From Pseudomonas lalkuanensis (GTDB lineage Bacteria; Pseudomonadota; Gammaproteobacteria; Pseudomonadales; Pseudomonadaceae): a DNA stretch of 64,000 bases. The position numbers were made by a program, and so were the translations under genes. The notes beneath the pieces were generated by a model. The model was not told where the DNA came from. It was given only the letters and a program-made list of their open reading frames with translations, and made no database searches. The stretch lies in contig NZ_CP043311.1 of NCBI RefSeq assembly GCF_008807375.1, positions 462,501 to 526,500 of the forward strand. Reading direction: 5' to 3'. Positions 1 to 64,000 of the stretch are shown one piece after another (the stretch's first letter is position 1; the number at the start of each line of letters is the position of its first letter).

Positions 1-1056
1 GGCTGCGAGTTCGTCGACAAGGTCGAGCAGCTGGCCATCGACCGCGCCAAGCAGCTGTTCGGCGCCGACTACGCCAACGTCCAGCCGCACTCCGGCTCCC
101 AGGCCAACAGCGCCGTCTACCTGGCCCTGCTGAATGCCGGTGACACCATCCTCGGCATGAGCCTGGCCCACGGCGGCCACCTGACCCACGGCGCCAAGGT
201 GTCGTCCTCCGGCAAGCTCTATAACGCCGTGCAGTACGGCCTGGACACCGCCACCGGCCTGATCGACTACGACGAAGTCGAGCGCCTGGCCGTCGAGCAC
301 AAGCCGAAGATGATCGTCGCCGGCTTCTCCGCCTACTCCAAGACCCTCGACTTCCCGCGCTTCCGTGCCATCGCCGACAAGGTGGGGGCGCTGCTGTTCG
401 TCGACATGGCCCACGTCGCCGGCCTGGTCGCCGCTGGCCTGTACCCGAACCCGCTGCCCTACGCCGACGTGGTCACCACCACCACCCACAAGACCCTGCG
501 CGGTCCCCGTGGCGGCCTGATCCTGGCGCGCAAGAACGAAGAAATCGAGAAGAAGCTGAACGCCGCCGTCTTCCCCGGCGCCCAGGGCGGCCCGCTGATG
601 CACGTGATCGCCGCCAAGGCCGTGTGCTTCAAGGAAGCGCTGGAGCCCGGCTTCAAGGAGTACCAGGCCCAGGTGATCAAGAACGCCCAGGCCATGGCCG
701 GCGTATTCATCAAGCGCGGCTACGACGTGGTCTCCGGCGGCACCGACAACCACCTGTTCCTGGTCAGCCTGATCAAGCAGGGCAAGACCGGCAAGGAAGC
801 CGACGCCGCCCTCGGCCGCGCCGGCATCACCGTGAACAAGAACGCCGTGCCGAACGACCCGCAGTCGCCCTTCGTGACCTCGGGCGTGCGCATCGGCACC
901 CCGGCCATCACCAGCCGTGGCTTCAAGGAAGCCCAGAGCACCGAGCTGGCCGGCTGGATCTGCGACATCCTCGACCATCTCGGCGATGCCGACGTGGAAG
1001 CCCAGGTGGCCAAGCAGGTCGCCGGCCTCTGCGCCGACTTCCCCGTCTACCGCTAA
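1..1056 (+). CDS. glyA: Serine hydroxymethyltransferase, 5' end cut by window edge
   Basis: A PLP enzyme that interconverts serine and glycine while moving a C1 unit to or from tetrahydrofolate, in the cytosol. The frame is open from base 1, so the N-terminal part lies outside the window. The visible 351 residues include the PLP-lysine motif [16 protein letters not shown] and the usual family C-terminus. Sixteen bases separate its stop from soxB. In pseudomonads a glyA copy next to sox genes belongs to glycine betaine/sarcosine catabolism: it uses glycine and the 5,10-methylene-THF made by sarcosine oxidase. That role here is inferred from context. Confidence 0.96.
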
Positions 1057-1071
1057 TCCAGGAGTCCGAAC

Positions 1072-2322
1072 ATGCAACGTTATTCCGGCTTCGGTCTGTT
1101 CAAGCACTCCCTGAGCCACCACGAGAACTGGCAACGCATGTGGCGCAACCCGACGCCGAAGCCGGTCTATGACGTGATCATCGTCGGTGGTGGCGGCCAC
1201 GGCCTGGCCACCGCCTACTACCTGGCCAAGGAATTCGGCGTGAAGAACGTCGCGGTGGTGGAGAAGGGCTGGCTGGGCGGCGGCAACACCGCGCGCAACA
1301 CCACCATCGTCCGCTCCAACTACCTGTGGGACGAGGCGGCGCAGCTGTACGAGCACGCCATGAAACTGTGGGAAGGCCTGTCCCAGGACCTGAACTACAA
1401 CGTGATGTTCTCCCAGCGTGGCGTCTACAACCTCTGCCACACCCTGCAGGACATGCGTGACTCGGCTCGCCGGGTCAACGCCAACCGCCTGAACGGCGTG
1501 GATGGCGAACTGCTGGATGCGCGCCAGGTAGCCGAGGAGATTCCCTTCCTCGACTGCAGCAAGAGCACCCGTTACCCGATCATGGGTTCCACCGTTCAGC
1601 GCCGTGGGGGCGTGGCCCGCCACGACGCCGTAGCCTGGGGCTACGCCCGTGCCGCCGACGCCCTGGGCGTCGACCTGCTGCAGAACACCGAAGTAATCGG
1701 TTTCCGCAAGCAGGATGGCGCGGTGATCGGTGTCGAAACCAATCGCGGCTTCATCGGCGCCAAGCGCGTTGGCGTGGTCACCGCCGGTAACTCCGGCCAC
1801 ATGGCCAAGCAGGCCGGTTTCCGTCTGCCGCTGGAATCCCACCCGCTGCAGGCCCTGGTGTCCGAACCGATCAAGCCGATCATCCACAGCGTGATCATGT
1901 CCAACGCCGTGCACGGCTACATCAGCCAGTCCGACAAGGGCGACCTGGTCATCGGTGCCGGTATCGACGGCTACAACGGCTACGGCCAGCGCGGCTCCTA
2001 CGGGACCATCGAGCACACCCTGCAAGCCATCGTGGAGATGTTCCCGATCCTCTCCCGCGTGCGCATGAACCGTCAGTGGGGCGGCATCGTGGATACCACC
2101 CCGGACGCCTGCCCGATCATCTCCAAGACCCCGGTGAAGAACCTGTTCTTCAACTGCGGCTGGGGCACTGGCGGCTTCAAGGCCACTCCGGGCTCGGGCC
2201 ACGTCTTCGCGGCGAGCCTGGCGCGTGGCGAGATGCACCCGCTGGCCAAGCCCTTCTCCATCGACCGTTTCCATACCGGCGCACTGATCGACGAGCACGG
2301 CGCCGCTGCCGTGGCTCACTAA
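1072..2322 (+). CDS. soxB: Sarcosine oxidase subunit beta
   Basis: The flavoprotein subunit of cytosolic heterotetrameric sarcosine oxidase, which demethylates sarcosine to glycine. The protein has 416 residues, the family length. An FAD-binding GGGGHGLA motif lies near residue 39 in a DAO-type fold. His184 in the motif ARHDAVAWG matches the histidine that carries covalent FMN in characterised beta subunits (family knowledge). An AGGAG ribosome site precedes ATG 1072. It is the first of four sox genes; soxD follows after 11 bases. Confidence 0.97.
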
Positions 2323-2333
2323 GGAGAATCGCC

Positions 2334-2660
2334 ATGCTGCACATTTTCTGCCCCTACTGTGGCGAGCTGCGCTCCGAAGAGGAATTCCACGCCAAGGGCC
2401 AGGCGCACATCCCGCGCCCCCTGGATCCGAACGCCTGCACCGACGAGGAGTGGGGCGACTACATCTTCTTCCGCGACAACCCGCGCGGCATCCACCACGA
2501 GCTGTGGGTGCACTCCGCCGGCTGCCGCAAGTATTTCAACGCCACGCGCCACACCGTGAGCTACGAAATCCTTGAAACCTACAAGATCGGTGAGAAACCC
2601 ACTGTCACCGAGGCCAACGTCGGCGAGAAGAAAGCCGCGACCGCAGGAGTAACGGCATGA
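2334..2660 (+). CDS. soxD: Sarcosine oxidase subunit delta
   Basis: The small zinc-binding subunit of heterotetrameric sarcosine oxidase, 108 residues. The N-terminus has FCPYCGE and a nearby His, and a further Cys lies in AGCRKYFN; these are the family's zinc ligands. AAGGAGA precedes ATG 2334. The gene overlaps soxA by four bases (ATGA at 2657-2660), which suggests translational coupling. Confidence 0.96.
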   Translation: MLHIFCPYCGELRSEEEFHAKGQAHIPRPLDPNACTDEEWGDYIFFRDNPRGIHHELWVHSAGCRKYFNATRHTVSYEILETYKIGEKPTVTEANVGEKKAATAGVTA

Positions 2661-5600
2661 GCCAGGTCAACCGTCTTCCCAAGGGTGGCCGCGTCGATCG
2701 CAGCCAATCGCTGACCTTCACCTTCAACGGCGAGAACTATCAGGGCTATGCCGGCGACACCCTGGCCGCGGCCCTGCTGGCCAACGGCGTCGACATCGTT
2801 GGCCGCAGCTTCAAGTACTCCCGTCCGCGCGGCATCGTCGCCGCTGGTGCGGAAGAGCCCAACGCCGTGCTGCAGATCGGTTCCACCGAAGCCTCCCAGG
2901 TGCCCAACGTGCGTGCCACCCAGCAGGCGCTGTACGCGGGCCTGGTGGCCAACAGCACCAACGGCTGGCCGAACGTGAAAAACGATGTCATGGGCATCCT
3001 CGGCAAGGTCGGCGGCGGCATGATGCCGCCCGGGTTCTACTACAAGACCTTCATGTATCCGCAGAACCTGTGGCTGACCTACGAGAAGTACATCCGCAAG
3101 GCCGCCGGCCTCGGTCGTGCCCCCCTGGAAGTCGACCCGGACATCTACGACCACATGAACCAGTACTGCGACGTACTGGTGGTCGGCGCCGGCCCTGCCG
3201 GTATCGCCGCTGCCCTGGCCGCCGGCCGTAGCGGCGCCCGTGTGATCCTCGCCGACGAGCAGGAAGAGTTCGGTGGCAGCCTGCTGGATACCCGCGAGAC
3301 CCTGGACGGCAAGCCTGCTGCCGAGTGGGTGGCCAAGGCCATCGCCGAGCTGGAGAAACTGCCGGAAGTGACCCTGCTGCCGCGCTCCACCGTGAACGGC
3401 TATCACGACCACAATTTCCTCACCATCCACCAGCGCCTGACCGACCACCTGGGCGAAGTTGCGCCCCATGGCCAGGCCCGTCACCGCGTCCATCGCGTCC
3501 GCGCCAAGCGCGTGGTGCTGGCCGCCGGCGCCCACGAGCGTCCGCTGGTGTATTCGAACAACGACGTGCCGGGCAACATGCTCGCCGGCGCCGTCTCCAC
3601 CTACGTGAACCGCTACGGCGTGGCGCCGGGTCGCCAGCTGGTGCTGTCCACCAACAACGATTACGCCTACCGCGTGGTGCTGGACTGGCTGGACGCCGGC
3701 CAGAAAGTAGTGGCTGTGGCCGATGCCCGCAGCAACCCGCGTGGTGCCTGGGTGGAAGAGGCCCGCGCCCGTGGCGTGCGCATCCTCACCGGCAGCGCCG
3801 TGGTCGAGGCCCGTGGCAGCAAGCGCGTCACTGGCGCCCGCATCTGCGCCATCGACCTGAAGAGCCACAAGGTCACCAGCCCCGGCGAAGTGGTGGATTG
3901 CGACCTGATCGTCAGCTCCGGCGGCTACAGCCCGGTGGTGCACCTGGCGTCCCACCTGGGCGGCAAGCCGATCTGGCGTGAAGACATCCTTGCCTTCGTG
4001 CCCGGCGAAGGCTTCCAGAAGCGCATCTGCGCCGGTGCCGTGAATGGCGTGTTCGGTCTGGGCGACGCCCTGGCCGACGGTTTCGAGGCGGGCGCCAAGG
4101 CCGCTGCAGAAGCCGGCTTCAAGAAGGTCGAAGGCACCCTGCCGAAGACCGAGAAGCGCAAGGAAGAAGCCTCGGTGGCGCTGTTCCAGGTGCCCCACGA
4201 CAAGTCCACTTCCCGTGCGCCGAAGCAGTTCGTCGACCTGCAGAACGACGTCACTTCCGCCGGTATCGAGCTGGCCACCCGCGAGGGCTTCGAGTCGGTC
4301 GAGCACGTCAAGCGCTACACCGCGCTGGGCTTCGGTACCGACCAGGGCAAGCTGGGCAACATCAACGGCCTGGCCATCGCCGCCCGTTCGATGGGTATCA
4401 GCATCTCCGAGATGGGCACCACCATGTTCCGCCCGAACTACACCCCGGTGACCTTCGGCGCCGTGGCGGGCCGTCACTGCGGCCACCTGTTCGAGCCCAA
4501 GCGCTACACCGCCATGCACCGCTGGCACCTGGAGCAGGGCGCGGAATTCGAGGACGTCGGCCAGTGGAAGCGCCCGTGGTACTTCCCCAAGCGCGGCGAA
4601 GACATGCATGCCGCCGTGGCCCGCGAATGCAAGGCCGTGCGTGACAGCGTGGGCATCCTCGACGCCTCGACCCTCGGCAAGATCGACATCCAGGGCCCGG
4701 ATGCGCGCGAGTTCCTCAACCGCGTCTACTCCAACGCCTGGACCAAGCTGGACGTGGGCAAGGCCCGCTACGGCCTGATGTGCAAGGAAGACGGCATGGT
4801 CTTCGACGACGGCGTGACCGCCTGCGTCGGCGAGAACCACTTCATCATGACCACCACCACCGGCGGTGCCGCCCGGGTGATGGAATGGCTGGAGATCTAC
4901 CACCAGACCGAATGGCCGGAGCTGAAGGTGTACTTCACCTCGGTCACCGACCACTGGGCCACCATGACCCTGTCCGGCCCCAACAGCCGCAAGCTGCTGG
5001 CCGAGGTCACCGACATCGACCTGGACAAGGACGCCTTCCCCTTCATGACCTGGAAGGAAGGCCTGGTGGGTGGCGTACCGGCTCGCGTGTTCCGGATCTC
5101 CTTCACCGGTGAGCTTTCCTACGAAGTGAACGTGCAGGCCGACTACGCCCTGGGCGTGTGGGAGAAGGTCGTCGAGGCCGGCAAGAAGTACAACCTGACC
5201 CCGTACGGCACCGAAACCATGCACGTACTGCGGGCCGAGAAGGGCTTCATCATCGTCGGTCAGGACACCGACGGCTCGGTGACCCCGGACGACCTGAACA
5301 TGGGCTGGTGCGTCGGCCGCAACAAGGCCTTCTCCTGGATCGGCTGGCGCGGCATGAACCGCGAAGACTGCCTGCGTGAAGACCGCAAGCAACTGGTGGG
5401 CCTGAAACCCATCGACCCGAACAAGGTGCTGCCGGAAGGCGCCCAGCTGGTGTTCGATCCGAAGCAGTCCATCCCGATGAAGATGGTCGGCCACGTCACC
5501 TCCAGCTACATGAGCGCGACCATGGGGTATTCCTTCGCCATGGCGGTGGTCAAGGGCGGCTTGAAGCGCATGGGTGAGCGTGTGTTCGCACCGCTGGCCG

Positions 5601-5674
5601 ATGGCAGCGTGATCGAAGCCGAAATCTGCAGCTCCGTGTTCTATGACCCGAAAGGGGATCGCCAGAATGTCTAA
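2657..5674 (+). CDS. soxA: Sarcosine oxidase subunit alpha
   Basis: The largest subunit of sarcosine oxidase, 1005 residues as expected. Domains in order are an N-terminal 2Fe2S-ferredoxin-like fold (about residues 14-75) and an NAD(P)-binding dinucleotide fold with VVGAGPAGIAAAL near residue 175. A C-terminal aminomethyltransferase (GcvT-like) half from about residue 600 receives the methyl-derived carbon and makes 5,10-methylene-THF (family knowledge). It overlaps both soxD upstream and soxG downstream. A very long open frame on the opposite strand is only its shadow. Confidence 0.97.
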   Translation: MSQVNRLPKGGRVDRSQSLTFTFNGENYQGYAGDTLAAALLANGVDIVGRSFKYSRPRGIVAAGAEEPNAVLQIGSTEASQVPNVRATQQALYAGLVANSTNGWPNVKNDVMGILGKVGGGMMPPGFYYKTFMYPQNLWLTYEKYIRKAAGLGRAPLEVDPDIYDHMNQYCDVLVVGAGPAGIAAALAAGRSGARVILADEQEEFGGSLLDTRETLDGKPAAEWVAKAIAELEKLPEVTLLPRSTVNGYHDHNFLTIHQRLTDHLGEVAPHGQARHRVHRVRAKRVVLAAGAHERPLVYSNNDVPGNMLAGAVSTYVNRYGVAPGRQLVLSTNNDYAYRVVLDWLDAGQKVVAVADARSNPRGAWVEEARARGVRILTGSAVVEARGSKRVTGARICAIDLKSHKVTSPGEVVDCDLIVSSGGYSPVVHLASHLGGKPIWREDILAFVPGEGFQKRICAGAVNGVFGLGDALADGFEAGAKAAAEAGFKKVEGTLPKTEKRKEEASVALFQVPHDKSTSRAPKQFVDLQNDVTSAGIELATREGFESVEHVKRYTALGFGTDQGKLGNINGLAIAARSMGISISEMGTTMFRPNYTPVTFGAVAGRHCGHLFEPKRYTAMHRWHLEQGAEFEDVGQWKRPWYFPKRGEDMHAAVARECKAVRDSVGILDASTLGKIDIQGPDAREFLNRVYSNAWTKLDVGKARYGLMCKEDGMVFDDGVTACVGENHFIMTTTTGGAARVMEWLEIYHQTEWPELKVYFTSVTDHWATMTLSGPNSRKLLAEVTDIDLDKDAFPFMTWKEGLVGGVPARVFRISFTGELSYEVNVQADYALGVWEKVVEAGKKYNLTPYGTETMHVLRAEKGFIIVGQDTDGSVTPDDLNMGWCVGRNKAFSWIGWRGMNREDCLREDRKQLVGLKPIDPNKVLPEGAQLVFDPKQSIPMKMVGHVTSSYMSATMGYSFAMAVVKGGLKRMGERVFAPLADGSVIEAEICSSVFYDPKGDRQNV

Positions 5675-6296
5675 CGTGAACGTCTACAAACAGCGCCCTG
5701 ATGCCGCCCATGCCGAGTCGCCGCTGTACCACGCCGGCCTCGACGAGCTGGCGCGCAAGGGCAAGAGCAGCGCAGGCGTGGTCCTGCGCGAGAAGAAGCT
5801 CCTCGGCCACCTGGTGATCCGTGGTGACGCCAAGGACCCGGCCTTCTCCGGCGGCGTGCACAGCGCCCTCGGCCTGGAGCTGCCGGTGGCCCTGACCCTG
5901 GTGGCCAACGGCGATACCTCGCTGCAGTGGCTGGGCCCGGATGAGTGGCTGCTGATCGTGCCGAGCGGCCAGGAGTTCGAGACCGAACAGCGCCTGCGCA
6001 AGGCGCTGGATGGCCAGCACATCTCCGTGGTCAACGTCAGCGGCGGCCAGACCCTGGTCGAGCTCTCCGGACCCCACGTCCGCGACGTGCTGATGAAGTC
6101 CACGCCGTACGACGTGCACCCCAGCAACTTCCCGGTGGGCAAGGCCGTCGGTACCACCTTCGGCAAGGCCGGCGCGGTGATCCGCCACACCGGCGAAGAC
6201 ACCTGGGAACTGCTGATCCGCCGCAGCTTCTCCGACTACATCTGGCTGTGGCTGCAGGACGCCAGCGCGGAGTACGGGCTGGCGGTCAAAGCCTGA
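5667..6296 (+). CDS. soxG: Sarcosine oxidase subunit gamma
   Basis: The fourth subunit of sarcosine oxidase, 209 residues, related to the folate-binding GcvT fold. ATG 5667 (MSNVNVYKQ) was preferred to an in-frame start eight codons upstream. It gives the usual length and sits behind a GGGGATC ribosome-site-like stretch. It overlaps the soxA stop by eight bases, so all four sox genes are coupled. GEDTWELLIRRSFSDYIW near the C-terminus is typical of SoxG. Confidence 0.95.
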   Translation: MSNVNVYKQRPDAAHAESPLYHAGLDELARKGKSSAGVVLREKKLLGHLVIRGDAKDPAFSGGVHSALGLELPVALTLVANGDTSLQWLGPDEWLLIVPSGQEFETEQRLRKALDGQHISVVNVSGGQTLVELSGPHVRDVLMKSTPYDVHPSNFPVGKAVGTTFGKAGAVIRHTGEDTWELLIRRSFSDYIWLWLQDASAEYGLAVKA

Positions 6297-6302
6297 CCCG
6301 CA

Positions 6303-6398
6303 CGGGGCTCTTCTTGGGTTGGTGCCGAGCGGAGCCCCGGATGGACTTCAGGGAGCGCTGCGCGCTCCTTGTTGGGTTTCGCAAGCTCAGCACCAACC
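6303..6398. repeat. Intergenic inverted repeat between soxG and purU
   Basis: Outer arms GGTTGGTGCCGAGC (6317-6330) and GCTCAGCACCAACC (6385-6398) are complementary with one mismatch. A smaller hairpin, CGGGGCTC (6303-6310) with GAGCCCCG (6332-6339), overlaps the left part. A related element (TTGGGCTTCGC ... CACCAACCTGCG) lies at 26651-26730. This looks like a dispersed Pseudomonas intergenic repeat; any effect on sox-purU transcription is unknown. Confidence 0.7.
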
Positions 6399-6425
6399 TA
6401 CGTTGTCGCGCCGTTGGAGATCGAG

Positions 6426-7289
6426 ATGAGCCGCACCCCCGATACCTGGATTCTCACCACCCAATGCCCGAGCGTGCTCGGTACCGTGGATGCGGTGACG
6501 CGCTTTCTCTTCGAGCAGCGCTGCTACGTCACCGAGCACCATTCGTTCGATGACCGGCTGTCTTCGCGCTTCTTCATCCGTGTCGAATTCCGCCAGCCGG
6601 ATGGCTTCGACGAACAGGCCTTCCGGGCTGGCCTGGACGAGCGCCTGGCGCCCTTCGACATGCAGGTGGAGCTGACCCCGCCGGGCTACCGCGCCAAGGT
6701 GGTGATTATGGTGTCCAAGGCCGACCACTGCCTGAACGACCTGCTCTACCGCCAGCGCATCGGCCAACTGGAAATGGACGTGGTGGCCGTGGTTTCCAAC
6801 CATCCGGACCTTGAGCCCCTTGCCCGCTGGCACGGGATTCCCTACCACCACTTCCCCCTCGATCCCAACGACAAGCCGGCCCAGGAACGCCGCGTGATGC
6901 AGGTGATCGAGCAGACCGGTGCCGAACTGGTGGTCCTCGCCCGCTACATGCAGGTGCTCTCGCCCGAGCTGTGCAAGAAGCTCGATGGCTGGGCGATCAA
7001 CATCCACCACTCGCTGCTGCCCGGCTTCAAGGGGGCCAAGCCCTACCACCAGGCCTACCAGAAGGGCGTGAAGCTGGTGGGGGCGACGGCGCATTACATC
7101 AATAACGACCTCGACGAAGGTCCGATCATCACCCAGGGCGTCGAGCCGGTGGACCACGCCCACTATCCCGAAGACCTGGTCGCCAAGGGCCGCGACATCG
7201 AGTGCCTGACCCTGGCCAAGGCCGTCGGCTATCACATCGAGCGGCGCGTTTTCCTCAACGCCAACCGCACGGTGGTGCTCAACGCCTGA
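6426..7289 (+). CDS. purU: Formyltetrahydrofolate deformylase
   Basis: Hydrolyses 10-formyl-THF to formate and THF. The 287-residue protein has an N-terminal ACT domain (about 8-85) and a C-terminal formyl-hydrolase domain. The catalytic region is intact: INIHHSLLPGFKG and the Asp in NNDLDEGPII. The ATG at 6426 (MSRTPDTW) was chosen over an upstream in-frame start because it gives the normal N-terminus. Placed after soxBDAG, it probably releases C1 units made from sarcosine, with FdhA taking formaldehyde; this is inferred from context. Confidence 0.95.
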   Translation: MSRTPDTWILTTQCPSVLGTVDAVTRFLFEQRCYVTEHHSFDDRLSSRFFIRVEFRQPDGFDEQAFRAGLDERLAPFDMQVELTPPGYRAKVVIMVSKADHCLNDLLYRQRIGQLEMDVVAVVSNHPDLEPLARWHGIPYHHFPLDPNDKPAQERRVMQVIEQTGAELVVLARYMQVLSPELCKKLDGWAINIHHSLLPGFKGAKPYHQAYQKGVKLVGATAHYINNDLDEGPIITQGVEPVDHAHYPEDLVAKGRDIECLTLAKAVGYHIERRVFLNANRTVVLNA

Positions 7290-7297
7290 ACCCCCGA

Positions 7298-7346
7298 GGG
7301 TGCGCCGTGCGCACCTTCCGGACCCATTGGTGCGCACGGCGCACCC
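7298..7346. repeat. Perfect 18-bp inverted repeat after purU
   Basis: Arms GGGTGCGCCGTGCGCACC (7298-7315) and its exact complement (7329-7346) flank a 13-base loop and are followed by AATTTT. It could act as a terminator for purU. A very similar hairpin at 53503-53564 shows that it belongs to a dispersed repeat family. Confidence 0.8.
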
Positions 7347-7472
7347 AATTTTCACGGAAGCCGCACTGCCAGGTTCCACCAGCGGCTCCCGGCAACAGAT
7401 GCAAGCTCCAGTGCAAGGCCGCGTGGCCAGTAGCCGCGCCTTTGTGTTCACAACAACAACGGAGAATTACGC

Positions 7473-8672
7473 ATGTCTGGTAATCGTGGTGTCGTTTATC
7501 TCGGTGCGGGCAAAGTCGAAGTGCAGAAGATCGACTACCCGAAGATGCAGGACCCTCGCGGCAAGAAGATCGAACACGGGGTGATCCTGAAGGTGGTCTC
7601 CACCAACATCTGCGGCTCGGACCAGCACATGGTGCGTGGCCGTACCACCGCGCAGGTCGGCCTGGTGCTCGGCCACGAGATCACCGGTGAGGTGATCGAG
7701 AAAGGCCGTGACGTGGAAAACCTGCAGATCGGCGACCTGGTATCCGTACCGTTCAACGTGGCCTGCGGCCGCTGCCGTTCCTGCAAGGAAATGCACACCG
7801 GCGTGTGCCTGACCGTCAACCCGGCCCGTGCCGGCGGCGCCTACGGCTATGTCGACATGGGCGACTGGACCGGCGGCCAGGCCGAGTACGTGCTCGTTCC
7901 TTACGCTGACTTCAACCTGCTCAAGCTGCCGGAGCGCGACAAGGCCATGGAGAAGATCCGTGACCTGACCTGCCTCTCCGACATCCTGCCCACCGGCTAC
8001 CACGGCGCGGTCACCGCTGGTGTGGGCCCGGGCAGCACCGTGTACGTTGCCGGCGCAGGTCCCGTCGGCCTCGCCGCCGCCGCCTCCGCCCGCCTGCTGG
8101 GTGCTGCCGTGGTCATCGTCGGCGACCTCAACCCCGCCCGCCTGGCCCACGCCAAGGCGCAGGGCTTCGAGATTGCCGACCTGTCGCTGGACACCCCGCT
8201 GCACGAGCAGATCGCCGCGCTGCTGGGCGAGCCGGAAGTGGACTGCGCCGTCGACGCAGTGGGCTTCGAAGCGCGCGGCCACGGCCATGAAGGCGCCAAG
8301 CACGAAGCTCCGGCCACCGTGCTCAACTCGCTGATGCAGGTCACCCGCGTGGCCGGCAAGATCGGTATCCCCGGCCTCTACGTCACCGAAGATCCGGGCG
8401 CGGTGGATGCCGCCGCCAAGATCGGCAGCCTGAGCATCCGCTTCGGCCTCGGCTGGGCGAAATCCCACAGCTTCCACACCGGCCAGACCCCGGTGATGAA
8501 GTACAACCGCGCACTCATGCAGGCGATCATGTGGGACCGCATCAACATCGCCGAAGTGGTGGGCGTGCAGGTCATCAGCCTGGACGACGCACCGCGTGGC
8601 TATGGCGAGTTCGATGCCGGCGTACCGAAGAAATTCGTCATCGACCCGCACAAGACCTTCAGCGCGGCCTGA
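7473..8672 (+). CDS. fdhA: Glutathione-independent formaldehyde dehydrogenase
   Basis: A zinc- and NAD-dependent dehydrogenase that oxidises formaldehyde to formate, 399 residues, full length. Catalytic-zinc Cys lies in NICGSDQHM, followed by a GHE motif. Structural-zinc cysteines lie in ACGRCRSCKEMHTGVC, and the cofactor fold has VAGAGPVGLAAAA. A good ribosome site (GGAG) precedes ATG 7473. With glyA, sox and purU it completes disposal of the methyl carbon of sarcosine. A strong terminator follows at 8725. Confidence 0.96.
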   Translation: MSGNRGVVYLGAGKVEVQKIDYPKMQDPRGKKIEHGVILKVVSTNICGSDQHMVRGRTTAQVGLVLGHEITGEVIEKGRDVENLQIGDLVSVPFNVACGRCRSCKEMHTGVCLTVNPARAGGAYGYVDMGDWTGGQAEYVLVPYADFNLLKLPERDKAMEKIRDLTCLSDILPTGYHGAVTAGVGPGSTVYVAGAGPVGLAAAASARLLGAAVVIVGDLNPARLAHAKAQGFEIADLSLDTPLHEQIAALLGEPEVDCAVDAVGFEARGHGHEGAKHEAPATVLNSLMQVTRVAGKIGIPGLYVTEDPGAVDAAAKIGSLSIRFGLGWAKSHSFHTGQTPVMKYNRALMQAIMWDRINIAEVVGVQVISLDDAPRGYGEFDAGVPKKFVIDPHKTFSAA

Positions 8673-9025
8673 TCGACTGCAAGACCCCGACGCCGTGATG
8701 TGACAGCCGTGGCGTCTGTCCCTCAAGGGACCCTTCGGGGTCCCTTTTTTTCTCCCCTCTCCCGCTGGGGTGAAGGGGAACGCTTTGTTGGCACCGCCCC
8801 CTGTTCCCCTGAACGCCAGATTGCGGAGCAATCCGGCCGCGGCGCTGAGCGGGGGCCGGCGGTGAGGGGGCGGATCGCACGTGCGGATTTCTGTCCCACA
8901 GGATTTGCCAACCAGCCGACAAAATGCCGGGAACACCGCCGCCTTCGCCGCAGTCAGATGGTCGAGTTTGCGCTCACCAGCCGGTACGCAGTGTTCCGGC
9001 GCGGATTCTTCGTCGAGGTCGACCT
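8673..9025. other. Non-coding interval fdhA to DUF2780 gene
   Basis: Holds the fdhA terminator (8725-8750) and a C/G-rich stretch at 8753-8830 with AAGGGGAAC/GTTCCCCT inverted arms. Open frames here lack coding character. I see no confident promoter. Confidence 0.5.
8725..8750 (+). terminator. Rho-independent terminator of fdhA
   Basis: Stem GGGACCC (8727-8733) with GGGTCCC (8738-8744), tetraloop TTCG, extended by AA/TT, then a run of T. It closes the sox-purU-fdhA block. Confidence 0.93.
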
Positions 9026-9658
9026 ATGCATATTCCCCGAAGCCTGACCCTGGCCGCCTTGCTCAGCCTGGCCGCCAGCCCGGTATTCGCCGTTTCCCTG
9101 GGCGATGTCGTCGCCGCCGCTGCCACGAGCGGCCATCAGGAACAGGCGCCGGGTATCGCACCTGCGGAATCGGCGGCCTTGCTGGGGCAGTTGGGTAACC
9201 AGTTGGACGTCACGCCGGAACAGGCCCTGGGCGGCCTCACCGCGTTGTTCGGCCTGGCGCGCAACAACCTGCCGGCCGATCAGTTCGCCCAACTGGACCA
9301 GGCGGTGCCGGGCGTGGGCATGCTCACCGATCCCAATACCCAGGGTCTGCTCAGCAGTATCGGCGGCCTGCTCGGCCAGCAGCCGGGCAACGCGCTGGGC
9401 GGTCAGCCTGGCGTGCTCGCCGGGCAGCAGATGAACAATATGACGGACGTGAGCCAGGCCTTTGGTTCGCTGGGGATGGATAGCGGCCTGATCGGCCAGT
9501 TCGCCCCGCTGATCCTGTCCTTCCTCGGCCAGCAGGGGCTGGCTGAATCCCTGCTGCAGAACCTCGGCAACCTGTGGAAGTGGACGACACCGCAAGTGCC
9601 CGCCACGCCGGCCGTTCCGGCCGGGCAGGCAGTACCGGTGAACGGTCTGTCGACCTGA
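9026..9658 (+). CDS. DUF2780-type secreted protein
   Basis: A 210-residue protein with a signal peptide, MHIPRSLTLAALLSLAASPV followed by FA (cleavage after about residue 22). The mature part is rich in Leu, Gly and Gln, with several LLGQ(L/Q) stretches. The second half resembles the DUF2780/VcgC-VcgE family of helical periplasmic proteins. Start ATG 9026 was chosen because it begins the signal peptide; a longer frame upstream has no such feature. Function is unknown, and no operon partner is evident because the next gene is on the other strand. Confidence 0.75.
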   Translation: MHIPRSLTLAALLSLAASPVFAVSLGDVVAAAATSGHQEQAPGIAPAESAALLGQLGNQLDVTPEQALGGLTALFGLARNNLPADQFAQLDQAVPGVGMLTDPNTQGLLSSIGGLLGQQPGNALGGQPGVLAGQQMNNMTDVSQAFGSLGMDSGLIGQFAPLILSFLGQQGLAESLLQNLGNLWKWTTPQVPATPAVPAGQAVPVNGLST

Positions 9659-9680
9659 GCCGCGAGGGTAGGCCGCGCGC

Positions 9681-10574
9681 CTACCCCTGCGATTGCGCAC
9701 GCAGCTCGCTGATGCGTGCGTCCTTTTCCTGCCAGAGGTCGCTCACCCAGGCCTGCACGTACTGGCGGAATTCCCCGTCGTTTTCGTAGTCGCCCTGCCA
9801 CAGGGCCGGGTCCAGCGGGCGCGTCTGGATATCCACGATCACCTGCGGTACCTGGCCGGACAGCAGCGCCCAGAAGCCGGGCACGCCCTGGCCCGGATAG
9901 ACCAGGGTGACGTCGAGGATGGCGTCCAGTTGCTGGCCGAGGGCCGCAAGGACGAAGGCGACGCCGCCGGCCTTGGGTTTCAGCAGGTGACGATAGGGCG
10001 AGCCCTGGTTGGCGTGCTTGACCGGGGTGAAGCGGGTGCCTTCGAGGTAGTTCACCACGGTCACCGGCATGCGCTTGAACTTCTCGCAGGCGGCCCTGGT
10101 GATCTCCAGGTCCTTGCCCTTCATTTCCGGGTGCTTGTCCAGGAAGGCCTTGCTGTAGCGCTTCATGAAGGGGTAATCCAGGGCCCAGAACGCCAGGCCG
10201 AGGAAGGGCACCCAGATCAGCTCCTTCTTGAGGAAGAACTTGAAGTAGGGCGCCTTGCGGTTGAAGGCCTGGACCAGGGCGGGAATGTCCACCCAGGACT
10301 GGTGGTTGCTGATGACCAGGTAGGACGTGTCGTTGCGTAGCCCGTCGCCACCGCGGATGTCCCAGCGGGTTGGGGTGAACACGGCGAAAACGCGCTTGCA
10401 GTTCTCCGCCCAGGCTTCGGCGATCCACATCACGCCACGGGAGCAGGCGTCGCGCAGGCGCTGGCCCGGCAGGATGAGCTTGAGCAGGGCGATGGCCAGC
10501 ATCGGGCCGATCAGGATCAGGGTGTTGAGCAAGAGCAGCAGCGTGGTGGCGATTCCGGTCAGCAATGCCTGCAT
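9681..10574 (-). CDS. Membrane 1-acyl-glycerol-3-phosphate acyltransferase family protein (YihG-like)
   Basis: Likely transfers an acyl chain to lysophosphatidate or a related lysolipid at the inner membrane. The 297-residue protein has an N-terminal hydrophobic segment (residues 4-37). The catalytic NHxxxxD motif is NHQSWVD (about 90-96), and EGTRF lies further on, the signature of PlsC-type enzymes. ATG at 10574 begins the hydrophobic segment; an extension of 54 codons upstream has no such quality. Resemblance to YihG/YihN-type acyltransferases is by motif and length; the substrate is not determined. Confidence 0.85.
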   Translation of the reverse strand: MQALLTGIATTLLLLLNTLILIGPMLAIALLKLILPGQRLRDACSRGVMWIAEAWAENCKRVFAVFTPTRWDIRGGDGLRNDTSYLVISNHQSWVDIPALVQAFNRKAPYFKFFLKKELIWVPFLGLAFWALDYPFMKRYSKAFLDKHPEMKGKDLEITRAACEKFKRMPVTVVNYLEGTRFTPVKHANQGSPYRHLLKPKAGGVAFVLAALGQQLDAILDVTLVYPGQGVPGFWALLSGQVPQVIVDIQTRPLDPALWQGDYENDGEFRQYVQAWVSDLWQEKDARISELRAQSQG

Positions 10575-10764
10575 GGGTCCTTGGCTCCTTGTCCACGTGA
10601 GTGCGGGCCATGATACGCAGTCACTGCCGGCGCGACGAGCGGTCGGGAGCCTTGCTACCGGCAGGGGGGCGAGTATGCTGCGGGCACTCGCTGGATCAGC
10701 CGCGACGAACCATTGGCCGTCGCGCCAGTCCCACAACCGTACCCCTCAACCAGGAGATGCTGCG

Positions 10765-11277
10765 TTGAAACCCCTGATTGCCCTGCTGGCCCTGGTGGCG
10801 CTGCCTGCTTTCGCCGCCAAGGAACCCACGCTTTACGGCCGTTACGAGTACATCCGCCTGCCGGAGATCGGCCAGACCATGAAGGCCAAGATGGATACCG
10901 GCGCCCTGACCGCCTCCCTGTCCGCCAAGGACATCGAGCGCTTCGAGCGCGACGGCGAGGAATGGGTGCGCTTCCGCCTGGCGACCAAGGATGCCGATGA
11001 CACGGTGTTCGAACATCGCGTGTCGCGCATCAGCAAGATCAAGAACCGCGCGGACGAACTCGGTGAAGAGGACGAAGCACCCACGGCGGAGATTTCCAAG
11101 CGTCCGGTAGTGGACATGGAGATGTGCCTGGGCGGCGAGAAGCGCACGGTGGAGGTCAACCTCACCGACCGATCCAGCTTCAACTACCCGCTGCTGATCG
11201 GCGCCAAGGCCCTGCGTGAGTTCAAGGCGGCGGTCTATCCGGGGCGCAAGTTCACCGCCGGCAAGCCGCAGTGTTGA
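10765..11277 (+). CDS. Retropepsin-like aspartic endopeptidase family protein (formerly ATP-dependent zinc protease, PF05618)
   Basis: A 170-residue exported protein with a leader of about 18 residues, KPLIALLALVALPAFA. The mature domain carries KMDTGALTASL with the putative catalytic Asp at residue 44, the family signature. The start appears to be TTG at 10765: it follows AGGAG (10752-10756) at normal spacing, and no in-frame ATG fits. The family was once called zinc protease but is now regarded as retropepsin-like (family knowledge); its substrate is unknown. It lies just upstream of creB in the same direction. Confidence 0.8.
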   Translation: MKPLIALLALVALPAFAAKEPTLYGRYEYIRLPEIGQTMKAKMDTGALTASLSAKDIERFERDGEEWVRFRLATKDADDTVFEHRVSRISKIKNRADELGEEDEAPTAEISKRPVVDMEMCLGGEKRTVEVNLTDRSSFNYPLLIGAKALREFKAAVYPGRKFTAGKPQC

Positions 11278-11335
11278 TTGACGCTATGGGCGTCTTGCGG
11301 CAAGTTCGCGGTCAACTCCATGAGCCGGGACGCCC

Positions 11336-12022
11336 ATGCCGCACATCCTCATCGTCGAAGATGAATCGTCCATCGCCGACACGCTGATCTACGCCCTCGA
11401 GGCCGATGGCAACGCCACCACCTGGCTGAGCCTCGGTGGTCCGGCGCTGGAGCTGTTGCGCCAGCAGCCGGTGGATCTGGTGATCCTCGACGTCGGCCTG
11501 CCGGATACCAGCGGTTTCGAACTGTGCAAGGCACTGCGGCGCTTTTCCGAGGTGCCGGTGCTCTTCCTCACCGCGCGCAATGCCGAGATCGACCGCGTGG
11601 TGGGGCTGGAGATTGGCGCCGACGACTATGTGGTGAAACCCTTCAGCCCGCGCGAAGTCGCCGCACGGGTACGCGCCATCCTCAAGCGCACGGCGCCTCG
11701 CTCTGCGGCTCCGGTGCCCGCCACCGATGGGCCGTTCCAGGTGGATGCCGAGCGCGTGCGCATCCATTACCAGGGCCAGCCCCTGGGGCTGACCCGCCAC
11801 GAATTCCGCCTGCTCCAGACCCTGCTGGCGCAGCCCGAGCGGGTATTCAGCCGCGAGCAGTTGCTGGATGCCCTGGGGGTGGCCGCCGACGCCGGCTACG
11901 AGCGCAACATCGACAGCCACATCAAGAGCCTGCGCGCCAAGCTGCGCCAGGTGGCGCCCTCCGCCGAACCCATCCAGACCCATCGCGGCCTGGGTTACAG
12001 CTACTCGCCGGACCACGCCTGA
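11336..12022 (+). CDS. creB: Response regulator CreB
   Basis: An OmpR-class DNA-binding response regulator, 228 residues. The receiver has acidic residues in VEDE, phosphoacceptor Asp52 (VILDVGLPDTSG), a Thr in FLTA and Lys101 (YVVKPF). The C-terminal winged helix ends RGLGYSYSPD. Its stop overlaps the creC start by one base. CreBC senses metabolic or cell-wall stress and controls creD and, in several species, beta-lactamase expression (known for the family). Confidence 0.92.
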   Translation: MPHILIVEDESSIADTLIYALEADGNATTWLSLGGPALELLRQQPVDLVILDVGLPDTSGFELCKALRRFSEVPVLFLTARNAEIDRVVGLEIGADDYVVKPFSPREVAARVRAILKRTAPRSAAPVPATDGPFQVDAERVRIHYQGQPLGLTRHEFRLLQTLLAQPERVFSREQLLDALGVAADAGYERNIDSHIKSLRAKLRQVAPSAEPIQTHRGLGYSYSPDHA

Positions 12023-13452
12023 TGCCACTGGGCGTTCGCCTTTTCCTGGTCTATTTCCTCTTCGTCGGGCTTTCCGGCTGGTTCGTGCTGAGCACGGTGA
12101 TGGATGAGATCCGTCCCGGCGTACGCCAGTCCACCGAGGAAACCCTGGTGGACACCGCCAACCTGCTGGCCGAACTCCTGCGTGACGACGTGCGTGCCGG
12201 CACCCTCGACCAGGGGCGCCTGCCCGAGGTGCTGCGCGCCTACGGCCAGCGCCGGCCCGGTGCGGATATCTGGGGTGTGCGCAAGACCCAGGTGAACCAC
12301 CGCATCTACGTCACCGATGCCAACGGCATGGTGCTGCTGGACTCCAGCGGCGCGGCGGTTGGCCAGGACTATTCCCGCTGGAACGATGTCTACCTGACCC
12401 TGCTCGGTCAGTACGGCGCCCGCTCCACCCGCGAGACGCCGGAAGATCCGGATTCCTCGGTGATGTATGTCGCCGCGCCCATTCGCGATGGCGAGCGGAT
12501 CATCGGTGTCGTGTCGGTCGCCAAGCCCAACGCCTCATTGCAGCCCTATATCGAACGCTCGCAGGCGCGCCTGGCCTGGCTCGGCGCCGGCCTGATCGGG
12601 CTTGGCCTGCTGGTGGGCGGTTTGCTCTCCTGGTGGCTCAGCCACTCGCTGCGGCGCCTGCGCGATTACGCCCAGGCGGTGAGCGAGGGGCGGCGTGCGG
12701 AGCTGCCGGGGATGAGCGGCGGAGAGCTGCGCCAACTGGCGGCGGCGGTGGAGCGCATGCGCACCCAGCTGGAAGGCAAGGCCTACGTCGAACGCTACGT
12801 GCACACCCTGACCCACGAGCTGAAGAGCCCGCTGGCGGCCATCCGGGGCGCCGCCGAGCTGTTGGAAGGAGAGATGCCGGCCGAGCAGCGGCAGCGCTTC
12901 GTGGCCAACATCGGCAACGAAGGTGCGCGCTTGCAGCAGTTGATCGAGCGTCTGCTCAACCTGGCCCGGGTGGAGCAGCGCCAGGGGCTGGAAGAGCGGG
13001 TTCCGGTGCCCGTGCATGAACTGGCCGGGGAGCTGCTGCAGGCCCAGGCGGCGCGCATCGAGTCGGCCGGCCTCGAGGTGGAGAACCGGATCGCACCAGG
13101 ATTGTGCGCGCTCGGTGAGCGCTTCCTGCTCAGCCAGGCCCTGTCCAACCTGCTGGACAACGCCCTGGACTTCACCCCGCCCGGCGGCCTGCTGCGGCTG
13201 GACGCAGAGCGCCTTGGCGACTGGCTGGAGCTGAGGGTATTCAACCAGGGCGACGCGATCCCCGAGTTCGCCCTGCCGCGCCTGACCGAGCGCTTCTATT
13301 CCCTGCCGCGCCCTGCAACGGGGCGCAAGAGTACGGGTCTCGGCCTCAATTTCGTGCAGGAAGTCGCCGGGCTGCACGGCGGCGAACTGCGTGTCGCCAA
13401 CCGCGCCGGCGGCGTGGAAGCCTGTCTGCGACTTCCTGCTGTCGCGGATTGA
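12022..13452 (+). CDS. creC: Sensor histidine kinase CreC
   Basis: An inner-membrane sensor kinase of 476 residues, close to the E. coli length. Membrane helices lie at about 6-27 and 181-206 and flank a periplasmic sensing domain. A HAMP-like linker follows, then the H-box THELKSPLAAIRG with His265, an N-box (NLLDNALDF) and a G-box (GLGLNFVQE). ATG 12022 overlaps the creB stop, so the pair is cotranslated. Confidence 0.92.
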   Translation: MPLGVRLFLVYFLFVGLSGWFVLSTVMDEIRPGVRQSTEETLVDTANLLAELLRDDVRAGTLDQGRLPEVLRAYGQRRPGADIWGVRKTQVNHRIYVTDANGMVLLDSSGAAVGQDYSRWNDVYLTLLGQYGARSTRETPEDPDSSVMYVAAPIRDGERIIGVVSVAKPNASLQPYIERSQARLAWLGAGLIGLGLLVGGLLSWWLSHSLRRLRDYAQAVSEGRRAELPGMSGGELRQLAAAVERMRTQLEGKAYVERYVHTLTHELKSPLAAIRGAAELLEGEMPAEQRQRFVANIGNEGARLQQLIERLLNLARVEQRQGLEERVPVPVHELAGELLQAQAARIESAGLEVENRIAPGLCALGERFLLSQALSNLLDNALDFTPPGGLLRLDAERLGDWLELRVFNQGDAIPEFALPRLTERFYSLPRPATGRKSTGLGLNFVQEVAGLHGGELRVANRAGGVEACLRLPAVAD

Positions 13453-13638
13453 TATGCGCTCGCCGCCTGCTGACGCTGGCGGCATCGGCCTTCGACTATA
13501 AATTGAACAGAACGGCGGCCCGACTTTCGACGGGCGTCGCCTCCCTGTAACCAGGTTTTGGCTTGATTCTTGATGCGGCCGTCTTGCACTGCGCCGTGCT
13601 TGGACTACAAGAACCACAGGCCCTTCAGGAGCTGCCGG

Positions 13639-14073
13639 ATGAAAAGCGTCGCCGAGATTCTCAGAGCCAAGTCCCATACCCGGTTGTTCAGTGTCGAACC
13701 GACGACCACCGTGCTGGAAGCCGCCCTGCTGATGGCCGAGAAGGACATCGGCGCGCTGGTGGTGCTGCAGGGTGGCGAGCTGGTCGGCATCGTCACCGAA
13801 CGCGATTTCGTGCGCCGCGTGGCCGCCCTGGAGCGTTCGGCCTATGCCACCACCATCGAAGAGGTGATGACCTCCAACCTCTTCGTGGTGACCCCGCGCG
13901 ACAGTAACCAGTACTGCATGCAACTGATGACCGAGAAGAACCTGCGCCACCTGCCGGTGCTCGATGACGGCAAGCTGGTGGGGCTGCTCTCCATCCGTGA
14001 CCTGGTACGCGACATCACCGCCGAACAGGAAAGCCTGATCCAGCATCTGGAGCAGTACATTCGCGGGGCGTAA
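13639..14073 (+). CDS. Two-CBS-domain protein between creC and creD
   Basis: A 144-residue soluble protein consisting of two CBS motifs (about 8-62 and 75-130). Each carries the typical (L/V)VGIVTERD or LVGLLSIRD end. Such pairs bind adenosyl ligands (AMP, ATP, NADH); no catalytic domain is attached. ATG 13639 follows AGGAGCTGCC. It stands between creC and creD in the same direction, 186 bases after creC and 120 before creD. It may therefore belong functionally to the Cre regulon; this is inference from position only. Confidence 0.85.
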   Translation: MKSVAEILRAKSHTRLFSVEPTTTVLEAALLMAEKDIGALVVLQGGELVGIVTERDFVRRVAALERSAYATTIEEVMTSNLFVVTPRDSNQYCMQLMTEKNLRHLPVLDDGKLVGLLSIRDLVRDITAEQESLIQHLEQYIRGA

Positions 14074-14110
14074 CGCTGCGGGTGACAGGAAAAGCGTCCT
14101 CCTCGCTTTC

Positions 14111-14126
14111 CCCACACACTCTCCAC
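14111..14126 (+). promoter_or_regulatory. Possible CreB binding site upstream of creD
   Basis: CCCAC (14111-14115), six bases, then TCCAC (14122-14126): two half-sites 11 bp apart. The cre-tag known from E. coli and Aeromonas is TTCAC-N6-TTCAC. Spacing agrees exactly, with 3 of 5 and 4 of 5 bases matching. The site lies 68 bases upstream of creD. Confidence 0.4.
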
Positions 14127-14193
14127 ACAGTCCCCATAAGCCCGCCTCGCGCGCTCGCCAGACTCTCCCTATCCCGACACAAGGAGAGTTGCC

Positions 14194-15543
14194 ATGACCC
14201 GTACCCTCGGATTCAAGCTGGGCACCATCGCCCTGCTGATACTGCTGTTGATGATCCCGCTGACGCTGATCGACGGCCTGATCAGCGAACGCCAGGCCGC
14301 GCGCAACAGCGTGCTGATCAACATCGCCCAAAGTTCCAGCTACAGCCAGCGCATCACCGGACCGATCCTGGTGGTGCCTTACAAGCGCACGGTGCGCGAG
14401 TGGAAGACCTACGAGCAGACCGGCCAGCGCCATATGGAAGAGCGCGAAGTGAGTGGCCGGCTCTACTTCCTGCCGGAGCGCTTCGACCTCGCCGGCAACG
14501 TGGACACCGAAGTGCGAGCGCGGGGTATCTACAAGGCGCGGCTGTACAAGAGCGACAGCCAGGTCAGCGGGCAGATCCTGGTGCCGGCCAACTACGGTAT
14601 CGACGAGAACCTGGCTGACTATCGCTTCGAGGCGCCTTTCCTGACGGTGGGCATCAGCGACATCCGCGGCATCGGCAACGCGCTCAAGCTGCGCCTGAAC
14701 GGCCAGACCCTGGACTTCCAGCCCGGCAGTGGCGACCGCATGCTGCCGGGTGGCGTGCACGTACCGCTGGCGTCGATGCAGGCCGGGATCGTGCAGAGCC
14801 TGGACTTCGGCTTCGACCTCAAGCTGCAGGGCACCTCGTCCCTCAGCGTGACCCCGGTGGGGCGCGATTCGCGAGTGGAGTTGAGTTCGTCCTGGCCGCA
14901 CCCGAGCTTCATCGGCGAATTCCTCCCCAGCGAGCGCAGCATCAGCGCCCAGGGTTTCTCCGCTACCTGGCAGACCAGTTTCTTCGCCACCAACCTGCAG
15001 GAGGCCCTGGCCGAATGCGTGGGCGAGGCCCAGTGCGATCCGTTCAATTCACGGGACTTCGGCGTGAGCTTTTCCGACCCGGTGGACCAGTACCTGAAGA
15101 CCGACCGCGCGATCAAATACGCCCTGCTGTTCGTGGCCCTGACCTTCGCCGGCTTCTTCCTCGTGGAAGTGCTCAAGCGCCTGGCCGTGCACCCGGTGCA
15201 GTACGGCCTGGTGGGGCTCGCCCTGGCGTTCTTCTACCTGCTGCTGCTGTCGCTGTCCGAGCATCTGGAGTTCGCCCTGGCCTATCTCATCTCGGCGTCG
15301 GCGTGCGTGGCGCTGGTGGGGTTCTACGTCAGCCATGTGTTGCACAGCTGGCTGCGCGGCGGTGGGTTCACCCTGGGGCTGGCGGCGCTCTACGGCATGC
15401 TCTACGGCCTGCTCAGCGCCGAGGATTACGCCCTGCTGATGGGCTCGCTGCTGGTGTTCGGCCTGCTCGCCTGCGTGATGGTGCTGACTCGCAAGCTGGA
15501 CTGGTACGGCGTCGGCCGCACCCAGCCGGCCAGCGGCAACTGA
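14194..15543 (+). CDS. creD: Inner-membrane protein CreD
   Basis: A 449-residue membrane protein of the CreD family. It has one N-terminal helix (about 10-30), a long periplasmic domain (about 31-300) and six or so C-terminal helices from about residue 307. GGAGAG precedes ATG 14194. CreD is the main output of CreBC and is linked to envelope integrity and beta-lactam response, though its biochemical role is unknown (family knowledge). A possible Cre box lies in its upstream region. Confidence 0.92.
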   Translation: MTRTLGFKLGTIALLILLLMIPLTLIDGLISERQAARNSVLINIAQSSSYSQRITGPILVVPYKRTVREWKTYEQTGQRHMEEREVSGRLYFLPERFDLAGNVDTEVRARGIYKARLYKSDSQVSGQILVPANYGIDENLADYRFEAPFLTVGISDIRGIGNALKLRLNGQTLDFQPGSGDRMLPGGVHVPLASMQAGIVQSLDFGFDLKLQGTSSLSVTPVGRDSRVELSSSWPHPSFIGEFLPSERSISAQGFSATWQTSFFATNLQEALAECVGEAQCDPFNSRDFGVSFSDPVDQYLKTDRAIKYALLFVALTFAGFFLVEVLKRLAVHPVQYGLVGLALAFFYLLLLSLSEHLEFALAYLISASACVALVGFYVSHVLHSWLRGGGFTLGLAALYGMLYGLLSAEDYALLMGSLLVFGLLACVMVLTRKLDWYGVGRTQPASGN

Positions 15544-15555
15544 GGCGGGCCGGCC

Positions 15556-15873
15556 ATGCGCGTACTGATGCGATTCGGCGGCTGCTTCCTGCTTGGCCTG
15601 GTGATTTCGGCGCTGGTGCTGGGGACGATGATGTTCGCCGGCGCCTTCGGTTTCATCGACCTCTGGCTGTTCACCGGCAAGCCGTTGGCGGGCCTGGCCC
15701 TGTGGCTGCTACCGGCCGGGTTCTGGCAGGGCCTGACCGGTGTAGTGGACGCCGCGCACAACCCGGCGGTGCGTTCCTTCCTCGAACTCTGCGCGGCCCT
15801 GGGCCAGGGCGCGCTGGTGCTGGCGGCGGGATTCTTCCGCCTCTGGTACCGGCACGCGGGAGGTGTGGAATGA
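15556..15873 (+). CDS. Small membrane protein downstream of creD
   Basis: A 105-residue hydrophobic protein with about three predicted helices (about 8-30, 43-62, 76-95). It starts 12 bases after creD and is probably cotranscribed. I do not recognise a characterised family. From memory, P. aeruginosa also has a small hypothetical gene after creD. Confidence 0.7.
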   Translation: MRVLMRFGGCFLLGLVISALVLGTMMFAGAFGFIDLWLFTGKPLAGLALWLLPAGFWQGLTGVVDAAHNPAVRSFLELCAALGQGALVLAAGFFRLWYRHAGGVE

Positions 15874-16022
15874 GGTTGCTGGGGCTGCGCGAGGATCAGG
15901 AAAGGGCGGTGAAGCTGGCGGCGGAGCTGGACAGGCTGTTCAGCGCCTGCCTGCCCCGACCGCGGGAGATTTCAGTGGACAGGCGCCGTGGCCACCAGCG
16001 ACGGGCGCTGGCTGACAGTTGA
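15870..16022 (+). CDS. Possible 50-residue ORF coupled to the preceding gene
   Basis: ATG 15870 overlaps the stop of the preceding membrane protein (ATGA). The frame runs 50 codons and ends inside the 3' end of the convergent GST gene, overlapping it by 51 bases. Codons look plausible (MRLLGLREDQERAVKLAAEL), but the protein is short and unrecognised. It could be a genuine coupled peptide or a chance frame. Confidence 0.3.
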   Translation: MRLLGLREDQERAVKLAAELDRLFSACLPRPREISVDRRRGHQRRALADS

Positions 16023-16595
16023 ATACCAGGCGGCCAGCTTCGGGCAGTCGCGGCGCCAGTTGAGGTCGGGCATGCGGAAGTCCAGGTAGCCCAGGGCGCA
16101 GGCGGCGCTGATGGCGGCGACGTCGAAACGCTCATCCAGTTCGCCGGCGGCGTCTTCGAAGGCCGCCAGCGCGCGGTCGATCTTGCTGCATTGGCCCAGG
16201 ACCCAGTCGTCCCAGCGCTTGTCCTCGGGACGCAGGAAGGTTTCGTAGCGCACCAGGATGGCGGCATCGGTTACCGCGTCCGCAAGCGAGGCCAGGGTCA
16301 GTCGCCGCCAGCGTTCCGGGCCGTCGCGGGGGATCAGCGGTTCGCCGCCGTGCTGGTGGTCGAAGTAGTCGAGGATCACCCGGCTGTCGTGCAGCACGCT
16401 GCTGTCGGCCAGCTGCAGCGCCGGGATCTTGCCGGCGGGGTTGTGCTCGTTCACATCGGCGTTGGGGTTCACCGGGGTGAGGGTCACGCCGTGCAGGTTG
16501 ACCATGCCGAGCTGGCCGGTTTCGTGGAGCAGCACCATGACCTTGCGGACGTAGGGGGACGTGGGGGAGAAGAACAGGGTCAGGCTGGCGCTCAT
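15972..16595 (-). CDS. Glutathione S-transferase family protein
   Basis: A cytosolic thiol-transfer enzyme of 207 residues. The N-terminal thioredoxin-like domain (about 1-80) has SPTSPYVRKVM at the glutathione site and the cis-Pro region GKIPALQL with DSSVLHDSRVI. An all-helical C-terminal domain follows. ATG 16595 gives the normal N-terminus (MSASLTLFFS). The substrate is unknown. Confidence 0.88.
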   Translation of the reverse strand: MSASLTLFFSPTSPYVRKVMVLLHETGQLGMVNLHGVTLTPVNPNADVNEHNPAGKIPALQLADSSVLHDSRVILDYFDHQHGGEPLIPRDGPERWRRLTLASLADAVTDAAILVRYETFLRPEDKRWDDWVLGQCSKIDRALAAFEDAAGELDERFDVAAISAACALGYLDFRMPDLNWRRDCPKLAAWYSTVSQRPSLVATAPVH

Positions 16596-16670
16596 GCGGG
16601 ATCCTCGGCGTCTACAGCGGGTCAATTGCGCATTTATACCGCATTGGATTGCCGCCGGGCATGTGGCTCT

Positions 16671-16769
16671 TGCAGGAGCGATTTCAATCGCGAAGCGCCC
16701 CGCAGGGCTGTCCTGCGTTGGTCGATGGAGGCGCTGCGCCAGACTTTCGCGAATGAATTCGCTCCCCCA
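16671..16769. repeat. REP-like intergenic inverted repeat
   Basis: The left half GGAGCGATTTCAATCGCGAA and right half TTCGCGAATGAATTCGCTCC enclose about 55 bases between the GST and beta-propeller genes. Each half is itself nearly palindromic. It is one of about a dozen related copies in the window. Confidence 0.8.
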
Positions 16770-16772
16770 GGA

Positions 16773-17723
16773 TCAGTACTTGATCATCACCAATCGGTCC
16801 TGTGCCGATTCCGCGCCCCAGACTTCCCCGGTACGACCGGCCAGTTGGGTCACCCGGGCGCCGGGGCGATCACTGGGGAAGCTGGCGAACAGGCGGCTGA
16901 ACGGGTTGAAGCGGAGGATGGCATTGGCGCTGAAATCGCTCAGCCAGACCCGCTCCTGCTCATCGACATAGAGCGCATGGGCGTCGGCGTTGCTGCCGGG
17001 GATGCTCCAGCTGTTCCAGGCTTCGCCCAGCGGATCGAAGCGGCTCAGGCGCCCGCCGGCTGCTTCGCTGACCCAGAGGGTGCCGCGCGAGTCGCTCCAG
17101 ATCAGGCGCGGGCCGGCACTGTCCTCTGGCAGATCCACCAGCTTGGCCTGGCCGGTGTCGGGATCGATGCGGCCGATGTGGCGGGCCGGCTCGTTGGAGT
17201 ACCAGACCTCGCCGTTGGGTGTCACCGTGATGCCGCCGGGACCGGGGCCTCCCGGCGCCGGCCAGACATCCATGCTGCGGTCGGCGGGTTTGAAGCGGCC
17301 ATAGAACCCGCGCTTGCCGGTAAACCACAGGTCGCCATTGCGATCCTGGGCCAGGCCTTCGAGTTCGATGTCGGCCGCCGAGCCCTTGACGGGGAAGGTA
17401 CTGACCGCCAGATCCACAGGGTCGACCCGCACCAGCGCATCCAGGCCGGGGTCGGTAATCCAGGCGGCGCCTTCCTGGTCCACCACCAGGGCGCGGGGCG
17501 AGGAGCCGATGCCCAGGGGCACCAGCTGGCTCTGGCCGGTGAGCGGGTCGAGCAGCCCGACCGCCCCCTGGCGTTGCGCGGTGAACCAGACGCGCCCGTC
17601 GGTGGCCGGCGCCACGTCGCGCGGGCCGGTGCCGACGGGGACCGGGTAGTAGGTGACATCCGCCGCAGTGGCCGTCCCGCAAAGCAGGGTTGCGCACAGG
17701 GCGAGGGCGAGGGGGCGGATCAT
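16773..17723 (-). CDS. Virginiamycin-B-lyase-like beta-propeller, exported
   Basis: A 316-residue protein with a signal peptide, MIRPLALALCATLLCGTATA. It contains about six repeats of a propeller blade ending in DGRVWFT, DGRVW-like, NGDLWFTG, NGEVWYSN, RGTLWVSE or QERVWLSD. This pattern is shared with Vgb (streptogramin B lyase) and related NHL/SMP-30 propellers. Activity on streptogramins cannot be concluded; many family members are of unknown function. ATG 17723 begins the signal peptide. Confidence 0.8.
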   Translation of the reverse strand: MIRPLALALCATLLCGTATAADVTYYPVPVGTGPRDVAPATDGRVWFTAQRQGAVGLLDPLTGQSQLVPLGIGSSPRALVVDQEGAAWITDPGLDALVRVDPVDLAVSTFPVKGSAADIELEGLAQDRNGDLWFTGKRGFYGRFKPADRSMDVWPAPGGPGPGGITVTPNGEVWYSNEPARHIGRIDPDTGQAKLVDLPEDSAGPRLIWSDSRGTLWVSEAAGGRLSRFDPLGEAWNSWSIPGSNADAHALYVDEQERVWLSDFSANAILRFNPFSRLFASFPSDRPGARVTQLAGRTGEVWGAESAQDRLVMIKY

Positions 17724-17820
17724 GGGAAGGCCTCCGTGTCCTGGGTCGTCTATCAATCGACGCCGGAAGGAGGGCGGGGGTTCGCAGAAATTCCCGAACG
17801 GCAGGCTGGTTCCTGCCGAA

Positions 17821-18525
17821 TCAGAGGGCAGGGGCGTGTTGCCGGCGCTGCCAGCGACTCAGGGCGGAGGCCAGCGCGGCAGGACTTTCCAGGCCCTGGC
17901 GGCGGGCACGGCTGAACAGGATCAGGGCGATTTCGGCGGTCACCAGCGCGTCGGCACTGGCGTTGTGGCGCTGCAGCACCTGCAGTCCGAAGTACTCGAC
18001 CCACTCGTCCAGGCCGCCGTTGCGGATACCCGCTTCGGGGCAGAGCATGGGCGCCAGTTCAGCGATGTCGAGGAAAGAGTGGCGCAGGCGGTGGTCGAGG
18101 TCCTGCTTGAGGGCGCGGCTCAGCATGCGCTGGTCGAAGGTGGCGTGGAAGGCCAGCAGCGGGCTGTCGCCGAGGAACTCCATGAAGCCCAGCAGGGCTT
18201 CGGCCGGCTCCACGCCCGCGGCCAACTCGCTCGGTGCGATGCCATGGATCAGCACGCTGGCGCTGAGCTTGCCGGTTTCGCGCTGCAGGGTGGATTCGAA
18301 CTGGTTGCCGAGGTCGATGGCGCCGTCGGTGATGCTCACCGCGCCGATGGACAGCACCAGGTCGCGGCTCATGTTCAGGCCGCTGGTTTCCAGGTCCAGC
18401 ACCACGAAGCGTTGCTGGCGCAGGGGGCGATCGTCCAGTGGCTGGGGATCGGGCAGGCGGTCGCGACGGTCCGCGATGTCCGGATCCAGGGGCTTGCGGC
18501 GGGTGAACCAGGGGAAGCCGTTCAT
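17821..18525 (-). CDS. DEDDh 3'-5' exonuclease, DNA polymerase III epsilon-like
   Basis: A 234-residue exonuclease-fold protein. Exo I is VVLDLETSGLN (Asp44, Glu46), the Exo II Asp lies in AFHATFDQRML, and Exo III is HNASADALVTAEI with His and Asp. It is not the replicative DnaQ because the N-terminus differs and the neighbours are unrelated to replication. Its start overlaps the DUF294 gene by four bases (ATGA at 18522-18525), so the two are translationally coupled. Confidence 0.9.
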   Translation of the reverse strand: MNGFPWFTRRKPLDPDIADRRDRLPDPQPLDDRPLRQQRFVVLDLETSGLNMSRDLVLSIGAVSITDGAIDLGNQFESTLQRETGKLSASVLIHGIAPSELAAGVEPAEALLGFMEFLGDSPLLAFHATFDQRMLSRALKQDLDHRLRHSFLDIAELAPMLCPEAGIRNGGLDEWVEYFGLQVLQRHNASADALVTAEIALILFSRARRQGLESPAALASALSRWQRRQHAPAL

Positions 18526-20456
18526 AGTTGATAACGTAGCGCCAGGCTCGATTGCAGGCGCTGGGCCTGACGGAAGGACTCGCGCAGGATGCGCCGGTCC
18601 AGGTGGTTGAGGGTATCCGGGTCGAGCCGGTTGGAGTAGGGCAGGCCTTGCCGTGCCTGATGCTGGTGCTGCTGCATGCGGGTGAGCTGGATGAAGTGGT
18701 AGGCCTCCTCATAGGCCGCGCCATCCAGCGCATCCACCACGTCCCGTTCCACCAGCTGGCGCAGGCGTTCCAGGGTGCCGCAGGCCTTGATGCCGTGGGC
18801 CAGGGCGAGCAAGCGGGCGCCGTCGACGAAGGGCGTCAGGCCCTGCACCTTGAGGTCGAGGGTGTCTTTCTCGGCACCCTTGCGGGCTACCACGAAATCG
18901 CGGAAACGCCCCACCGGCGGGCGCTGGCGCAGGGCGTTGTCGGCCAGCATGCGCTGGAACAGGCTGTTGTCGGCGACCAGGACCAGCAGTTCCCTTTGCA
19001 GCGCATCGCAGCCCTCGGTAGGCCCCCAGACGGCGCGCAGGTCAAAGTAGATGGAGGAGCCCAGCAGGTTCTCCGGCGTCGCCTCGCGGACGAAGGTGGC
19101 GAAGCGTCGGCTCCATTCGCTGCGCGACAGGCAGAGCTCCGGGTTGCCGGCCATGATGCCGCCCTTGCACAGCTCGAAGCCGCATTGCGCCAGGTGCTGG
19201 TTGATGCGTTCGGCCAGCGGCAGCAGGCGTCCGCGAATGGCGGCGGCTTCCACGGCGTCGGATGCCTCGAAGAGGATGCCGTTGTCCTGGTCGGTGTGCA
19301 GGGTCTGCTCGCAGCGTCCCTCGCTGCCGAAGCAGAGCCAGGTGAACGGGATGCCCGGATCGCCCATTTCTTCGAGGGTCAACTCGATCACCCGGCACAC
19401 GGTGTGGTCGTTGAGCAGGGTGATGATGCGGGTGATCTGGGTGGAACTGGCGCCGTGGGCCAGCATGCTGTCCACCAGGCGCTGGATCTCGTCGCGCAGG
19501 GCGGCCAGGGTTTCGACCCGCCCGGCATGGCGGATGGTGCGCGCCAGATGCACCAGGTCCACCCGCTGCAGGGAAAACAGGTCACGTTCGGACACCACGC
19601 CCACCAGGCGCGCGCTGTCGACCACACAGACGTGGGCGATGTGCCGTTCGGTCATGGCCAGGGCGGCATCGAAGGCACTGGCTTCCGGCGGCAGGTGGAA
19701 GGGCGCCTGGGTCATGACGTCGGCAATGGGCTGGACAAGGTCGGCGCTGGCGTCGGCGATCACCCGGCGCAGGTCACGCAGAGTGAAAATGCCCTGCGGC
19801 CGCTGGCTGGCGTCGACGATGACGATGCTGCCCACCTGTTGCTCGTGCATCAGCCGCACCGCGTCGCGCAACGGCAGCTCCGGCTGGCAGGAGATCGGTT
19901 GGCGCACTGCCAGTTCGCCCAGGCGGGTATCCAGGGAGTACTGGGCGCCCAGGGTTTCCACGGCACGTAATTGCACCTGCTGGTTGACCTGGTCGAGCAG
20001 GCTGCTGACCCCGCGCAGGGCGAAGTCGCGGAAGGGATTGGAAAGGGCGAAGAGCTTGACGAAGGCGGTCTTGCCCAGCAGCAGGCAAAAGGTGTCTTCG
20101 CCGGCCAGGTGCTCGGTACGGGTGGCCCGTTCGCCCAGCAGCGCGGCCAGGGGGAAGCACTCGCCGCTGGCGATTTCGAAGGTGGTTTCGGTGCCACGCC
20201 GTGCCGAGTGTGGGCGCTCGCCTACCACCCGGCCCTGCTTGACGATATAGAAGTGCTCCACCGGCCCGTCCTGGGGCTTGATGATGGATTCGCCGGCGGC
20301 ATAGAAACGCAGCAGGCAATGCTCGACGAGGAAAGCGAGGTGGGCGCTTTCCATCTGGTTGAAGGGCGGGTACTTCTGCAGGAACTCCATGGTGCCCTGG
20401 ATGTTCTGCATGACCGCCTGCTTGCCGGCCTGGGCGAAGGCGTCTGACTTGGTCAT
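18522..20456 (-). CDS. cNMP-binding/CBS/DUF294 nucleotidyltransferase-like signalling protein
   Basis: A 644-residue cytosolic protein. It has a cyclic-nucleotide-binding-like domain (about 15-140), two CBS motifs (about 185-300) and a DUF294 nucleotidyltransferase fold with FGSEGR and TDQDN (about 376-392), then a C-terminal helical domain. ATG 20456 (MTKSDAF) is preferred; two possible starts within 57 bases upstream have no ribosome site. The architecture is that of GlnD-related regulators of unknown target. In other Pseudomonas the pair with the exonuclease lies near acetate permease (memory), which is not the case here. Confidence 0.85.
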   Translation of the reverse strand: MTKSDAFAQAGKQAVMQNIQGTMEFLQKYPPFNQMESAHLAFLVEHCLLRFYAAGESIIKPQDGPVEHFYIVKQGRVVGERPHSARRGTETTFEIASGECFPLAALLGERATRTEHLAGEDTFCLLLGKTAFVKLFALSNPFRDFALRGVSSLLDQVNQQVQLRAVETLGAQYSLDTRLGELAVRQPISCQPELPLRDAVRLMHEQQVGSIVIVDASQRPQGIFTLRDLRRVIADASADLVQPIADVMTQAPFHLPPEASAFDAALAMTERHIAHVCVVDSARLVGVVSERDLFSLQRVDLVHLARTIRHAGRVETLAALRDEIQRLVDSMLAHGASSTQITRIITLLNDHTVCRVIELTLEEMGDPGIPFTWLCFGSEGRCEQTLHTDQDNGILFEASDAVEAAAIRGRLLPLAERINQHLAQCGFELCKGGIMAGNPELCLSRSEWSRRFATFVREATPENLLGSSIYFDLRAVWGPTEGCDALQRELLVLVADNSLFQRMLADNALRQRPPVGRFRDFVVARKGAEKDTLDLKVQGLTPFVDGARLLALAHGIKACGTLERLRQLVERDVVDALDGAAYEEAYHFIQLTRMQQHQHQARQGLPYSNRLDPDTLNHLDRRILRESFRQAQRLQSSLALRYQL

Positions 20457-20705
20457 CTTACTGCCCGTCGTTCTTGTTAGAAGAGCCATGCTGCGCGCGG
20501 CGGCAGGGGACACAAATTGGACGTAAGTCTAAGGGCTGGCGCGCAGGTCGTCGGAAATCCTGATAGGACGCTACCGTTCGGCGGGTGCTGCAATCTGCAT
20601 GGGAACTTGCTTGCATTTTGCCTATCCGACCAGCGTACCCCGTGCTACAGCTAAGTAGTGAGGGGAGTTGGGCCTGCTAGGGAAGGCCCCTTCGAGGACG
20701 ACCCC

Positions 20706-21233
20706 ATGAGTTACGGTGATTTGCTGAGTGAAGCCGAGCTGCAAGCGCTTGATGAGATCATGCGCGTGCCCAGTGCACCACCCAGTGTTCTGTTGGTAGA
20801 CGACGATGAAGTCGGGCGCGACGCCCTGGCCGATCAACTGGTGGCCCAGGGCATTCCCTGCATCACCGCTGACAGCGGCGAACAGGCGCTGGCGCTGCTG
20901 GTCACCCGTCCTTCCATCGGCCTGATGATCACCGAACTCCACATGCAAAGCGGCAGCGGCCTGGAACTGGTGCGCCAGGTGCGCCAGTCGGCGCGGGCGA
21001 GCCTGCCGGTCATCATCGTTTCCGGCGACGCCGACGTGCAGGACGCCATCGAGGCCATGCACATGAAGGTGGTGGACTTCCTGCTCAAACCGGTGGACAT
21101 GAGCCGTCTCGCCAATCTGGTGCGCAACGAACTGGGCACCCCACCCGCGCCCAAGGCTCCTCCAACCGAGGTGCGACCCAGGCCGGCGAAAGCGAAAGCC
21201 AAAGCGAAGGTCATCGCGCTGAAGAGCGCTTGA
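20706..21233 (+). CDS. Receiver-domain protein with Glu at the phosphoacceptor position
   Basis: A 175-residue protein. It has an N-terminal tail of about 27 residues, one receiver domain (28-145) and a Lys/Ala-rich C-terminal tail with alternating KAKAKAK. The acidic pair (VDDDE, 32-34), Ser106 (IIVSGD) and Lys128 (LLKPVD) are kept. The phosphoacceptor position in MITELHMQSGSG is Glu77 instead of Asp. Glu can mimic phospho-Asp in some receivers. No DNA-binding domain is present. The basic tail might bind nucleic acid or a membrane; that is speculation. ATG 20706 follows GAGGACG. Confidence 0.85.
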   Translation: MSYGDLLSEAELQALDEIMRVPSAPPSVLLVDDDEVGRDALADQLVAQGIPCITADSGEQALALLVTRPSIGLMITELHMQSGSGLELVRQVRQSARASLPVIIVSGDADVQDAIEAMHMKVVDFLLKPVDMSRLANLVRNELGTPPAPKAPPTEVRPRPAKAKAKAKVIALKSA

Positions 21234-21235
21234 AG

Positions 21236-21262
21236 AAACCGCCAGGGACAGGCGGTTTTTTT
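21236..21262 (+). terminator. Terminator after the receiver gene
   Basis: AAACCGCC pairs with GGCGGTTT around the loop AGGGACA, followed by further T residues (to 21262). It sits just past the stop at 21233. Confidence 0.9.
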
Positions 21263-21284
21263 ATGCCTGTCCCCGGGGTGTGTT

Positions 21285-22805
21285 TCAGTGATGGACGCTG
21301 TCGACGGCTATCCCTTCGCCGTCCACGTCGTGGTATTCGGCACGGCGGTCGGCGATGGCGCAGTAGATCAGCCCGGCCAGGCCCGCACCGAAGAACCAGG
21401 AGAAGGCCGACAGGGATTCGAAGGCGGGCAGTAGTGCCAGCAGGGTGGAAATCAGCGCCGCCGGCACGAAGGCGACCAGGGCCCGCGGGTTCACGCCACG
21501 GTGATAGTGGTAGGCCGCCTCGCGGCTTTCCGAGTACAGCTCCGGCAGGTTCACCCGGCCGCGGCGCAGCAGGTAGTAGTCGACGATCATGATCCCGTAG
21601 AGCGGGCCGAGCAGCGCACCAAGGCCGCCGAGGAAATAAACGATCACGCCGGGGCTGTTGTAGAGGTGCCAGGGCAGGATCAGCACGGCGATGGTGGCGC
21701 TGAGCAGGCCGGCGCGGCGGAAGTTGAGCGCACGGGGTGCGAGGTTGGTCAGCACGTAGGCCGGCGCGACGAAATTGGCCATGATGTTCACCGCCACGGT
21801 GACGATCAGGAAGGCCAGGCAGGCCAGCACCAGGCCGAGGGTGTCGGGGATGCTGGCGACGATCTCGGTCGGGCTCTTCACCAGTTTTCCGTCGATGCTG
21901 AATTGCGCCCCGGCCAGCACCACGGCGATCAGCGCGAAGCCGAGCATGTTCACCGGCAGGCCCCAGAAGTTGCCCACGCTGATGGTGCGGCGGTCGGGGC
22001 AGTTACGGGTGAAGTCGCAGAAGTTGAGGATCATGGTGCCGTACAGCGAGACCCACAGCGCCGCTGCGCCCAGCACTTTCAGCCACATGGTCGAGCCGGT
22101 GTAGCCTTCGCCGGTGGACCAGGTGATGGAGAAGCCGCTGCGCTGATACATCCAGCCGGCGAGTGCGGCGAAGGTCAGCAGGATCACCGGGCCGGCGAAG
22201 GATTCGTAGCGACGCACCATCTCCATGCCGTAGGCGAAGATCACCAGTTGCACGCACCAGATGCCGAGGAAGGTGATCCAGCCGAGGGTGGACAGGCCGA
22301 GCAGGGAGTCCTGGTCGTAGGCGGCGAGGGAGGGGAACACGGCCGTCAGCAGCACGCGCAGGACCACCGAGGCGAGGTAGGTCTGGATGCCGAACCAGGC
22401 AATGGCGATCACCGCGCGGATCAGCGCCGGGATCTGCGCGCCGTGGATGCCGAAGCTGATGCGGCACATCACCGGGTAGGGCAGGCCGGTCTTCTGCCCC
22501 ATGTAGCCGGACAGGTTCATCAGGCCGTAGATCAGCAGCGCGCCGAGGGCGAACGCGGCGAGGATCTGCGCGCCGCTCATTCCCAGTGCGAACAGGCCGA
22601 TGGCGAAGGAGTAGTTGGCGATGTTGTGCACATCGTTGGTCCACAGCGCAAAGAGGCTGTAGCGCCCCCAGCTGCGGCCTTGTGCCTTGGTCGGTGCGAG
22701 GTCGGCGCTGTACAGGCGCGGGCTCAGGGGCACTTCAGCGGGAGCGACCGCATCCGCGGGTGGGGAGTCGAGCTGGGTAACGCCGGGGAGTGGGGTGGGC
22801 GCCAT
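21285..22805 (-). CDS. NCS1-family nucleobase/hydantoin permease
   Basis: A secondary transporter of the inner membrane, 506 residues with about 12 helices. The N-terminal WTNDVHNIANYSFAIGLF and the PYPVMCRISFGIHGAQIPAL region are NCS1 signatures. The family takes up uracil, allantoin, hydantoins, cytosine or thiamine precursors; the substrate here cannot be read from sequence, and no catabolic genes lie beside it. The long intergenic region upstream holds AT-rich repeated motifs. Confidence 0.88.
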   Translation of the reverse strand: MAPTPLPGVTQLDSPPADAVAPAEVPLSPRLYSADLAPTKAQGRSWGRYSLFALWTNDVHNIANYSFAIGLFALGMSGAQILAAFALGALLIYGLMNLSGYMGQKTGLPYPVMCRISFGIHGAQIPALIRAVIAIAWFGIQTYLASVVLRVLLTAVFPSLAAYDQDSLLGLSTLGWITFLGIWCVQLVIFAYGMEMVRRYESFAGPVILLTFAALAGWMYQRSGFSITWSTGEGYTGSTMWLKVLGAAALWVSLYGTMILNFCDFTRNCPDRRTISVGNFWGLPVNMLGFALIAVVLAGAQFSIDGKLVKSPTEIVASIPDTLGLVLACLAFLIVTVAVNIMANFVAPAYVLTNLAPRALNFRRAGLLSATIAVLILPWHLYNSPGVIVYFLGGLGALLGPLYGIMIVDYYLLRRGRVNLPELYSESREAAYHYHRGVNPRALVAFVPAALISTLLALLPAFESLSAFSWFFGAGLAGLIYCAIADRRAEYHDVDGEGIAVDSVHH

Positions 22806-23103
22806 TGGGCCTCCGTGATCTGGTGTGCACTGTTTTTGTATTTTTTGTATGCAAGCCAGTTTCGTGCCACCCGCTGGAGTCGGCAGTCATGGCGCCGATT
22901 TCAGGTCTTTCGTGCACCATAAGAGTTCATCTCAAGCCCAGTCCTGGCGCGCTCTTCATCCGGTCATCGGAAATTAGTCCTTGTATTTCATTGACTTAAT
23001 AGTCAGCTTTGCGCGCGCTCTGTTGAACGTGGGGAATGGGATCTTTGTACACAATTTTTGTATGCAGGCGTTACGTCGACGCCCGCCCGGCTTTTCTGCA
23101 GGC
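22806..23103. other. Non-coding upstream region of the NCS1 permease gene
   Basis: No gene is seen. The 12-mer TTTTTGTATGCA occurs at 22842-22853 and again at 23055-23066, both in the same orientation. TTTGTA lies just left of each copy. The right copy is preceded by TTGTACACAA, nearly palindromic and similar to GntR-type operators. These may control the permease. Confidence 0.5.
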
Positions 23104-23132
23104 AATAAAAAACCGCCCCGAAGGGCGGCTTT
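23104..23132 (-). terminator. Terminator of glcB
   Basis: On the minus strand, GCCGCCC-TTCG-GGGCGG is followed by TTTTTTATT. The stem is CCGCCC at 23113-23118 with GGGCGG at 23123-23128. It lies directly after the glcB stop. Confidence 0.9.
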
Positions 23133-23145
23133 TCAGGGGCAGGTC

Positions 23146-25323
23146 TTAGAGACCGTTCTTCGCCTTGTACTCGCGGCGACGACGGTGCAGGACCGGCTCG
23201 GTGTAGCCGTTGGGCTGCTTGGTGCCTTCCACTACCAGTTCCAGCGCGGCCTGGAAGGCCACGTTGTCGGCAAAGTTCGGCGCCATCGGACGGTACAGCG
23301 GGTCGCTGGCGTTCTGGCGGTCGACCACAGAGGCCATGCGCTCCAGGCTCTCGACGATCTGCGCCTGGGTGACCACGCCGTGACGCAGCCAGTTGGCCAG
23401 CAGCTGGCTGGAGATACGCAGTGTGGCGCGGTCTTCCATCAGGCCGACATCGTTGATGTCCGGCACCTTGGAGCAACCGACGCCCTGGTCGATCCAGCGC
23501 ACGACATAACCGAGGATGCCCTGGGCGTTGTTGTCCAGTTCGTTCTGGATCTCTTCCGCGCTCCAGTTGGTGTTCGGCGCCAGCGGAATGGTCAGGATGT
23601 CGTCCACCGAAGCCGGGGTACGCTTGGCCAGTTCGGCCTGACGGGCGAACACGTCGACCTTGTGGTAGTGCAGCGCATGCAGGGTGGCGGCGGTCGGCGA
23701 CGGTACCCAAGCGGTGTTGGCGCCGGCCAGGGGGTGGCCGATCTTCTGCTCGAGCATGGCGCCCATCAGGTCCGGCATGGCCCACATGCCCTTGCCGATC
23801 TGCGCCTTGCCCTGCAGGCCGGTGGCCAGGCCGATGTCGACGTTGTTGTTCTCGTAGGCGCCGATCCACTTCTCGGACTTCATGGCGCCCTTGCGCACCA
23901 TGGCGCCGGCTTCCATCGAGGTGTGGATTTCGTCACCGGTGCGGTCGAGGAAGCCGGTGTTGATGAATACCACGCGCTCGGCGGCAGCCTTGATGCAGGC
24001 CTTGAGGTTGACGGTGGTGCGGCGCTCCTCGTCCATGATGCCGACCTTCATGGTGTTGCGCGGCATGCCGAGGACGTCCTCAACGCGGCTGAAGATTTCG
24101 GTGGCGAAGGCCACTTCTTCCGGGCCGTGCATCTTCGGCTTCACGATGTACATGGAGCCGGTGCGGGTGTTCTTGCGGCTGGTGTTGCCCTTCAGGTTGT
24201 GCAGGGCGATCAGGCCGGTGAACAGGCCGTCCTGGATACCTTCCGGCACTTCGTTGCCAGCGGCGTCGAGGATGGCCGGGTTAGTCATCAGGTGACCGAC
24301 GTTGCGCACGAACAGCAGGGAGCGGCCGTGCAGGGTCAGCTCGGAGCCGTCGGCCTTGCTGTAGACGCGATCGGGATTCATGGTGCGGGTGAAGGTCTGG
24401 CCGCCCTTGCTGACGGATTCAGCCAGGTCGCCCTTCATCAGGCCGAGCCAGTTGCGGTAGACCACGACCTTGTCGTCGGCATCGACGGCGGCGACGGAGT
24501 CTTCGCAGTCCATGATGGTGGTCAGCGCGGATTCCATCAGCACGTCTTTCACGCCAGCGGCGTCGGTCTGGCCGATGGGGCTGGTCGGATCGATCTGGAT
24601 TTCGAAGTGCAGGCCGTTGTGCTTGAGCAGCACGGCGGCGGGCTTGGCGGCCTCGCCCTGGAAGGCGATGAACTGGGCGGCATTCTTCAGGCCGGCTTCG
24701 CTGCCATTCTTCAGGGTCACGGCCAGTTGGCCGTTCTTCACGGCGTAGGCGGTGGCGTCGACGTGGGAGGCGCCTTCCAGCGGCGCGGCTTCGTCGAGGA
24801 AGGTGCGGGCGAAGGCGATCACCTTGTCACCACGGACCTTGTTATAGCCCTTGCCCTTCTCGGCGCCGCCTTCTTCGCTGATGGCGTCGGTGCCATAGAG
24901 CGCATCGTAGAGCGAACCCCAGCGCGCGTTGGCGGCGTTAAGGGCGAAACGTGCGTTCATCACCGGCACGACCAGCTGCGGGCCGGCCATGGTGGCGATT
25001 TCTTCGTCGACGTTCTGGGTAGTAGCCTGGAAGTCGGCCGGTTCCGGCAGCAGGTAGCCGATCTCCTGGAGGAACGCCTTGTAGGCCACGGCGTCGTGGG
25101 CCTGGCCGGCACGTGCCTGGTGCCAGGCGTCGATCTTGGCCTGCAGTTCATCGCGTTTGGCGAGGAGGGCTTTGTTCTTCGGAGCCAGGTCATTGATGAC
25201 GGCTTCCACACCGGCCCAGAACTTCTCGGCCGCAATGCCGGTTCCGGGGATGGCTTCGTTGTTCACGAAGTCGAACAGGACTCTGGCGACCTGAAGGCCA
25301 CCGACTTGAACGCGCTCAGTCAT
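23146..25323 (-). CDS. glcB: Malate synthase G
   Basis: Condenses glyoxylate with acetyl-CoA to malate in the glyoxylate cycle and in glycolate use. The protein has 725 residues, the standard length of isoform G. Family stretches are present: [52 protein letters not shown] and the C-terminal [14 protein letters not shown] 25323 (MTERVQVGG) was chosen over a start seven codons earlier because it matches the family N-terminus. Confidence 0.96.
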
Positions 25324-25630
25324 TGCTTGCCTCACTCTGCTCAATATCCGCTCGGACCGGGGGTTTCCCTTCTTGTAGTCCGAAGCGCGGCATACTACAT
25401 GAAGCCGTCGTGAAAATCAGTGGGGTCGCGTCGCTATGCGACTAAAAGCTGGTTTACGGTCACAACGGCGGGCAGAATGTTCTCAAAAAACTGGCGTATT
25501 GTTCCAGTTAAATCTGAAAAATGTACACGATTTGTTTTTCAGAGAAACTGCGACAGGCCGTCGCATGCGGCTCCGCGCGGGTTTCCGGGGCTTTTCCTAT
25601 ACTCCTGCGAATTCGCCCCTGGAGCTGCCC
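25324..25630. other. Divergent promoter region between glcB and the GNAT gene
   Basis: No gene is seen. On the minus strand TAGTAT (near 25391-25396) could be a glcB -10. On the plus strand TATACT (near 25597) stands about 30 bases before the GNAT start. Neither has a convincing -35. Confidence 0.4.
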
Positions 25631-26077
25631 ATGCCTGTACATGCCGTCACGTTCAGCGATCTTGATGATCTGTCCCCACTTTTCGCCGGCTACCTGGAGT
25701 TCTATAAGGTCCCCCGGCCCCTGGCGGAAATCCGCGCCTTCCTCGAGCAGCGCCTGGATCGCGGCGACTCGACCCTGTTCATCGCCCATGACAGTGCAGG
25801 CACACCCCTGGGTTTTACCCAGCTTTATCCCTTTCTCTCGTCGCTGGCGCTGGCACCGGCCTGGTTGTTGAGCGATCTTTATGTAGTACCCGCCGCCCGG
25901 CGCCAGGGCGTCGGCGAAGACCTGATGAACGCCGCCCGCGCCCACGCCGAACGCACCGGCGCTTGCGGCATCCAGTTGGAAACCGCGAAGACCAACCTTG
26001 CCGGCCAGGCGCTGTACGAGCGACTGGGTTATGTGCGGGATGAGGTTTTCTTCACCTACTGGCTGAGCCTGGCCTGA
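25631..26077 (+). CDS. GNAT family N-acetyltransferase
   Basis: A 148-residue acetyl-CoA-dependent acyltransferase. The acetyl-CoA pyrophosphate loop RRQGVGEDLM (motif A) follows the beta strand LLSDLYVVPAA, and the end ALYERLGYVRDEVFFTYWL is typical. ATG 25631 follows GGAGCTGCCC; a longer frame upstream runs through promoter-like AT-rich DNA. The substrate is unknown. Confidence 0.9.
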   Translation: MPVHAVTFSDLDDLSPLFAGYLEFYKVPRPLAEIRAFLEQRLDRGDSTLFIAHDSAGTPLGFTQLYPFLSSLALAPAWLLSDLYVVPAARRQGVGEDLMNAARAHAERTGACGIQLETAKTNLAGQALYERLGYVRDEVFFTYWLSLA

Positions 26078-26114
26078 CGCCCGGCGCCGGTTGCCTACAG
26101 AGAAGGAGTCGAGC

Positions 26115-26633
26115 GTGGATCATCTGGTACTTACGGTCATCGCGGCGGACCAGCCCGGTCTGGTGGAACGCGTCGCGCAGTGCATCGCCGCCCACGGCGG
26201 CAACTGGCTGGAAAGCCGCATGTCACGCATGGCCGGGCAGTTCGCCGGCATCCTGCGGGTAGCGGTTCCGGCCGAGGGCTACGACGAACTGGTAGAGGGA
26301 CTGCAGGGCCTCAGCGCCCACGGCATCCGCGTGATGCTGGCGCAGAGCGGGATCGAGCCGGCCTGTACCTGGAAGCCGATCCTGCTGGATCTGGTGGGTA
26401 ACGATCGACCCGGCATCGTTCGCGACATCACGCGGCTGCTGGCGGAACTGGGGGTGAATCTGGAAAGCCTGGTCACAGAAGTGATGCCGGCGCCCATGAG
26501 CAGCGAGCCGCTGTTCCATGCCGAAGCGGTGCTGGCGGTTCCGCTGACCCTGTCGCTGGACGTGTTGCAGGCCAAGCTGGAGGGGCTGGCGGACGAGCTG
26601 ATGGTGGAGCTGAACCTGCATCAGGAGAAGTGA
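26115..26633 (+). CDS. GcvR-like double-ACT regulator
   Basis: A 172-residue protein with two ACT domains (about 1-75 and 90-165), the layout of glycine cleavage system repressor GcvR. It begins at GTG 26115, behind AAGGAG (26103-26108); no ATG fits. GcvR acts by binding GcvA in enterics (family knowledge). No gcv operon or GcvA partner is in this window, so its target is open. Confidence 0.82.
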   Translation: MDHLVLTVIAADQPGLVERVAQCIAAHGGNWLESRMSRMAGQFAGILRVAVPAEGYDELVEGLQGLSAHGIRVMLAQSGIEPACTWKPILLDLVGNDRPGIVRDITRLLAELGVNLESLVTEVMPAPMSSEPLFHAEAVLAVPLTLSLDVLQAKLEGLADELMVELNLHQEK

Positions 26634-26650
26634 CTCTTTCGCCGTGTTGT

Positions 26651-26692
26651 GAAGCCCAACGTGCCCGCTACAAGGGCCGCCGTTGGGCTTCG
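26651..26692. repeat. Inverted repeat after the GcvR-like gene
   Basis: GAAGCCCAACG (26651-26661) pairs with CGTTGGGCTTC (26681-26691). The downstream sequence CACCAACCTGCG resembles the soxG-purU element, so this is probably the same dispersed family. It may also terminate the converging transcripts. Confidence 0.7.
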
Positions 26693-26736
26693 CTGCGCCC
26701 TGACGGAACGCCGCCGCACCAACCTGCGGGAGCAGG

Positions 26737-27624
26737 TCAGGAATGGCGCCGCAGGGTGAGCCAGGCGTCGACGCTGTAGATGGCCAGGCCAACCCAGATG
26801 AAGGAGAAGGCCAGCAGCTTGCTCGGGTCGAAATGCTCGTCGAAGAGGAAGATCGCCTGAAGCATCACCAGGGTCGGCGCCAGGTACTGCAAGAAGCCGA
26901 GGGTGGTGTAAGGCAGGTTCCGCGCGGCGGCGTTGAAGCACACCAGCGGCACCAGCGTGATCGGGCCGGCGGCCATGAGCCAGAGGGCTTCGGGGCTGCT
27001 CCAGAAGCTGGCCTGCGCCGAGGCTGCACTCGGGTTCAGCAGTAGCCAGCCAACCGCCAGCGGCAGGAGCAACCAGGTTTCCACCACCAGGCCGGGCAGC
27101 GCCGCCACCGGCGCCTGTTTGCGGATCAGCCCATAGAAGCCGAAGGTCAGCGCCAGGGTGAGGGAGACCCAGGGCAGCGCGCCCACCTGCCAGATCTGCT
27201 GGGCCACGCCCACCGCTGCCAACAGTACCGCCAGCCACTGCAGCCGACGCAGGCGCTCGCCGAGAATCAGCATCCCCAGCAGCACATTCACCAGCGGGTT
27301 GATGTAGTAGCCGAGGCTCGCTTCGAGCATCCGCCCGTTGTTCACCGCCCAGACGTACACCAGCCAGTTGGCGGCGATGAGCATGCCACTGGCGGCCAGC
27401 ACGCCGAAGCGCTTGGGATTCTCCCGCAGTTCGCGGAACCAGCCGGGGTGCTTCCAGACCAGCAGTAGCGCAGCGCCGAACAGGGCGGACCAGATGGCCC
27501 GGTGGACGATGATTTCCAGCGCCGGAACGCTCTGGATGGCTTTGAAGTAGAGCGGAAAGAGTCCCCAGATAATGTAGGCGGAGAGCCCCAGGATGTACCC
27601 GCGGCGCGGGTCGGCGGTGGCCAT
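26737..27624 (-). CDS. rarD: RarD/EamA family permease
   Basis: A 10-helix inner-membrane protein of 295 residues in the drug/metabolite transporter superfamily. The N-terminus GYILGLSAYIIWGLFPLYFK and the internal APTLVMLQAIFLFDEHF are characteristic of RarD. The transported compound is unknown. Confidence 0.87.
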   Translation of the reverse strand: MATADPRRGYILGLSAYIIWGLFPLYFKAIQSVPALEIIVHRAIWSALFGAALLLVWKHPGWFRELRENPKRFGVLAASGMLIAANWLVYVWAVNNGRMLEASLGYYINPLVNVLLGMLILGERLRRLQWLAVLLAAVGVAQQIWQVGALPWVSLTLALTFGFYGLIRKQAPVAALPGLVVETWLLLPLAVGWLLLNPSAASAQASFWSSPEALWLMAAGPITLVPLVCFNAAARNLPYTTLGFLQYLAPTLVMLQAIFLFDEHFDPSKLLAFSFIWVGLAIYSVDAWLTLRRHS

Positions 27625-27780
27625 GAAGGTTCCTTGCTTAGGCAGCTAACGAGTGGTGCGACATTCTAGTTGGCGCCATCGGGGCTTGTCTGTGTGCTCA
27701 GGTTTTTTCCATGGGGATGGGCAAGCGGAAAGCGTAAGGGGTTCTTTACGCCTGCTCGCGAGGCGCGCCCGCTGCTCTTT

Positions 27781-27875
27781 TGTGGGGGCGATTTCAATCG
27801 CTGAGCGGACCACAGGTTCGCCCTGCGAGGTTTGGGGCGGCTGCGCAGCCCTTAGCGAATGAATTCGCCCCCACA
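27781..27875. repeat. REP-like inverted repeat
   Basis: TGTGGGGGCG (27781-27790) and CGCCCCCACA (27866-27875) are perfect inverted termini. Inside lie ATTTCAATCGCTGAGCG and TAGCGAATGAATTC. It belongs to the same family as 16671-16769. Confidence 0.88.
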
Positions 27876-27901
27876 ATGGAATGCAGAGAGGCCCCGACCG
27901 T

Positions 27902-28876
27902 TCAGAACAGCTTCAAGGGCGCTTCGTCCAGCGCCGCCAGTTGTTCGCGCAGGGTGAGGATCTGGTCGCCCCAGTAGCGCTCGCTGCCGAACCAGGAGAA
28001 ATGCATGGGGAAGGCCGGGTCGTCCCAGCGGCGGGCGATCCAGGCGCTGTGGTGCATGAGGCGCAGGGTGCGCAGGCCTTCGATCAGCGGCAACTCGCGC
28101 GGGTCGAAGTCGTGGAATTCCTGGTAGCCGTCTACCAGTTCGGCCAGTTGGCCGAGGCGCTCGTGGCGCTCGCCGGCGAGCATCATCCACAGGTCCTGGA
28201 CCGCCGGGCCCATGCGGCAGTCGTCCAGGTCCACCACATGGAAGGCCTCGTCGCGGCACAGCAGGTTGCCGGGGTGGCAGTCGCCGTGCAGGCGGATGGG
28301 CTGGTAGCGCACTTGCGCGAACAGGGCATCCAGGCGCTTGAGCAGGTCGCGGGCGACCGACTCATAGGCCGGCAGCAGGCTGCGGGGAATGAAGTCGCCC
28401 TCCAGCAGGGTAGCCAGGGACTGGTGGCCGAAGTTATCCACCGCCAGGGTTTCCCGATGTTCGAACGGACGGGTCGCACCCACCGCGTGAAGGCGGCCGA
28501 GGAGCTGGCCGAGGCGGAAAAGCTGGTCCAGGTTGCCCGGCTCGGGGGCGCGGCCGCCGCGGCGGGGGAACAGGGCGAAGCGGAATCCGGCGTGTTCGAA
28601 CAGGCTTTCACCATCACGAAGCAGCGGGGCCACGACCGGCACTTCGCATTCCGCCAGTTCGGCGCTGAAGCTGTGCTCCTCGCGGATTGCCGCGTCGCTC
28701 CAGCGCTGCGGTCGATAGAACTTGGCGATCAGCGGCTCGGCGTCTTCGATGCCCACCTGGTACACGCGGTTCTCGTAGCTATTCAGCGCGAGGATGCGCG
28801 CGTCGCTGAGGAAGCCGAGGCTTTCAACGGCATCCAGTACCAGGTCGGGAGTAAGGTCATCGAAGGGGTGGGACAT
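27902..28876 (-). CDS. srkA: Stress response kinase A (YihE/SrkA family)
   Basis: A soluble Ser/Thr kinase of the choline-kinase fold, 324 residues. The catalytic loop is LHGDCHPGNLL and the metal-binding motif VVDLDDCRMGP. The family protects against oxidative and envelope stress-induced death in E. coli (knowledge). It stands alone between a permease and modE, both on the same strand. Confidence 0.9.
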   Translation of the reverse strand: MSHPFDDLTPDLVLDAVESLGFLSDARILALNSYENRVYQVGIEDAEPLIAKFYRPQRWSDAAIREEHSFSAELAECEVPVVAPLLRDGESLFEHAGFRFALFPRRGGRAPEPGNLDQLFRLGQLLGRLHAVGATRPFEHRETLAVDNFGHQSLATLLEGDFIPRSLLPAYESVARDLLKRLDALFAQVRYQPIRLHGDCHPGNLLCRDEAFHVVDLDDCRMGPAVQDLWMMLAGERHERLGQLAELVDGYQEFHDFDPRELPLIEGLRTLRLMHHSAWIARRWDDPAFPMHFSWFGSERYWGDQILTLREQLAALDEAPLKLF

Positions 28877-28944
28877 GGAAGGCTCCGGCAGTCAGGCGCC
28901 CAGTCTATCCCTGCGAGCGATTTGCTGCGCGTCGGAATAACGGC

Positions 28945-29709
28945 CTAGAGCGCAGTACCGAGCAGTACCTGGCCAGGGGCGAACTGTGCGCGGACCCCGT
29001 CGCCTGGCTTGAGGCCGAACTGGGCCAGGCGCTCGGGTTCGACCAGGGCGCAAAGGGTCTGGCTGCTGGCCAGGGCGATGCGCACTTCGCTGGGGCCGTC
29101 GGCGGCGTCGAAGATTTCCTCGATCCGGCCCTGCAGCTGGTTCAGCGACTCGTCGGCCGGTTCGGAAAGCGGCAGCAGGCGCAGCCAGCCGGCCTTGATC
29201 AGTGCCACCACGCTGCGGCCCGGAGCCAGTTCCAGTTTCTCGGTGCTGTCGCGGGTGATCTGCGCCAGCAGGTGGGCGCCCCCGGCCAGTTCGACCTTCA
29301 CTAGGTCATTGCGGCCCCTGGGCTGGATGTCGAGCACCCGGCCGCTCAGCTGGTTGCGGGCGCTGGTGCGCAGCATGAGGCGGCCCAGCAGCTCGAGGTC
29401 CTGTTCGCTTTCGGCGCTTTCCAGCAGGCGTGCCTGCAGGCTTTCCAGGCGCTTGTAGAGCGCCAGCAGGCGCTCGCCCTCTGCGGACAGCCGCGCGCCA
29501 CCACCTCCCTTGCCACCCACCGAGCGTTCCACCAGGGGCCGCTCGGCGAGGTTGTTCAGCTCGTCGATGGCGTCCCAGGCGGCCTTGTAGCTCAGGCCGG
29601 CGGCCTTGGCGGCGCGGGTGATGGAACCTTGCACGGCGATCTGCTCCAGCAGCGCCAGACGCTGCGGGCGGCGGGTGAGTTGCTGGGTGAGGGCACTGGT
29701 CAGGCTCAT
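28945..29709 (-). CDS. modE: Molybdate-dependent transcriptional regulator ModE
   Basis: A 254-residue protein. The N-terminal LysR-like winged helix has GSITRAAKAAGLSYKAAWDA and the glycine-rich KGGGGARLS turn. Two C-terminal molbindin (TOBE/Mop) domains follow (about 125-188 and 195-254), where molybdate binds. Full-length ModE represses the modABC importer in the metal-bound state (knowledge), but no mod transport genes are in this window. Confidence 0.9.
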   Translation of the reverse strand: MSLTSALTQQLTRRPQRLALLEQIAVQGSITRAAKAAGLSYKAAWDAIDELNNLAERPLVERSVGGKGGGGARLSAEGERLLALYKRLESLQARLLESAESEQDLELLGRLMLRTSARNQLSGRVLDIQPRGRNDLVKVELAGGAHLLAQITRDSTEKLELAPGRSVVALIKAGWLRLLPLSEPADESLNQLQGRIEEIFDAADGPSEVRIALASSQTLCALVEPERLAQFGLKPGDGVRAQFAPGQVLLGTAL

Positions 29710-29774
29710 GGGCAGGCGGATCGTCAGGGGTTCTGGCGCGCAGGCTGCGCCCGCGGGTCCATCGCGTCAAGCCT

Positions 29775-30503
29775 TCAGCGGTCGCCGGGGCGCGGCGTAC
29801 GGGCCAGGCAGTAGACGTCCACCCGCGTCGCACCTGCACGCTTGAGCAGGCGGGCGAGGAAATGCGCGGTGGTGCCTGTGGTCAGCACGTCGTCCACCAG
29901 CGCCACGTGCAGGCCTTTCGCCTCGGCGCGCGGCGCCAGGGCGAAGGCGTGGCGCAGGTTGCGGCGTCGTGCGGCGGCATCCAGTCCTTGCTGGGGCGGC
30001 CCGTCCTCGACCCGCTGCAGCCAGTCATCCCGCTGCGCGATGTCCAGCTCTTTGCTCAGCCAGCGGGCCAGCATCTGTGCCTGATTGAAACCGCGCTTGC
30101 GCAGACGGGGAGGGGCCAGCGGAACCGGCAGAAGCGCGGCGGGGCGTGGAAAACCTTCGTTGAAGGCATGCTCCAGATGGCGCGCAAGCAACGCCCCGAG
30201 GAGGCGGCCATGGGGCCAGTTGCCCTGATGCTTGAAGCGAGTGATCAGGCTGTCCACCGGAAAGCCGTAGCGCCAGACGGCCTCCACCCGGGTGAAGGGC
30301 GGTGGCCGTTTCAGGCACTCGCCGCACGGCAGTCCATGGGTGGGCAGGGGCAGGGCGCACACCGAGCAGTGCCCGGCGAGCCAGGGAAGCTCGGTCTCAC
30401 AGCCGCTGCAGATGGGCAGGCTGCCCCCTGGCGCGCGGCAAAGCAGGCAGGTGGGCGTGTGGCGAAACCAGTCCGGCCGCAGCCGAGCGAGCAGAGCGAA
30501 CAT
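29775..30503 (-). CDS. comF: ComF family phosphoribosyltransferase-like protein
   Basis: A 242-residue protein. An N-terminal zinc finger has Cys pairs in CLLCRAPGGSLPICSGC and CSVC, and a PRPP-binding motif VALVDDVLTTGTTA lies near the C-terminus. GFNQAQMLARWLS is typical of ComF/GntX. The family is tied to DNA uptake or use of DNA as a nutrient; its biochemical role is unresolved. In Pseudomonas it commonly lies upstream of bioB. Confidence 0.9.
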   Translation of the reverse strand: MFALLARLRPDWFRHTPTCLLCRAPGGSLPICSGCETELPWLAGHCSVCALPLPTHGLPCGECLKRPPPFTRVEAVWRYGFPVDSLITRFKHQGNWPHGRLLGALLARHLEHAFNEGFPRPAALLPVPLAPPRLRKRGFNQAQMLARWLSKELDIAQRDDWLQRVEDGPPQQGLDAAARRRNLRHAFALAPRAEAKGLHVALVDDVLTTGTTAHFLARLLKRAGATRVDVYCLARTPRPGDR

Positions 30504-30527
30504 GGTCCCCTCCGTGGGACATGGGGT

Positions 30528-30821
30528 TCAGACGATCAGCCAGCTCATCACCACCAGACCGAGGAAGGTGAGCACCAGGCCGCCGATGATGGACTTGCGA
30601 ATGAAGGCGCGGATGCCGCTGTAGAGCAGGAGCAGGCCGATAACCAGCAGGAACAGGCTGAAGAAGGACACGTCCATGCCGATGGCCCGCGCCAGGCCGT
30701 TGAAAAAGTCGTCGATGGCCTGGCCAATGCCGCCCAGCACTCCAGAGAGCAGGTCGACGAAAAAGCGGATGACGGTGCCGATCATCCGGCCGAACCACTC
30801 GAAAAATCCCTCGGTACGCAT
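30528..30821 (-). CDS. Small membrane protein, unknown function
   Basis: A 97-residue protein. The amphipathic N-terminal half (about 5-45) is rich in Phe, Gly and Ile. One or two membrane helices follow (about 52-70 and 77-96). It is divergent to bioB and 24 bases upstream of comF in the same direction. I recognise no family. Confidence 0.65.
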   Translation of the reverse strand: MRTEGFFEWFGRMIGTVIRFFVDLLSGVLGGIGQAIDDFFNGLARAIGMDVSFFSLFLLVIGLLLLYSGIRAFIRKSIIGGLVLTFLGLVVMSWLIV

Positions 30822-30940
30822 TGCGGTGTATTGCTCCTTCAGCGGCGGGCTGCCCTGGATTGGAGCCGCGCCGGGAAATCTGGTTCAGTGGTGTTTGTGA
30901 TTAAAAAATGATCAGATGTCGACCTGTGTCGTAATCCTGG

Positions 30941-30968
30941 TTGACAGCGTCACAGCCCCACTTATGAT
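30941..30968 (+). promoter_or_regulatory. Sigma70-type promoter of the bio operon
   Basis: TTGACA (30941-30946), 16 bases, TATGAT (30963-30968): near-consensus boxes about 80 bases upstream of bioB. No clear BirA-type operator was recognised around it. Confidence 0.75.
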
Positions 30969-31047
30969 GCCCTAAGCCTGAATTCCCGGAATTTTGTTCC
31001 GGGTATCCCCGACAAGAGGCGCCACACAAGCGTCGAAGGAAACCTCC

Positions 31048-32106
31048 ATGAGTGCAACCGCTTCCATCGCTACCCGTCACGACTGGTCCCTCGCCGAGGT
31101 GAAGGCGCTGTTCGAACAGCCGTTCAATGACCTGCTGTTCCACGCCCAGACCATCCACCGCGCGAACTTCGACCCGAATCGGGTACAGGTTTCCACCCTG
31201 CTGTCGATCAAGACCGGCGCCTGCCCGGAAGACTGCAAATACTGCCCGCAGTCCGGCCACTACAACACCGGCCTGGACAAGGAAAAGCTGATGGAAGTGC
31301 AAAAGGTGCTCGAAGCCGCTGCCGAAGCCAAGGCCATCGGTTCCACCCGCTTCTGCATGGGCGCCGCCTGGAAGCACCCGTCCGCGAAGGACATGCCCTA
31401 CGTGCTGGAAATGGTCAAAGGCGTGAAGAAACTCGGCCTGGAAACCTGCATGACCCTCGGCAAGCTGACCCAGGAGCAGACCGTGGCGCTGGCCGAAGCG
31501 GGCCTCGACTACTACAACCACAACCTGGATACCTCGCCGGAGTTCTACGGCAACATCATCACCACCCGCACCTACAGCGAGCGCCTTCAGACCCTGGCGT
31601 ACGTGCGCGAGGCGGGGATGAAGATCTGCTCCGGCGGCATCCTCGGCATGGGCGAGTCCGTTGAAGACCGCGCCGGCCTGCTGATCCAGCTGGCGAACCT
31701 GCCCGAGCACCCGGAATCGGTGCCGATCAACATGCTGGTGAAGGTCAAGGGCACCCCCCTGGCCGAAGAGAAGGACGTCGATCCGTTCGACTTCATCCGC
31801 ACCCTGGCGGTCGCCCGCATCATGATGCCGAAGTCCCACGTGCGCCTGTCCGCCGGGCGCGAGCAGATGAACGAGCAGATGCAGGCCCTGGCCTTCATGG
31901 CCGGCGCCAACTCGATCTTCTACGGCGAGAAGCTGCTGACCACCAAGAACCCGCAGGCCGAGAAGGACATGCAGCTGTTCGCCCGTCTTGGCATCAAGCC
32001 GGAAGAGCGCGAAGAGCACGCCGACGAAGTGCACCAGGCCGCCATCGAGCAGGCCCTGGTCGAGCAGCGCGACTCGCAGCTGTTCTACAACGCCGCTTCC
32101 GTCTGA
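31048..32106 (+). CDS. bioB: Biotin synthase
   Basis: A radical-SAM enzyme that inserts sulfur into dethiobiotin, the last step of biotin synthesis. It has 352 residues. The cluster motif CxxxCxxC is CPEDCKYC, and [13 protein letters not shown] is a strong family motif. ATG 31048 ([14 protein letters not shown]) is preferred over a frame 18 codons longer; it follows AAGGAAACCTCC. Confidence 0.97.
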
Positions 32107-32125
32107 TACCGCACCATCGAACCCT

Positions 32126-32187
32126 GTAGGAGCGAGCTTGCTCGCGAAGGGCGGCTCCTGCAGGTTCGCCAGCAAGCTGGCTCCTAC
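32126..32187. repeat. REP-like hairpin between bioB and bioF
   Basis: GTAGGAGC (32126-32133) and GCTCCTAC (32180-32187) bound two inner palindromes, GCGAGCTTGCTCGC and GCCAGCAAGCTGGC. It lies inside the bio operon, where it could affect mRNA stability or partial termination. Confidence 0.82.
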
Positions 32188-32204
32188 GAAAGACCGAACC
32201 GCCC

Positions 32205-33386
32205 ATGCCTTTTGATCTCGCATCCCGCCTCGCCGCCCGCCATGCGGACAACCTCTATCGCCAGCGCCCGTTGCTGGAAAGCCCACAGGGGCCCGAGGTG
32301 GTGGTGGACGGCCGACCCATGCTGGCCTTCTGCTCCAATGACTACCTGGGCCTGGCCGACCACCCCGAGGTGAAGGCCGCCCTGCAGCGTGGCGTGGAGC
32401 GCTGGGGCGCCGGCGGTGGTGCTTCGCACCTGGTGATCGGCCACAGCGGCCCGCACCATGACCTGGAACTGGCCCTCGCCGAATTCACCGGGCGGCCCCG
32501 CGCGCTGCTGTTCTCCACCGGCTACATGGCCAACCTGGGTGCCGTCACCGCGCTGCTGGGCAAAGGCGATACCGTGCTGGAAGACCGCCTCAACCATGCG
32601 TCCCTGCTGGACGCCGGGCTGCTCTCCGGTGCGCGTTTCTCGCGCTACCTGCATAACGATGTCGACAGCCTCGCCAGTCGTCTGGAAAAGGCGGAAGGCA
32701 ATACCCTGGTGGTCACCGACGGCGTGTTCAGCATGGACGGCGACCTCGCCGAACTACCGGCCCTCTGCGCCGCCGCAAAGGCCCGTGGCGCCTGGGTGAT
32801 GGTGGATGACGCCCATGGTTTCGGTCCGCTGGGCGCCACTGGCGGCGGCATCGTCGAGCACTTCGGCCTGGGCCTGGAGGATGTGCCCGTGCTGGTGGGC
32901 ACCCTGGGCAAGGCCTTCGGCACTGCCGGCGCCTTCGTTGCCGGCAGCGAAGAGCTGATCGAGACGCTGATCCAGTTTGCCCGCCCCTACATCTATACGA
33001 CCAGCCAGCCCCCGGCCGTGGCCTGCGCCACCCTGAAGAGCCTGGAACTGCTGCAGCGCGAAAGCTGGCGCCGTGAGCACCTGAACAAGCTGATCCGGCG
33101 CTTCCGCGAGGGTGCGGCCGAAATCGGCCTGACCCTGATGGACAGCCCGACGCCTATCCAGCCGATCCTGATCGGCGACAGCGCCCGCGCCCTGAAACTG
33201 TCCGCGCTCCTGCGCGATCGCGGCATCCTGGTCGGTGCGATCCGCCCGCCCACCGTGCCGGCCGGCAGTGCGCGGCTGCGCGTCACTTTCTCCGCCGCTC
33301 ACAGCGAAGAGCAGCTTGAATCCTTGCTGAGTGCCCTGGCCGAGTGCTGGGCAACCCTGGCGAAGGAGGAAGCCCCCGATGCGTGA
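32205..33386 (+). CDS. bioF: 8-amino-7-oxononanoate synthase
   Basis: A PLP enzyme joining pimeloyl-ACP and alanine, 393 residues. Present are the [14 protein letters not shown] start motif, [10 protein letters not shown] and the PLP-lysine region [14 protein letters not shown]. It overlaps bioH by eight bases. Confidence 0.96.
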
Positions 33387-34104
33387 GCGCCTGATACTGC
33401 TACCGGGCTGGGCCATTGGCCCGGCTGCCCTCGAACCCCTGCGTGAAGCCCTGCTGGAGCGTGCGCCGCACCTGGCGGTGGAGATCGAACCCTTGCCCGC
33501 CCTGGACCAGGCCGGCGCCTGGCTCGACGAGCTGGACGCGCGCCTGCCTGAGGACAGCTGGCTGGCCGGCTGGTCCCTTGGCGGCATGCTCGCTGCGCAA
33601 CTGGCCGCGCGTCGTGGCGACGCCTGCCGTGGCCTGATCGGGTTGTGCAGCAACATGAGTTTCCGCGACCGCGACGACTGGCCCTGCGCCATGTCCCAGG
33701 AGATCTTCGCGGCCTTCTACGAGGCCTGCCGCCTCGACCCCGCGCAGACCTTGAAACGCTTCACCATGCTGGTGGCCCAGGGAGCGCGGGATGCCCGTAC
33801 CCTGGCGCGGCAGCTCCAGGTCACCCAGGTGCCCGGCGAGCCCAAGGTGCTGGATGCCGGCCTGCGCCTGCTCGACGTGCTGGATATTCGCGCGGCGATC
33901 CAGGGCTTCGGCGGTCCGCAGCTCTACCTGTTCGCTGGTCGCGATGCGCTGGTGCCGGCCACCGCCGCCGATGCGCTGCTGGATTGGTTGCCGGATGTGG
34001 AAGTGCAGGTTTTCGCCGACGCCAGCCACGGCCTGCCACTGGAGCGGCCGGAAGAGGTGGCGGCGGCCATCCTCGGTTTCATGCGCGAGGGTGACGATGT
34101 CTGA
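33379..34104 (+). CDS. bioH: Pimeloyl-ACP methyl ester esterase
   Basis: An alpha/beta hydrolase of 241 residues that removes the methyl group protecting the pimeloyl chain made by BioC. The nucleophile elbow is GWSLGGML. The acid and histidine lie in FAGRDALVP and [12 protein letters not shown] 33379 overlaps the bioF stop; it overlaps bioC by eight bases. Confidence 0.92.
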
Positions 34105-34912
34105 TCCACGGATCGCTGCCGAGGCCGAAGGCCAACTGCCGGACAAGCGCCAGGTGGCCGCGTCCTTTTCCCGCGCGGCGGACAGCTACGACAGCGTCGC
34201 CGCCCTGCAACGGGCAGTCGGCCACGAACTGCTGAGTCGGCTGCCGCAAGGCTTCGAGCCGCAGCGCTGGCTCGACCTGGGCTGCGGCACCGGCTACTTC
34301 TCCCGTGCCCTGGCCGAGCGCTTCCCCGCGGGCGACGGACTTGCCGTGGACATCGCCGAAGGCATGCTGCGCCATGCGCGTCCGCTGGGGGGCGCGCGGC
34401 GCTTCATCGCCGGGGATGCCGAGCACCTGCCATTGGCCAGCGGTACCTTGCAACTGATCTTCTCCAGCCTCGCCGTGCAGTGGTGCGCCGACTTCGCCGC
34501 CGTGCTTGCCGAGGCCCGTCGCGTCTTGCAGCCGGGAGGCGTATTCGCCTTCAGCAGCCTCTGCGTCGGCACCCTGCAGGAGCTGCGCGACAGTTGGCAG
34601 GCGGTGGATGGCTTCGTCCACGTCAACCGCTTCCGTCGCCTGGAGGACTACCAGGACCTGTGCGCGGCCAGCGGCCTGCTGCCGCTGGACCTGGACAGCG
34701 AGCCCCAGGTGCTGCACTACGCCGACCTGCGCACCCTGACCCACGAACTCAAGGCCCTTGGCGCCCACAACCTCAATCCAGGCCGCCCGGGCGGACTGAC
34801 CGGGCGGGCGCGCATCCTGGCGCTGGTAGAGGCCTACGAGCGCTTCCGCCAGCCGCAGGGCCTGCCGGCCACCTACCAGGTGGTCTACGGCGTACTGAAG
34901 AAGGAAGACTGA
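34097..34912 (+). CDS. bioC: Malonyl-ACP O-methyltransferase
   Basis: An SAM-dependent methyltransferase of 271 residues that starts pimelate synthesis. Motif I is [11 protein letters not shown]. The N-terminus [22 protein letters not shown] is typical of BioC. ATG 34097 lies inside the bioH end, so translation is coupled. bioD follows one base after its stop. Confidence 0.94.
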
Positions 34913-34913
34913 A

Positions 34914-35609
34914 ATGGCCGCGGCCTACTTCGTGACCGGCACCGACACCGAGATCGGCAAGACCACCATTGCCGCAGGGCTGCTGCACGCCGCCCGGACG
35001 CTGGGGTTGTCCACCGCGGCGGCCAAGCCGGTGGCGTCCGGCTGCGAGGAGACCGCCGACGGTCTGCGCAACAGCGATGCCCTGGCGTTGCTGGGCGAGT
35101 GCACGCTGCCGCTGGCCTATGAGGAGGTCAATCCGCTGGCCTTCGCCCCGGCCATCGCGCCGCACCTTGCCGCACTCGAGGCCGGCATCCATCTGGATCT
35201 GGACGCCCTTGCCGGTCCGGTACGCCGGGTCCTGGCCATGGGCGCCGATTTCAGCCTGGTGGAGGGAGCGGGCGGCTGGCGCGTGCCCCTGGCCGGTTCC
35301 GCCACCCTGTCCGACCTGCCTATCGCCCTTGGCCTGCCGGTGATCCTGGTGGTGGGCGTGCGGCTGGGCTGCATCAACCATGCGCTGCTGACTGCCGAGG
35401 CGATCCGGCGTGATGGCCTGACCCTCGCTGGTTGGGTCGCCAACGTAGTCGACCCGCAGACATCGCGTCTGGAAGAGAACCTCGCCACCCTGGGCGAGCG
35501 CCTGCCGGCGCCTTGCCTGGGTCATGTACCGCACCTGGCCGAGGCAAGCCCGGCGGCGGTGGCGCGCCATCTCGACCTGGCGCCGCTCGGTACGTTCGTC
35601 CAGCGCTGA
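34914..35609 (+). CDS. bioD: Dethiobiotin synthetase
   Basis: An ATP-dependent carboxylase of 231 residues forming the ureido ring of dethiobiotin. The P-loop GTDTEIGKTT is at the N-terminus, VEGAGGWRVPL in the middle. It is the last gene of bioBFHCD. The operon lacks bioA, which must lie elsewhere. Confidence 0.96.
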   Translation: MAAAYFVTGTDTEIGKTTIAAGLLHAARTLGLSTAAAKPVASGCEETADGLRNSDALALLGECTLPLAYEEVNPLAFAPAIAPHLAALEAGIHLDLDALAGPVRRVLAMGADFSLVEGAGGWRVPLAGSATLSDLPIALGLPVILVVGVRLGCINHALLTAEAIRRDGLTLAGWVANVVDPQTSRLEENLATLGERLPAPCLGHVPHLAEASPAAVARHLDLAPLGTFVQR

Positions 35610-35672
35610 TTGCACAGTGCCACGCCGGCTGCTTCAATTGCCGGCATCGTCAAACGAGCTTCGGTATCCGCC

Positions 35673-35918
35673 ATGGAAATCCAGGGTAGTGGCTTCAGCG
35701 CCGGTCTTGGCGCCATCCAGTCCGGCCAGCGCATGGTCGAGAAGGCCGCCGGCGAAATCGCCAGCAGCACAGTCGCAGGCGCCGACTCGCAGCAACCCGC
35801 CGACCTCACCTCCATCCTGCTCGCCCTCGAGGCCGGCAAAGTCCAGGCCGAAGCCGGCAGCATGGTCGCCAAGGCCACCGACCAGATGATCGGCAGCCTC
35901 ATCGACACCTTCGCCTGA
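35673..35918 (+). CDS. Small YjfB-like putative motility protein
   Basis: An 81-residue protein, MEIQGSGFSAGLGAIQSGQR at the start, helical and rich in Ala, Gly and Gln. It resembles the short PF14070-type proteins often called putative motility protein, and its N-terminal pattern recalls flagellar axial proteins. ATG 35673 was chosen because the 21 codons upstream look non-coding. Function is unknown. Confidence 0.7.
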   Translation: MEIQGSGFSAGLGAIQSGQRMVEKAAGEIASSTVAGADSQQPADLTSILLALEAGKVQAEAGSMVAKATDQMIGSLIDTFA

Positions 35919-35925
35919 TCCCCCC

Positions 35926-35950
35926 AAGGGCCGCTTCTCGCGGCCCTTTT
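35926..35950 (+). terminator. Terminator after the YjfB-like gene
   Basis: AAGGGCCGC (35926-35934) pairs with GCGGCCCTT (35940-35948), loop TTCTC, followed by TT. Confidence 0.9.
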
Positions 35951-36067
35951 CGCATCGCCTTCTTCTGCCTGGTCCGGCGCTGTCGCGCTGGTTCTTGATC
36001 TTTACTGTCTTCAGGCAGGGCCTTCGGCTGCCTGCCAGGGATATGACCGGTCGGTCGGGCGGAGCGC

Positions 36068-36096
36068 TTGACAGGGATTTGGAGTAAACGTATGTT
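36068..36096 (+). promoter_or_regulatory. Sigma70 promoter of the first acyl-CoA dehydrogenase
   Basis: TTGACA (36068-36073), 17-base spacer, TATGTT (36091-36096). It is ideally spaced and lies directly before the PsrA-type operator. Confidence 0.75.
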
Positions 36097-36097
36097 T

Positions 36098-36111
36098 CAA
36101 ACGCCTGTTTG
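36098..36111 (+). promoter_or_regulatory. PsrA-type operator
   Basis: CAAAC-GCCT-GTTTG (36098-36111) matches the known PsrA consensus (G/C)AAAC-N2-4-GTTT(G/C) perfectly. It lies one base after the -10 box, over the likely transcription start, so bound PsrA would repress. PsrA is a TetR-type repressor released by long-chain acyl signals (knowledge). Confidence 0.8.
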
Positions 36112-36197
36112 ATTGCTCCCGCAATTGCCACAAGATGCCGTTAGCGACCGGCGCTCCGGTCAGCTGAACCAGGAACCCACTGCAGAGGTTTACCGCT

Positions 36198-38003
36198 ATG
36201 CCTGATTACAAGGCCCCCTTGCGTGATATCCGCTTCGTTCGTGACGAGCTGCTCGGCTACGAAGCGCACTATCAGAGCCTGCCTGGCTGCCAGGACGCCA
36301 CCCCGGACATGGTCAACGCCATCCTCGAGGAAGGCGCCAAGTTCTGCGAGCAGGTGATCGCTCCGCTGAACCGTGTGGGTGACACCGAGGGCTGCACCTG
36401 GAGCGAGTCCGGCGTGAAGACCCCGACCGGCTTCAAGGAAGCGTACAAGCAGTTCGTCGAAGGCGGCTGGCCGAGCCTGGCCCATGACGTCGACCACGGC
36501 GGCCAGGGCCTGCCGGAGTCCCTGGGCCTGGCCATCAGCGAGATGGTTGGCGAGGCCAACTGGTCCTGGGGCATGTACCCCGGCCTGTCCCATGGCGCGA
36601 TGAACACCCTGTCCGCCCATGGCACCGACGAGCAGAAGCACACCTACCTGACCAAGCTGGTATCCGGCGAGTGGACCGGCACCATGTGCCTGACCGAGCC
36701 GCACTGCGGTACCGACCTGGGCATGTTGCGCACCAAGGCCGAGCCCCAGGCCGACGGTTCCTACAAGGTTTCCGGCACCAAGATCTTCATCTCCGCCGGT
36801 GAACACGATATGGCCGACAACATCGTCCATATCGTCCTGGCCCGCCTGCCCGACGCTCCGGCCGGCACCAAGGGTATTTCCCTGTTCATCGTTCCGAAGT
36901 TCATGCCGAATGCCGATGGTTCGGCCGGCGAGCGCAACGCCGTTTCCTGCGGTTCCATCGAGCACAAGATGGGCATCCACGGCAACGCCACCTGCGTGAT
37001 GAACTTCGACGGCGCCACCGGCTTCCTGATCGGTCCGGCGAACAAGGGCCTGAACTGCATGTTCACCTTCATGAACACCGCTCGCCTGGGTACCGCGCTG
37101 CAAGGCCTGGCCCACGCCGAGATCGGTTTCCAGGGTGGCATCAAGTACGCTCGCGAACGCCTGCAGATGCGCTCCCTGACCGGCCCGAAAGCGCCGGACA
37201 AGGCTGCCGACCCGATCATCGTCCACCCGGACGTGCGTCGCATGCTGCTGACCATGAAGGCCTTCGCCGAAGGCAACCGCGCCATGGTCTACTTCACCGC
37301 CAAGCAAGTGGACATCGTCAAGTACAGCCAGGACGAAGAGCAGAAGAAAGCTGCTGACGGCCTGCTGGCTTTCCTGACCCCCATCGCCAAGGCCTTCATG
37401 ACCGAAGTGGGCTTCGAATCCGCTTCCCATGGCATGCAGATCTACGGCGGCCACGGCTTCATCAGCGAGTGGGGCATGGAGCAGAACCTGCGCGACTGCC
37501 GCATCTCCATGATGTACGAAGGCACCACCGGCGTTCAGGCCCTCGACCTGCTGGGGCGCAAGATCCTGATGACCCAGGGCGAAGCGCTGAAGGGCTTCAC
37601 CAAGATCGTGCACAAGTTCTGCCAGGCCAACGAATCCAACGAAGCCGTCAAGGAATTCGTCGAGCCTCTGGCCAGGCTGAACAAGGAGTGGGGCGAGCTG
37701 ACCATGAAGATCGGCATGGCCGCCATGAAGGACCGCGAGGAAGTGGGTGCCGCTTCGGTGGACTACCTGATGTACTCCGGTTACGCCTGCCTGGCTTACT
37801 TCTGGGCCGACATGGCTCGCCTGGCTGCCGAGAAACTGGCTGCCGGCGAAGGCGATGCCGCCTTCTACAAGGCCAAGCTGCAGACCGCGCGTTTCTACTT
37901 CAAGCGCATCCTGCCGCGTACCCGCACCCACGTGGAAGCCATGCTGTCCGGTGCGAGCAACCTGATGGACCTGGCCGAAGAAGACTTCGACCTGGGTTAC
38001 TAA
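36198..38003 (+). CDS. Acyl-CoA dehydrogenase, first of three paralogues (FadE1-like)
   Basis: An FAD enzyme for the first step of fatty-acid beta-oxidation, 601 residues. It has an N-terminal extension domain ([13 protein letters not shown]), the central acyl-CoA dehydrogenase fold with [13 protein letters not shown] and [14 protein letters not shown], and a C-terminal extra helical domain typical of the ~600-residue class. [18 protein letters not shown] is the family motif near the active site. From memory the P. aeruginosa counterpart PA0506 is called FadE1. Its promoter carries a PsrA operator, supporting a long-chain fatty-acid role. Confidence 0.93.
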
Positions 38004-38022
38004 GGTTCAGCGCTACACGAAG

Positions 38023-38047
38023 AGCCCGCCATCCGGCGGGCTTTTTC
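38023..38047 (+). terminator. Terminator of the first acyl-CoA dehydrogenase gene
   Basis: AGCCCGCC (38023-38030) pairs with GGCGGGCT (38035-38042), loop ATCC, then TTTT. It isolates this gene from the GGDEF gene that follows. Confidence 0.93.
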
Positions 38048-38167
38048 GTTCCGGGTATCGGGTTGTGCGGAAGTTCGCAGCACCGCCCCGTGCGCGTGTA
38101 TCGCGCCTGTGCAATCATATCGCCAGCTCGATTTTTCCCCGTCTTTAGAATCCCAGGATCAGACCCC

Positions 38168-39463
38168 GTGCGGCCTCGTGTGTCCTATCGCGTCAGCCAT
38201 TTCCTGCCCCCACTGCTGCTGGTGGTCGGGGGTGGGGTGGTGGGCTCGCTGTCGGGGATGAACGAGTTCTTCACCTCCCTCTTCAACGTGCTGCCCACCT
38301 TGCTGCTCCTGCTGGGCGGCGCCTTCTGTTCGGCTTATGGCCGGGTTCGCCAGGTGGCGCTGCTGCTGGTGGTCTACCTGGCCTATTACCAGCTCGATAC
38401 CCAGGTCGATTACTACCAGGCCGAGCGAGTGGTGCGAGAGGATGCCGGACTGGTCTTCCATCTCGCCAGCCTGCTGTTGCCCATGCTCTATGGCCTGTAC
38501 GGCTGCTGGGAGGAACGCACTCACCTGCTGCAGGATTTCGTCGCCCGCGGCGCGGTGCTGATGGCGGTACTCGGCGTAACGGTGGCGCTGGGCAGCAACT
38601 ACCCGGATGCGGTGCTGGGCATGATCGGCAAGATCTACTGGCCCTTGCTGCACGGCAACTGGATGACCATGGTCCAGCTGGCCTACCTGGCGTTCGTCGT
38701 CGCCCTGGTGGCCTTGCTGGTCGCCTACCTGCGCCAGCCGCGACCGCAGCATGCGGCTCAACTGCTCGGGCTGGTCGGCCTGCTGTGGATGTTGCCCAGG
38801 GCCTTCATGCTGCCCCACGCGCTCCACGTAATGAGCAGCCTGGTGATGCTCGCGCTCACCGCGTCCGTGGTCCATGAGGCTTACCAGATGGCTTTTCGCG
38901 ACGAACTCACCGGCCTGCCCGGTCGTCGTGCATTGAACGAGCGCCTGCGGCGCCTCGGACGCAACTACGTGCTGGCGATGACCGACGTCGACCACTTCAA
39001 GAAATTCAACGACACCTACGGCCACGACGTAGGCGACCAGGTGCTGCGCCTGGTGGCCAGCCGTCTGCGCAAGGTGGGCGGCGGTGGCAAGGCCTATCGC
39101 TATGGCGGCGAGGAATTCACCATCCTCTTCCCCGGTAAATCGGTGGAGGAGTGCATGCCCCACCTGGAAGCGGTGCGCCAGGCCATCGAGCAGTACCAGA
39201 TGCACCTGCGTGACCAGGACAGCCGGCCGAAGAGTGACGACGCCGGCCGTGCCAGGCGTGGGGCCGCCAGCGGACAGACCGTGTCGGTGACCATCAGCAT
39301 CGGTGTGGCCGAACGGGATGCTGAACAGCGCACCCCGGAAGAGGTCATCAAGGTCGCCGACCAGGCGCTCTACAGCGCCAAGAGCGCGGGGCGCAACCGG
39401 GTCTTCCGCCATGGCGAGAATCGCCGGGGAGCGGTGCGGGTGAAGAAGGCCGCCAGTAGCTGA
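38168..39463 (+). CDS. Membrane diguanylate cyclase (GGDEF)
   Basis: A 431-residue protein. Six to seven membrane helices occupy residues 10-235, and a GGDEF domain follows from DELTGLPGRRAL (245). The active motif is GGEEF (313-317), so cyclase activity is likely. No RxxD inhibitory site lies at the usual place just upstream (KVGGGGKAYRY). An insertion rich in Arg and Asp (about 345-375) precedes VTISIGVAE. GTG 38168 is preferred, with AGGA at 38154; an open frame extends upstream without coding sense. It sits between two acyl-CoA dehydrogenase genes and has its own start behind a terminator. Confidence 0.88.
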   Translation: MRPRVSYRVSHFLPPLLLVVGGGVVGSLSGMNEFFTSLFNVLPTLLLLLGGAFCSAYGRVRQVALLLVVYLAYYQLDTQVDYYQAERVVREDAGLVFHLASLLLPMLYGLYGCWEERTHLLQDFVARGAVLMAVLGVTVALGSNYPDAVLGMIGKIYWPLLHGNWMTMVQLAYLAFVVALVALLVAYLRQPRPQHAAQLLGLVGLLWMLPRAFMLPHALHVMSSLVMLALTASVVHEAYQMAFRDELTGLPGRRALNERLRRLGRNYVLAMTDVDHFKKFNDTYGHDVGDQVLRLVASRLRKVGGGGKAYRYGGEEFTILFPGKSVEECMPHLEAVRQAIEQYQMHLRDQDSRPKSDDAGRARRGAASGQTVSVTISIGVAERDAEQRTPEEVIKVADQALYSAKSAGRNRVFRHGENRRGAVRVKKAASS

Positions 39464-39568
39464 CGCGGTGGGTTATGACGCTCCATTCAGCAGCGGCAGC
39501 GTCGTTGTAGGGATGGCGGGTGCAAAGTAGGGTCGAGAGTTCGAGTCCCCCTCAAGGAGAGCACCCTA

Positions 39569-41362
39569 ATGCCCGAGTACAAGGCCCCGCTGCGCGACAT
39601 CCGTTTCCTCATCGACGAAGTCTTCGACTACCCGGCCAGCTACGCGGCGCTGGGCGCCAGTGACGCCACCCCGGACATGGTTGCCGCCATCCTCGAAGAG
39701 GGCGCCAGGTTCTGCGAGCAGGTGCTCTCGCCCATCAACCGTTCCGGCGATGAAGAAGAGTGCCAGTGGCGCGACGGTGTGGTGACCACGCCCAAGGGCT
39801 TCAAGGAAGCCTTCGCCCAGTACGTCGAAGGGGGCTGGAATGGCCTGGCGGCGGACCCGGCCTACGGCGGCCAGGGCCTGCCCCATTCCCTCGGACTGAT
39901 CATCAGCGAGATGGTCGCCTCGGCCAACCAGTCCTGGGCCATGTACCCGGGCCTGACCCACGGCGCCATGTCGGCCATCCACGCCCACGGCACCGAAGAG
40001 CAGAAGCAGACCTACCTGACCCGCCTCACCGAAGGCCGCTGGACCGGCACCATGTGCCTCACCGAGCCCCATTGCGGCACCGACCTCGGCATCATCAAGA
40101 CCCGCGCCGTGCCCCAGGCCGACGGCAGCTACGCGATCTCCGGCACCAAGATCTTCATCTCCGCCGGCGAACACGACATGAGCGAGAACATCATCCACCT
40201 GGTGCTGGCCAAGCTCCCCGATGCGCCGGCGGGCACCAAGGGCATCTCCCTGTTCATCGTGCCCAAGTTCCTCCCGGCCGGTGACGGCATCGGCGAGCGC
40301 AACGCCGTGTCCTGCGGCTCCATCGAACACAAGATGGGCATCAAGGCCTCGGCCACCTGCGTGATGAACTTCGATGGCGCCACAGGCTTCCTCATCGGCG
40401 AAGCCAACAAGGGCCTGAACTGCATGTTCACCATGATGAACCACGCCCGCCTCGGCACCGGCATGCAGGGCCTCTGCCTCGGCGAAGCCAGTTACCAGGG
40501 CGCCGTGCGTTACGCCAACGATCGCCTGCAGATGCGTGCCCTCACCGGGCCCAAGGCGCCGGACAAGCCGGCCGACCCGATCATCGTGCACCCCGATGTG
40601 CGCCGCATGCTGCTGACCATGAAGGCCTTCAACGAGGGCAACCGCGCCCTGGCCTACTTCACCGCCCAGCAACTGGACATCGCCCATCGCAGCGACAGCG
40701 CCGAGCAGCGGGAAGAAGCGGAAAACCTGCTGGCCTTCCTCACCCCCATCTGCAAGGCCTTCATGACCGAGTCCGGCCTGGAGGCGACAAACCTCGGCAT
40801 GCAGGTGTTCGGCGGCCACGGCTACATCCGTGAATGGGGCATGGAGCAGCTGGTACGCGACTGCCGCATCGCCCCCATCTACGAAGGCACCAATGGCATC
40901 CAGGCCCTCGACCTGCTCGGCCGCAAGGTGCTCGGCAGCCAGGGCAAGTTGCTGCGCGGCTTCACCAGACTGATCCACAAGTTCTGCCAGGCCCAGGCCG
41001 AGCACCCGCGCTTCAAGACGCAGGTCGCCGAGCTGGCGCGCCTCAACCAGCAGTGGGGCGAACTGACCCAGAAGGTCGGCATGGCCGCCATGAAGAACCC
41101 GGACGAAGTGGGCGCCGCCGCCCTCGACTACCTCATGTACTCCGGCTACATCACCCTGGCCTGGCTCTGGCTGCGCATGGCCCTGGTGGCCGAAGACAAG
41201 CTGCAGGCGGGCGAGGGCGACAGCGCCTACTATCAGACCAAGCTGGCGACCTGCGACTTCTACTTCAAGCGCCTGCTGCCGCGCACCGAGGCCCACCGGG
41301 CGGCGGTGGAGGCGGGCAGCGATTGCCTGATGCAGTTGCCCGCGGAGAACTTCGCGCTCTGA
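39569..41362 (+). CDS. Acyl-CoA dehydrogenase, second paralogue
   Basis: A 597-residue FAD enzyme with the same architecture as its neighbour at 36198: [40 protein letters not shown] and MQVFGGHGYIREWGMEQ. CAAGGAGAG precedes ATG 39569. No PsrA box is seen upstream. It was probably formed by tandem duplication; chain-length preference cannot be read from the sequence. Confidence 0.93.
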   Translation: MPEYKAPLRDIRFLIDEVFDYPASYAALGASDATPDMVAAILEEGARFCEQVLSPINRSGDEEECQWRDGVVTTPKGFKEAFAQYVEGGWNGLAADPAYGGQGLPHSLGLIISEMVASANQSWAMYPGLTHGAMSAIHAHGTEEQKQTYLTRLTEGRWTGTMCLTEPHCGTDLGIIKTRAVPQADGSYAISGTKIFISAGEHDMSENIIHLVLAKLPDAPAGTKGISLFIVPKFLPAGDGIGERNAVSCGSIEHKMGIKASATCVMNFDGATGFLIGEANKGLNCMFTMMNHARLGTGMQGLCLGEASYQGAVRYANDRLQMRALTGPKAPDKPADPIIVHPDVRRMLLTMKAFNEGNRALAYFTAQQLDIAHRSDSAEQREEAENLLAFLTPICKAFMTESGLEATNLGMQVFGGHGYIREWGMEQLVRDCRIAPIYEGTNGIQALDLLGRKVLGSQGKLLRGFTRLIHKFCQAQAEHPRFKTQVAELARLNQQWGELTQKVGMAAMKNPDEVGAAALDYLMYSGYITLAWLWLRMALVAEDKLQAGEGDSAYYQTKLATCDFYFKRLLPRTEAHRAAVEAGSDCLMQLPAENFAL

Positions 41363-41380
41363 TCCGCCGATGGACGGTCG

Positions 41381-41408
41381 AAGGCCCGTCTGGAGCGGGC
41401 CTTTTCCT
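41381..41408 (+). terminator. Terminator of the second acyl-CoA dehydrogenase gene
   Basis: AAGGCCCG (41381-41388) pairs with CGGGCCTT (41396-41403), followed by TTCCTTTT. Confidence 0.88.
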
Positions 41409-41548
41409 TTTCAAGGAGCGCCGTGACTGACTGTGAACATATGGTCACGAAGTGACACTATGTCTCTAAAAAGTTGTTCATGTACACTCCGGGTCTATCC
41501 GTGAAACCGGCCCCACTGGCCACCTGTGAGTGATTACGAGGTTTGCAC

Positions 41549-43327
41549 ATGGCTGACTACAAAGCGCCCCTGCGCGATATGCGCTTCGTCCTCAATGAAG
41601 TCTTCGAGGTCGCCAAGCTCTGGGCTGAACTGCCTGCCCTGGCCGAAGTGGTCGACGCCGACACCGCCTCCGCCATCCTGGAAGAAGCCGGCAAGGTCAC
41701 CGGCGGCGTGATCGCCCCGCTGAACCGCAGCGGCGACGAAGAAGGCTGCCAGTGGAAGGACGGTTCCGTGACCACTCCGGCGGGTTTCCCCGCGGCCTAC
41801 AAGACCTACGCCGAGGGCGGCTGGGTCGGTGTGGGCGGTGACCCCGTCTTCGGCGGCATGGGCATGCCCAAGGTGATTTCCGCCCAGGTGGAAGAGATGG
41901 TCAACGCGGCCAACCTGTCCTTCGGCCTGTACCCGATGCTGACCGCCGGCGCCTGCCTGTCGATCAACGCCCACGCCAGCGAAGAGCTGAAGGAAAAGTA
42001 CCTGCCGAACATGTACGCAGGTGTCTGGTCCGGTTCCATGTGCCTGACCGAACCGCACGCCGGTACCGACCTGGGCATTATCCGCACCAAGGCCGAACCC
42101 CAGGCCGACGGCAGCTACAAGATCACCGGCACCAAGATCTTCATCACCGGTGGCGAGCACGACCTGACCGAGAACATCATCCACCTGGTACTGGCCAAGC
42201 TGCCGGATGCCCCTGCGGGCCCGAAAGGCATCTCGCTGTTCCTGGTGCCGAAGGTCATGGTCAACGCCGATGGCTCCCTGGGTGAGCCGAACGCCGTGTC
42301 CTGCGGCTCCATCGAACACAAGATGGGCATCAAGGGCTCGGCTACCTGCGTGATGAACTTCGATGGCGCCACCGGCTACATCGTCGACGCCCCGAACAAG
42401 GGCCTGGCCGCCATGTTCACCATGATGAACTACGAGCGTCTGGGCGTCGGTATCCAGGGCCTGGCTTCCGGCGAGCGTTCCTACCAGAGCGCCGTGGAAT
42501 ACGCCCGCGAGCGTATCCAGAGCCGCGCACCGACCGGCCCGGTCGCCAAGGAAAAGGCCGCCGACCCGATCATCGTGCACCCCGACGTGCGCCGCATGCT
42601 GCTGACCATGAAGGCAGCGAACGAAGGCGGTCGCGCCTTCTCCAGCTACGTGGCCATGCAGCTGGACACCGCCAAGTACAGTGAAGACGCCACCACCCGC
42701 AAACGTGCGGAAGAGCTGGTCGCCCTGCTGACCCCGGTGGCCAAGGCGTTCCTCACCGACCTCGGTCTGGAAACTACCGTACACGGCCAGCAGGTCTTCG
42801 GCGGCCACGGCTTCATCCGCGAGTGGGGCCAGGAGCAACTGGTGCGTGACGTGCGCATCACCCAGATCTACGAAGGCACCAACGGCATCCAGGCCCTCGA
42901 CCTGGTGGGTCGCAAGGTGGTGGCCAGCGGTGGCGCGTTCTACAAGCACTTCGCCGACGAGATCAAGGCCTTCGCCAATGGCGCCTCCGCCGAGCTGGCC
43001 GAGTTCGTCGAGCCGCTGAAAGCCGCCGTCGCCAACCTCGACGAGCTGACTGCCTGGGTCCTGGACCGCGCGAAGAACAACCCGAACGAAATCGGCGCTG
43101 CGTCGGTGGAGTACCTCCACGTGTTCGGCTACACCGCCTACGCCTACATGTGGGCGCTGATGGCGCGCGCTGCCCTGGGCAAGGAAGGACAGGACGAGTT
43201 CTACGCCAGCAAGCTCGGCACCGCGCGTTTCTACTTCGCCCGCCTGCTGCCGCGCATCCACTCCCTGACCGCCTCGGTGAAGGCCGGCAGCGAGTCGCTC
43301 TACCTGCTGGACGCCGAGCAGTTCTAA
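41549..43327 (+). CDS. Acyl-CoA dehydrogenase, third paralogue (FadE2-like)
   Basis: A 592-residue FAD enzyme of the same class: [40 protein letters not shown] and QQVFGGHGFIREWGQEQ. It is the most divergent of the three, with Ala for Cys in the EPHxGTD motif and TGG for SAG. ATG 41549 follows GAGG. Its upstream region contains the palindrome GTCACGAAGTGAC (41444-41456). From memory the P. aeruginosa counterpart PA0508 is called FadE2. Confidence 0.93.
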   Translation: MADYKAPLRDMRFVLNEVFEVAKLWAELPALAEVVDADTASAILEEAGKVTGGVIAPLNRSGDEEGCQWKDGSVTTPAGFPAAYKTYAEGGWVGVGGDPVFGGMGMPKVISAQVEEMVNAANLSFGLYPMLTAGACLSINAHASEELKEKYLPNMYAGVWSGSMCLTEPHAGTDLGIIRTKAEPQADGSYKITGTKIFITGGEHDLTENIIHLVLAKLPDAPAGPKGISLFLVPKVMVNADGSLGEPNAVSCGSIEHKMGIKGSATCVMNFDGATGYIVDAPNKGLAAMFTMMNYERLGVGIQGLASGERSYQSAVEYARERIQSRAPTGPVAKEKAADPIIVHPDVRRMLLTMKAANEGGRAFSSYVAMQLDTAKYSEDATTRKRAEELVALLTPVAKAFLTDLGLETTVHGQQVFGGHGFIREWGQEQLVRDVRITQIYEGTNGIQALDLVGRKVVASGGAFYKHFADEIKAFANGASAELAEFVEPLKAAVANLDELTAWVLDRAKNNPNEIGAASVEYLHVFGYTAYAYMWALMARAALGKEGQDEFYASKLGTARFYFARLLPRIHSLTASVKAGSESLYLLDAEQF

Positions 43328-43340
43328 GCGCTACCCGGCA

Positions 43341-43374
43341 AACACAAAGCCCCGCAATTGCGGGGCTTTGTGTT
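43341..43374. terminator. Bidirectional terminator, perfect 34-bp palindrome
   Basis: The whole 34-base stretch is its own reverse complement, with a core CCCCGCAATTGCGGGG flanked by AACACAAAG and CTTTGTGTT. It separates the convergent acyl-CoA dehydrogenase and endonuclease genes and can serve both. Confidence 0.9.
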
Positions 43375-43395
43375 TTCAGGCTGCCGGCCTTAGCT

Positions 43396-43433
43396 GTGGG
43401 GGCGAATTCATTCGCGAACGAATTCGCTCCCAC
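43396..43433. repeat. REP-like inverted repeat, compact form
   Basis: GTGGGGGCGAATTCATTCGC (43396-43415) followed by GAACGAATTCGCTCCCAC (43416-43433). The spacer seen in other copies is absent. Confidence 0.85.
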
Positions 43434-43442
43434 CCGGGAACA

Positions 43443-44093
43443 TCAGGGCTGCAACGAATCCGCCAGGCTCGGATCGTCGATGTAGCGGTTGCGATTGCCC
43501 TGGAGGGCTTCGATGCGGCCGTTGCGGGCGCGTTCCTCGCCATCCACCGGGTCCAGGCGGTTCCACTGCTGGAACATCTGCAGCTGCCCGACGATGGGCA
43601 GGCCGTATTCCGTGTGCATGTAGAAGATCGCCCGCGCCACGTTGCCCTTGGCGGCGTCGCGGGGCTCGACCAGTTGGTACGCGGATTTGAAGTCGCAGTC
43701 GGCCAGCGTACTCTGGCCGCCATCGCCCACGTTGCCGAACAGGGCGTTGCGCCGCGCCAGTTCGATGCGCGACTGGTCCGGGTAGAGGTTGTGCAGGTCG
43801 GAAAGCATGTAGGGATAGTGCGGGTTGGCCGTCTGGCACTGGCTGTCGGTGACGCAGCGAAGGGCGCTCTTGATCTGCTTGGTGCTGTACACCGGGCTGG
43901 CGCTCAGCAGGCCGCCGGGGCTGCTGAAGGCCTTGCCGCAATAGAGAGTGGTGCCGCCGTCGGCATAGAGCTGTTGCCAGAAGGCCTGCTCGACCGCGGC
44001 CTTGGGATCGGCCAGGCGATCCTGGCCACCGGCGAACGCGAAACCGGCGGCAACGGCCGCCAGGCAGGAAAGGGCAGTAAGGACTGGGCGCAT
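43443..44093 (-). CDS. endA: Endonuclease I family nuclease, exported
   Basis: A periplasmic or secreted non-specific DNase of the EndA/NucM family, 216 residues. The signal peptide is MRPVLTALSCLAAVAAGFAF. Catalytic-region motifs DLHNLYPDQ, GNVARAIFYM and FQQWNRLDPVD are present. Several cysteines could form disulfides. ATG 44093 starts the signal peptide. Confidence 0.88.
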   Translation of the reverse strand: MRPVLTALSCLAAVAAGFAFAGGQDRLADPKAAVEQAFWQQLYADGGTTLYCGKAFSSPGGLLSASPVYSTKQIKSALRCVTDSQCQTANPHYPYMLSDLHNLYPDQSRIELARRNALFGNVGDGGQSTLADCDFKSAYQLVEPRDAAKGNVARAIFYMHTEYGLPIVGQLQMFQQWNRLDPVDGEERARNGRIEALQGNRNRYIDDPSLADSLQP

Positions 44094-44247
44094 GGTCTTG
44101 ACCCTGGGACCGCCTTGTCGGGGTCTGTTGTTCTTGTAGGACAAAACGAGTCTAACAAGAGCGCCGTGCGCAAACCAAGACCAACCGATCGCTTGCTTGG
44201 TTGCACCTTCGGTTGCAATAAGATCCCCCGGATTAATCGCTAAATCG

Positions 44248-44265
44248 TGTAAGCATTGGCTTACA
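44248..44265 (+). promoter_or_regulatory. GacA upstream activating sequence of rsmY
   Basis: TGTAAGCATTGGCTTACA is an 18-bp element with 7-bp inverted arms TGTAAGC/GCTTACA. It matches the GacA box TGTAAG-N6-CTTACA known from rsmX/Y/Z promoters. Its centre lies about 65 bases before the inferred RNA start, the usual distance. Confidence 0.95.
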
Positions 44266-44321
44266 AGCGCTGGTGGCTATAGCTCCTTTCGGGGCCATGC
44301 GACCGGGATTAATCTTCACTC

Positions 44322-44443
44322 CATTGGACGTCGCGCAGGAAGCGCACTGAAGAACAGGGATACGCCGGATTTCCGCCAGGATGGCGGTCAGATCAGGGAT
44401 GTCGGGACACAGTCTGCAAAACCTCGCTTCGGCGGGGTTTTTC
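44322..44443 (+). ncRNA. rsmY: Small regulatory RNA RsmY
   Basis: A non-coding RNA of about 120 nt that sequesters the translational repressor RsmA/CsrA under control of GacS/GacA. The sequence shows seven GGA motifs: TTGGACG, CAGGAAG, CAGGGATA, CCGGATTT, CAGGATGG, CAGGGATG and TCGGGACA. The block GCGCAGGAAGCGC is near the 5' end, as in known RsmY. A GacA box lies upstream at 44248, and a final hairpin (AAACCTCGC/GCGGGGTTT, loop TTCG, then a T-rich run) terminates it. The 5' end is inferred from a TAATCT -10-like element at 44310-44315 and may be off by a few bases. Neighbouring genes to the right match the P. aeruginosa rsmY locus (memory). Confidence 0.92.
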
Positions 44444-44448
44444 TTTTT
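44417..44448 (+). terminator. Intrinsic terminator of rsmY
   Basis: Nine-base-pair stem, AAACCTCGC with GCGGGGTTT (one G-T pair), TTCG loop, then TTCTTTTT. The T run lies only on the plus-strand side, which shows the transcript direction. Confidence 0.93.
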
Positions 44449-44464
44449 CTGCATCCCGACAATT

Positions 44465-45364
44465 CTAGAGCAGTGGTTCCTTCGGCCCGATCGCGCCTTC
44501 CAGCAAGGAGCGCAGCAATTCCAGGGTCGCCTGTTGGCGCTGCGCATCGCGAAACACCAATCCCACCTTCAACGGCACCCGTGGCTCGCTCAGCGGCTTC
44601 CACAGCAACCCCTGGTTGGCGTGCATCTGCCTTGCGCGGCCGGGCAGAACGGTGGCCAGCATGGTGTGCGGCAGGCTGTCGAGAATCCCGGCCATATGGT
44701 TCAGCTCCGCCTGTACGTGGGGGCGCCGGCCGAGCAGTGCGAGTTGTTCCTGCCAGATCTGCCGCACGCGGAACTCCTCGCCCAGAAGCAGCATCGGCAG
44801 CTCGGCTGCCTGGCTCAGCGACACCTTCTTGAACTCCTTCAGCGGGTGTTCGTTGGGGATCACCAGCTGCAGCTCGTCTTCGTACAGCAGCAGGCTGTGC
44901 AGCCCCGGCTGGCGCGGCGGCAGGAAGCCGATGCCGATGTCCAGGTTGCCGGTAAGCAGGCGCCGTTCGATATCCAGGCCCGACAGTTCGTAGATCTGCA
45001 CCACCAATTGCGGCTGCGCCTCGCGCAGGCGCTCCAGCAGCATCGGTACCAGCGAAGCATTGACCGTCTGCAGCACGCCGATCGCCAGACTGCGCGGCGA
45101 CTGGCCACGGAACCCGCGCAATGCTTCGCGGACGCGTTCCAGGCCATCCAGCAGCGGCAGGGCGTGGTTGTAGAGGGTATGGGCGGCCAGGGTCGGCAGC
45201 AGGCGCTTGCCGCTGCGCTGGAACAGGCTGACGTCCAGGCCCTGTTCCAGCTGGCGGATCTGCTGCGAAAGCGCGGGTTGCGACAGGCTCAGGCGCTCGG
45301 CGGCGCGCCCCACATGGCCTTCCTCGTAGAGTGCGACGAAGTAGCGAAGCTGGCGAAAATCCAT
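44465..45364 (-). CDS. LysR-type transcriptional regulator
   Basis: A 299-residue regulator. The N-terminal winged helix has GHVGRAAERLSLSQPALSQQI (split here as GHVGRAAERLSL and SQPALSQQI), followed by a periplasmic-binding-protein-like effector domain. It diverges from the MOSC operon, whose start is 104 bases away, so it may control that operon. From memory the P. aeruginosa gene beside rsmY (PA0528) is also a regulator. The effector is unknown. Confidence 0.88.
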   Translation of the reverse strand: MDFRQLRYFVALYEEGHVGRAAERLSLSQPALSQQIRQLEQGLDVSLFQRSGKRLLPTLAAHTLYNHALPLLDGLERVREALRGFRGQSPRSLAIGVLQTVNASLVPMLLERLREAQPQLVVQIYELSGLDIERRLLTGNLDIGIGFLPPRQPGLHSLLLYEDELQLVIPNEHPLKEFKKVSLSQAAELPMLLLGEEFRVRQIWQEQLALLGRRPHVQAELNHMAGILDSLPHTMLATVLPGRARQMHANQGLLWKPLSEPRVPLKVGLVFRDAQRQQATLELLRSLLEGAIGPKEPLL

Positions 45365-45467
45365 AAGCGTTACTTATCGATAAAGCTGGAAAATCGAAAT
45401 GTCCCTGAGTGCCGCAAGCCCATAGCCTATACCGCGTAGAGACTGTTTCTCGCGCTGGAGAGGGCGA

Positions 45468-46166
45468 ATGTGCGCGTTAGTCGTGAATGGGGTTTTCATA
45501 GGTAAAGCCGAAGATATAGGTGGAGGTCTGTCCAGTGCAATCGACAAGCTGCCGGTCGACCACCGCCTCTGGCTCTGGCCCCAGGGCCTGGGCAGCGACG
45601 AACAGGGTGACCCGCGATTCCATGGCGGACCTGAACGTGCCCTGCACCACTATCCCGTCGAACACTACCGCTACTGGCGCAGGCACTACCGTCACCTCGA
45701 CTGGAAGGCGCCGAGCTTCGGCGAAAACCTGTCCACCTGCGGCCTGACCGAAGACCAGGTGTGCATCGGCGACATCTTCCGCTGGGGCCAGGCGTTCATC
45801 CAGGTCAGCCAGCCGCGTTCGCCCTGCTATCGCCTGAGCCGCCGCTGGGGTATTCCCAGCCTGCCCGAGGAGGTGCAGGAGAGCGGCCGCTGCGGCTGGT
45901 TCTACCGCGTCCTGCGGCCAGGCTACGTCAGCCGCGAAGACGCCGTGGAGCTGATCCAGCGCAGCTACCCCGGCCTGACCGTTGCCCATGCCATCCGGAG
46001 TTTTTTCCATTACCCGCTGGAGCACGCCGGCCTGCAGCAGTTGCAGCAGTGCGAAGCGCTGTCCAGCCGCTGGCGCGATACCGCCGCGCGACGCCTGAGC
46101 AGCGGCCTTGTCGAAGACTGGAACGCCCGCCTGTTCGGGCTGCCGCTGGAGGGAATGCGCGCATGA
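45468..46166 (+). CDS. MOSC-domain protein (YiiM-like)
   Basis: A 232-residue soluble protein whose central MOSC domain includes FGENLSTCGL, CIGDIFRWG and the conserved Cys in QPRSPCYRLS. A C-terminal helical part (about 150-225) resembles the 3-alpha domain of YiiM. YiiM-type proteins bind molybdenum cofactor and reduce N-hydroxylated compounds (family knowledge). It starts an operon of four overlapping genes, divergent from the LysR gene. Confidence 0.87.
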   Translation: MCALVVNGVFIGKAEDIGGGLSSAIDKLPVDHRLWLWPQGLGSDEQGDPRFHGGPERALHHYPVEHYRYWRRHYRHLDWKAPSFGENLSTCGLTEDQVCIGDIFRWGQAFIQVSQPRSPCYRLSRRWGIPSLPEEVQESGRCGWFYRVLRPGYVSREDAVELIQRSYPGLTVAHAIRSFFHYPLEHAGLQQLQQCEALSSRWRDTAARRLSSGLVEDWNARLFGLPLEGMRA

Positions 46167-46402
46167 GTGACTACCGCATCAGCCTGCATCGCGAGGACGT
46201 ATTGCTGGCGGAACTCAGCGTCAGCCAGACGCGCTACGTCGAGTTGACCCGCGAGCTGCGCGCGCGTTTCCCCCGTGAGGACGGCTTCAGCCTGCACATC
46301 GAGCGGCGTCGCGAAGTACGCCGGATTCTCGAACAGAGCCCGGACGGCCTGCGCCTGCTGGGCGTCGAATACCGCCATGAAAAGGTCCCCGAGCATGCGT
46401 GA
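46163..46402 (+). CDS. 79-residue protein of unknown function in the MOSC operon
   Basis: MSDYRISLHREDVLLAELSV begins a 79-residue soluble, strongly charged protein rich in Arg and Glu. ATG 46163 overlaps the MOSC stop (ATGA), and its end overlaps the aminotransferase start by eight bases. Coupling on both sides argues strongly that it is a real gene. I recognise no family. It may be a small partner of the MOSC protein or aminotransferase. Confidence 0.75.
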   Translation: MSDYRISLHREDVLLAELSVSQTRYVELTRELRARFPREDGFSLHIERRREVRRILEQSPDGLRLLGVEYRHEKVPEHA

Positions 46403-47591
46403 CCCCCTCGCCAGCCTGCGCCTGATGAAGACCGTGGAACGTCCGGCGCAGCTCTTCGTGCGCGGCCAGGGTTCCTGGCTCTGGGACTCCGAAAGCCGTG
46501 CCTACCTGGACTTCACCCAGGGCTGGGCAGTCAACAGCCTGGGCCACAGCCCCAGCGTGGTGGTGGACGCCCTCAAGCGCCAGGCGGAAAGCCTGATCAA
46601 CCCCGGCCCGGCCTACTACAACCGCGGCATGCTCGAACTGGCTTCACGCTTGTGCCAGGCCAGCGGCAGCGACCAGGTCTATTTCCTCAACAGCGGCGCC
46701 GAGGCCAACGAAGGCGCCATCAAGCTGGCGCGCAAGTGGGGCCAGTTGCACCGTGGCGGTGCCCATCGCATCGTCACCGCCTGCAACAGCTTCCACGGTC
46801 GCACCCTGGCGGCCATGTCCGCATCCGGAAAGCCGGCGTTCGAAACGCTGTTCGAACCCAAGGTGCCCGGCTTCACCAAGGTCCCCTACAACGACCTCGA
46901 CGCCCTGGCCGCCGCGGTGGACGAGCAGACGGTTGCGGTGATGCTGGAGCCGGTGCAGGGCGAGGCCGGTGTGGTGCCTGCCACATTGGACTACCTGCAG
47001 GGCGCCGAGCGCCTGTGCCGCGAACGGGGCGTGTTGCTGATCCTCGATGAAGTGCAGACCGGCATCGGCCGCTGCGGCACCCTGCTGGCCGAAGAGCTCT
47101 ACGGCATCCGCGCCGACATCATCACCCTCGGCAAGGGCCTGGGTGGTGGCGTGCCCCTGGCGGCGCTGCTGGCCCGTGGCAACGCCTGCTGCTTCGAGCC
47201 GGGCGAGCAGGGCGGCACTTACCATGGCAACGCGCTGATGACCGCTGCCGGCCTGGCGGTGCTGAACACCGTGCTGGAGCCTGGCTTCATGGAACAGGTG
47301 CGCGACGTGGCACAGCACCTGCGCGAAGGCCTGGCGCGGATGTCCCGCCGCCACGGTCATGGCCCCCTGCGTGGCCATGGTCTGATGGTCGGCCTGCCGC
47401 TGATCCACCAGTCCGCGCCGCTGGTGGCCCGTCATGCCTTCGATGAAGGGCTGTTGATCAACGCGCCGCAGCCGGACTGCCTGCGCTTCACCCCGGCGCT
47501 GACCGTAAGCCGCGCCAATGTCGATGAAATGCTCAAACGCCTGAACCGCGCCTTCGTCCTGGCCAAGAGCAAACCCCTGGAGATTGCCTGA
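46395..47591 (+). CDS. Class III PLP-dependent aminotransferase
   Basis: A 398-residue enzyme similar to acetylornithine/ornithine-type aminotransferases. The PLP Asp is in LILDEVQTGIGR (Asp218), Lys247 in TLGKGLGGGVPL forms the Schiff base, and NSGAEANEGAIK binds phosphate. ATG 46395 overlaps the preceding small gene; an upstream open stretch is that gene read in another frame. The amino donor is unknown. Class I amidotransferase follows after one base. Confidence 0.9.
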   Translation: MRDPLASLRLMKTVERPAQLFVRGQGSWLWDSESRAYLDFTQGWAVNSLGHSPSVVVDALKRQAESLINPGPAYYNRGMLELASRLCQASGSDQVYFLNSGAEANEGAIKLARKWGQLHRGGAHRIVTACNSFHGRTLAAMSASGKPAFETLFEPKVPGFTKVPYNDLDALAAAVDEQTVAVMLEPVQGEAGVVPATLDYLQGAERLCRERGVLLILDEVQTGIGRCGTLLAEELYGIRADIITLGKGLGGGVPLAALLARGNACCFEPGEQGGTYHGNALMTAAGLAVLNTVLEPGFMEQVRDVAQHLREGLARMSRRHGHGPLRGHGLMVGLPLIHQSAPLVARHAFDEGLLINAPQPDCLRFTPALTVSRANVDEMLKRLNRAFVLAKSKPLEIA

Positions 47592-47592
47592 C

Positions 47593-48297
47593 ATGCACGT
47601 CGCCATCCTGCAGCACGCCCCCTTCGAAGGCCCTGGCCGCATCAGCCAATGGCTCGACCTGCGCGCCGCCAAGGTGCGGGTGTTCAATCTCTACGCCGAT
47701 GCGCACCTGCCGAAGCTGGACGACTTCGACCTGCTGATCGTCATGGGCGGCCCCATGAGCGTGCATGACGAGGAAGAGCTGCCCTGGCTCAAGGCCGAGA
47801 AGAAACTGATCCGCAAGTCGCTGGATGCCGGCAAGCGGATCCTCGGCATCTGCCTGGGCGGCCAGCTCCTGGCCCAGGCCCTGGGTGCCGAGGTGCGCAA
47901 GGGCGAGGCGGAGATCGGCTGGTGGCCCATGGAAAAGCGCCTCGAAGCGGACTGCTCACCGCTGGGCCGCATGCTGCCCCAGCGGCTGTTGGCGATGCAT
48001 TGGCACGGCGAGACCTTCGACCTGCCGACTGGGGCCATCCCGCTCTATGGCTCGGCGGCCTGCACCAACCAGGGCTTCGTCTGGGAAGAGCGCGCCATCG
48101 GCCTGCAATGCCATCTGGAAGGCACTCCGGAAAGCATCGAGGCGATGCTGGAGGCCTGCGCGGCGGATCTGGAGCTACCCGGCTCGGTGGAGGACGCAGC
48201 GGCCATCCGCGATGGCTTCCCCCACTGCAGCGCCCTGGCGCCCACACTGTTCCGTCTGCTCGACTACCTCACCGGGCCGCACGCCGCGCTGACCTGA
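47593..48297 (+). CDS. Class I glutamine amidotransferase
   Basis: A 234-residue stand-alone GATase domain. The nucleophile Cys87 sits in GICLGGQLLAQALG, the catalytic His in LQCHLEGTPE with a following Glu. Such proteins supply ammonia from glutamine, or act as gamma-glutamyl hydrolases, to a partner. It is the last gene of the MOSC operon. The partner is likely encoded here, but which product is made is unknown. Confidence 0.9.
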   Translation: MHVAILQHAPFEGPGRISQWLDLRAAKVRVFNLYADAHLPKLDDFDLLIVMGGPMSVHDEEELPWLKAEKKLIRKSLDAGKRILGICLGGQLLAQALGAEVRKGEAEIGWWPMEKRLEADCSPLGRMLPQRLLAMHWHGETFDLPTGAIPLYGSAACTNQGFVWEERAIGLQCHLEGTPESIEAMLEACAADLELPGSVEDAAAIRDGFPHCSALAPTLFRLLDYLTGPHAALT

Positions 48298-48300
48298 GGT

Positions 48301-48327
48301 GTAGGGGCGAATGAATTCGACCCTGGA
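48301..48327. repeat. Partial REP-like unit
   Basis: GTAGGGGCGAATGAATTCGA is one half of the dispersed element, between the convergent amidotransferase and davA genes. Confidence 0.6.
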
Positions 48328-48341
48328 GGATTTCAGCCCAA

Positions 48342-49136
48342 CTACAGCAATGGGCGATACAACTCCGCCCGCCGATCCCTGAGGTAGGTGAGTCCCTCCC
48401 GCGAGGCCTCCAGCTTGTCCCGTCGGAGGTCAGCGAAGGCCAGGGTTTCCTCGCGACCGCAGATGGCAGCCTGGCTGCCGTCCGGGGCGGAAACGCTGGA
48501 AAGGCCGCAGTAGCGGATTTCCCCTTCGGCGCCGCAGTAGTTGGCGTAGGCCAGGTAGCACTGGCTCTCGAAGGCGCGGGCGCGCACCAGCACGTCGCAG
48601 ACGAAATCGTACGGCTCCATGTTGGCGGTCGGCACCAGAATCGCGTCAGCGCCGGCCAGGGCCAGGCGCCGCACGTTCTCGGGGAACTCCACGTCGTAGC
48701 AGATCAGCATCCCCAGCTTCCAGCCGTTCAGTTCCAGCAGCGGATAGTCGTCGCCGCCGGCACTGAACATGCTCCGGTCCAGTTCCCCGAAGAGGTGGGT
48801 CTTGCGGTAATTGCCAAGGCGCTGCCCCTGCGCATCGATCAGTTGCACCGAGTTGAAGATGTTTCCCTCGGCACTGCGCTCCGGGTAGCCGTAGAGCAGG
48901 GCGATGCCATGCTCGCGGGCGATTCCGGCCACCTGCCCGGCCCAGTCGCCGTCGGCGGCCTGCGCCAGGCTGCTGACCGCTTCCAGGCCGATGTTGTAGC
49001 CGCTGAGGTACATCTCCGGCGTGACCAGCAGGGCCGCGCCACGCCGCGCCGCCTCCGCCGCCCGCTGGCGCAGGCGGTCGAGGTTGGCCGCAGGCTCCAG
49101 CGGCAGGGGCGGGCACTGATAGAGGGCGATGCGCAT
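48342..49136 (-). CDS. davA: 5-aminopentanamidase (delta-aminovaleramidase)
   Basis: A nitrilase-superfamily hydrolase of 264 residues. The catalytic triad is Glu41 (VTPEMYLSGYNIG), Lys112 (NYRKTHLFGELDRSMFS) and Cys146 (LICYDVEFPEN). These stretches agree closely with P. putida DavA as I recall it. It hydrolyses 5-aminovaleramide to 5-aminovalerate in lysine breakdown. It lies 14 bases after davB, in the same operon. ATG 49136 (MRIALYQ) is the family start. Confidence 0.92.
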   Translation of the reverse strand: MRIALYQCPPLPLEPAANLDRLRQRAAEAARRGAALLVTPEMYLSGYNIGLEAVSSLAQAADGDWAGQVAGIAREHGIALLYGYPERSAEGNIFNSVQLIDAQGQRLGNYRKTHLFGELDRSMFSAGGDDYPLLELNGWKLGMLICYDVEFPENVRRLALAGADAILVPTANMEPYDFVCDVLVRARAFESQCYLAYANYCGAEGEIRYCGLSSVSAPDGSQAAICGREETLAFADLRRDKLEASREGLTYLRDRRAELYRPLL

Positions 49137-49150
49137 GGACGTCTCCTGAG

Positions 49151-50833
49151 TCAGTCCGGCAGGGCGATGGGACCGAGTTCGGCGAAGCAGTCGCCGGGGC
49201 CGGGGTTCTCGGCCGGGGTGCTGCCGCCGAAGTGCTTCATGATGCCCCATACCGAGTTGAGCGAGGTCTGCACCGCGCCTTCCACCCAGGCAGGGGTCCA
49301 GGACACATCGTCACCGGCGATGAAGATGCCGCGCTGCTCGGCGGGCATGTCGTCCTGCATGAAGTGCGCGTACATGCGCTGGTTGTAGCGGTAGTGGCCC
49401 GGCAGCGCGCCCTTGAAGGCGCCGAGGAAGTGCGGGTCGGATTCCCAGGAAATGGTGATGGGGTCGCCGATGATATGGCTGGCGATATCCACGTCCGGGT
49501 AGATCTTCTTCAGCGCGTCCAGGGCCAGTTTCACGCGCTTCTCCACCGGGTGCGGCAGCATCTTCAGCGCGTCGCTCATCCAGGAATAGGACAGGCAGAT
49601 CACGCCCGGCTTGTCGTCGCCGTTGTCGAACAGGTAGGTGCCGCGGGTGAGGCGGTCGGTGAGGGTCATGCTCAGGGTGTCGCGGCCGGTTTCCGGATCC
49701 TTGTCCTTCCAGAAGGGGCGGTCGACCATCACGAAGGTCTTGGACGACTGCATGTAGCGGGTACGGTCCAGGGCCATCCACATCTTCTGCGAGAACAGCG
49801 ATTCCTCGCACTCGATCTGGGTGGTCAGCAGCCAGCTCTGGCAGGTGGCGAGCACCGCCGCGTAGTGGCGGGTGTCACCCCAGTTGTCGGTGACGGCGAG
49901 ACGGCCATCGGCGGCGCGGGCGATGCGCTTCACGCCGGGACGGGCAGCGCCGTTGTGCAGGGACGCCAGGCTGGTGCCCGCCGGCCAGTGCACGCATTTC
50001 TCGGGGACGTGGCGCCAGATGCCCATGGGCACTTGCTGCACGCCACCGACGATCAGGTGCTGGTTGTCGTCGCAGGCGGTCATCACCACGCGGAAGATTT
50101 CCAGCATCGAGTTGGGGAAGTCCGAGTCCCAGCCGCCGGTGCCGAAACCCACCTGGCCGAACACCTCGCGGTGGTGGAAGGACAGCTTGGCGAAGGCCTT
50201 GGAGCTGGCCACGAAGTCGTAGAAGGTGCGGTCGTCCCACAGCGGCACCAGGGTGTTCCACAGCTCTTTCAGGCGCTTCACGTCGCGGTCGCGGATGGCC
50301 TGCTGGATGTCGCCGAAGCGGGCGCCGTCTTCCAGCGCATCGGCCCAGGCGTCGGCCACTTCCTGGAACAGCGCCGGCAGGTCGGCCATCTTCTCGGCGT
50401 AGTAGGTCTTGCCTTCGATATCGATGACCGTGCTGCCCGAGGCCGGTGTCAGCGGGTTGGGGAAGGGCTGGGTCTTGAGGCCCAGCATGTCCACGTAGTG
50501 GTAGAAGGCGGTGGAGGAGGCCGGGAAGCGCATGCCGCCCAGCTCGGCGATGATGCCGTCGGTGCCTTCGAAGGTCTGCGAACGCAGGCGTCCACCCATC
50601 TTGGAGGCTTCGTACACCACGGGTTTCAGGCCCAGCTTCATCAGCTCGTAGGCCGCCACCAGGCCGGCGATACCGGCTCCGACTATGGCCACCTCGGCAC
50701 CATGATGCTCGGCGGGAATGCTGCCCAGGCCGGCCGGATGCTGGATCCAGTCATCGAAGGCGAAGGGGAAGTCCGGGCCAAAAATGGTGATGGGTTTCTT
50801 GCCGTCGGCGGGGTGACGATTGTTGTTGTTCAT
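49151..50833 (-). CDS. davB: L-lysine 2-monooxygenase
   Basis: A flavin monooxygenase of the amine-oxidase superfamily, 560 residues. It oxidatively decarboxylates L-lysine to 5-aminovaleramide. The FAD fold is VAIVGAGIAGLVAAYELMK (about 48-66) with VVYEASKMGGRLRS. The N-terminus NRHPADGKKPITIFGPDFPF and the C-terminal FIAGDDVSWTPAWVEGAVQT agree closely with P. putida DavB as I recall it; tryptophan 2-monooxygenase IaaM is a more distant relative. davA follows. The davT/davD genes for 5-aminovalerate are not in the window. Confidence 0.93.
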   Translation of the reverse strand: MNNNNRHPADGKKPITIFGPDFPFAFDDWIQHPAGLGSIPAEHHGAEVAIVGAGIAGLVAAYELMKLGLKPVVYEASKMGGRLRSQTFEGTDGIIAELGGMRFPASSTAFYHYVDMLGLKTQPFPNPLTPASGSTVIDIEGKTYYAEKMADLPALFQEVADAWADALEDGARFGDIQQAIRDRDVKRLKELWNTLVPLWDDRTFYDFVASSKAFAKLSFHHREVFGQVGFGTGGWDSDFPNSMLEIFRVVMTACDDNQHLIVGGVQQVPMGIWRHVPEKCVHWPAGTSLASLHNGAARPGVKRIARAADGRLAVTDNWGDTRHYAAVLATCQSWLLTTQIECEESLFSQKMWMALDRTRYMQSSKTFVMVDRPFWKDKDPETGRDTLSMTLTDRLTRGTYLFDNGDDKPGVICLSYSWMSDALKMLPHPVEKRVKLALDALKKIYPDVDIASHIIGDPITISWESDPHFLGAFKGALPGHYRYNQRMYAHFMQDDMPAEQRGIFIAGDDVSWTPAWVEGAVQTSLNSVWGIMKHFGGSTPAENPGPGDCFAELGPIALPD

Positions 50834-50956
50834 GCTGGACCTTGAAGGCTTGTGGGAGTGCGGCCGGTTGGGCGCGGTGGGGCCATTCTAGGGAGCGTCG
50901 TTTTCGTCCATAAGACGCAGAGTGTCGTCATTTGGCAGTAGTGGCATGCAAAACGA

Positions 50957-50971
50957 CGAATGATTGATTCG
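50957..50971. promoter_or_regulatory. Candidate Lrp-type operator upstream of davB
   Basis: CGAATGATTGATTCG is a 15-bp interrupted palindrome (CGAAT/ATTCG), the size and symmetry typical of Lrp/AsnC half-complex sites. It lies about 125 bases before davB and between davB and the lrp-type gene. Confidence 0.4.
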
Positions 50972-51082
50972 ATATGACGAAAACGGGGCGCGCCTGCTTT
51001 CCATCAGGTTAGTCGGCGACCTGGGGAATCAGGATCGGGTTGGCGGGCGGTACTCTGCGACTCCCTCCCACGGACTGCTTTT

Positions 51083-51140
51083 CGTAGGGTGGAAATCGCT
51101 CTTCATGTCCACCTTCGGAGGTCGGACTCGGCACCCTACG
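51083..51140. repeat. Inverted repeat in the davB/lrp interval
   Basis: CGTAGGGTG (51083-51091) and CACCCTACG (51132-51140) are exact complements; inner GTGGA and TCCACC also pair. Probably another dispersed Pseudomonas intergenic element. It may terminate the Lrp-type gene. Confidence 0.75.
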
Positions 51141-51149
51141 GCGCGAAGA

Positions 51150-51617
51150 TCACAGAGCGGCAGGCGCCAACGGCTGGCCGCGGTCGATCTTGCAACTGAG
51201 GATGATTGAGGTGGTGGTCTTCTCCACCCCGTCGACGCTGCCGATCAGGTCCAGCAGTTCGTCGAGGCGCTCGGGGGAGTCGGCGCGCAGCCAGGCAACG
51301 TAGTCGAACTCGCCACTCACCGCGCACAGCACCTGCACTTCCGCCATGCCGGTCAGGCGCCGCAGCACGTCCTTGCCGCTGCGCGGTTTCACCGTGATCC
51401 CCACGTAGGCCTGCAGGCCGCCATCGGCCACGCGCCTTCCGAGGCGCACGCCGTAGCCGGTGATGACCTGCGCCTTCTCCAGCCGTGCCAGGCGTGAGGT
51501 CACCGTGGTGCGCGCGATGCCCAGGCGCCGGGCCAGCGTGGCCACGCTCTCGCGGGCGTTGATCTGCAGGGCGGCGATCAGCTGGCGGTCGATTTCATCG
51601 AGTGGCAGGTCGGACAT
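51150..51617 (-). CDS. Lrp/AsnC-family regulator
   Basis: A 155-residue regulator. The N-terminal HTH (ARRLGIARTTVTSRLARLEK) is followed by an RAM/AsnC ligand domain (about 70-145). ATG 51617 (MSDLPLDEIDRQL) was chosen over a longer frame without coding sense. Located upstream of davB on the same strand, it is a natural candidate to sense lysine or a product and control davBA; this is inferred from position. Confidence 0.88.
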   Translation of the reverse strand: MSDLPLDEIDRQLIAALQINARESVATLARRLGIARTTVTSRLARLEKAQVITGYGVRLGRRVADGGLQAYVGITVKPRSGKDVLRRLTGMAEVQVLCAVSGEFDYVAWLRADSPERLDELLDLIGSVDGVEKTTTSIILSCKIDRGQPLAPAAL

Positions 51618-51796
51618 GGATTGGCTCGGTGCGATTGGCTGCGTAGAGGTTAGCGGGTGCGCAAGGCTACCTGAAGCCGACGGACCGCGCCCATTGGTCG
51701 GCGCCGCCGTCGCGCTGCCCGGAGCCGAACCAGACTGAACTCCACAGGGTCGGAGACACGTCGGCCCCATCCACTTCCTTCGAGAGCCTCACCTCC

Positions 51797-52249
51797 ATGA
51801 TCTCCTTCGCCCCTTGCCGCTGGACCCTGCTCGCCTCGCTCATCTGCACGCCTGCCTTCGCCGAAACCGTGGTGCCGCTGCAGGGCCAGACCCAGCAACA
51901 GATCCAGCAGGACATCGCCAATTGCCAGGCCCAGGCCGGCAGTTCCACGAGCACTACCACCTCCAACCCGAGCGGAGGCCGCGTCCGCGGGGCCGCCACC
52001 GGCGCCGTGGCGGGTGCCGCAGTCGCCCAGGCGCGCAGCAACGACTACGACCGGATCGATGACGACCTGCAGCAGGAATACCGGCAGGAAAAGGCCAAGG
52101 ACGCCGCGGTGGCCGGGATGGTGGTCGGTGGCTCGCGCCAGCGCCAGGAGCGCCGGCAGGACCGCCGCGCCAACCAGCAGGCCAGCAGCTCAGCCTCGTC
52201 GGCCTACATGAATTGCCTGCAGCAGCGTGGTTACCAGGTGAATCCATAG
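51797..52249 (+). CDS. Exported glycine-zipper-type small protein
   Basis: A 150-residue protein with a signal peptide ending TPAFA (residue 22). The mature region has QQIQQDIANCQAQ, a glycine zipper GAATGAVAGAAVA, and an Arg/Gln-rich coiled stretch. Two mature cysteines (IANCQ, YMNCLQQRGY) could form a disulfide. Similar YMGG-type envelope proteins have no assigned function. Confidence 0.72.
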   Translation: MISFAPCRWTLLASLICTPAFAETVVPLQGQTQQQIQQDIANCQAQAGSSTSTTTSNPSGGRVRGAATGAVAGAAVAQARSNDYDRIDDDLQQEYRQEKAKDAAVAGMVVGGSRQRQERRQDRRANQQASSSASSAYMNCLQQRGYQVNP

Positions 52250-52453
52250 GCCGATCACGGCCAGGGAGCGATAGACCTGGCCATATGACCGGTGATGACC
52301 GTCTGGCGGTGTGGATTGTTACGCGCCACGGAAAAGCGCTTTCAGCAAAGCCGTCTTTTTCACGCGCCGTGAGTGGAGTCGAATTGGCACATGGGCCGAG
52401 AACGCATCGCCAGGCGATGCCAAGGCCTTCCAAGGCAAACCAGGAGCTCCATC

Positions 52454-52711
52454 ATGAACCGTGCAATCTTCACCAGTGCCAGCCTGCTGCTCACCCTTCT
52501 GGCCAGTGGCAGCGTCTTCGCCGCTGAGTCCGCCGACGCCGTGCCCTACAGCTACGGCATGCCGCTGGACGTCGCCCGCGTCATCTCCATCGACGAACCG
52601 AATTCGCTGACCTGCGAAACCATCCAGGCGAAGATGACCTACGTCGACTCCCAGGGCGAGGAGAAGTCCGTGACCTACCTGAAAGAGTCCAGCGCCTGCG
52701 CCAACAGCTGA
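52454..52711 (+). CDS. DUF2790-family small periplasmic protein
   Basis: An 85-residue protein with signal peptide MNRAIFTSASLLLTLLASGS plus VFA. The mature part has the family pattern PYSYGMPLDVARVI and a C-terminal pair of cysteines (LTCETI, SACANS) likely to form a disulfide. GGAG precedes ATG 52454. Such proteins are common in Pseudomonas, often responsive to copper or stress (recollection), without known function. Confidence 0.8.
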   Translation: MNRAIFTSASLLLTLLASGSVFAAESADAVPYSYGMPLDVARVISIDEPNSLTCETIQAKMTYVDSQGEEKSVTYLKESSACANS

Positions 52712-52822
52712 CGCCAGGCCCTGAATCGCCCAGCACCGACCTTGGCAGGATTGCGTCCTGCACAGCGATTGAAATCGCCTCCACAGAGAAGCGAGCAGGA
52801 TTGCCCTGTGGGGGGGCGAGAG
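52712..52822. repeat. REP-like units before the decayed locus
   Basis: Contains GCGATTGAAATCGCC (52763-52777) and CTGTGGGGGGGCGAG (52806-52820), diverged halves of the dispersed element. No gene is seen. Confidence 0.55.
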
Positions 52823-53010
52823 TCACCTCACCACCTCCGCCTCGAACGCCTCGAACGCCTCGAACGACGTCGCCGTGGTGTTCTCCGGCCGCCGCCCCTC
52901 CAGGGACTTCACCGCCCGTTCGTTGATGCCGCGAGCCAACTCGGCGTACAGCCCGGCCAGGTCGCTGGAGAAGCTGGCCTCCTGCAGCATCCCCGCCATC
53001 TCGTCTGCGT
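52823..53010 (-). pseudogene. C-terminal remnant of an NAD(P)-dependent oxidoreductase (NmrA-like)
   Basis: Read on the minus strand, the frame ends at TGA 52825-52823 and gives ADEMAGMLQEASFSSDLAGL then YAELARGINERAVKSLEG and a closing FEAFEAFEAEVVR. This resembles the C-terminus of NmrA/SDR-type oxidoreductases, which close with a helix and an S(F)E(E)F motif. The N-terminal cofactor domain is absent. Its final codons carry a 9-bp tandem triplication. The family assignment is tentative. Confidence 0.5.
52841..52867. repeat. 9-bp tandem triplication
   Basis: CTCGAACGC is repeated three times (last unit CTCGAACGA). On the minus strand it encodes Phe-Glu-Ala three times at the end of the oxidoreductase remnant; it looks like slippage. 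Confidence 0.85.
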
Positions 53011-53059
53011 GGCGGCGACCTCGCGCGGGTGCCCCATGGTCATGGACACAGCCTGCTGA

Positions 53060-53440
53060 GTGCGAAGGGGGGGCGGCGGTTCTGCTCTTCGACCTGCCGA
53101 GGGAATGCCTTGGCGAGCGTTACGAAATCATTCGTCACGGCGGTGGAAGCGCGCCGATCAGCCTGGTGTGCGGTGCGGTACGTTTCGGCCACCCGGTGGC
53201 GCGGCAGCTGGTGCGCCTGCTGCCGCCGGTGCTCCAGGTGGAAGCGGCCCGCGCCGAGCATGCCGACTGGCTGCAGGGCACCCTGCGCTTCATGCGCGAC
53301 GAGGCGCGGGCGATGCGCCCTGGCGGAGCGCCTCGGCTATCAGACCGAAGCCGCCTTCAGCCGGGCCTTCAAGCGGTGTCACGGCGTGGCGCCGGGGGCT
53401 GCCCGCCGCGGGGCACTATCCTCGCTTGGGGGTCCTTAAA
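53060..53440 (+). pseudogene. AraC-family regulator remnant, internally deleted and frameshifted
   Basis: One frame gives GERYEIIRHGGGSAPISLVC and FGHPVARQLVRLLPPVLQVE, typical of the cupin_6 N-terminal domain of AraC regulators. At about 53317 sense passes to another frame with CALAERLGYQTEAAFSRAFK and RCHGVAPGA, the second helix-turn-helix. The first helix-turn-helix and the start are missing. It points away from the oxidoreductase remnant at 52823, consistent with an old divergent pair whose shared 5' ends were lost. Confidence 0.7.
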
Positions 53441-53599
53441 AGCGAATTCGCTGGCGCGCAGCTTCCTGGGGCGTGTTTCGGCCCACCCGCAGAGCCGGAC
53501 ACTAGGGTGCGCCGCGCGCACCGGGAAGCCCCTGCGGGATATCTGGTGCGCAGGGCGCACCCTACAAGGCGATCGGTGCCGAAGCTTCTCGCCAGCCGC
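53441..53599. other. Non-coding stretch with a long inverted repeat
   Basis: Arms at 53503-53522 and 53545-53564 are complementary at 18 of 20 positions (TAGGGTGCGCC...GCACC form), related to the purU-distal repeat at 7298-7346. No gene is seen. Confidence 0.75.
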
Positions 53600-54163
53600 T
53601 CAATTCATCTGCAGCGTTTTCAGCGCCTCGCAGCTCGGCGCGTACTGCTTGTCGCAGGCACTCTGGAACAGCGCGCGGGCCTGGTAGGGATCGCGCTTCA
53701 GGCCTTCGGCGCCCTGGGCGTACATCTTGCCGAGCACGTGCTGGGCCATGGCGTTGCCGGCGGCGGAAGCCTGGCTGAGGTACTTGTGCATGGCGCGCTG
53801 GTCGGCGAAGGCGGGGTCGGCGCGGCCGGTGTAGAGAAAGGCGAGACTCACGGCCGATTGGGAATGCCCCTTGTCGGCGGCCTGCTTCCACCAGTACTCG
53901 GCCTGCTTGAGGTCCTTCTGCGGCTTGCCGACGAAGTAGAGGCTGCCCAGTTGGTACTGGCTGTCGAGATCGCCGCGCATGGCCTGCTGGCGAATGCGCT
54001 CGAACTCGGCGGCGTGCTGGTCTTGCGGTGCACTGGCCGGAGCCTGGGGCTGACCGGCGGGTGGAGTGGCGGGCTGTTGTTGCTGCGCTTGCTGTACGCA
54101 GGCCCCGAGCAGGGCGAGTGCGGCAACACAGAGGAAGCGCGGCAGGGCGCGTTGGGTGGACAT
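53600..54163 (-). CDS. Sel1-repeat lipoprotein
   Basis: A 187-residue protein with a lipoprotein signal peptide; lipobox LALLGAC with Cys22. A Pro/Gln-rich linker follows (about 24-50), then Sel1-type repeats with DSQYQLGSLYFVGKP, SQSAVSLAFLYTGRA and AMAQHVLGKMYAQGA. The family scaffolds protein contacts at the envelope. ATG 54163 begins the signal peptide. Confidence 0.85.
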   Translation of the reverse strand: MSTQRALPRFLCVAALALLGACVQQAQQQQPATPPAGQPQAPASAPQDQHAAEFERIRQQAMRGDLDSQYQLGSLYFVGKPQKDLKQAEYWWKQAADKGHSQSAVSLAFLYTGRADPAFADQRAMHKYLSQASAAGNAMAQHVLGKMYAQGAEGLKRDPYQARALFQSACDKQYAPSCEALKTLQMN

Positions 54164-54388
54164 GGGCTGATTTCTCCCTGGCAGAACAGGGAGGAGGGTA
54201 GTTGCATACGCTGGCCCCGTCACCCGGCGTGTTGATGGTGCGCGGACGTCGTGCGCCTCACGCTGGAGCGGTGAAGCTGCGTAGAGTGGATGTTGCTCTT
54301 TGCATCCACCATCCCCGTCAGGTCTCACCCCTCGACTCATGCGGAAATCCCGGCTATCAAGGGCAGGATATTTGCTCGGAAGTCACGA

Positions 54389-55300
54389 ATGAAAACCACC
54401 CTGGACGAACTCCAAGCCTTCACCGCCGTGGTCGACACGGGTTCCATCACCGCTGCCGCCGAGCAGTTGGCGCAGACCGCCTCCGGCGTCAGCCGCGCCC
54501 TCAGTCGCCTGGAAGACAAGCTCGACGTCACCCTGCTGCGGCGTACCACCCGCCGCCTGGAGCTGACCGAAGAGGGCGAGGCGTTCCTGGCCCAGGCGCG
54601 GCGTATCCTGGCGCAGGTGGAGGAGGCGGAAGAGCAAATGGCCCTGCGCCGCCAGAAGCCGGCCGGGCGCCTGCGGATCAACGCCGCTTCGCCCTTCATG
54701 CTGCATGTGCTGGTACCGCTGGTAGCGGGCTTTCGCGAGCGTTACCCGGAGATCGAGCTGGAACTGCACAGCAGCGACCAGATCATCGACCTGATCGAGC
54801 ACCGCACCGACATCGCCATCCGCATCGGCACCCTGCGTGACTCCACCCTGCATGCCCGCCCCCTGGGCAGCAGCCGCATCCGAGTCCTGGCCAGCCCCGC
54901 GTATCTCGAGGCCAACGGCACGCCGGAGACGGTGGAACAATTGCAGGCCCGCAGCCTGCTCGGTTTCACCCAGCCGGAAAGCCTCAACCAGTGGCCCCTG
55001 CGCCATGCCCAGGGCGACGGCCTGCAGATCGAGCCGTCGATCAAGGTTTCCAGCGGCGAAACCCTGCGGCAGCTCGCCCTGGCCGGGGCCGGCATTGTCT
55101 GCCTGTCGGACTTCATGACCCAGTCCGACCGGGCCAGGGGCAGCCTGGTGCAGCTGCTGTCCGGCGACACCCTCGAAGTCCGCCAGCCGATCAATGCCGT
55201 GTATTACCGCAATACCGCCCTGGCCTCGCGCATCGCCTGCTTCCTCGATTACGTCGCCGCGAGCCTCAAGCAGCAGGCGTGGGCGCAGCGCACGAGCTGA
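54389..55300 (+). CDS. LysR-type transcriptional regulator
   Basis: A 303-residue LysR protein. The helix-turn-helix is GSITAAAEQLAQTASGVSRA; the effector domain contains LHVLVPLVAGFRERYPEIEL. ATG 54389 (MKTTLDELQAF) is the usual start. No obvious target gene lies beside it. Confidence 0.88.
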   Translation: MKTTLDELQAFTAVVDTGSITAAAEQLAQTASGVSRALSRLEDKLDVTLLRRTTRRLELTEEGEAFLAQARRILAQVEEAEEQMALRRQKPAGRLRINAASPFMLHVLVPLVAGFRERYPEIELELHSSDQIIDLIEHRTDIAIRIGTLRDSTLHARPLGSSRIRVLASPAYLEANGTPETVEQLQARSLLGFTQPESLNQWPLRHAQGDGLQIEPSIKVSSGETLRQLALAGAGIVCLSDFMTQSDRARGSLVQLLSGDTLEVRQPINAVYYRNTALASRIACFLDYVAASLKQQAWAQRTS

Positions 55301-55321
55301 TCCTCACGCGGCCCTCTGCGT

Positions 55322-55351
55322 GAGCAGGGCGCCCCTCTGGGGCCTGCTCTT
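55322..55351 (+). terminator. Possible terminator of the LysR gene
   Basis: GAGCAGG...CCTGCTC around an inner GCCCC/GGGGC pairing, followed by TT only. The short T run leaves it uncertain. Confidence 0.5.
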
Positions 55352-55697
55352 GTGGGAGCGAATTCGTTCGCGAAATGGTGGGACACCGTGCCAGCCGGTG
55401 ACCACCTTCACCCCGGCCCCTGCTCTGCGCCCCGGCCTGATCGCTTTGCGCTCAGGCGTTCATCGGCGCTGGAAGCGTTGCTGCCAAAAGCCTGCCTCTG
55501 CACCCCAGAAGAGGAGAGGGGTGAGCCACGGCTCATCTTCGGCACAGTCCTGTAGGGGCGAATTTATTCTCCAAGCAGGACGCAGTCCTGCCCTGTACGT
55601 AATTTCAATCACTTGCTTGAGCTAACTACCTAATTTTCTGCGGCTTCAACCTTGTCCATTTGTCTGCTTGTTCTGAATATCAAACATTAAGCTTGGC

Positions 55698-55752
55698 TTC
55701 GTGAATTATGTCGTGTAATTTTTCATGAAATTCTTAAAACAAAAATTCACGA
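55698..55752. promoter_or_regulatory. Candidate operator region of the pauB-like gene
   Basis: TCGTGAATT (55699-55707) and AATTCACGA (55744-55752) are exact inverted arms. The perfect palindrome TTTCATGAAA (55721-55730) lies midway. All are within 65 bases of the start at 55760, in AT-rich DNA. The XRE-cupin gene downstream is a likely source of the binding protein (inference). Confidence 0.5.
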
Positions 55753-55759
55753 GGCACCC

Positions 55760-57049
55760 ATGTTCAAGCAGTCCGCCCAGCATGTCGGCACCTACTACGC
55801 CCGCACCTATCCCGGCAGCATTCCCCTGCGCCCGATCCAGGCTGGCAGCGAGGAGACCGATGTCCTGATCATCGGCGCCGGCTTCAGCGGCCTGCACACC
55901 GGCCTGCGCCTGGCCGAGGCCGGCAAGCGCGTGACCCTGCTGGAAGCCAGCCGAGTCGCCTGGGCCGCCTCCGGGCGCAATGGCGGGCAGGCGTTGCTGG
56001 GCTGGTCCTGCGATATGCCGCCGCTGGAGAAGGCGCTGGGGCTGGAGCGCACTCGCCGGCTGTGGGACAGCATGCGCTGGGCCGCCGATGAGATGCGCGA
56101 GCTGCCGGGCCGCCACGGCTTCGATGTGGACTACCGCGTTGGCAGCCTGTGGACCGCCGTGATGGAGCGCCGGGTGAAGCTCCTCGAAGAAGCCCAGGAG
56201 GATGCCATCCACAAATGGGGCTACGACAGGATGCGCCTGATCCGTCGCGATGAACTCGCCGAGTGGATCGACAGCCCGCGTTACCAGGCTGCGCTGTACG
56301 ACCCGGAAGCTGCCCACCTCAACCCGCTCAAGTTGGCCCAGGGCCTGGCTGCGGCCATCGAAGCCCGTGGAGGACGCATCTACGAACAGAGCCAGGTGCT
56401 CGAGTACCGTGAAACGCCCTCCGGCTATGTGGCCCGCACGGCGCAGGGCGAAGTGCGCGGTAGCATCCTGGTGATGGCCTGCAATGCGTATGTCGACCGC
56501 CTCGACCAGCAGCTCTCCAGCCGCTTGCTGCCGGTGGGCTCCTACCAGGTGGCCACCGCGCCGCTGGACCCGGAGCTCGCGCAGTCGCTGCTGCCGAAGA
56601 ACAGCTGCGTGATCGACAACCAGTTCGTGCCCGATTACTTCCGCCTCACCCCGGACCATCGCCTGCTGTTCGGCGGTGGCTGCACCTACCTCGGCGGCCT
56701 GCCCAGGGACGTGCCGGCTGCGACGCGCCCCTATCTGGAACGTGTCTTCCCGCAGCTCAAAGGCGTGGAGATCGAGTTCGGCTGGGGCGGCCACATCGAC
56801 GTCAGCATGAAGCGCACCCCGGACATCGGCCGCGAAGGCTCGCGCTATTGGCTGCAAGGGTTCTCTGGCCACGGCGTGCTGCCCACCCTGGCCGGGGCCA
56901 AGGCGGTGAGCGATGCGATCCTCGGCAACCACGAGCTGCTCGACCTTTACCAGGCCATCGGCAATCCGCGCTTCCCGGGCGGCTCGTTGCTGGCAGCTCC
57001 GCTGGAGGCTGCGGGGAAAGCCTATTACCGCTTGAGGGATGTGATTTAA
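55760..57049 (+). CDS. FAD-dependent gamma-glutamylpolyamine oxidase (PauB/PuuB-like)
   Basis: A 429-residue DAO-fold flavoenzyme that likely oxidises gamma-glutamyl-putrescine or a similar polyamine conjugate. The FAD motif is VLIIGAGFSGLHTGLRLAEA, followed by AASGRNGGQ typical of PuuB/PauB. From memory the P. aeruginosa homologue PA0534 is pauB1. It is followed by an XRE-cupin regulator and a glutamine-synthetase-like ligase, the usual partners of this pathway. Confidence 0.88.
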   Translation: MFKQSAQHVGTYYARTYPGSIPLRPIQAGSEETDVLIIGAGFSGLHTGLRLAEAGKRVTLLEASRVAWAASGRNGGQALLGWSCDMPPLEKALGLERTRRLWDSMRWAADEMRELPGRHGFDVDYRVGSLWTAVMERRVKLLEEAQEDAIHKWGYDRMRLIRRDELAEWIDSPRYQAALYDPEAAHLNPLKLAQGLAAAIEARGGRIYEQSQVLEYRETPSGYVARTAQGEVRGSILVMACNAYVDRLDQQLSSRLLPVGSYQVATAPLDPELAQSLLPKNSCVIDNQFVPDYFRLTPDHRLLFGGGCTYLGGLPRDVPAATRPYLERVFPQLKGVEIEFGWGGHIDVSMKRTPDIGREGSRYWLQGFSGHGVLPTLAGAKAVSDAILGNHELLDLYQAIGNPRFPGGSLLAAPLEAAGKAYYRLRDVI

Positions 57050-57086
57050 GGTCGCGCCTTTCGAGTCCGGCAACCGGAGTTCCCAG

Positions 57087-57644
57087 ATGGACAAGCAAGA
57101 CGAAATCGAAGGCCTCGCGATCCTGATCCGCGACCTGCGCAAGCACAAGAACGTGACCCTGGGTGACCTCGCCGCGCGCATCGACCGCTCGGTGGGCTTC
57201 CTCTCCCAGGTGGAGCGCGGGCTCTCCCGCCCGACCGTGGCCGACCTCACCGCCATCAGCGAAGCTCTCGGCGTGCCCACCACCTACTTCTACAGCCTGG
57301 AAAAACCCCGCGAGCTGCCCTGGGTGACCCGTCCCGGTGACCGCCGCACCCTCTACTACGCCAGCGGCATCACCGACGTGCTGGTCTCGCCCAACATGTC
57401 GGCGGGCTTCTCCATGCTGGAGAGCCTTCTCGACCCGGGCGCCACCAGCGGCGAGGGCCACCTGGATGACAGTTCCGAGCAGGGCGGCTTCGTCCTCGAA
57501 GGCGAGCTGACGGTCTGGTACGGCGACGACACCAAGCCTGTGACCCTCCACGCCAACGACAGCTTCCAGCTGCCGCCGCATGCCCAGTTCCGCTACGCCA
57601 ATCTTTCCGACAAACCGACGCGAGTTTTGTGGGTCTTCACCTGA
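57087..57644 (+). CDS. XRE-cupin transcriptional regulator (PuuR-like)
   Basis: A 185-residue repressor-type protein. The N-terminal XRE helix-turn-helix (about 8-62) includes TLGDLAARIDRSVGFLSQVE. The C-terminal cupin (about 105-180) has EQGGFVLEGELTVWYGDD and binds a small ligand. PuuR of E. coli senses putrescine; the same for this protein is inferred from the polyamine genes around it. Confidence 0.88.
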   Translation: MDKQDEIEGLAILIRDLRKHKNVTLGDLAARIDRSVGFLSQVERGLSRPTVADLTAISEALGVPTTYFYSLEKPRELPWVTRPGDRRTLYYASGITDVLVSPNMSAGFSMLESLLDPGATSGEGHLDDSSEQGGFVLEGELTVWYGDDTKPVTLHANDSFQLPPHAQFRYANLSDKPTRVLWVFT

Positions 57645-57669
57645 AGCCCCAGCTCGCAGGACCGCAGTG

Positions 57670-59022
57670 ATGACAACAACAAACCCGTACCCCGACCTGC
57701 TCAGCGAAGTACGTGCCTTCCGTGGCAAGTACCCGGAAATCCGCTATGTCGACCTGATCTGCCTGGACATCCCCGGCCACTTCTACGGCAAGCGTTATCC
57801 CATCGAGATGGTGGAAAAGGTGGCAGCTGGCAGCCCGCTGAAAGTGCCGCAGAACTGCGTATTGCTGGGCACCCAGGGCGGGCTCTATCCCATTGGCGAT
57901 TACTGCTTCGCCGACGGCGACCCGGATGCGCCGCGCCGCCTGGTGCCCGGCACCCTGGTACCGGTGCGTTGGGAGAAGGAACCCCTGGGGCAGATGCTCA
58001 TCACCTCCGACGGGACCGAGGCCCCCATCGAGTTCGAGCCCCGCGAGGTGCTGGCGCAGGTCATCAAGCGTCTGGAAAAACGCGGCATCCATCCGGTGGT
58101 GGCCTTCGAGCTGGAGTTCTACCTGTTCGACCGCAAGCTCAAGGATGGCCTGCCGCAATTCCCCCGCGACCCGCTCTGCGAGGACGAGGACGACCAGCCG
58201 AACATGCACATCGAGCGCCTGTCGCGCTTCTCCAGCGTGCTGCATGAAATGGTCGAGGCCGCCAACGAGCAGGGCGTGGCCGCCAACGTCATCACCGCCG
58301 AACTCGGCCCGGGCCAGTTCGAGATCAACTTCGGCCACTGCGACGATGGCCTCAAGGCCGCCGACTGGGCCGCCCTGTTCTGCCGCAGCACCCGTGGCGT
58401 GGCGATGAAGCACGGCCAGCGCGCCAGCTTCATGAGCAAGCCCTACCTGAACGCGCCGGGCAGCGGCATGCACGTGCATGTCAGCCTCTACGACCGCGCC
58501 GGCAACAACCTGCTGGCCGCCGACGACCAGCGCCCGCTGCGCCACGCCGTGGCCGGCTGCCTGGACCTGCTGCCCCACTGCATGCCGATCTTCGCCGCCA
58601 ACCACAACGCCTTCCGCCGCTACGGCGCCATGGTCAACGCCGCCAGCCGCGCGAGCTGGGGCTTCGAGGACCGCGATGCGTGCATCCGCATCCCCGAATC
58701 CGACGGCCGCAACCTGCGCATCGAACACCGCCTGGCCGGTGCTGACGCCAACCCCTACCTGGTGCTGGCCGCCATCCTCAGCGGAATGGAGCACGGACTG
58801 GACGCCGCCCGCGAACCCATCGCCCCGCTCAACGAAGACCGCGAAAGCGGCATCGACTTCCCCAAGGACATGCTCACCGCCGTCACGGCCATGCGCAGCC
58901 ACCCCGTGGTGAACCAGGGCCTGGGTAGCGAGTTCGTGATGGTCTATTGCGAGAACAAGCGGCAGGAATTCCTCGACTTCATGAACGAGGTCAGCGCGCG
59001 GGAGTACCGCTGGTACATGTAA
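57670..59022 (+). CDS. Glutamine-synthetase-like gamma-glutamylpolyamine synthetase (PuuA/PauA-like)
   Basis: A 450-residue GS-fold ligase, shorter than GlnA. Metal and substrate motifs are present: FELEFYLF, AELGPGQFEINFGHCDD, the AMP-binding APGSGMHVHVS and RIEHRLAGADANPYL. Beside PauB-like and PuuR-like genes it most likely gamma-glutamylates a polyamine with ATP and glutamate. ATG 57670 starts MTTTNPYPDLLSEV; the open frame upstream belongs to the regulator read out of phase. Confidence 0.88.
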   Translation: MTTTNPYPDLLSEVRAFRGKYPEIRYVDLICLDIPGHFYGKRYPIEMVEKVAAGSPLKVPQNCVLLGTQGGLYPIGDYCFADGDPDAPRRLVPGTLVPVRWEKEPLGQMLITSDGTEAPIEFEPREVLAQVIKRLEKRGIHPVVAFELEFYLFDRKLKDGLPQFPRDPLCEDEDDQPNMHIERLSRFSSVLHEMVEAANEQGVAANVITAELGPGQFEINFGHCDDGLKAADWAALFCRSTRGVAMKHGQRASFMSKPYLNAPGSGMHVHVSLYDRAGNNLLAADDQRPLRHAVAGCLDLLPHCMPIFAANHNAFRRYGAMVNAASRASWGFEDRDACIRIPESDGRNLRIEHRLAGADANPYLVLAAILSGMEHGLDAAREPIAPLNEDRESGIDFPKDMLTAVTAMRSHPVVNQGLGSEFVMVYCENKRQEFLDFMNEVSAREYRWYM

Positions 59023-59235
59023 CCCCGGCGTCCTGCCTTCTTGGCGATTGAAATCGCCCCTACAGGCACGGTGGTGCACGGAGAGTCCCCCCTCTCCCTC
59101 TGGGAGAGGGACCGGGGGAGAGGGTGTTCATCGGCTTGCGCGATGCCAACCCTTTTTCGCGAATAAATTCGCTCCTACAGAGGCAGGCCTTCGGCCTGCC
59201 TGGCGAATGAATTCGCCCCCACAAAAAACGCGTAC
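59023..59235. repeat. Cluster of REP-like and C/G hairpin repeats
   Basis: Contains GGCGATTGAAATCGCCCCTACA (as GGCGATTGAAATCGCC and CCTACA, 59043-59064) and the hairpin CCCTCTCCC/GGGAGAGGG (59090-59110). Two further units are GCGAATAAATTCGCTCCTAC (59159-59178) and GGCGAATGAATTCGCCCCCA (59202-59221), which flank AGGCAGGCCTTCGGCCTGCC. No gene is seen. Confidence 0.8.
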
Positions 59236-60150
59236 CTACAAACCCCCGAAAGCGGCCAACAGATCCTCCACAAACGCCACCTGCGCTTCGCTCGGCTGCC
59301 GTCCGCGATGGCGGCTGAGGTGGAACTGCACGCGGTAGCCGGTTTCTTCCGGCAGCAGGGCGCGAAGTTGCCCGCTGGCCTCCCAGGGTGCGGAGATGTG
59401 TTCCGGCAGGTAGCCGATATGCGCTCCGGAGAGGATGAACGCCAGGCTGCATTCCACCTGCTCCGTGCGGGCGCTGCTGGGGCCGCTCGGGAAGGATTGC
59501 CGGGCTTCCTCGAAGCGGTAGGGGTGCTGCACCAGGTCGCAGGCAGCGAGATCGTCGAGGCTGAGGCCGCGACGGGCGAACAACGGGTGCCCGGCCCCGC
59601 AGAACAGGCGTTGCTGCTCGCTGAACAGCGGCTGGAAATCCAGCGCTGCCTGGGTACCGGAGAAATAGCCGATGGCCAGGTGCAACTGGTCCTGCAGCAG
59701 GCGCCGCTCCAGCTCGGCGGGCATGGCGCTGATCAGCTCGAACTGCACGGCCTGGTGGCGCTGGCGGAAGCGCCCGATGGCCGCGCCCAGGTGTTGCAGG
59801 ACCTGATTGTCGAGGGATTCGGACAGGCCGATGCGCAGCTCGCCCAAGAGCATGTCCGCCATGCCCCGCGCCTCACCCTTGAAGGTCTCGATGGCCCCGA
59901 ACAGTTTGCGGGTGGCGGCCAGTACCTGCTCGCCCTTGGGCGTCAGGCGGAAGCCCGCCTTGCCCCGCTCGCAGAGGCGAAAGCCCAGTCGCGTTTCCAG
60001 CTTGGCCATCTGCGTGCTGATGGTGGACTGGCCGATGCCCAACTCCCCCTGGGCCGCGCTGAAGCCGCCGCTCTCCACCACCGTGATGAAGATGCGCAGC
60101 AGTTGCAGGTCGAGATCATGGAGCTGGCTGAGCATGGCGGCACCAAACAT
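59236..60150 (-). CDS. LysR-type transcriptional regulator
   Basis: A 304-residue LysR protein with helix-turn-helix GFSAAQGELGIGQSTISTQM. ATG 60150 and an in-frame ATG five codons later (60135) are both possible; neither has a clear ribosome site. It is divergent to the polyamine-binding protein gene, 96 bases away, so it probably regulates that gene and the agmatinase. Confidence 0.88.
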   Translation of the reverse strand: MFGAAMLSQLHDLDLQLLRIFITVVESGGFSAAQGELGIGQSTISTQMAKLETRLGFRLCERGKAGFRLTPKGEQVLAATRKLFGAIETFKGEARGMADMLLGELRIGLSESLDNQVLQHLGAAIGRFRQRHQAVQFELISAMPAELERRLLQDQLHLAIGYFSGTQAALDFQPLFSEQQRLFCGAGHPLFARRGLSLDDLAACDLVQHPYRFEEARQSFPSGPSSARTEQVECSLAFILSGAHIGYLPEHISAPWEASGQLRALLPEETGYRVQFHLSRHRGRQPSEAQVAFVEDLLAAFGGL

Positions 60151-60245
60151 TGATGGCTGTAGATGCCAAAGTAGAACACTTCATATTTATCCGAAGCAAA
60201 GCCCGGCGCAGCATGGCCCCACCTGCAATCCCCCAGGAGTCCATC

Positions 60246-61328
60246 ATGCGTTGTCCCTTGTTGCTTGCCGCCCTGTTCGCCTGCGCCTTGCCGGTGCACG
60301 CCGAAGACAAGGCGCTGAACCTCTACAGCTGGTCGGCCTATATCCCGGAGAAGGCCCTGCAAGGCTTCAAGGACGAAAGTGGCATCGAGGTCAAATACGA
60401 CATCTTCGACAGCGCCGAAGCCCTCGACGCCAAGCTGCTCACCGGTGGCAGCGGCTATGACGTCGTCTTCCCCGCCAGCAGCGGCCTGGCCCGCGCCATC
60501 CAGGCCAGGGCGGTGCAGCCGCTGCAGCGCGAGCGCCTGAAGAACTTCGCCAACCTCGATCCCGAGCTGCTGGCCAAGCTGGCCACTGTCGACCCCGACA
60601 ACCGCTTCGGTGTGCCCTACACCTGGGGCACCGTGGGGCTGGGCATCAACAAGGAGGCGGTAGAGAAGCGCATTCCCGATGCGCCGCTGAACAGTCTCGA
60701 CCTGCTGTTCAAGCCCGAGTACGCCAGCCGTCTGAAGGATTGCGGCATCGCCGTGATCGACTCGCCGCAGGAGGTCATCAGCGTCGCCCTGCACTACCTC
60801 GGCAAGGCCCCCTACAGCACCGACAAGGCCGACCTGAAAGCCGTGCAGGAGCTGTTCGCGCAGCTGCAGCCCAACGTGCGCTATGTCGGCGCCGGCAAGC
60901 ACATCAACGACCTGGCCAAGGGCGAGATCTGCCTGGCCCTGACCTACAATGGCGATGCCGCCATCGCCGCTGACCAGGCCCGCCAGGCGAAGATGCCCTT
61001 CGAGGTGATCTACCGCATTCCCCGCGAGGGCACGCTGATCTGGTTCGACACCATGGTCATCCCCGCCGACGCGCCGCACCCCCAGGCCGCCCATGCCTTC
61101 ATCGACTACATGCTGCGGCCCGAGGCCATCGCCGAACTGACCAACAGCCAGTTCTTCGCCAACGCCAACAAGGCGGCTACCGCGCTGGTGACACCGGAGG
61201 TAGCGGGCGACCCGGACATCTACCCGAGCAAGGACGTACGCGACCGCCTGTTCGGCGAGCAGATCCAGACGCTCAAGGAGCAGCGCGCCCGCACCCGCCT
61301 CTGGACCAGTTTCCGTACCCAGTACTGA
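60246..61328 (+). CDS. Polyamine-type extracellular solute-binding protein (PotF/SpuD family)
   Basis: A 360-residue periplasmic binding protein. The signal peptide is MRCPLLLAALFACALPVHA. The mature start LNLYSWSAYIPEKAL and the later YDVVFPASSGLARA, PYTWGTVGLGIN and IPREGTLIWFDTMVIP are hallmarks of PotF/SpuD/SpuE. It feeds a polyamine ABC importer, but no permease or ATPase genes accompany it here. It would use components encoded elsewhere. Confidence 0.9.
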   Translation: MRCPLLLAALFACALPVHAEDKALNLYSWSAYIPEKALQGFKDESGIEVKYDIFDSAEALDAKLLTGGSGYDVVFPASSGLARAIQARAVQPLQRERLKNFANLDPELLAKLATVDPDNRFGVPYTWGTVGLGINKEAVEKRIPDAPLNSLDLLFKPEYASRLKDCGIAVIDSPQEVISVALHYLGKAPYSTDKADLKAVQELFAQLQPNVRYVGAGKHINDLAKGEICLALTYNGDAAIAADQARQAKMPFEVIYRIPREGTLIWFDTMVIPADAPHPQAAHAFIDYMLRPEAIAELTNSQFFANANKAATALVTPEVAGDPDIYPSKDVRDRLFGEQIQTLKEQRARTRLWTSFRTQY

Positions 61329-61410
61329 ACCGCCTTCAACCACCCTCATCTGAACGCAGCCCGGCCCATCTCCCTGAGGGAGAGGGGAGAAGAACCAATA
61401 GGAGCCTGAT

Positions 61411-62373
61411 ATGGACCATGCCTTCGACAACGACCAGGCCATTACCCGCGACAGCCTTTATGGCACCGCTGCCGAATCCACCTATGCCGGCATCACCAGC
61501 TTCATGCGCCGCCGCTACAGCCGCGACCTGCGCGGCGTCGACCTGGTGGTGAGCGGGGTGCCCTTCGACACCGCCACCACCAACCGCCCCGGCAGCCGCT
61601 TCGGACCGCGCGCCATCCGCGCCGCTTCGGTGCAGATGGCCTGGGCCCGGCATTTCCCCTGGGAGTTCGATCCCTTCGACCACCTGGCAGTGATCGATTA
61701 CGGTGACTGCGCCTTCGACCACGGCACCCCGCAAGACACCCCGGAAGCCATCCAGGCGCATGCGGCGCGCATCCTCGAATCCGGCGCCGCCATGCTCACC
61801 CTGGGTGGCGACCACTTCATCAGCTACCCGCTGCTGAAGGCCCATGCGGCGAAGCACGGCCCGCTGTCGCTGATCCACTTCGATGCCCACAGCGACACCT
61901 GGCCGGACGAAGAGTCCAAACGCATCGACCACGGCACGATGTTCTATCACGCCGCCCGCGAGGGGCTGGTGGACCCGGCGCGCTCGGTGCAAGTGGGCCT
62001 GCGCACCACCAACGACGACGTGATGGGCTTCAAGGTGCTCGACGCCCGTGAAGTGCATCGCCACACGCCGGAACAGATCGCCGAGCGCATCCGTGCGCGG
62101 GTGGGCGACAACCCCGTGTACCTGACCTTCGACATCGACTGCCTCGACCCGGCATTCGCACCCGGCACCGGCACGCCGGTCTGCGGCGGGCTGTCCAGCC
62201 ACCAGGCGCTGGAAATCCTCCGCGGCCTGCGTGGCATCAACCTGGTGGGGATGGACGTGGTGGAAGTGGCCCCGCCCTACGACAACGCCGAAGTCACCGC
62301 CCTGGCCGGCGCGACCCTGGCGATGGAGATGGTCTGCCTGTATGCGGCGCGGCATAAGTTGGGGATGCGCTAG
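61411..62373 (+). CDS. speB: Agmatinase-family ureohydrolase
   Basis: A binuclear manganese hydrolase of 320 residues. Metal ligands lie in LGGDHFISYP (His135), HFDAHSDTWP (Asp158, His160, Asp162) and TFDIDCLDPAFAPGTGTP. TYAGITSFMRRRYSRDL resembles agmatinases, so agmatine to putrescine plus urea is the best guess. Guanidinobutyrase or guanidinopropionase cannot be excluded. It follows the binding-protein gene by 82 bases and fits a polyamine/agmatine use cluster. Confidence 0.85.
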   Translation: MDHAFDNDQAITRDSLYGTAAESTYAGITSFMRRRYSRDLRGVDLVVSGVPFDTATTNRPGSRFGPRAIRAASVQMAWARHFPWEFDPFDHLAVIDYGDCAFDHGTPQDTPEAIQAHAARILESGAAMLTLGGDHFISYPLLKAHAAKHGPLSLIHFDAHSDTWPDEESKRIDHGTMFYHAAREGLVDPARSVQVGLRTTNDDVMGFKVLDAREVHRHTPEQIAERIRARVGDNPVYLTFDIDCLDPAFAPGTGTPVCGGLSSHQALEILRGLRGINLVGMDVVEVAPPYDNAEVTALAGATLAMEMVCLYAARHKLGMR

Positions 62374-62423
62374 GCGCGACGGCCGGGCCATGAGGCACTA
62401 CGTGCTGCGAAAAAGACGCGGGC

Positions 62424-62882
62424 TCAAGACGAGGCCGCGTTTTCACGCACGAAACTCAAACAGGGCTGGATCAGCCCGCGCAACCCGATGCGCGCCGCGC
62501 GGAACAGCCGCGCATCCATCAACTTCGGTTCGCGCACGATGGGGCGGAAATCCATGCGTTGCAGGATGTCCCGTTCCAGCTCCACGCCTGGCGCGATCTC
62601 GAGCAACTCCAGGCCTTCGCTCGTCAGGCGGAACACGCAGCGCTCGGTGACATAGAGCACCGGCTTGCCCGCTTCGGCGGCCAGCCGGCCGGCAAACGTA
62701 CGGTGCTCCACTTCGCGGACGAACTTGCGTACGTCGCCGTCCTTCACGATGCGCAGTTCGCCGTCCTCGATGCGGATGTCCTGGCTGCCGGTGCTGAAGA
62801 TGCCGACGAAGCCCCCCGTGGCCAGGTTGACGTTACCCGGAATCCTGGCCACCGCCTCGGCAGCGCTCATTACTTTGCTCAT
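62424..62882 (-). pseudogene. Acyl-CoA:acetate/3-ketoacid CoA-transferase remnant, large in-frame deletion
   Basis: A 152-codon open frame. The first 28 codons (MSKVMSAAEAVARIPGNVNL then ATGGFVGI) match the start of ~520-residue YdiF-type CoA-transferases. The sequence then jumps to the C-terminal third: FSTGSQDIRIEDGEL, FVREVEHRTFAG, LYVTERCVFRLT, GVELERDILQRMDFRPIV. About 350 residues, including the middle with the catalytic Glu, are missing, yet the frame is kept. It cannot be an active CoA-transferase. Confidence 0.8.
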
Positions 62883-63278
62883 GGAATTCCTCGAGCGGTC
62901 GTCTGAATCCGCGGGACTGCTTTATCTGTCGGGGCGATTTCAATCGCTATGGCTTGCGCGGCAGACCCAGGCGCTGGAAAGGCAGCCCCTACGTGTAATG
63001 CAGCTACTTGCAACACTTAATGCAGACACAGCGAATGATTTCGCCCCCACAAGCAAAGGCCCATGACATTCGGCCGGGGCGGTCATGGTGAAGGTGAAGG
63101 AGCCCGGGGCTGCGACGATGGCCTGGCTGTCCTGGTCAATGTCTTCGCTGGCGATGGGCATGGCAGGGGCATCGGGCTGAAACATCAGGCAGCGATTATG
63201 GGGGGGCCGTGATGAACGCCTAGCCTGTACCAGGGTCGGTATCCAGACGTACGGCTTTTCACAAAAAGGAGCAACTAC
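62883..63278. other. Intergenic region with REP-like units
   Basis: REP-like halves at 62929-62948 (GGGGCGATTTCAATCGC) and 63029-63052 (GCGAATGATTTCGCCCCCAC) enclose about 80 bases. From 63066 to 63187 the minus strand could encode MFQPDAPAMPIASEDIDQ and more, a short open stretch I cannot assign. AAAAGGAG (63264-63271) serves the next gene. Confidence 0.5.
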
Positions 63279-63437
63279 ATGGACCTTATCCGCATCCTCA
63301 TCGCCATCCTCCTGCCGCCTCTGGGCGTGTTCCTGCAGGTGGGGTTCGCCGGCGCCTTCTGGCTGAACATCCTCCTGACCCTGCTGGGCTACATCCCGGG
63401 CATCGTCCACGCGGTGTACATCATCGCCAAGCGGTAG
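63279..63437 (+). CDS. Pmp3/YqaE family small membrane protein
   Basis: A 52-residue peptide, MDLIRILIAILLPPLGVFLQ at the start, with two membrane helices joined by a short turn containing FWLN. The pattern LPPLGVFL...LNILLTLLGYIPGIVHAVYII is diagnostic of the UPF0057/Pmp3 proteolipid family, linked to membrane potential and osmotic or cold stress. AAAAGGAG lies at the right distance before ATG 63279. Confidence 0.92.
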   Translation: MDLIRILIAILLPPLGVFLQVGFAGAFWLNILLTLLGYIPGIVHAVYIIAKR

Positions 63438-63464
63438 AGCCCATGGTTGCGGGGCACGACGATT

Positions 63465-63537
63465 GATGGGTATCGCAAGCTCGTCCCATCCTGCTGAGCG
63501 TTCACGCAGGATGGGACGAGCGGAGCGATTCCCATCG
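63465..63537. repeat. Long inverted repeat between yqaE-like and DMT permease genes
   Basis: Left arm 63465-63494 and right arm 63505-63537 pair over nearly 30 positions. Inner perfect blocks are CTCGTCCCATCCTGC and GCAGGATGGGACGAG; outer GATGGGTATCGC and GCGATTCCCATC pair apart from a one-base bulge. It lies between convergent genes and probably ends both transcripts. Confidence 0.85.
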
Positions 63538-63538
63538 G

Positions 63539-64000
63539 TCAATCCACCAACTTGATCAGCAGGATGCCGGCGGTGACCACGCAGGCGGCGAGGATGCGGC
63601 GGATGCCGAAGGGTTCCTTGAACACCAGGCTGGCGATGATGGCGGCGATGATCACGCTGCTTTCGCGCAGGGCGGCGACCTTGGCCACGTTGTCCAGGGT
63701 CATGGCGAACAGCACCAGGCCGTAGGCCACGCAGTAGTTGAAGCCGCCGAACAGGCCGATGCGCCAGTTGTCGCGGGCGAAGCGCAGGACCAGCGGGCCG
63801 CGGCGCATCCAGGCCACCAGCGGAATGGTCATGCTCTGCATCAGCGTCAGGTAGACCACGAATTGCAGCACGCTGTCGGCGCGGCGCACGCCCTGGGCGT
63901 CGATCAGGGTGTACAACGCCACTCCGCCCCCCGCCAGCGCCGCGCAGCCCAGGGCTTTGAGCGCGCTGGATTCCAGGCGGGTGGAGAGCAGGCTGAGGAT
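63539..64000 (-). CDS. DMT/EamA-type permease, 5' part beyond window edge
   Basis: The frame is open to the last base, giving 153 C-terminal residues. Four or five membrane helices are seen: SVLQFVVYLTLMQSMTIPLV, NYCVAYGLVLFAMTLDNV, SSVIIAAIIASLVF and ILAACVVTAGILLI. The stretch VAALRESSVIIAAII plus FKEPFGIRRI is the usual EamA signature. The substrate is unknown. Confidence 0.85.
   Translation of the reverse strand: MLSLLSTRLESSALKALGCAALAGGGVALYTLIDAQGVRRADSVLQFVVYLTLMQSMTIPLVAWMRRGPLVLRFARDNWRIGLFGGFNYCVAYGLVLFAMTLDNVAKVAALRESSVIIAAIIASLVFKEPFGIRRILAACVVTAGILLIKLVD

Follow-up and report, generated by a model that had tools for sequence, protein, structure and literature searches.

The question raised by this locus of Pseudomonas lalkuanensis is whether the interval between an endonuclease I gene and a gene for a LysR-type regulator, within the 64,000-nucleotide stretch of DNA that was analysed (the window), encodes the small RNA RsmY, and which parts of the Gac/Rsm pathway accompany it. 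In that pathway, GacA that has been phosphorylated by GacS binds its box and switches on the genes of the rsm RNAs, whose GGA motifs then sequester RsmA-family proteins (PMC2375449; PMC11837529). An earlier note, made from the letters of the window, had named RsmY here and had described a 371-base interval that standard protein-gene annotation would leave empty. The length is exact (44094–44464) given an ATG start for endonuclease I at 44093, and mechanically called open reading frames cross the gap; the endonuclease I frame extends to a TTG at 44144, and the gap is 320 bases (44145–44464) if that upstream start is used. The features of the locus are the following.

43443–44093, minus strand: upstream neighbour, endonuclease I (PF04231, E 7e-23)
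44248–44265, plus strand: GacA box, the upstream activating palindrome TGTAAG-N6-CTTACA, present as the exact TGTAAGCATTGGCTTACA
44310–44315, plus strand: putative -10 element TAATCT, proposed from the sequence
44324–44441, plus strand: rsmY small RNA, limits of the Rfam model (RF00195, 101 bits)
44333–44345, plus strand: predicted GCGC-AGGAA-GCGC hairpin GCGCAGGAAGCGC, presenting GGA (conservation and single-sequence fold)
44373–44387, plus strand: predicted CCGCC-AGGAT-GGCGG hairpin, presenting GGA (RNAalifold)
44418–44441, plus strand: intrinsic terminator with a 10-pair stem, a TTCG loop and a T-rich tail to about 44448 (terminator scan, fold and conservation)
44465–45364, minus strand: downstream neighbour, LysR-type regulator (PF00126 and PF03466)

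The covariance search gave a full-length match to the Rfam RsmY model at 44324–44441, running end to end over model positions 1–121 of 121 and scoring 101 bits where the gathering threshold is 57 (E 4e-23), and this was the sole match above any gathering score in the 64 kb. The note had named the absence of a hit to RsmY models as one ground for refutation, and on that point the search came out in its favour. The identification in the earlier note is correct, and the gene is a well-known textbook one. Four other Rfam models (istR, rnk leader, SNORA77, and leucine leader) touched the same stretch and were rejected, all falling below their gathering scores; the istR and rnk leader alignments pass through the rsmY terminator. 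That the RNA is instead of the rsmX type, or another GGA-rich CsrB-like RNA, is most improbable: the rsmX model RF02144 does match the stretch weakly, at 33.1 bits, a score far under its cut-off of 56, whereas RsmY reaches 101 against 57, and the neighbouring LysR gene also accompanies RsmY in named pseudomonads. RsmX shares with RsmY the nature of a GGA-rich RNA of the Gac/Rsm pathway, as the two papers describe it (PMC2375449; PMC11837529), but differs in having no match above cut-off in the P. lalkuanensis genome. The locus at 44324–44441 is almost certainly rsmY, a standard Pseudomonas gene for which activation by GacA and titration of RsmA would be expected from the family, and its transcript would extend from about 44322 to 44446. 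With the RsmY of other Pseudomonas it shares the full-length model match, the GacA box and its spacing, the GGA hairpins, the terminator, and the LysR neighbour; the P. lalkuanensis copy differs by ordinary substitutions and in nothing substantial. The identification is reinforced by the agreement of the box spacing, the conserved GGA positions, the shared LysR gene, and the trans-acting genes. A scan of the contig collection genome_contigs for a 92-base exact pattern gave no match, and this genome or very near ones may be absent from that collection; the plasmid collection contained no similar DNA at the sensitivity used.

Each of the elements that the earlier note had read around this RNA was located by the analysis: the consensus GacA box as TGTAAGCATTGGCTTACA, exact at 44248–44265; seven GGA motifs, by count between 44326 and 44407; the GCGCAGGAAGCGC motif at 44333–44345; and the TTCG-loop terminator at 44418–44441, with its T run on the plus strand. 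The box fits TGTAAGN6CTTACA without mismatch, and no other site in the window comes within two mismatches of it, a level at which shuffled sequences contained a mean of 0.32 sites and at least one site in 28 of 100 cases. It begins 76 nt before the start of the RsmY model, leaving 58 bases between box and model start. Exact boxes number two in the 6.06-Mb genome, one upstream of rsmY and the other upstream of the RsmZ gene, and six further sites carry one mismatch; the reversed control pattern gave no match at one or fewer mismatches. Four of these six sites (L007–L010) were read and rejected, the 350 bases that follow having at most five GGA per 120 bases on either strand, compared with eight for rsmY and nine for rsmZ. 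Downstream of the box, TAAYCT is present in the -10 region of 25 of 30 aligned rsmY loci, and no consensus -35 element goes with TAATCT; a sigma-70 consensus scan of 501 bases around rsmY returned no promoter. A separate palindrome, GATTAATC, has two exact copies in the window (44231 and 44307), both of them in the rsmY promoter region; it was considered as a possible regulator site and set aside, an exact copy upstream of the box being found in just 3 of the 30 loci, source included. Searching the literature for the promoter linker turned up no on-topic paper, as judged by title and abstract.

The GGA motifs of rsmY lie at 44326, 44338, 44358, 44367, 44379, 44397, and 44405, and two of them have the form ANGGA. 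Mononucleotide shuffling of the same bases gave at least seven GGA per 118 nt in 62 of 5000 cases, and among 118-nt stretches from both strands of the window, those of rsmY itself included, 5 of 2166 reached this number. The count by itself is therefore only mildly unusual, and the weight rests on the model match and on the conservation of the GGA positions. Two of the motifs sit in conserved predicted hairpin loops. In the first hairpin, none of the four GCGC/GCGC stem pairs varies among the 30 aligned sequences, which makes this stem uninformative by covariation. In the central hairpin (44373–44387), four of the five pairs have at least one sequence changed on both sides with pairing kept (RNAalifold), and four of the five are broken in one sequence each among the 30 aligned. 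Over the whole alignment fold of 22 pairs, breaks or gaps affect any one pair in at most 2 of the 30 sequences; covariation contributes little to the energy (-1.19 of -31.23 kcal/mol; RNAalifold, 30 sequences). The single-sequence fold of rsmY is moderately stable, with a z of -2.2 and 4 of 200 shuffles as good. The terminator is also conserved, and two of its stem pairs have both sides changed with pairing kept; the terminator scan is weak by itself, with one terminator-like site in the 501 bases scanned against a shuffle mean of 0.6. It is scarcely conceivable that rsmY is a decayed, nonfunctional remnant, since the box, the -10-like element, the GGA motifs, the hairpins, and the terminator are all intact, and the copy is nearly identical to those of its closest relatives.

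RsmY was found above the cut-off in 30 of 57 genomes searched. All 18 genomes of the genus (source included) have it, as do 12 of 18 from elsewhere in the family, and none of 21 from elsewhere in the order does; among control genomes, a weak RsmY signal was seen in 2 of 14 and never above the cut-off. A GacA box lies 75–79 nt before the RNA start in 28 of the 30 loci (source included), without mismatch in 22 and with one mismatch in 6, and at the remaining two (L037 and L039) no box with one or fewer mismatches was found at that distance. The number of GGA motifs is seven or eight in 28 of the 30, with six in L036 and five in L037. In flanks of about 1.5 kb, shorter in some, a relative of the LysR gene accompanies 20 of the 30 loci and a relative of the endonuclease I gene 16, the source included in both. 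A LysR protein search of genome_contigs found a relative encoded at 397 loci, and the best 80 were kept. Among these best 80 of 397, the GCGC-GGA hairpin pattern is present at 66 loci and the hairpin together with a box 60–120 bases upstream at 49; the other 31 of the best 80 fail this pattern, which is strict enough to pass over divergent copies and cut contigs. Of the 49 loci, 45 have the hairpin no more than about 500 bases from the LysR stop, and in the other four (L068, L073, L074, and L077) the distance is about 1.7 kb. Eight loci chosen from the best 80 for having the hairpin were scanned with Rfam, and all eight contain RsmY above the cut-off, that of P. aeruginosa PA7 scoring 108.6 bits. 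The two sets are not independent, at least 10 of the 30 loci being the same records as in the LysR-derived 80. The genomic position is shared, in that named Pseudomonas records, P. aeruginosa PA7 included, have RsmY near the same LysR gene, and the LysR neighbour is 99% identical to that of Pseudomonas sp. BN411.

Some loci show other arrangements. At the Azotobacter loci L095, L096, and L122, two or three GGA hairpins of the RsmY type lie close to the same LysR gene, and another genome (G033) has three RsmY matches side by side, one of them above the cut-off (L039, G033:C25:2715-3050). A contig of 3.8 kb (L112), recorded as Mycobacterium sp. MBM, encodes a LysR protein 80% identical to the one next to rsmY in P. 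lalkuanensis, and is perhaps contamination of that assembly.

Other parts of the pathway are present in the same genome. The Rsm RNA families searched were the three RF00195, RF00166, and RF02144. RsmZ (RF00166) was found at G000:C1:4713531-4713664 (-) with 105 bits; like rsmY, RsmZ/PrrB is rich in GGA and preceded by an exact GacA box, and it differs as a separate gene and family with 173 bases from box to model as against 58. Weak second matches to RsmY (28.8 bits) and RsmZ (28.1 bits) were re-scanned (L002 and L004) and rejected, nothing at either locus passing any gathering score. The gene for a GacA-type regulator is present, above its cut-off (313 bits against 280), and the frame after it is UvrC-like. 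The best GacS/BarA-type kinase scores 823 bits, below the model cut-off of 890; the model is built on the enterobacterial BarA. RsmA/CsrA is represented by a 90.9-bit match, and among solved structures this protein hits CsrA-family chains with a best E of 4e-35. A second CsrA match is weak, at 26.5 bits against a cut-off of 27 (G000:C1:5343002-5343094 (+); L042:1408-1614), and matches the solved chains of RsmF and RsmN (E about 1e-4), which are outranked by three designed ankyrin-repeat proteins through summed weak repeats, no single stretch of which passes. The short protein near 5343002 is likely RsmF/RsmN-like and a second Rsm protein besides RsmA. For P. putida, PMC11837529 gives only RsmY and RsmZ, which is the same set as that found here above cut-off in the three families searched.

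The proposed course of events follows the family. The palindrome at 44248–44265 would be bound by phosphorylated GacA, and a promoter starting near 44322 would thereby be activated, giving an RNA of about 120 nt that ends at the terminator. The GGA motifs in the hairpin loops and single-stranded stretches would then bind RsmA, and perhaps also the RsmF/RsmN-like protein; RsmA would leave its target mRNAs, and translation of the targets would resume. The start site, the transcription of rsmY, its dependence on GacA, and its titration of RsmA are all inferred from the family. A broader proposal, offered tentatively and held at somewhat less than even confidence, is that RsmY titrates both RsmA and a divergent RsmF/RsmN-like protein, with RsmY and RsmZ as the sole RNAs above cut-off in the three families.

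The rsmY result aids annotation and leaves the field unchanged, and the two-protein titration, if true, would vary a known arrangement and involve no new mechanism. For P. lalkuanensis, the finding locates the Gac/Rsm switch in the genome, the sole two exact GacA boxes of which stand upstream of rsmY and rsmZ.
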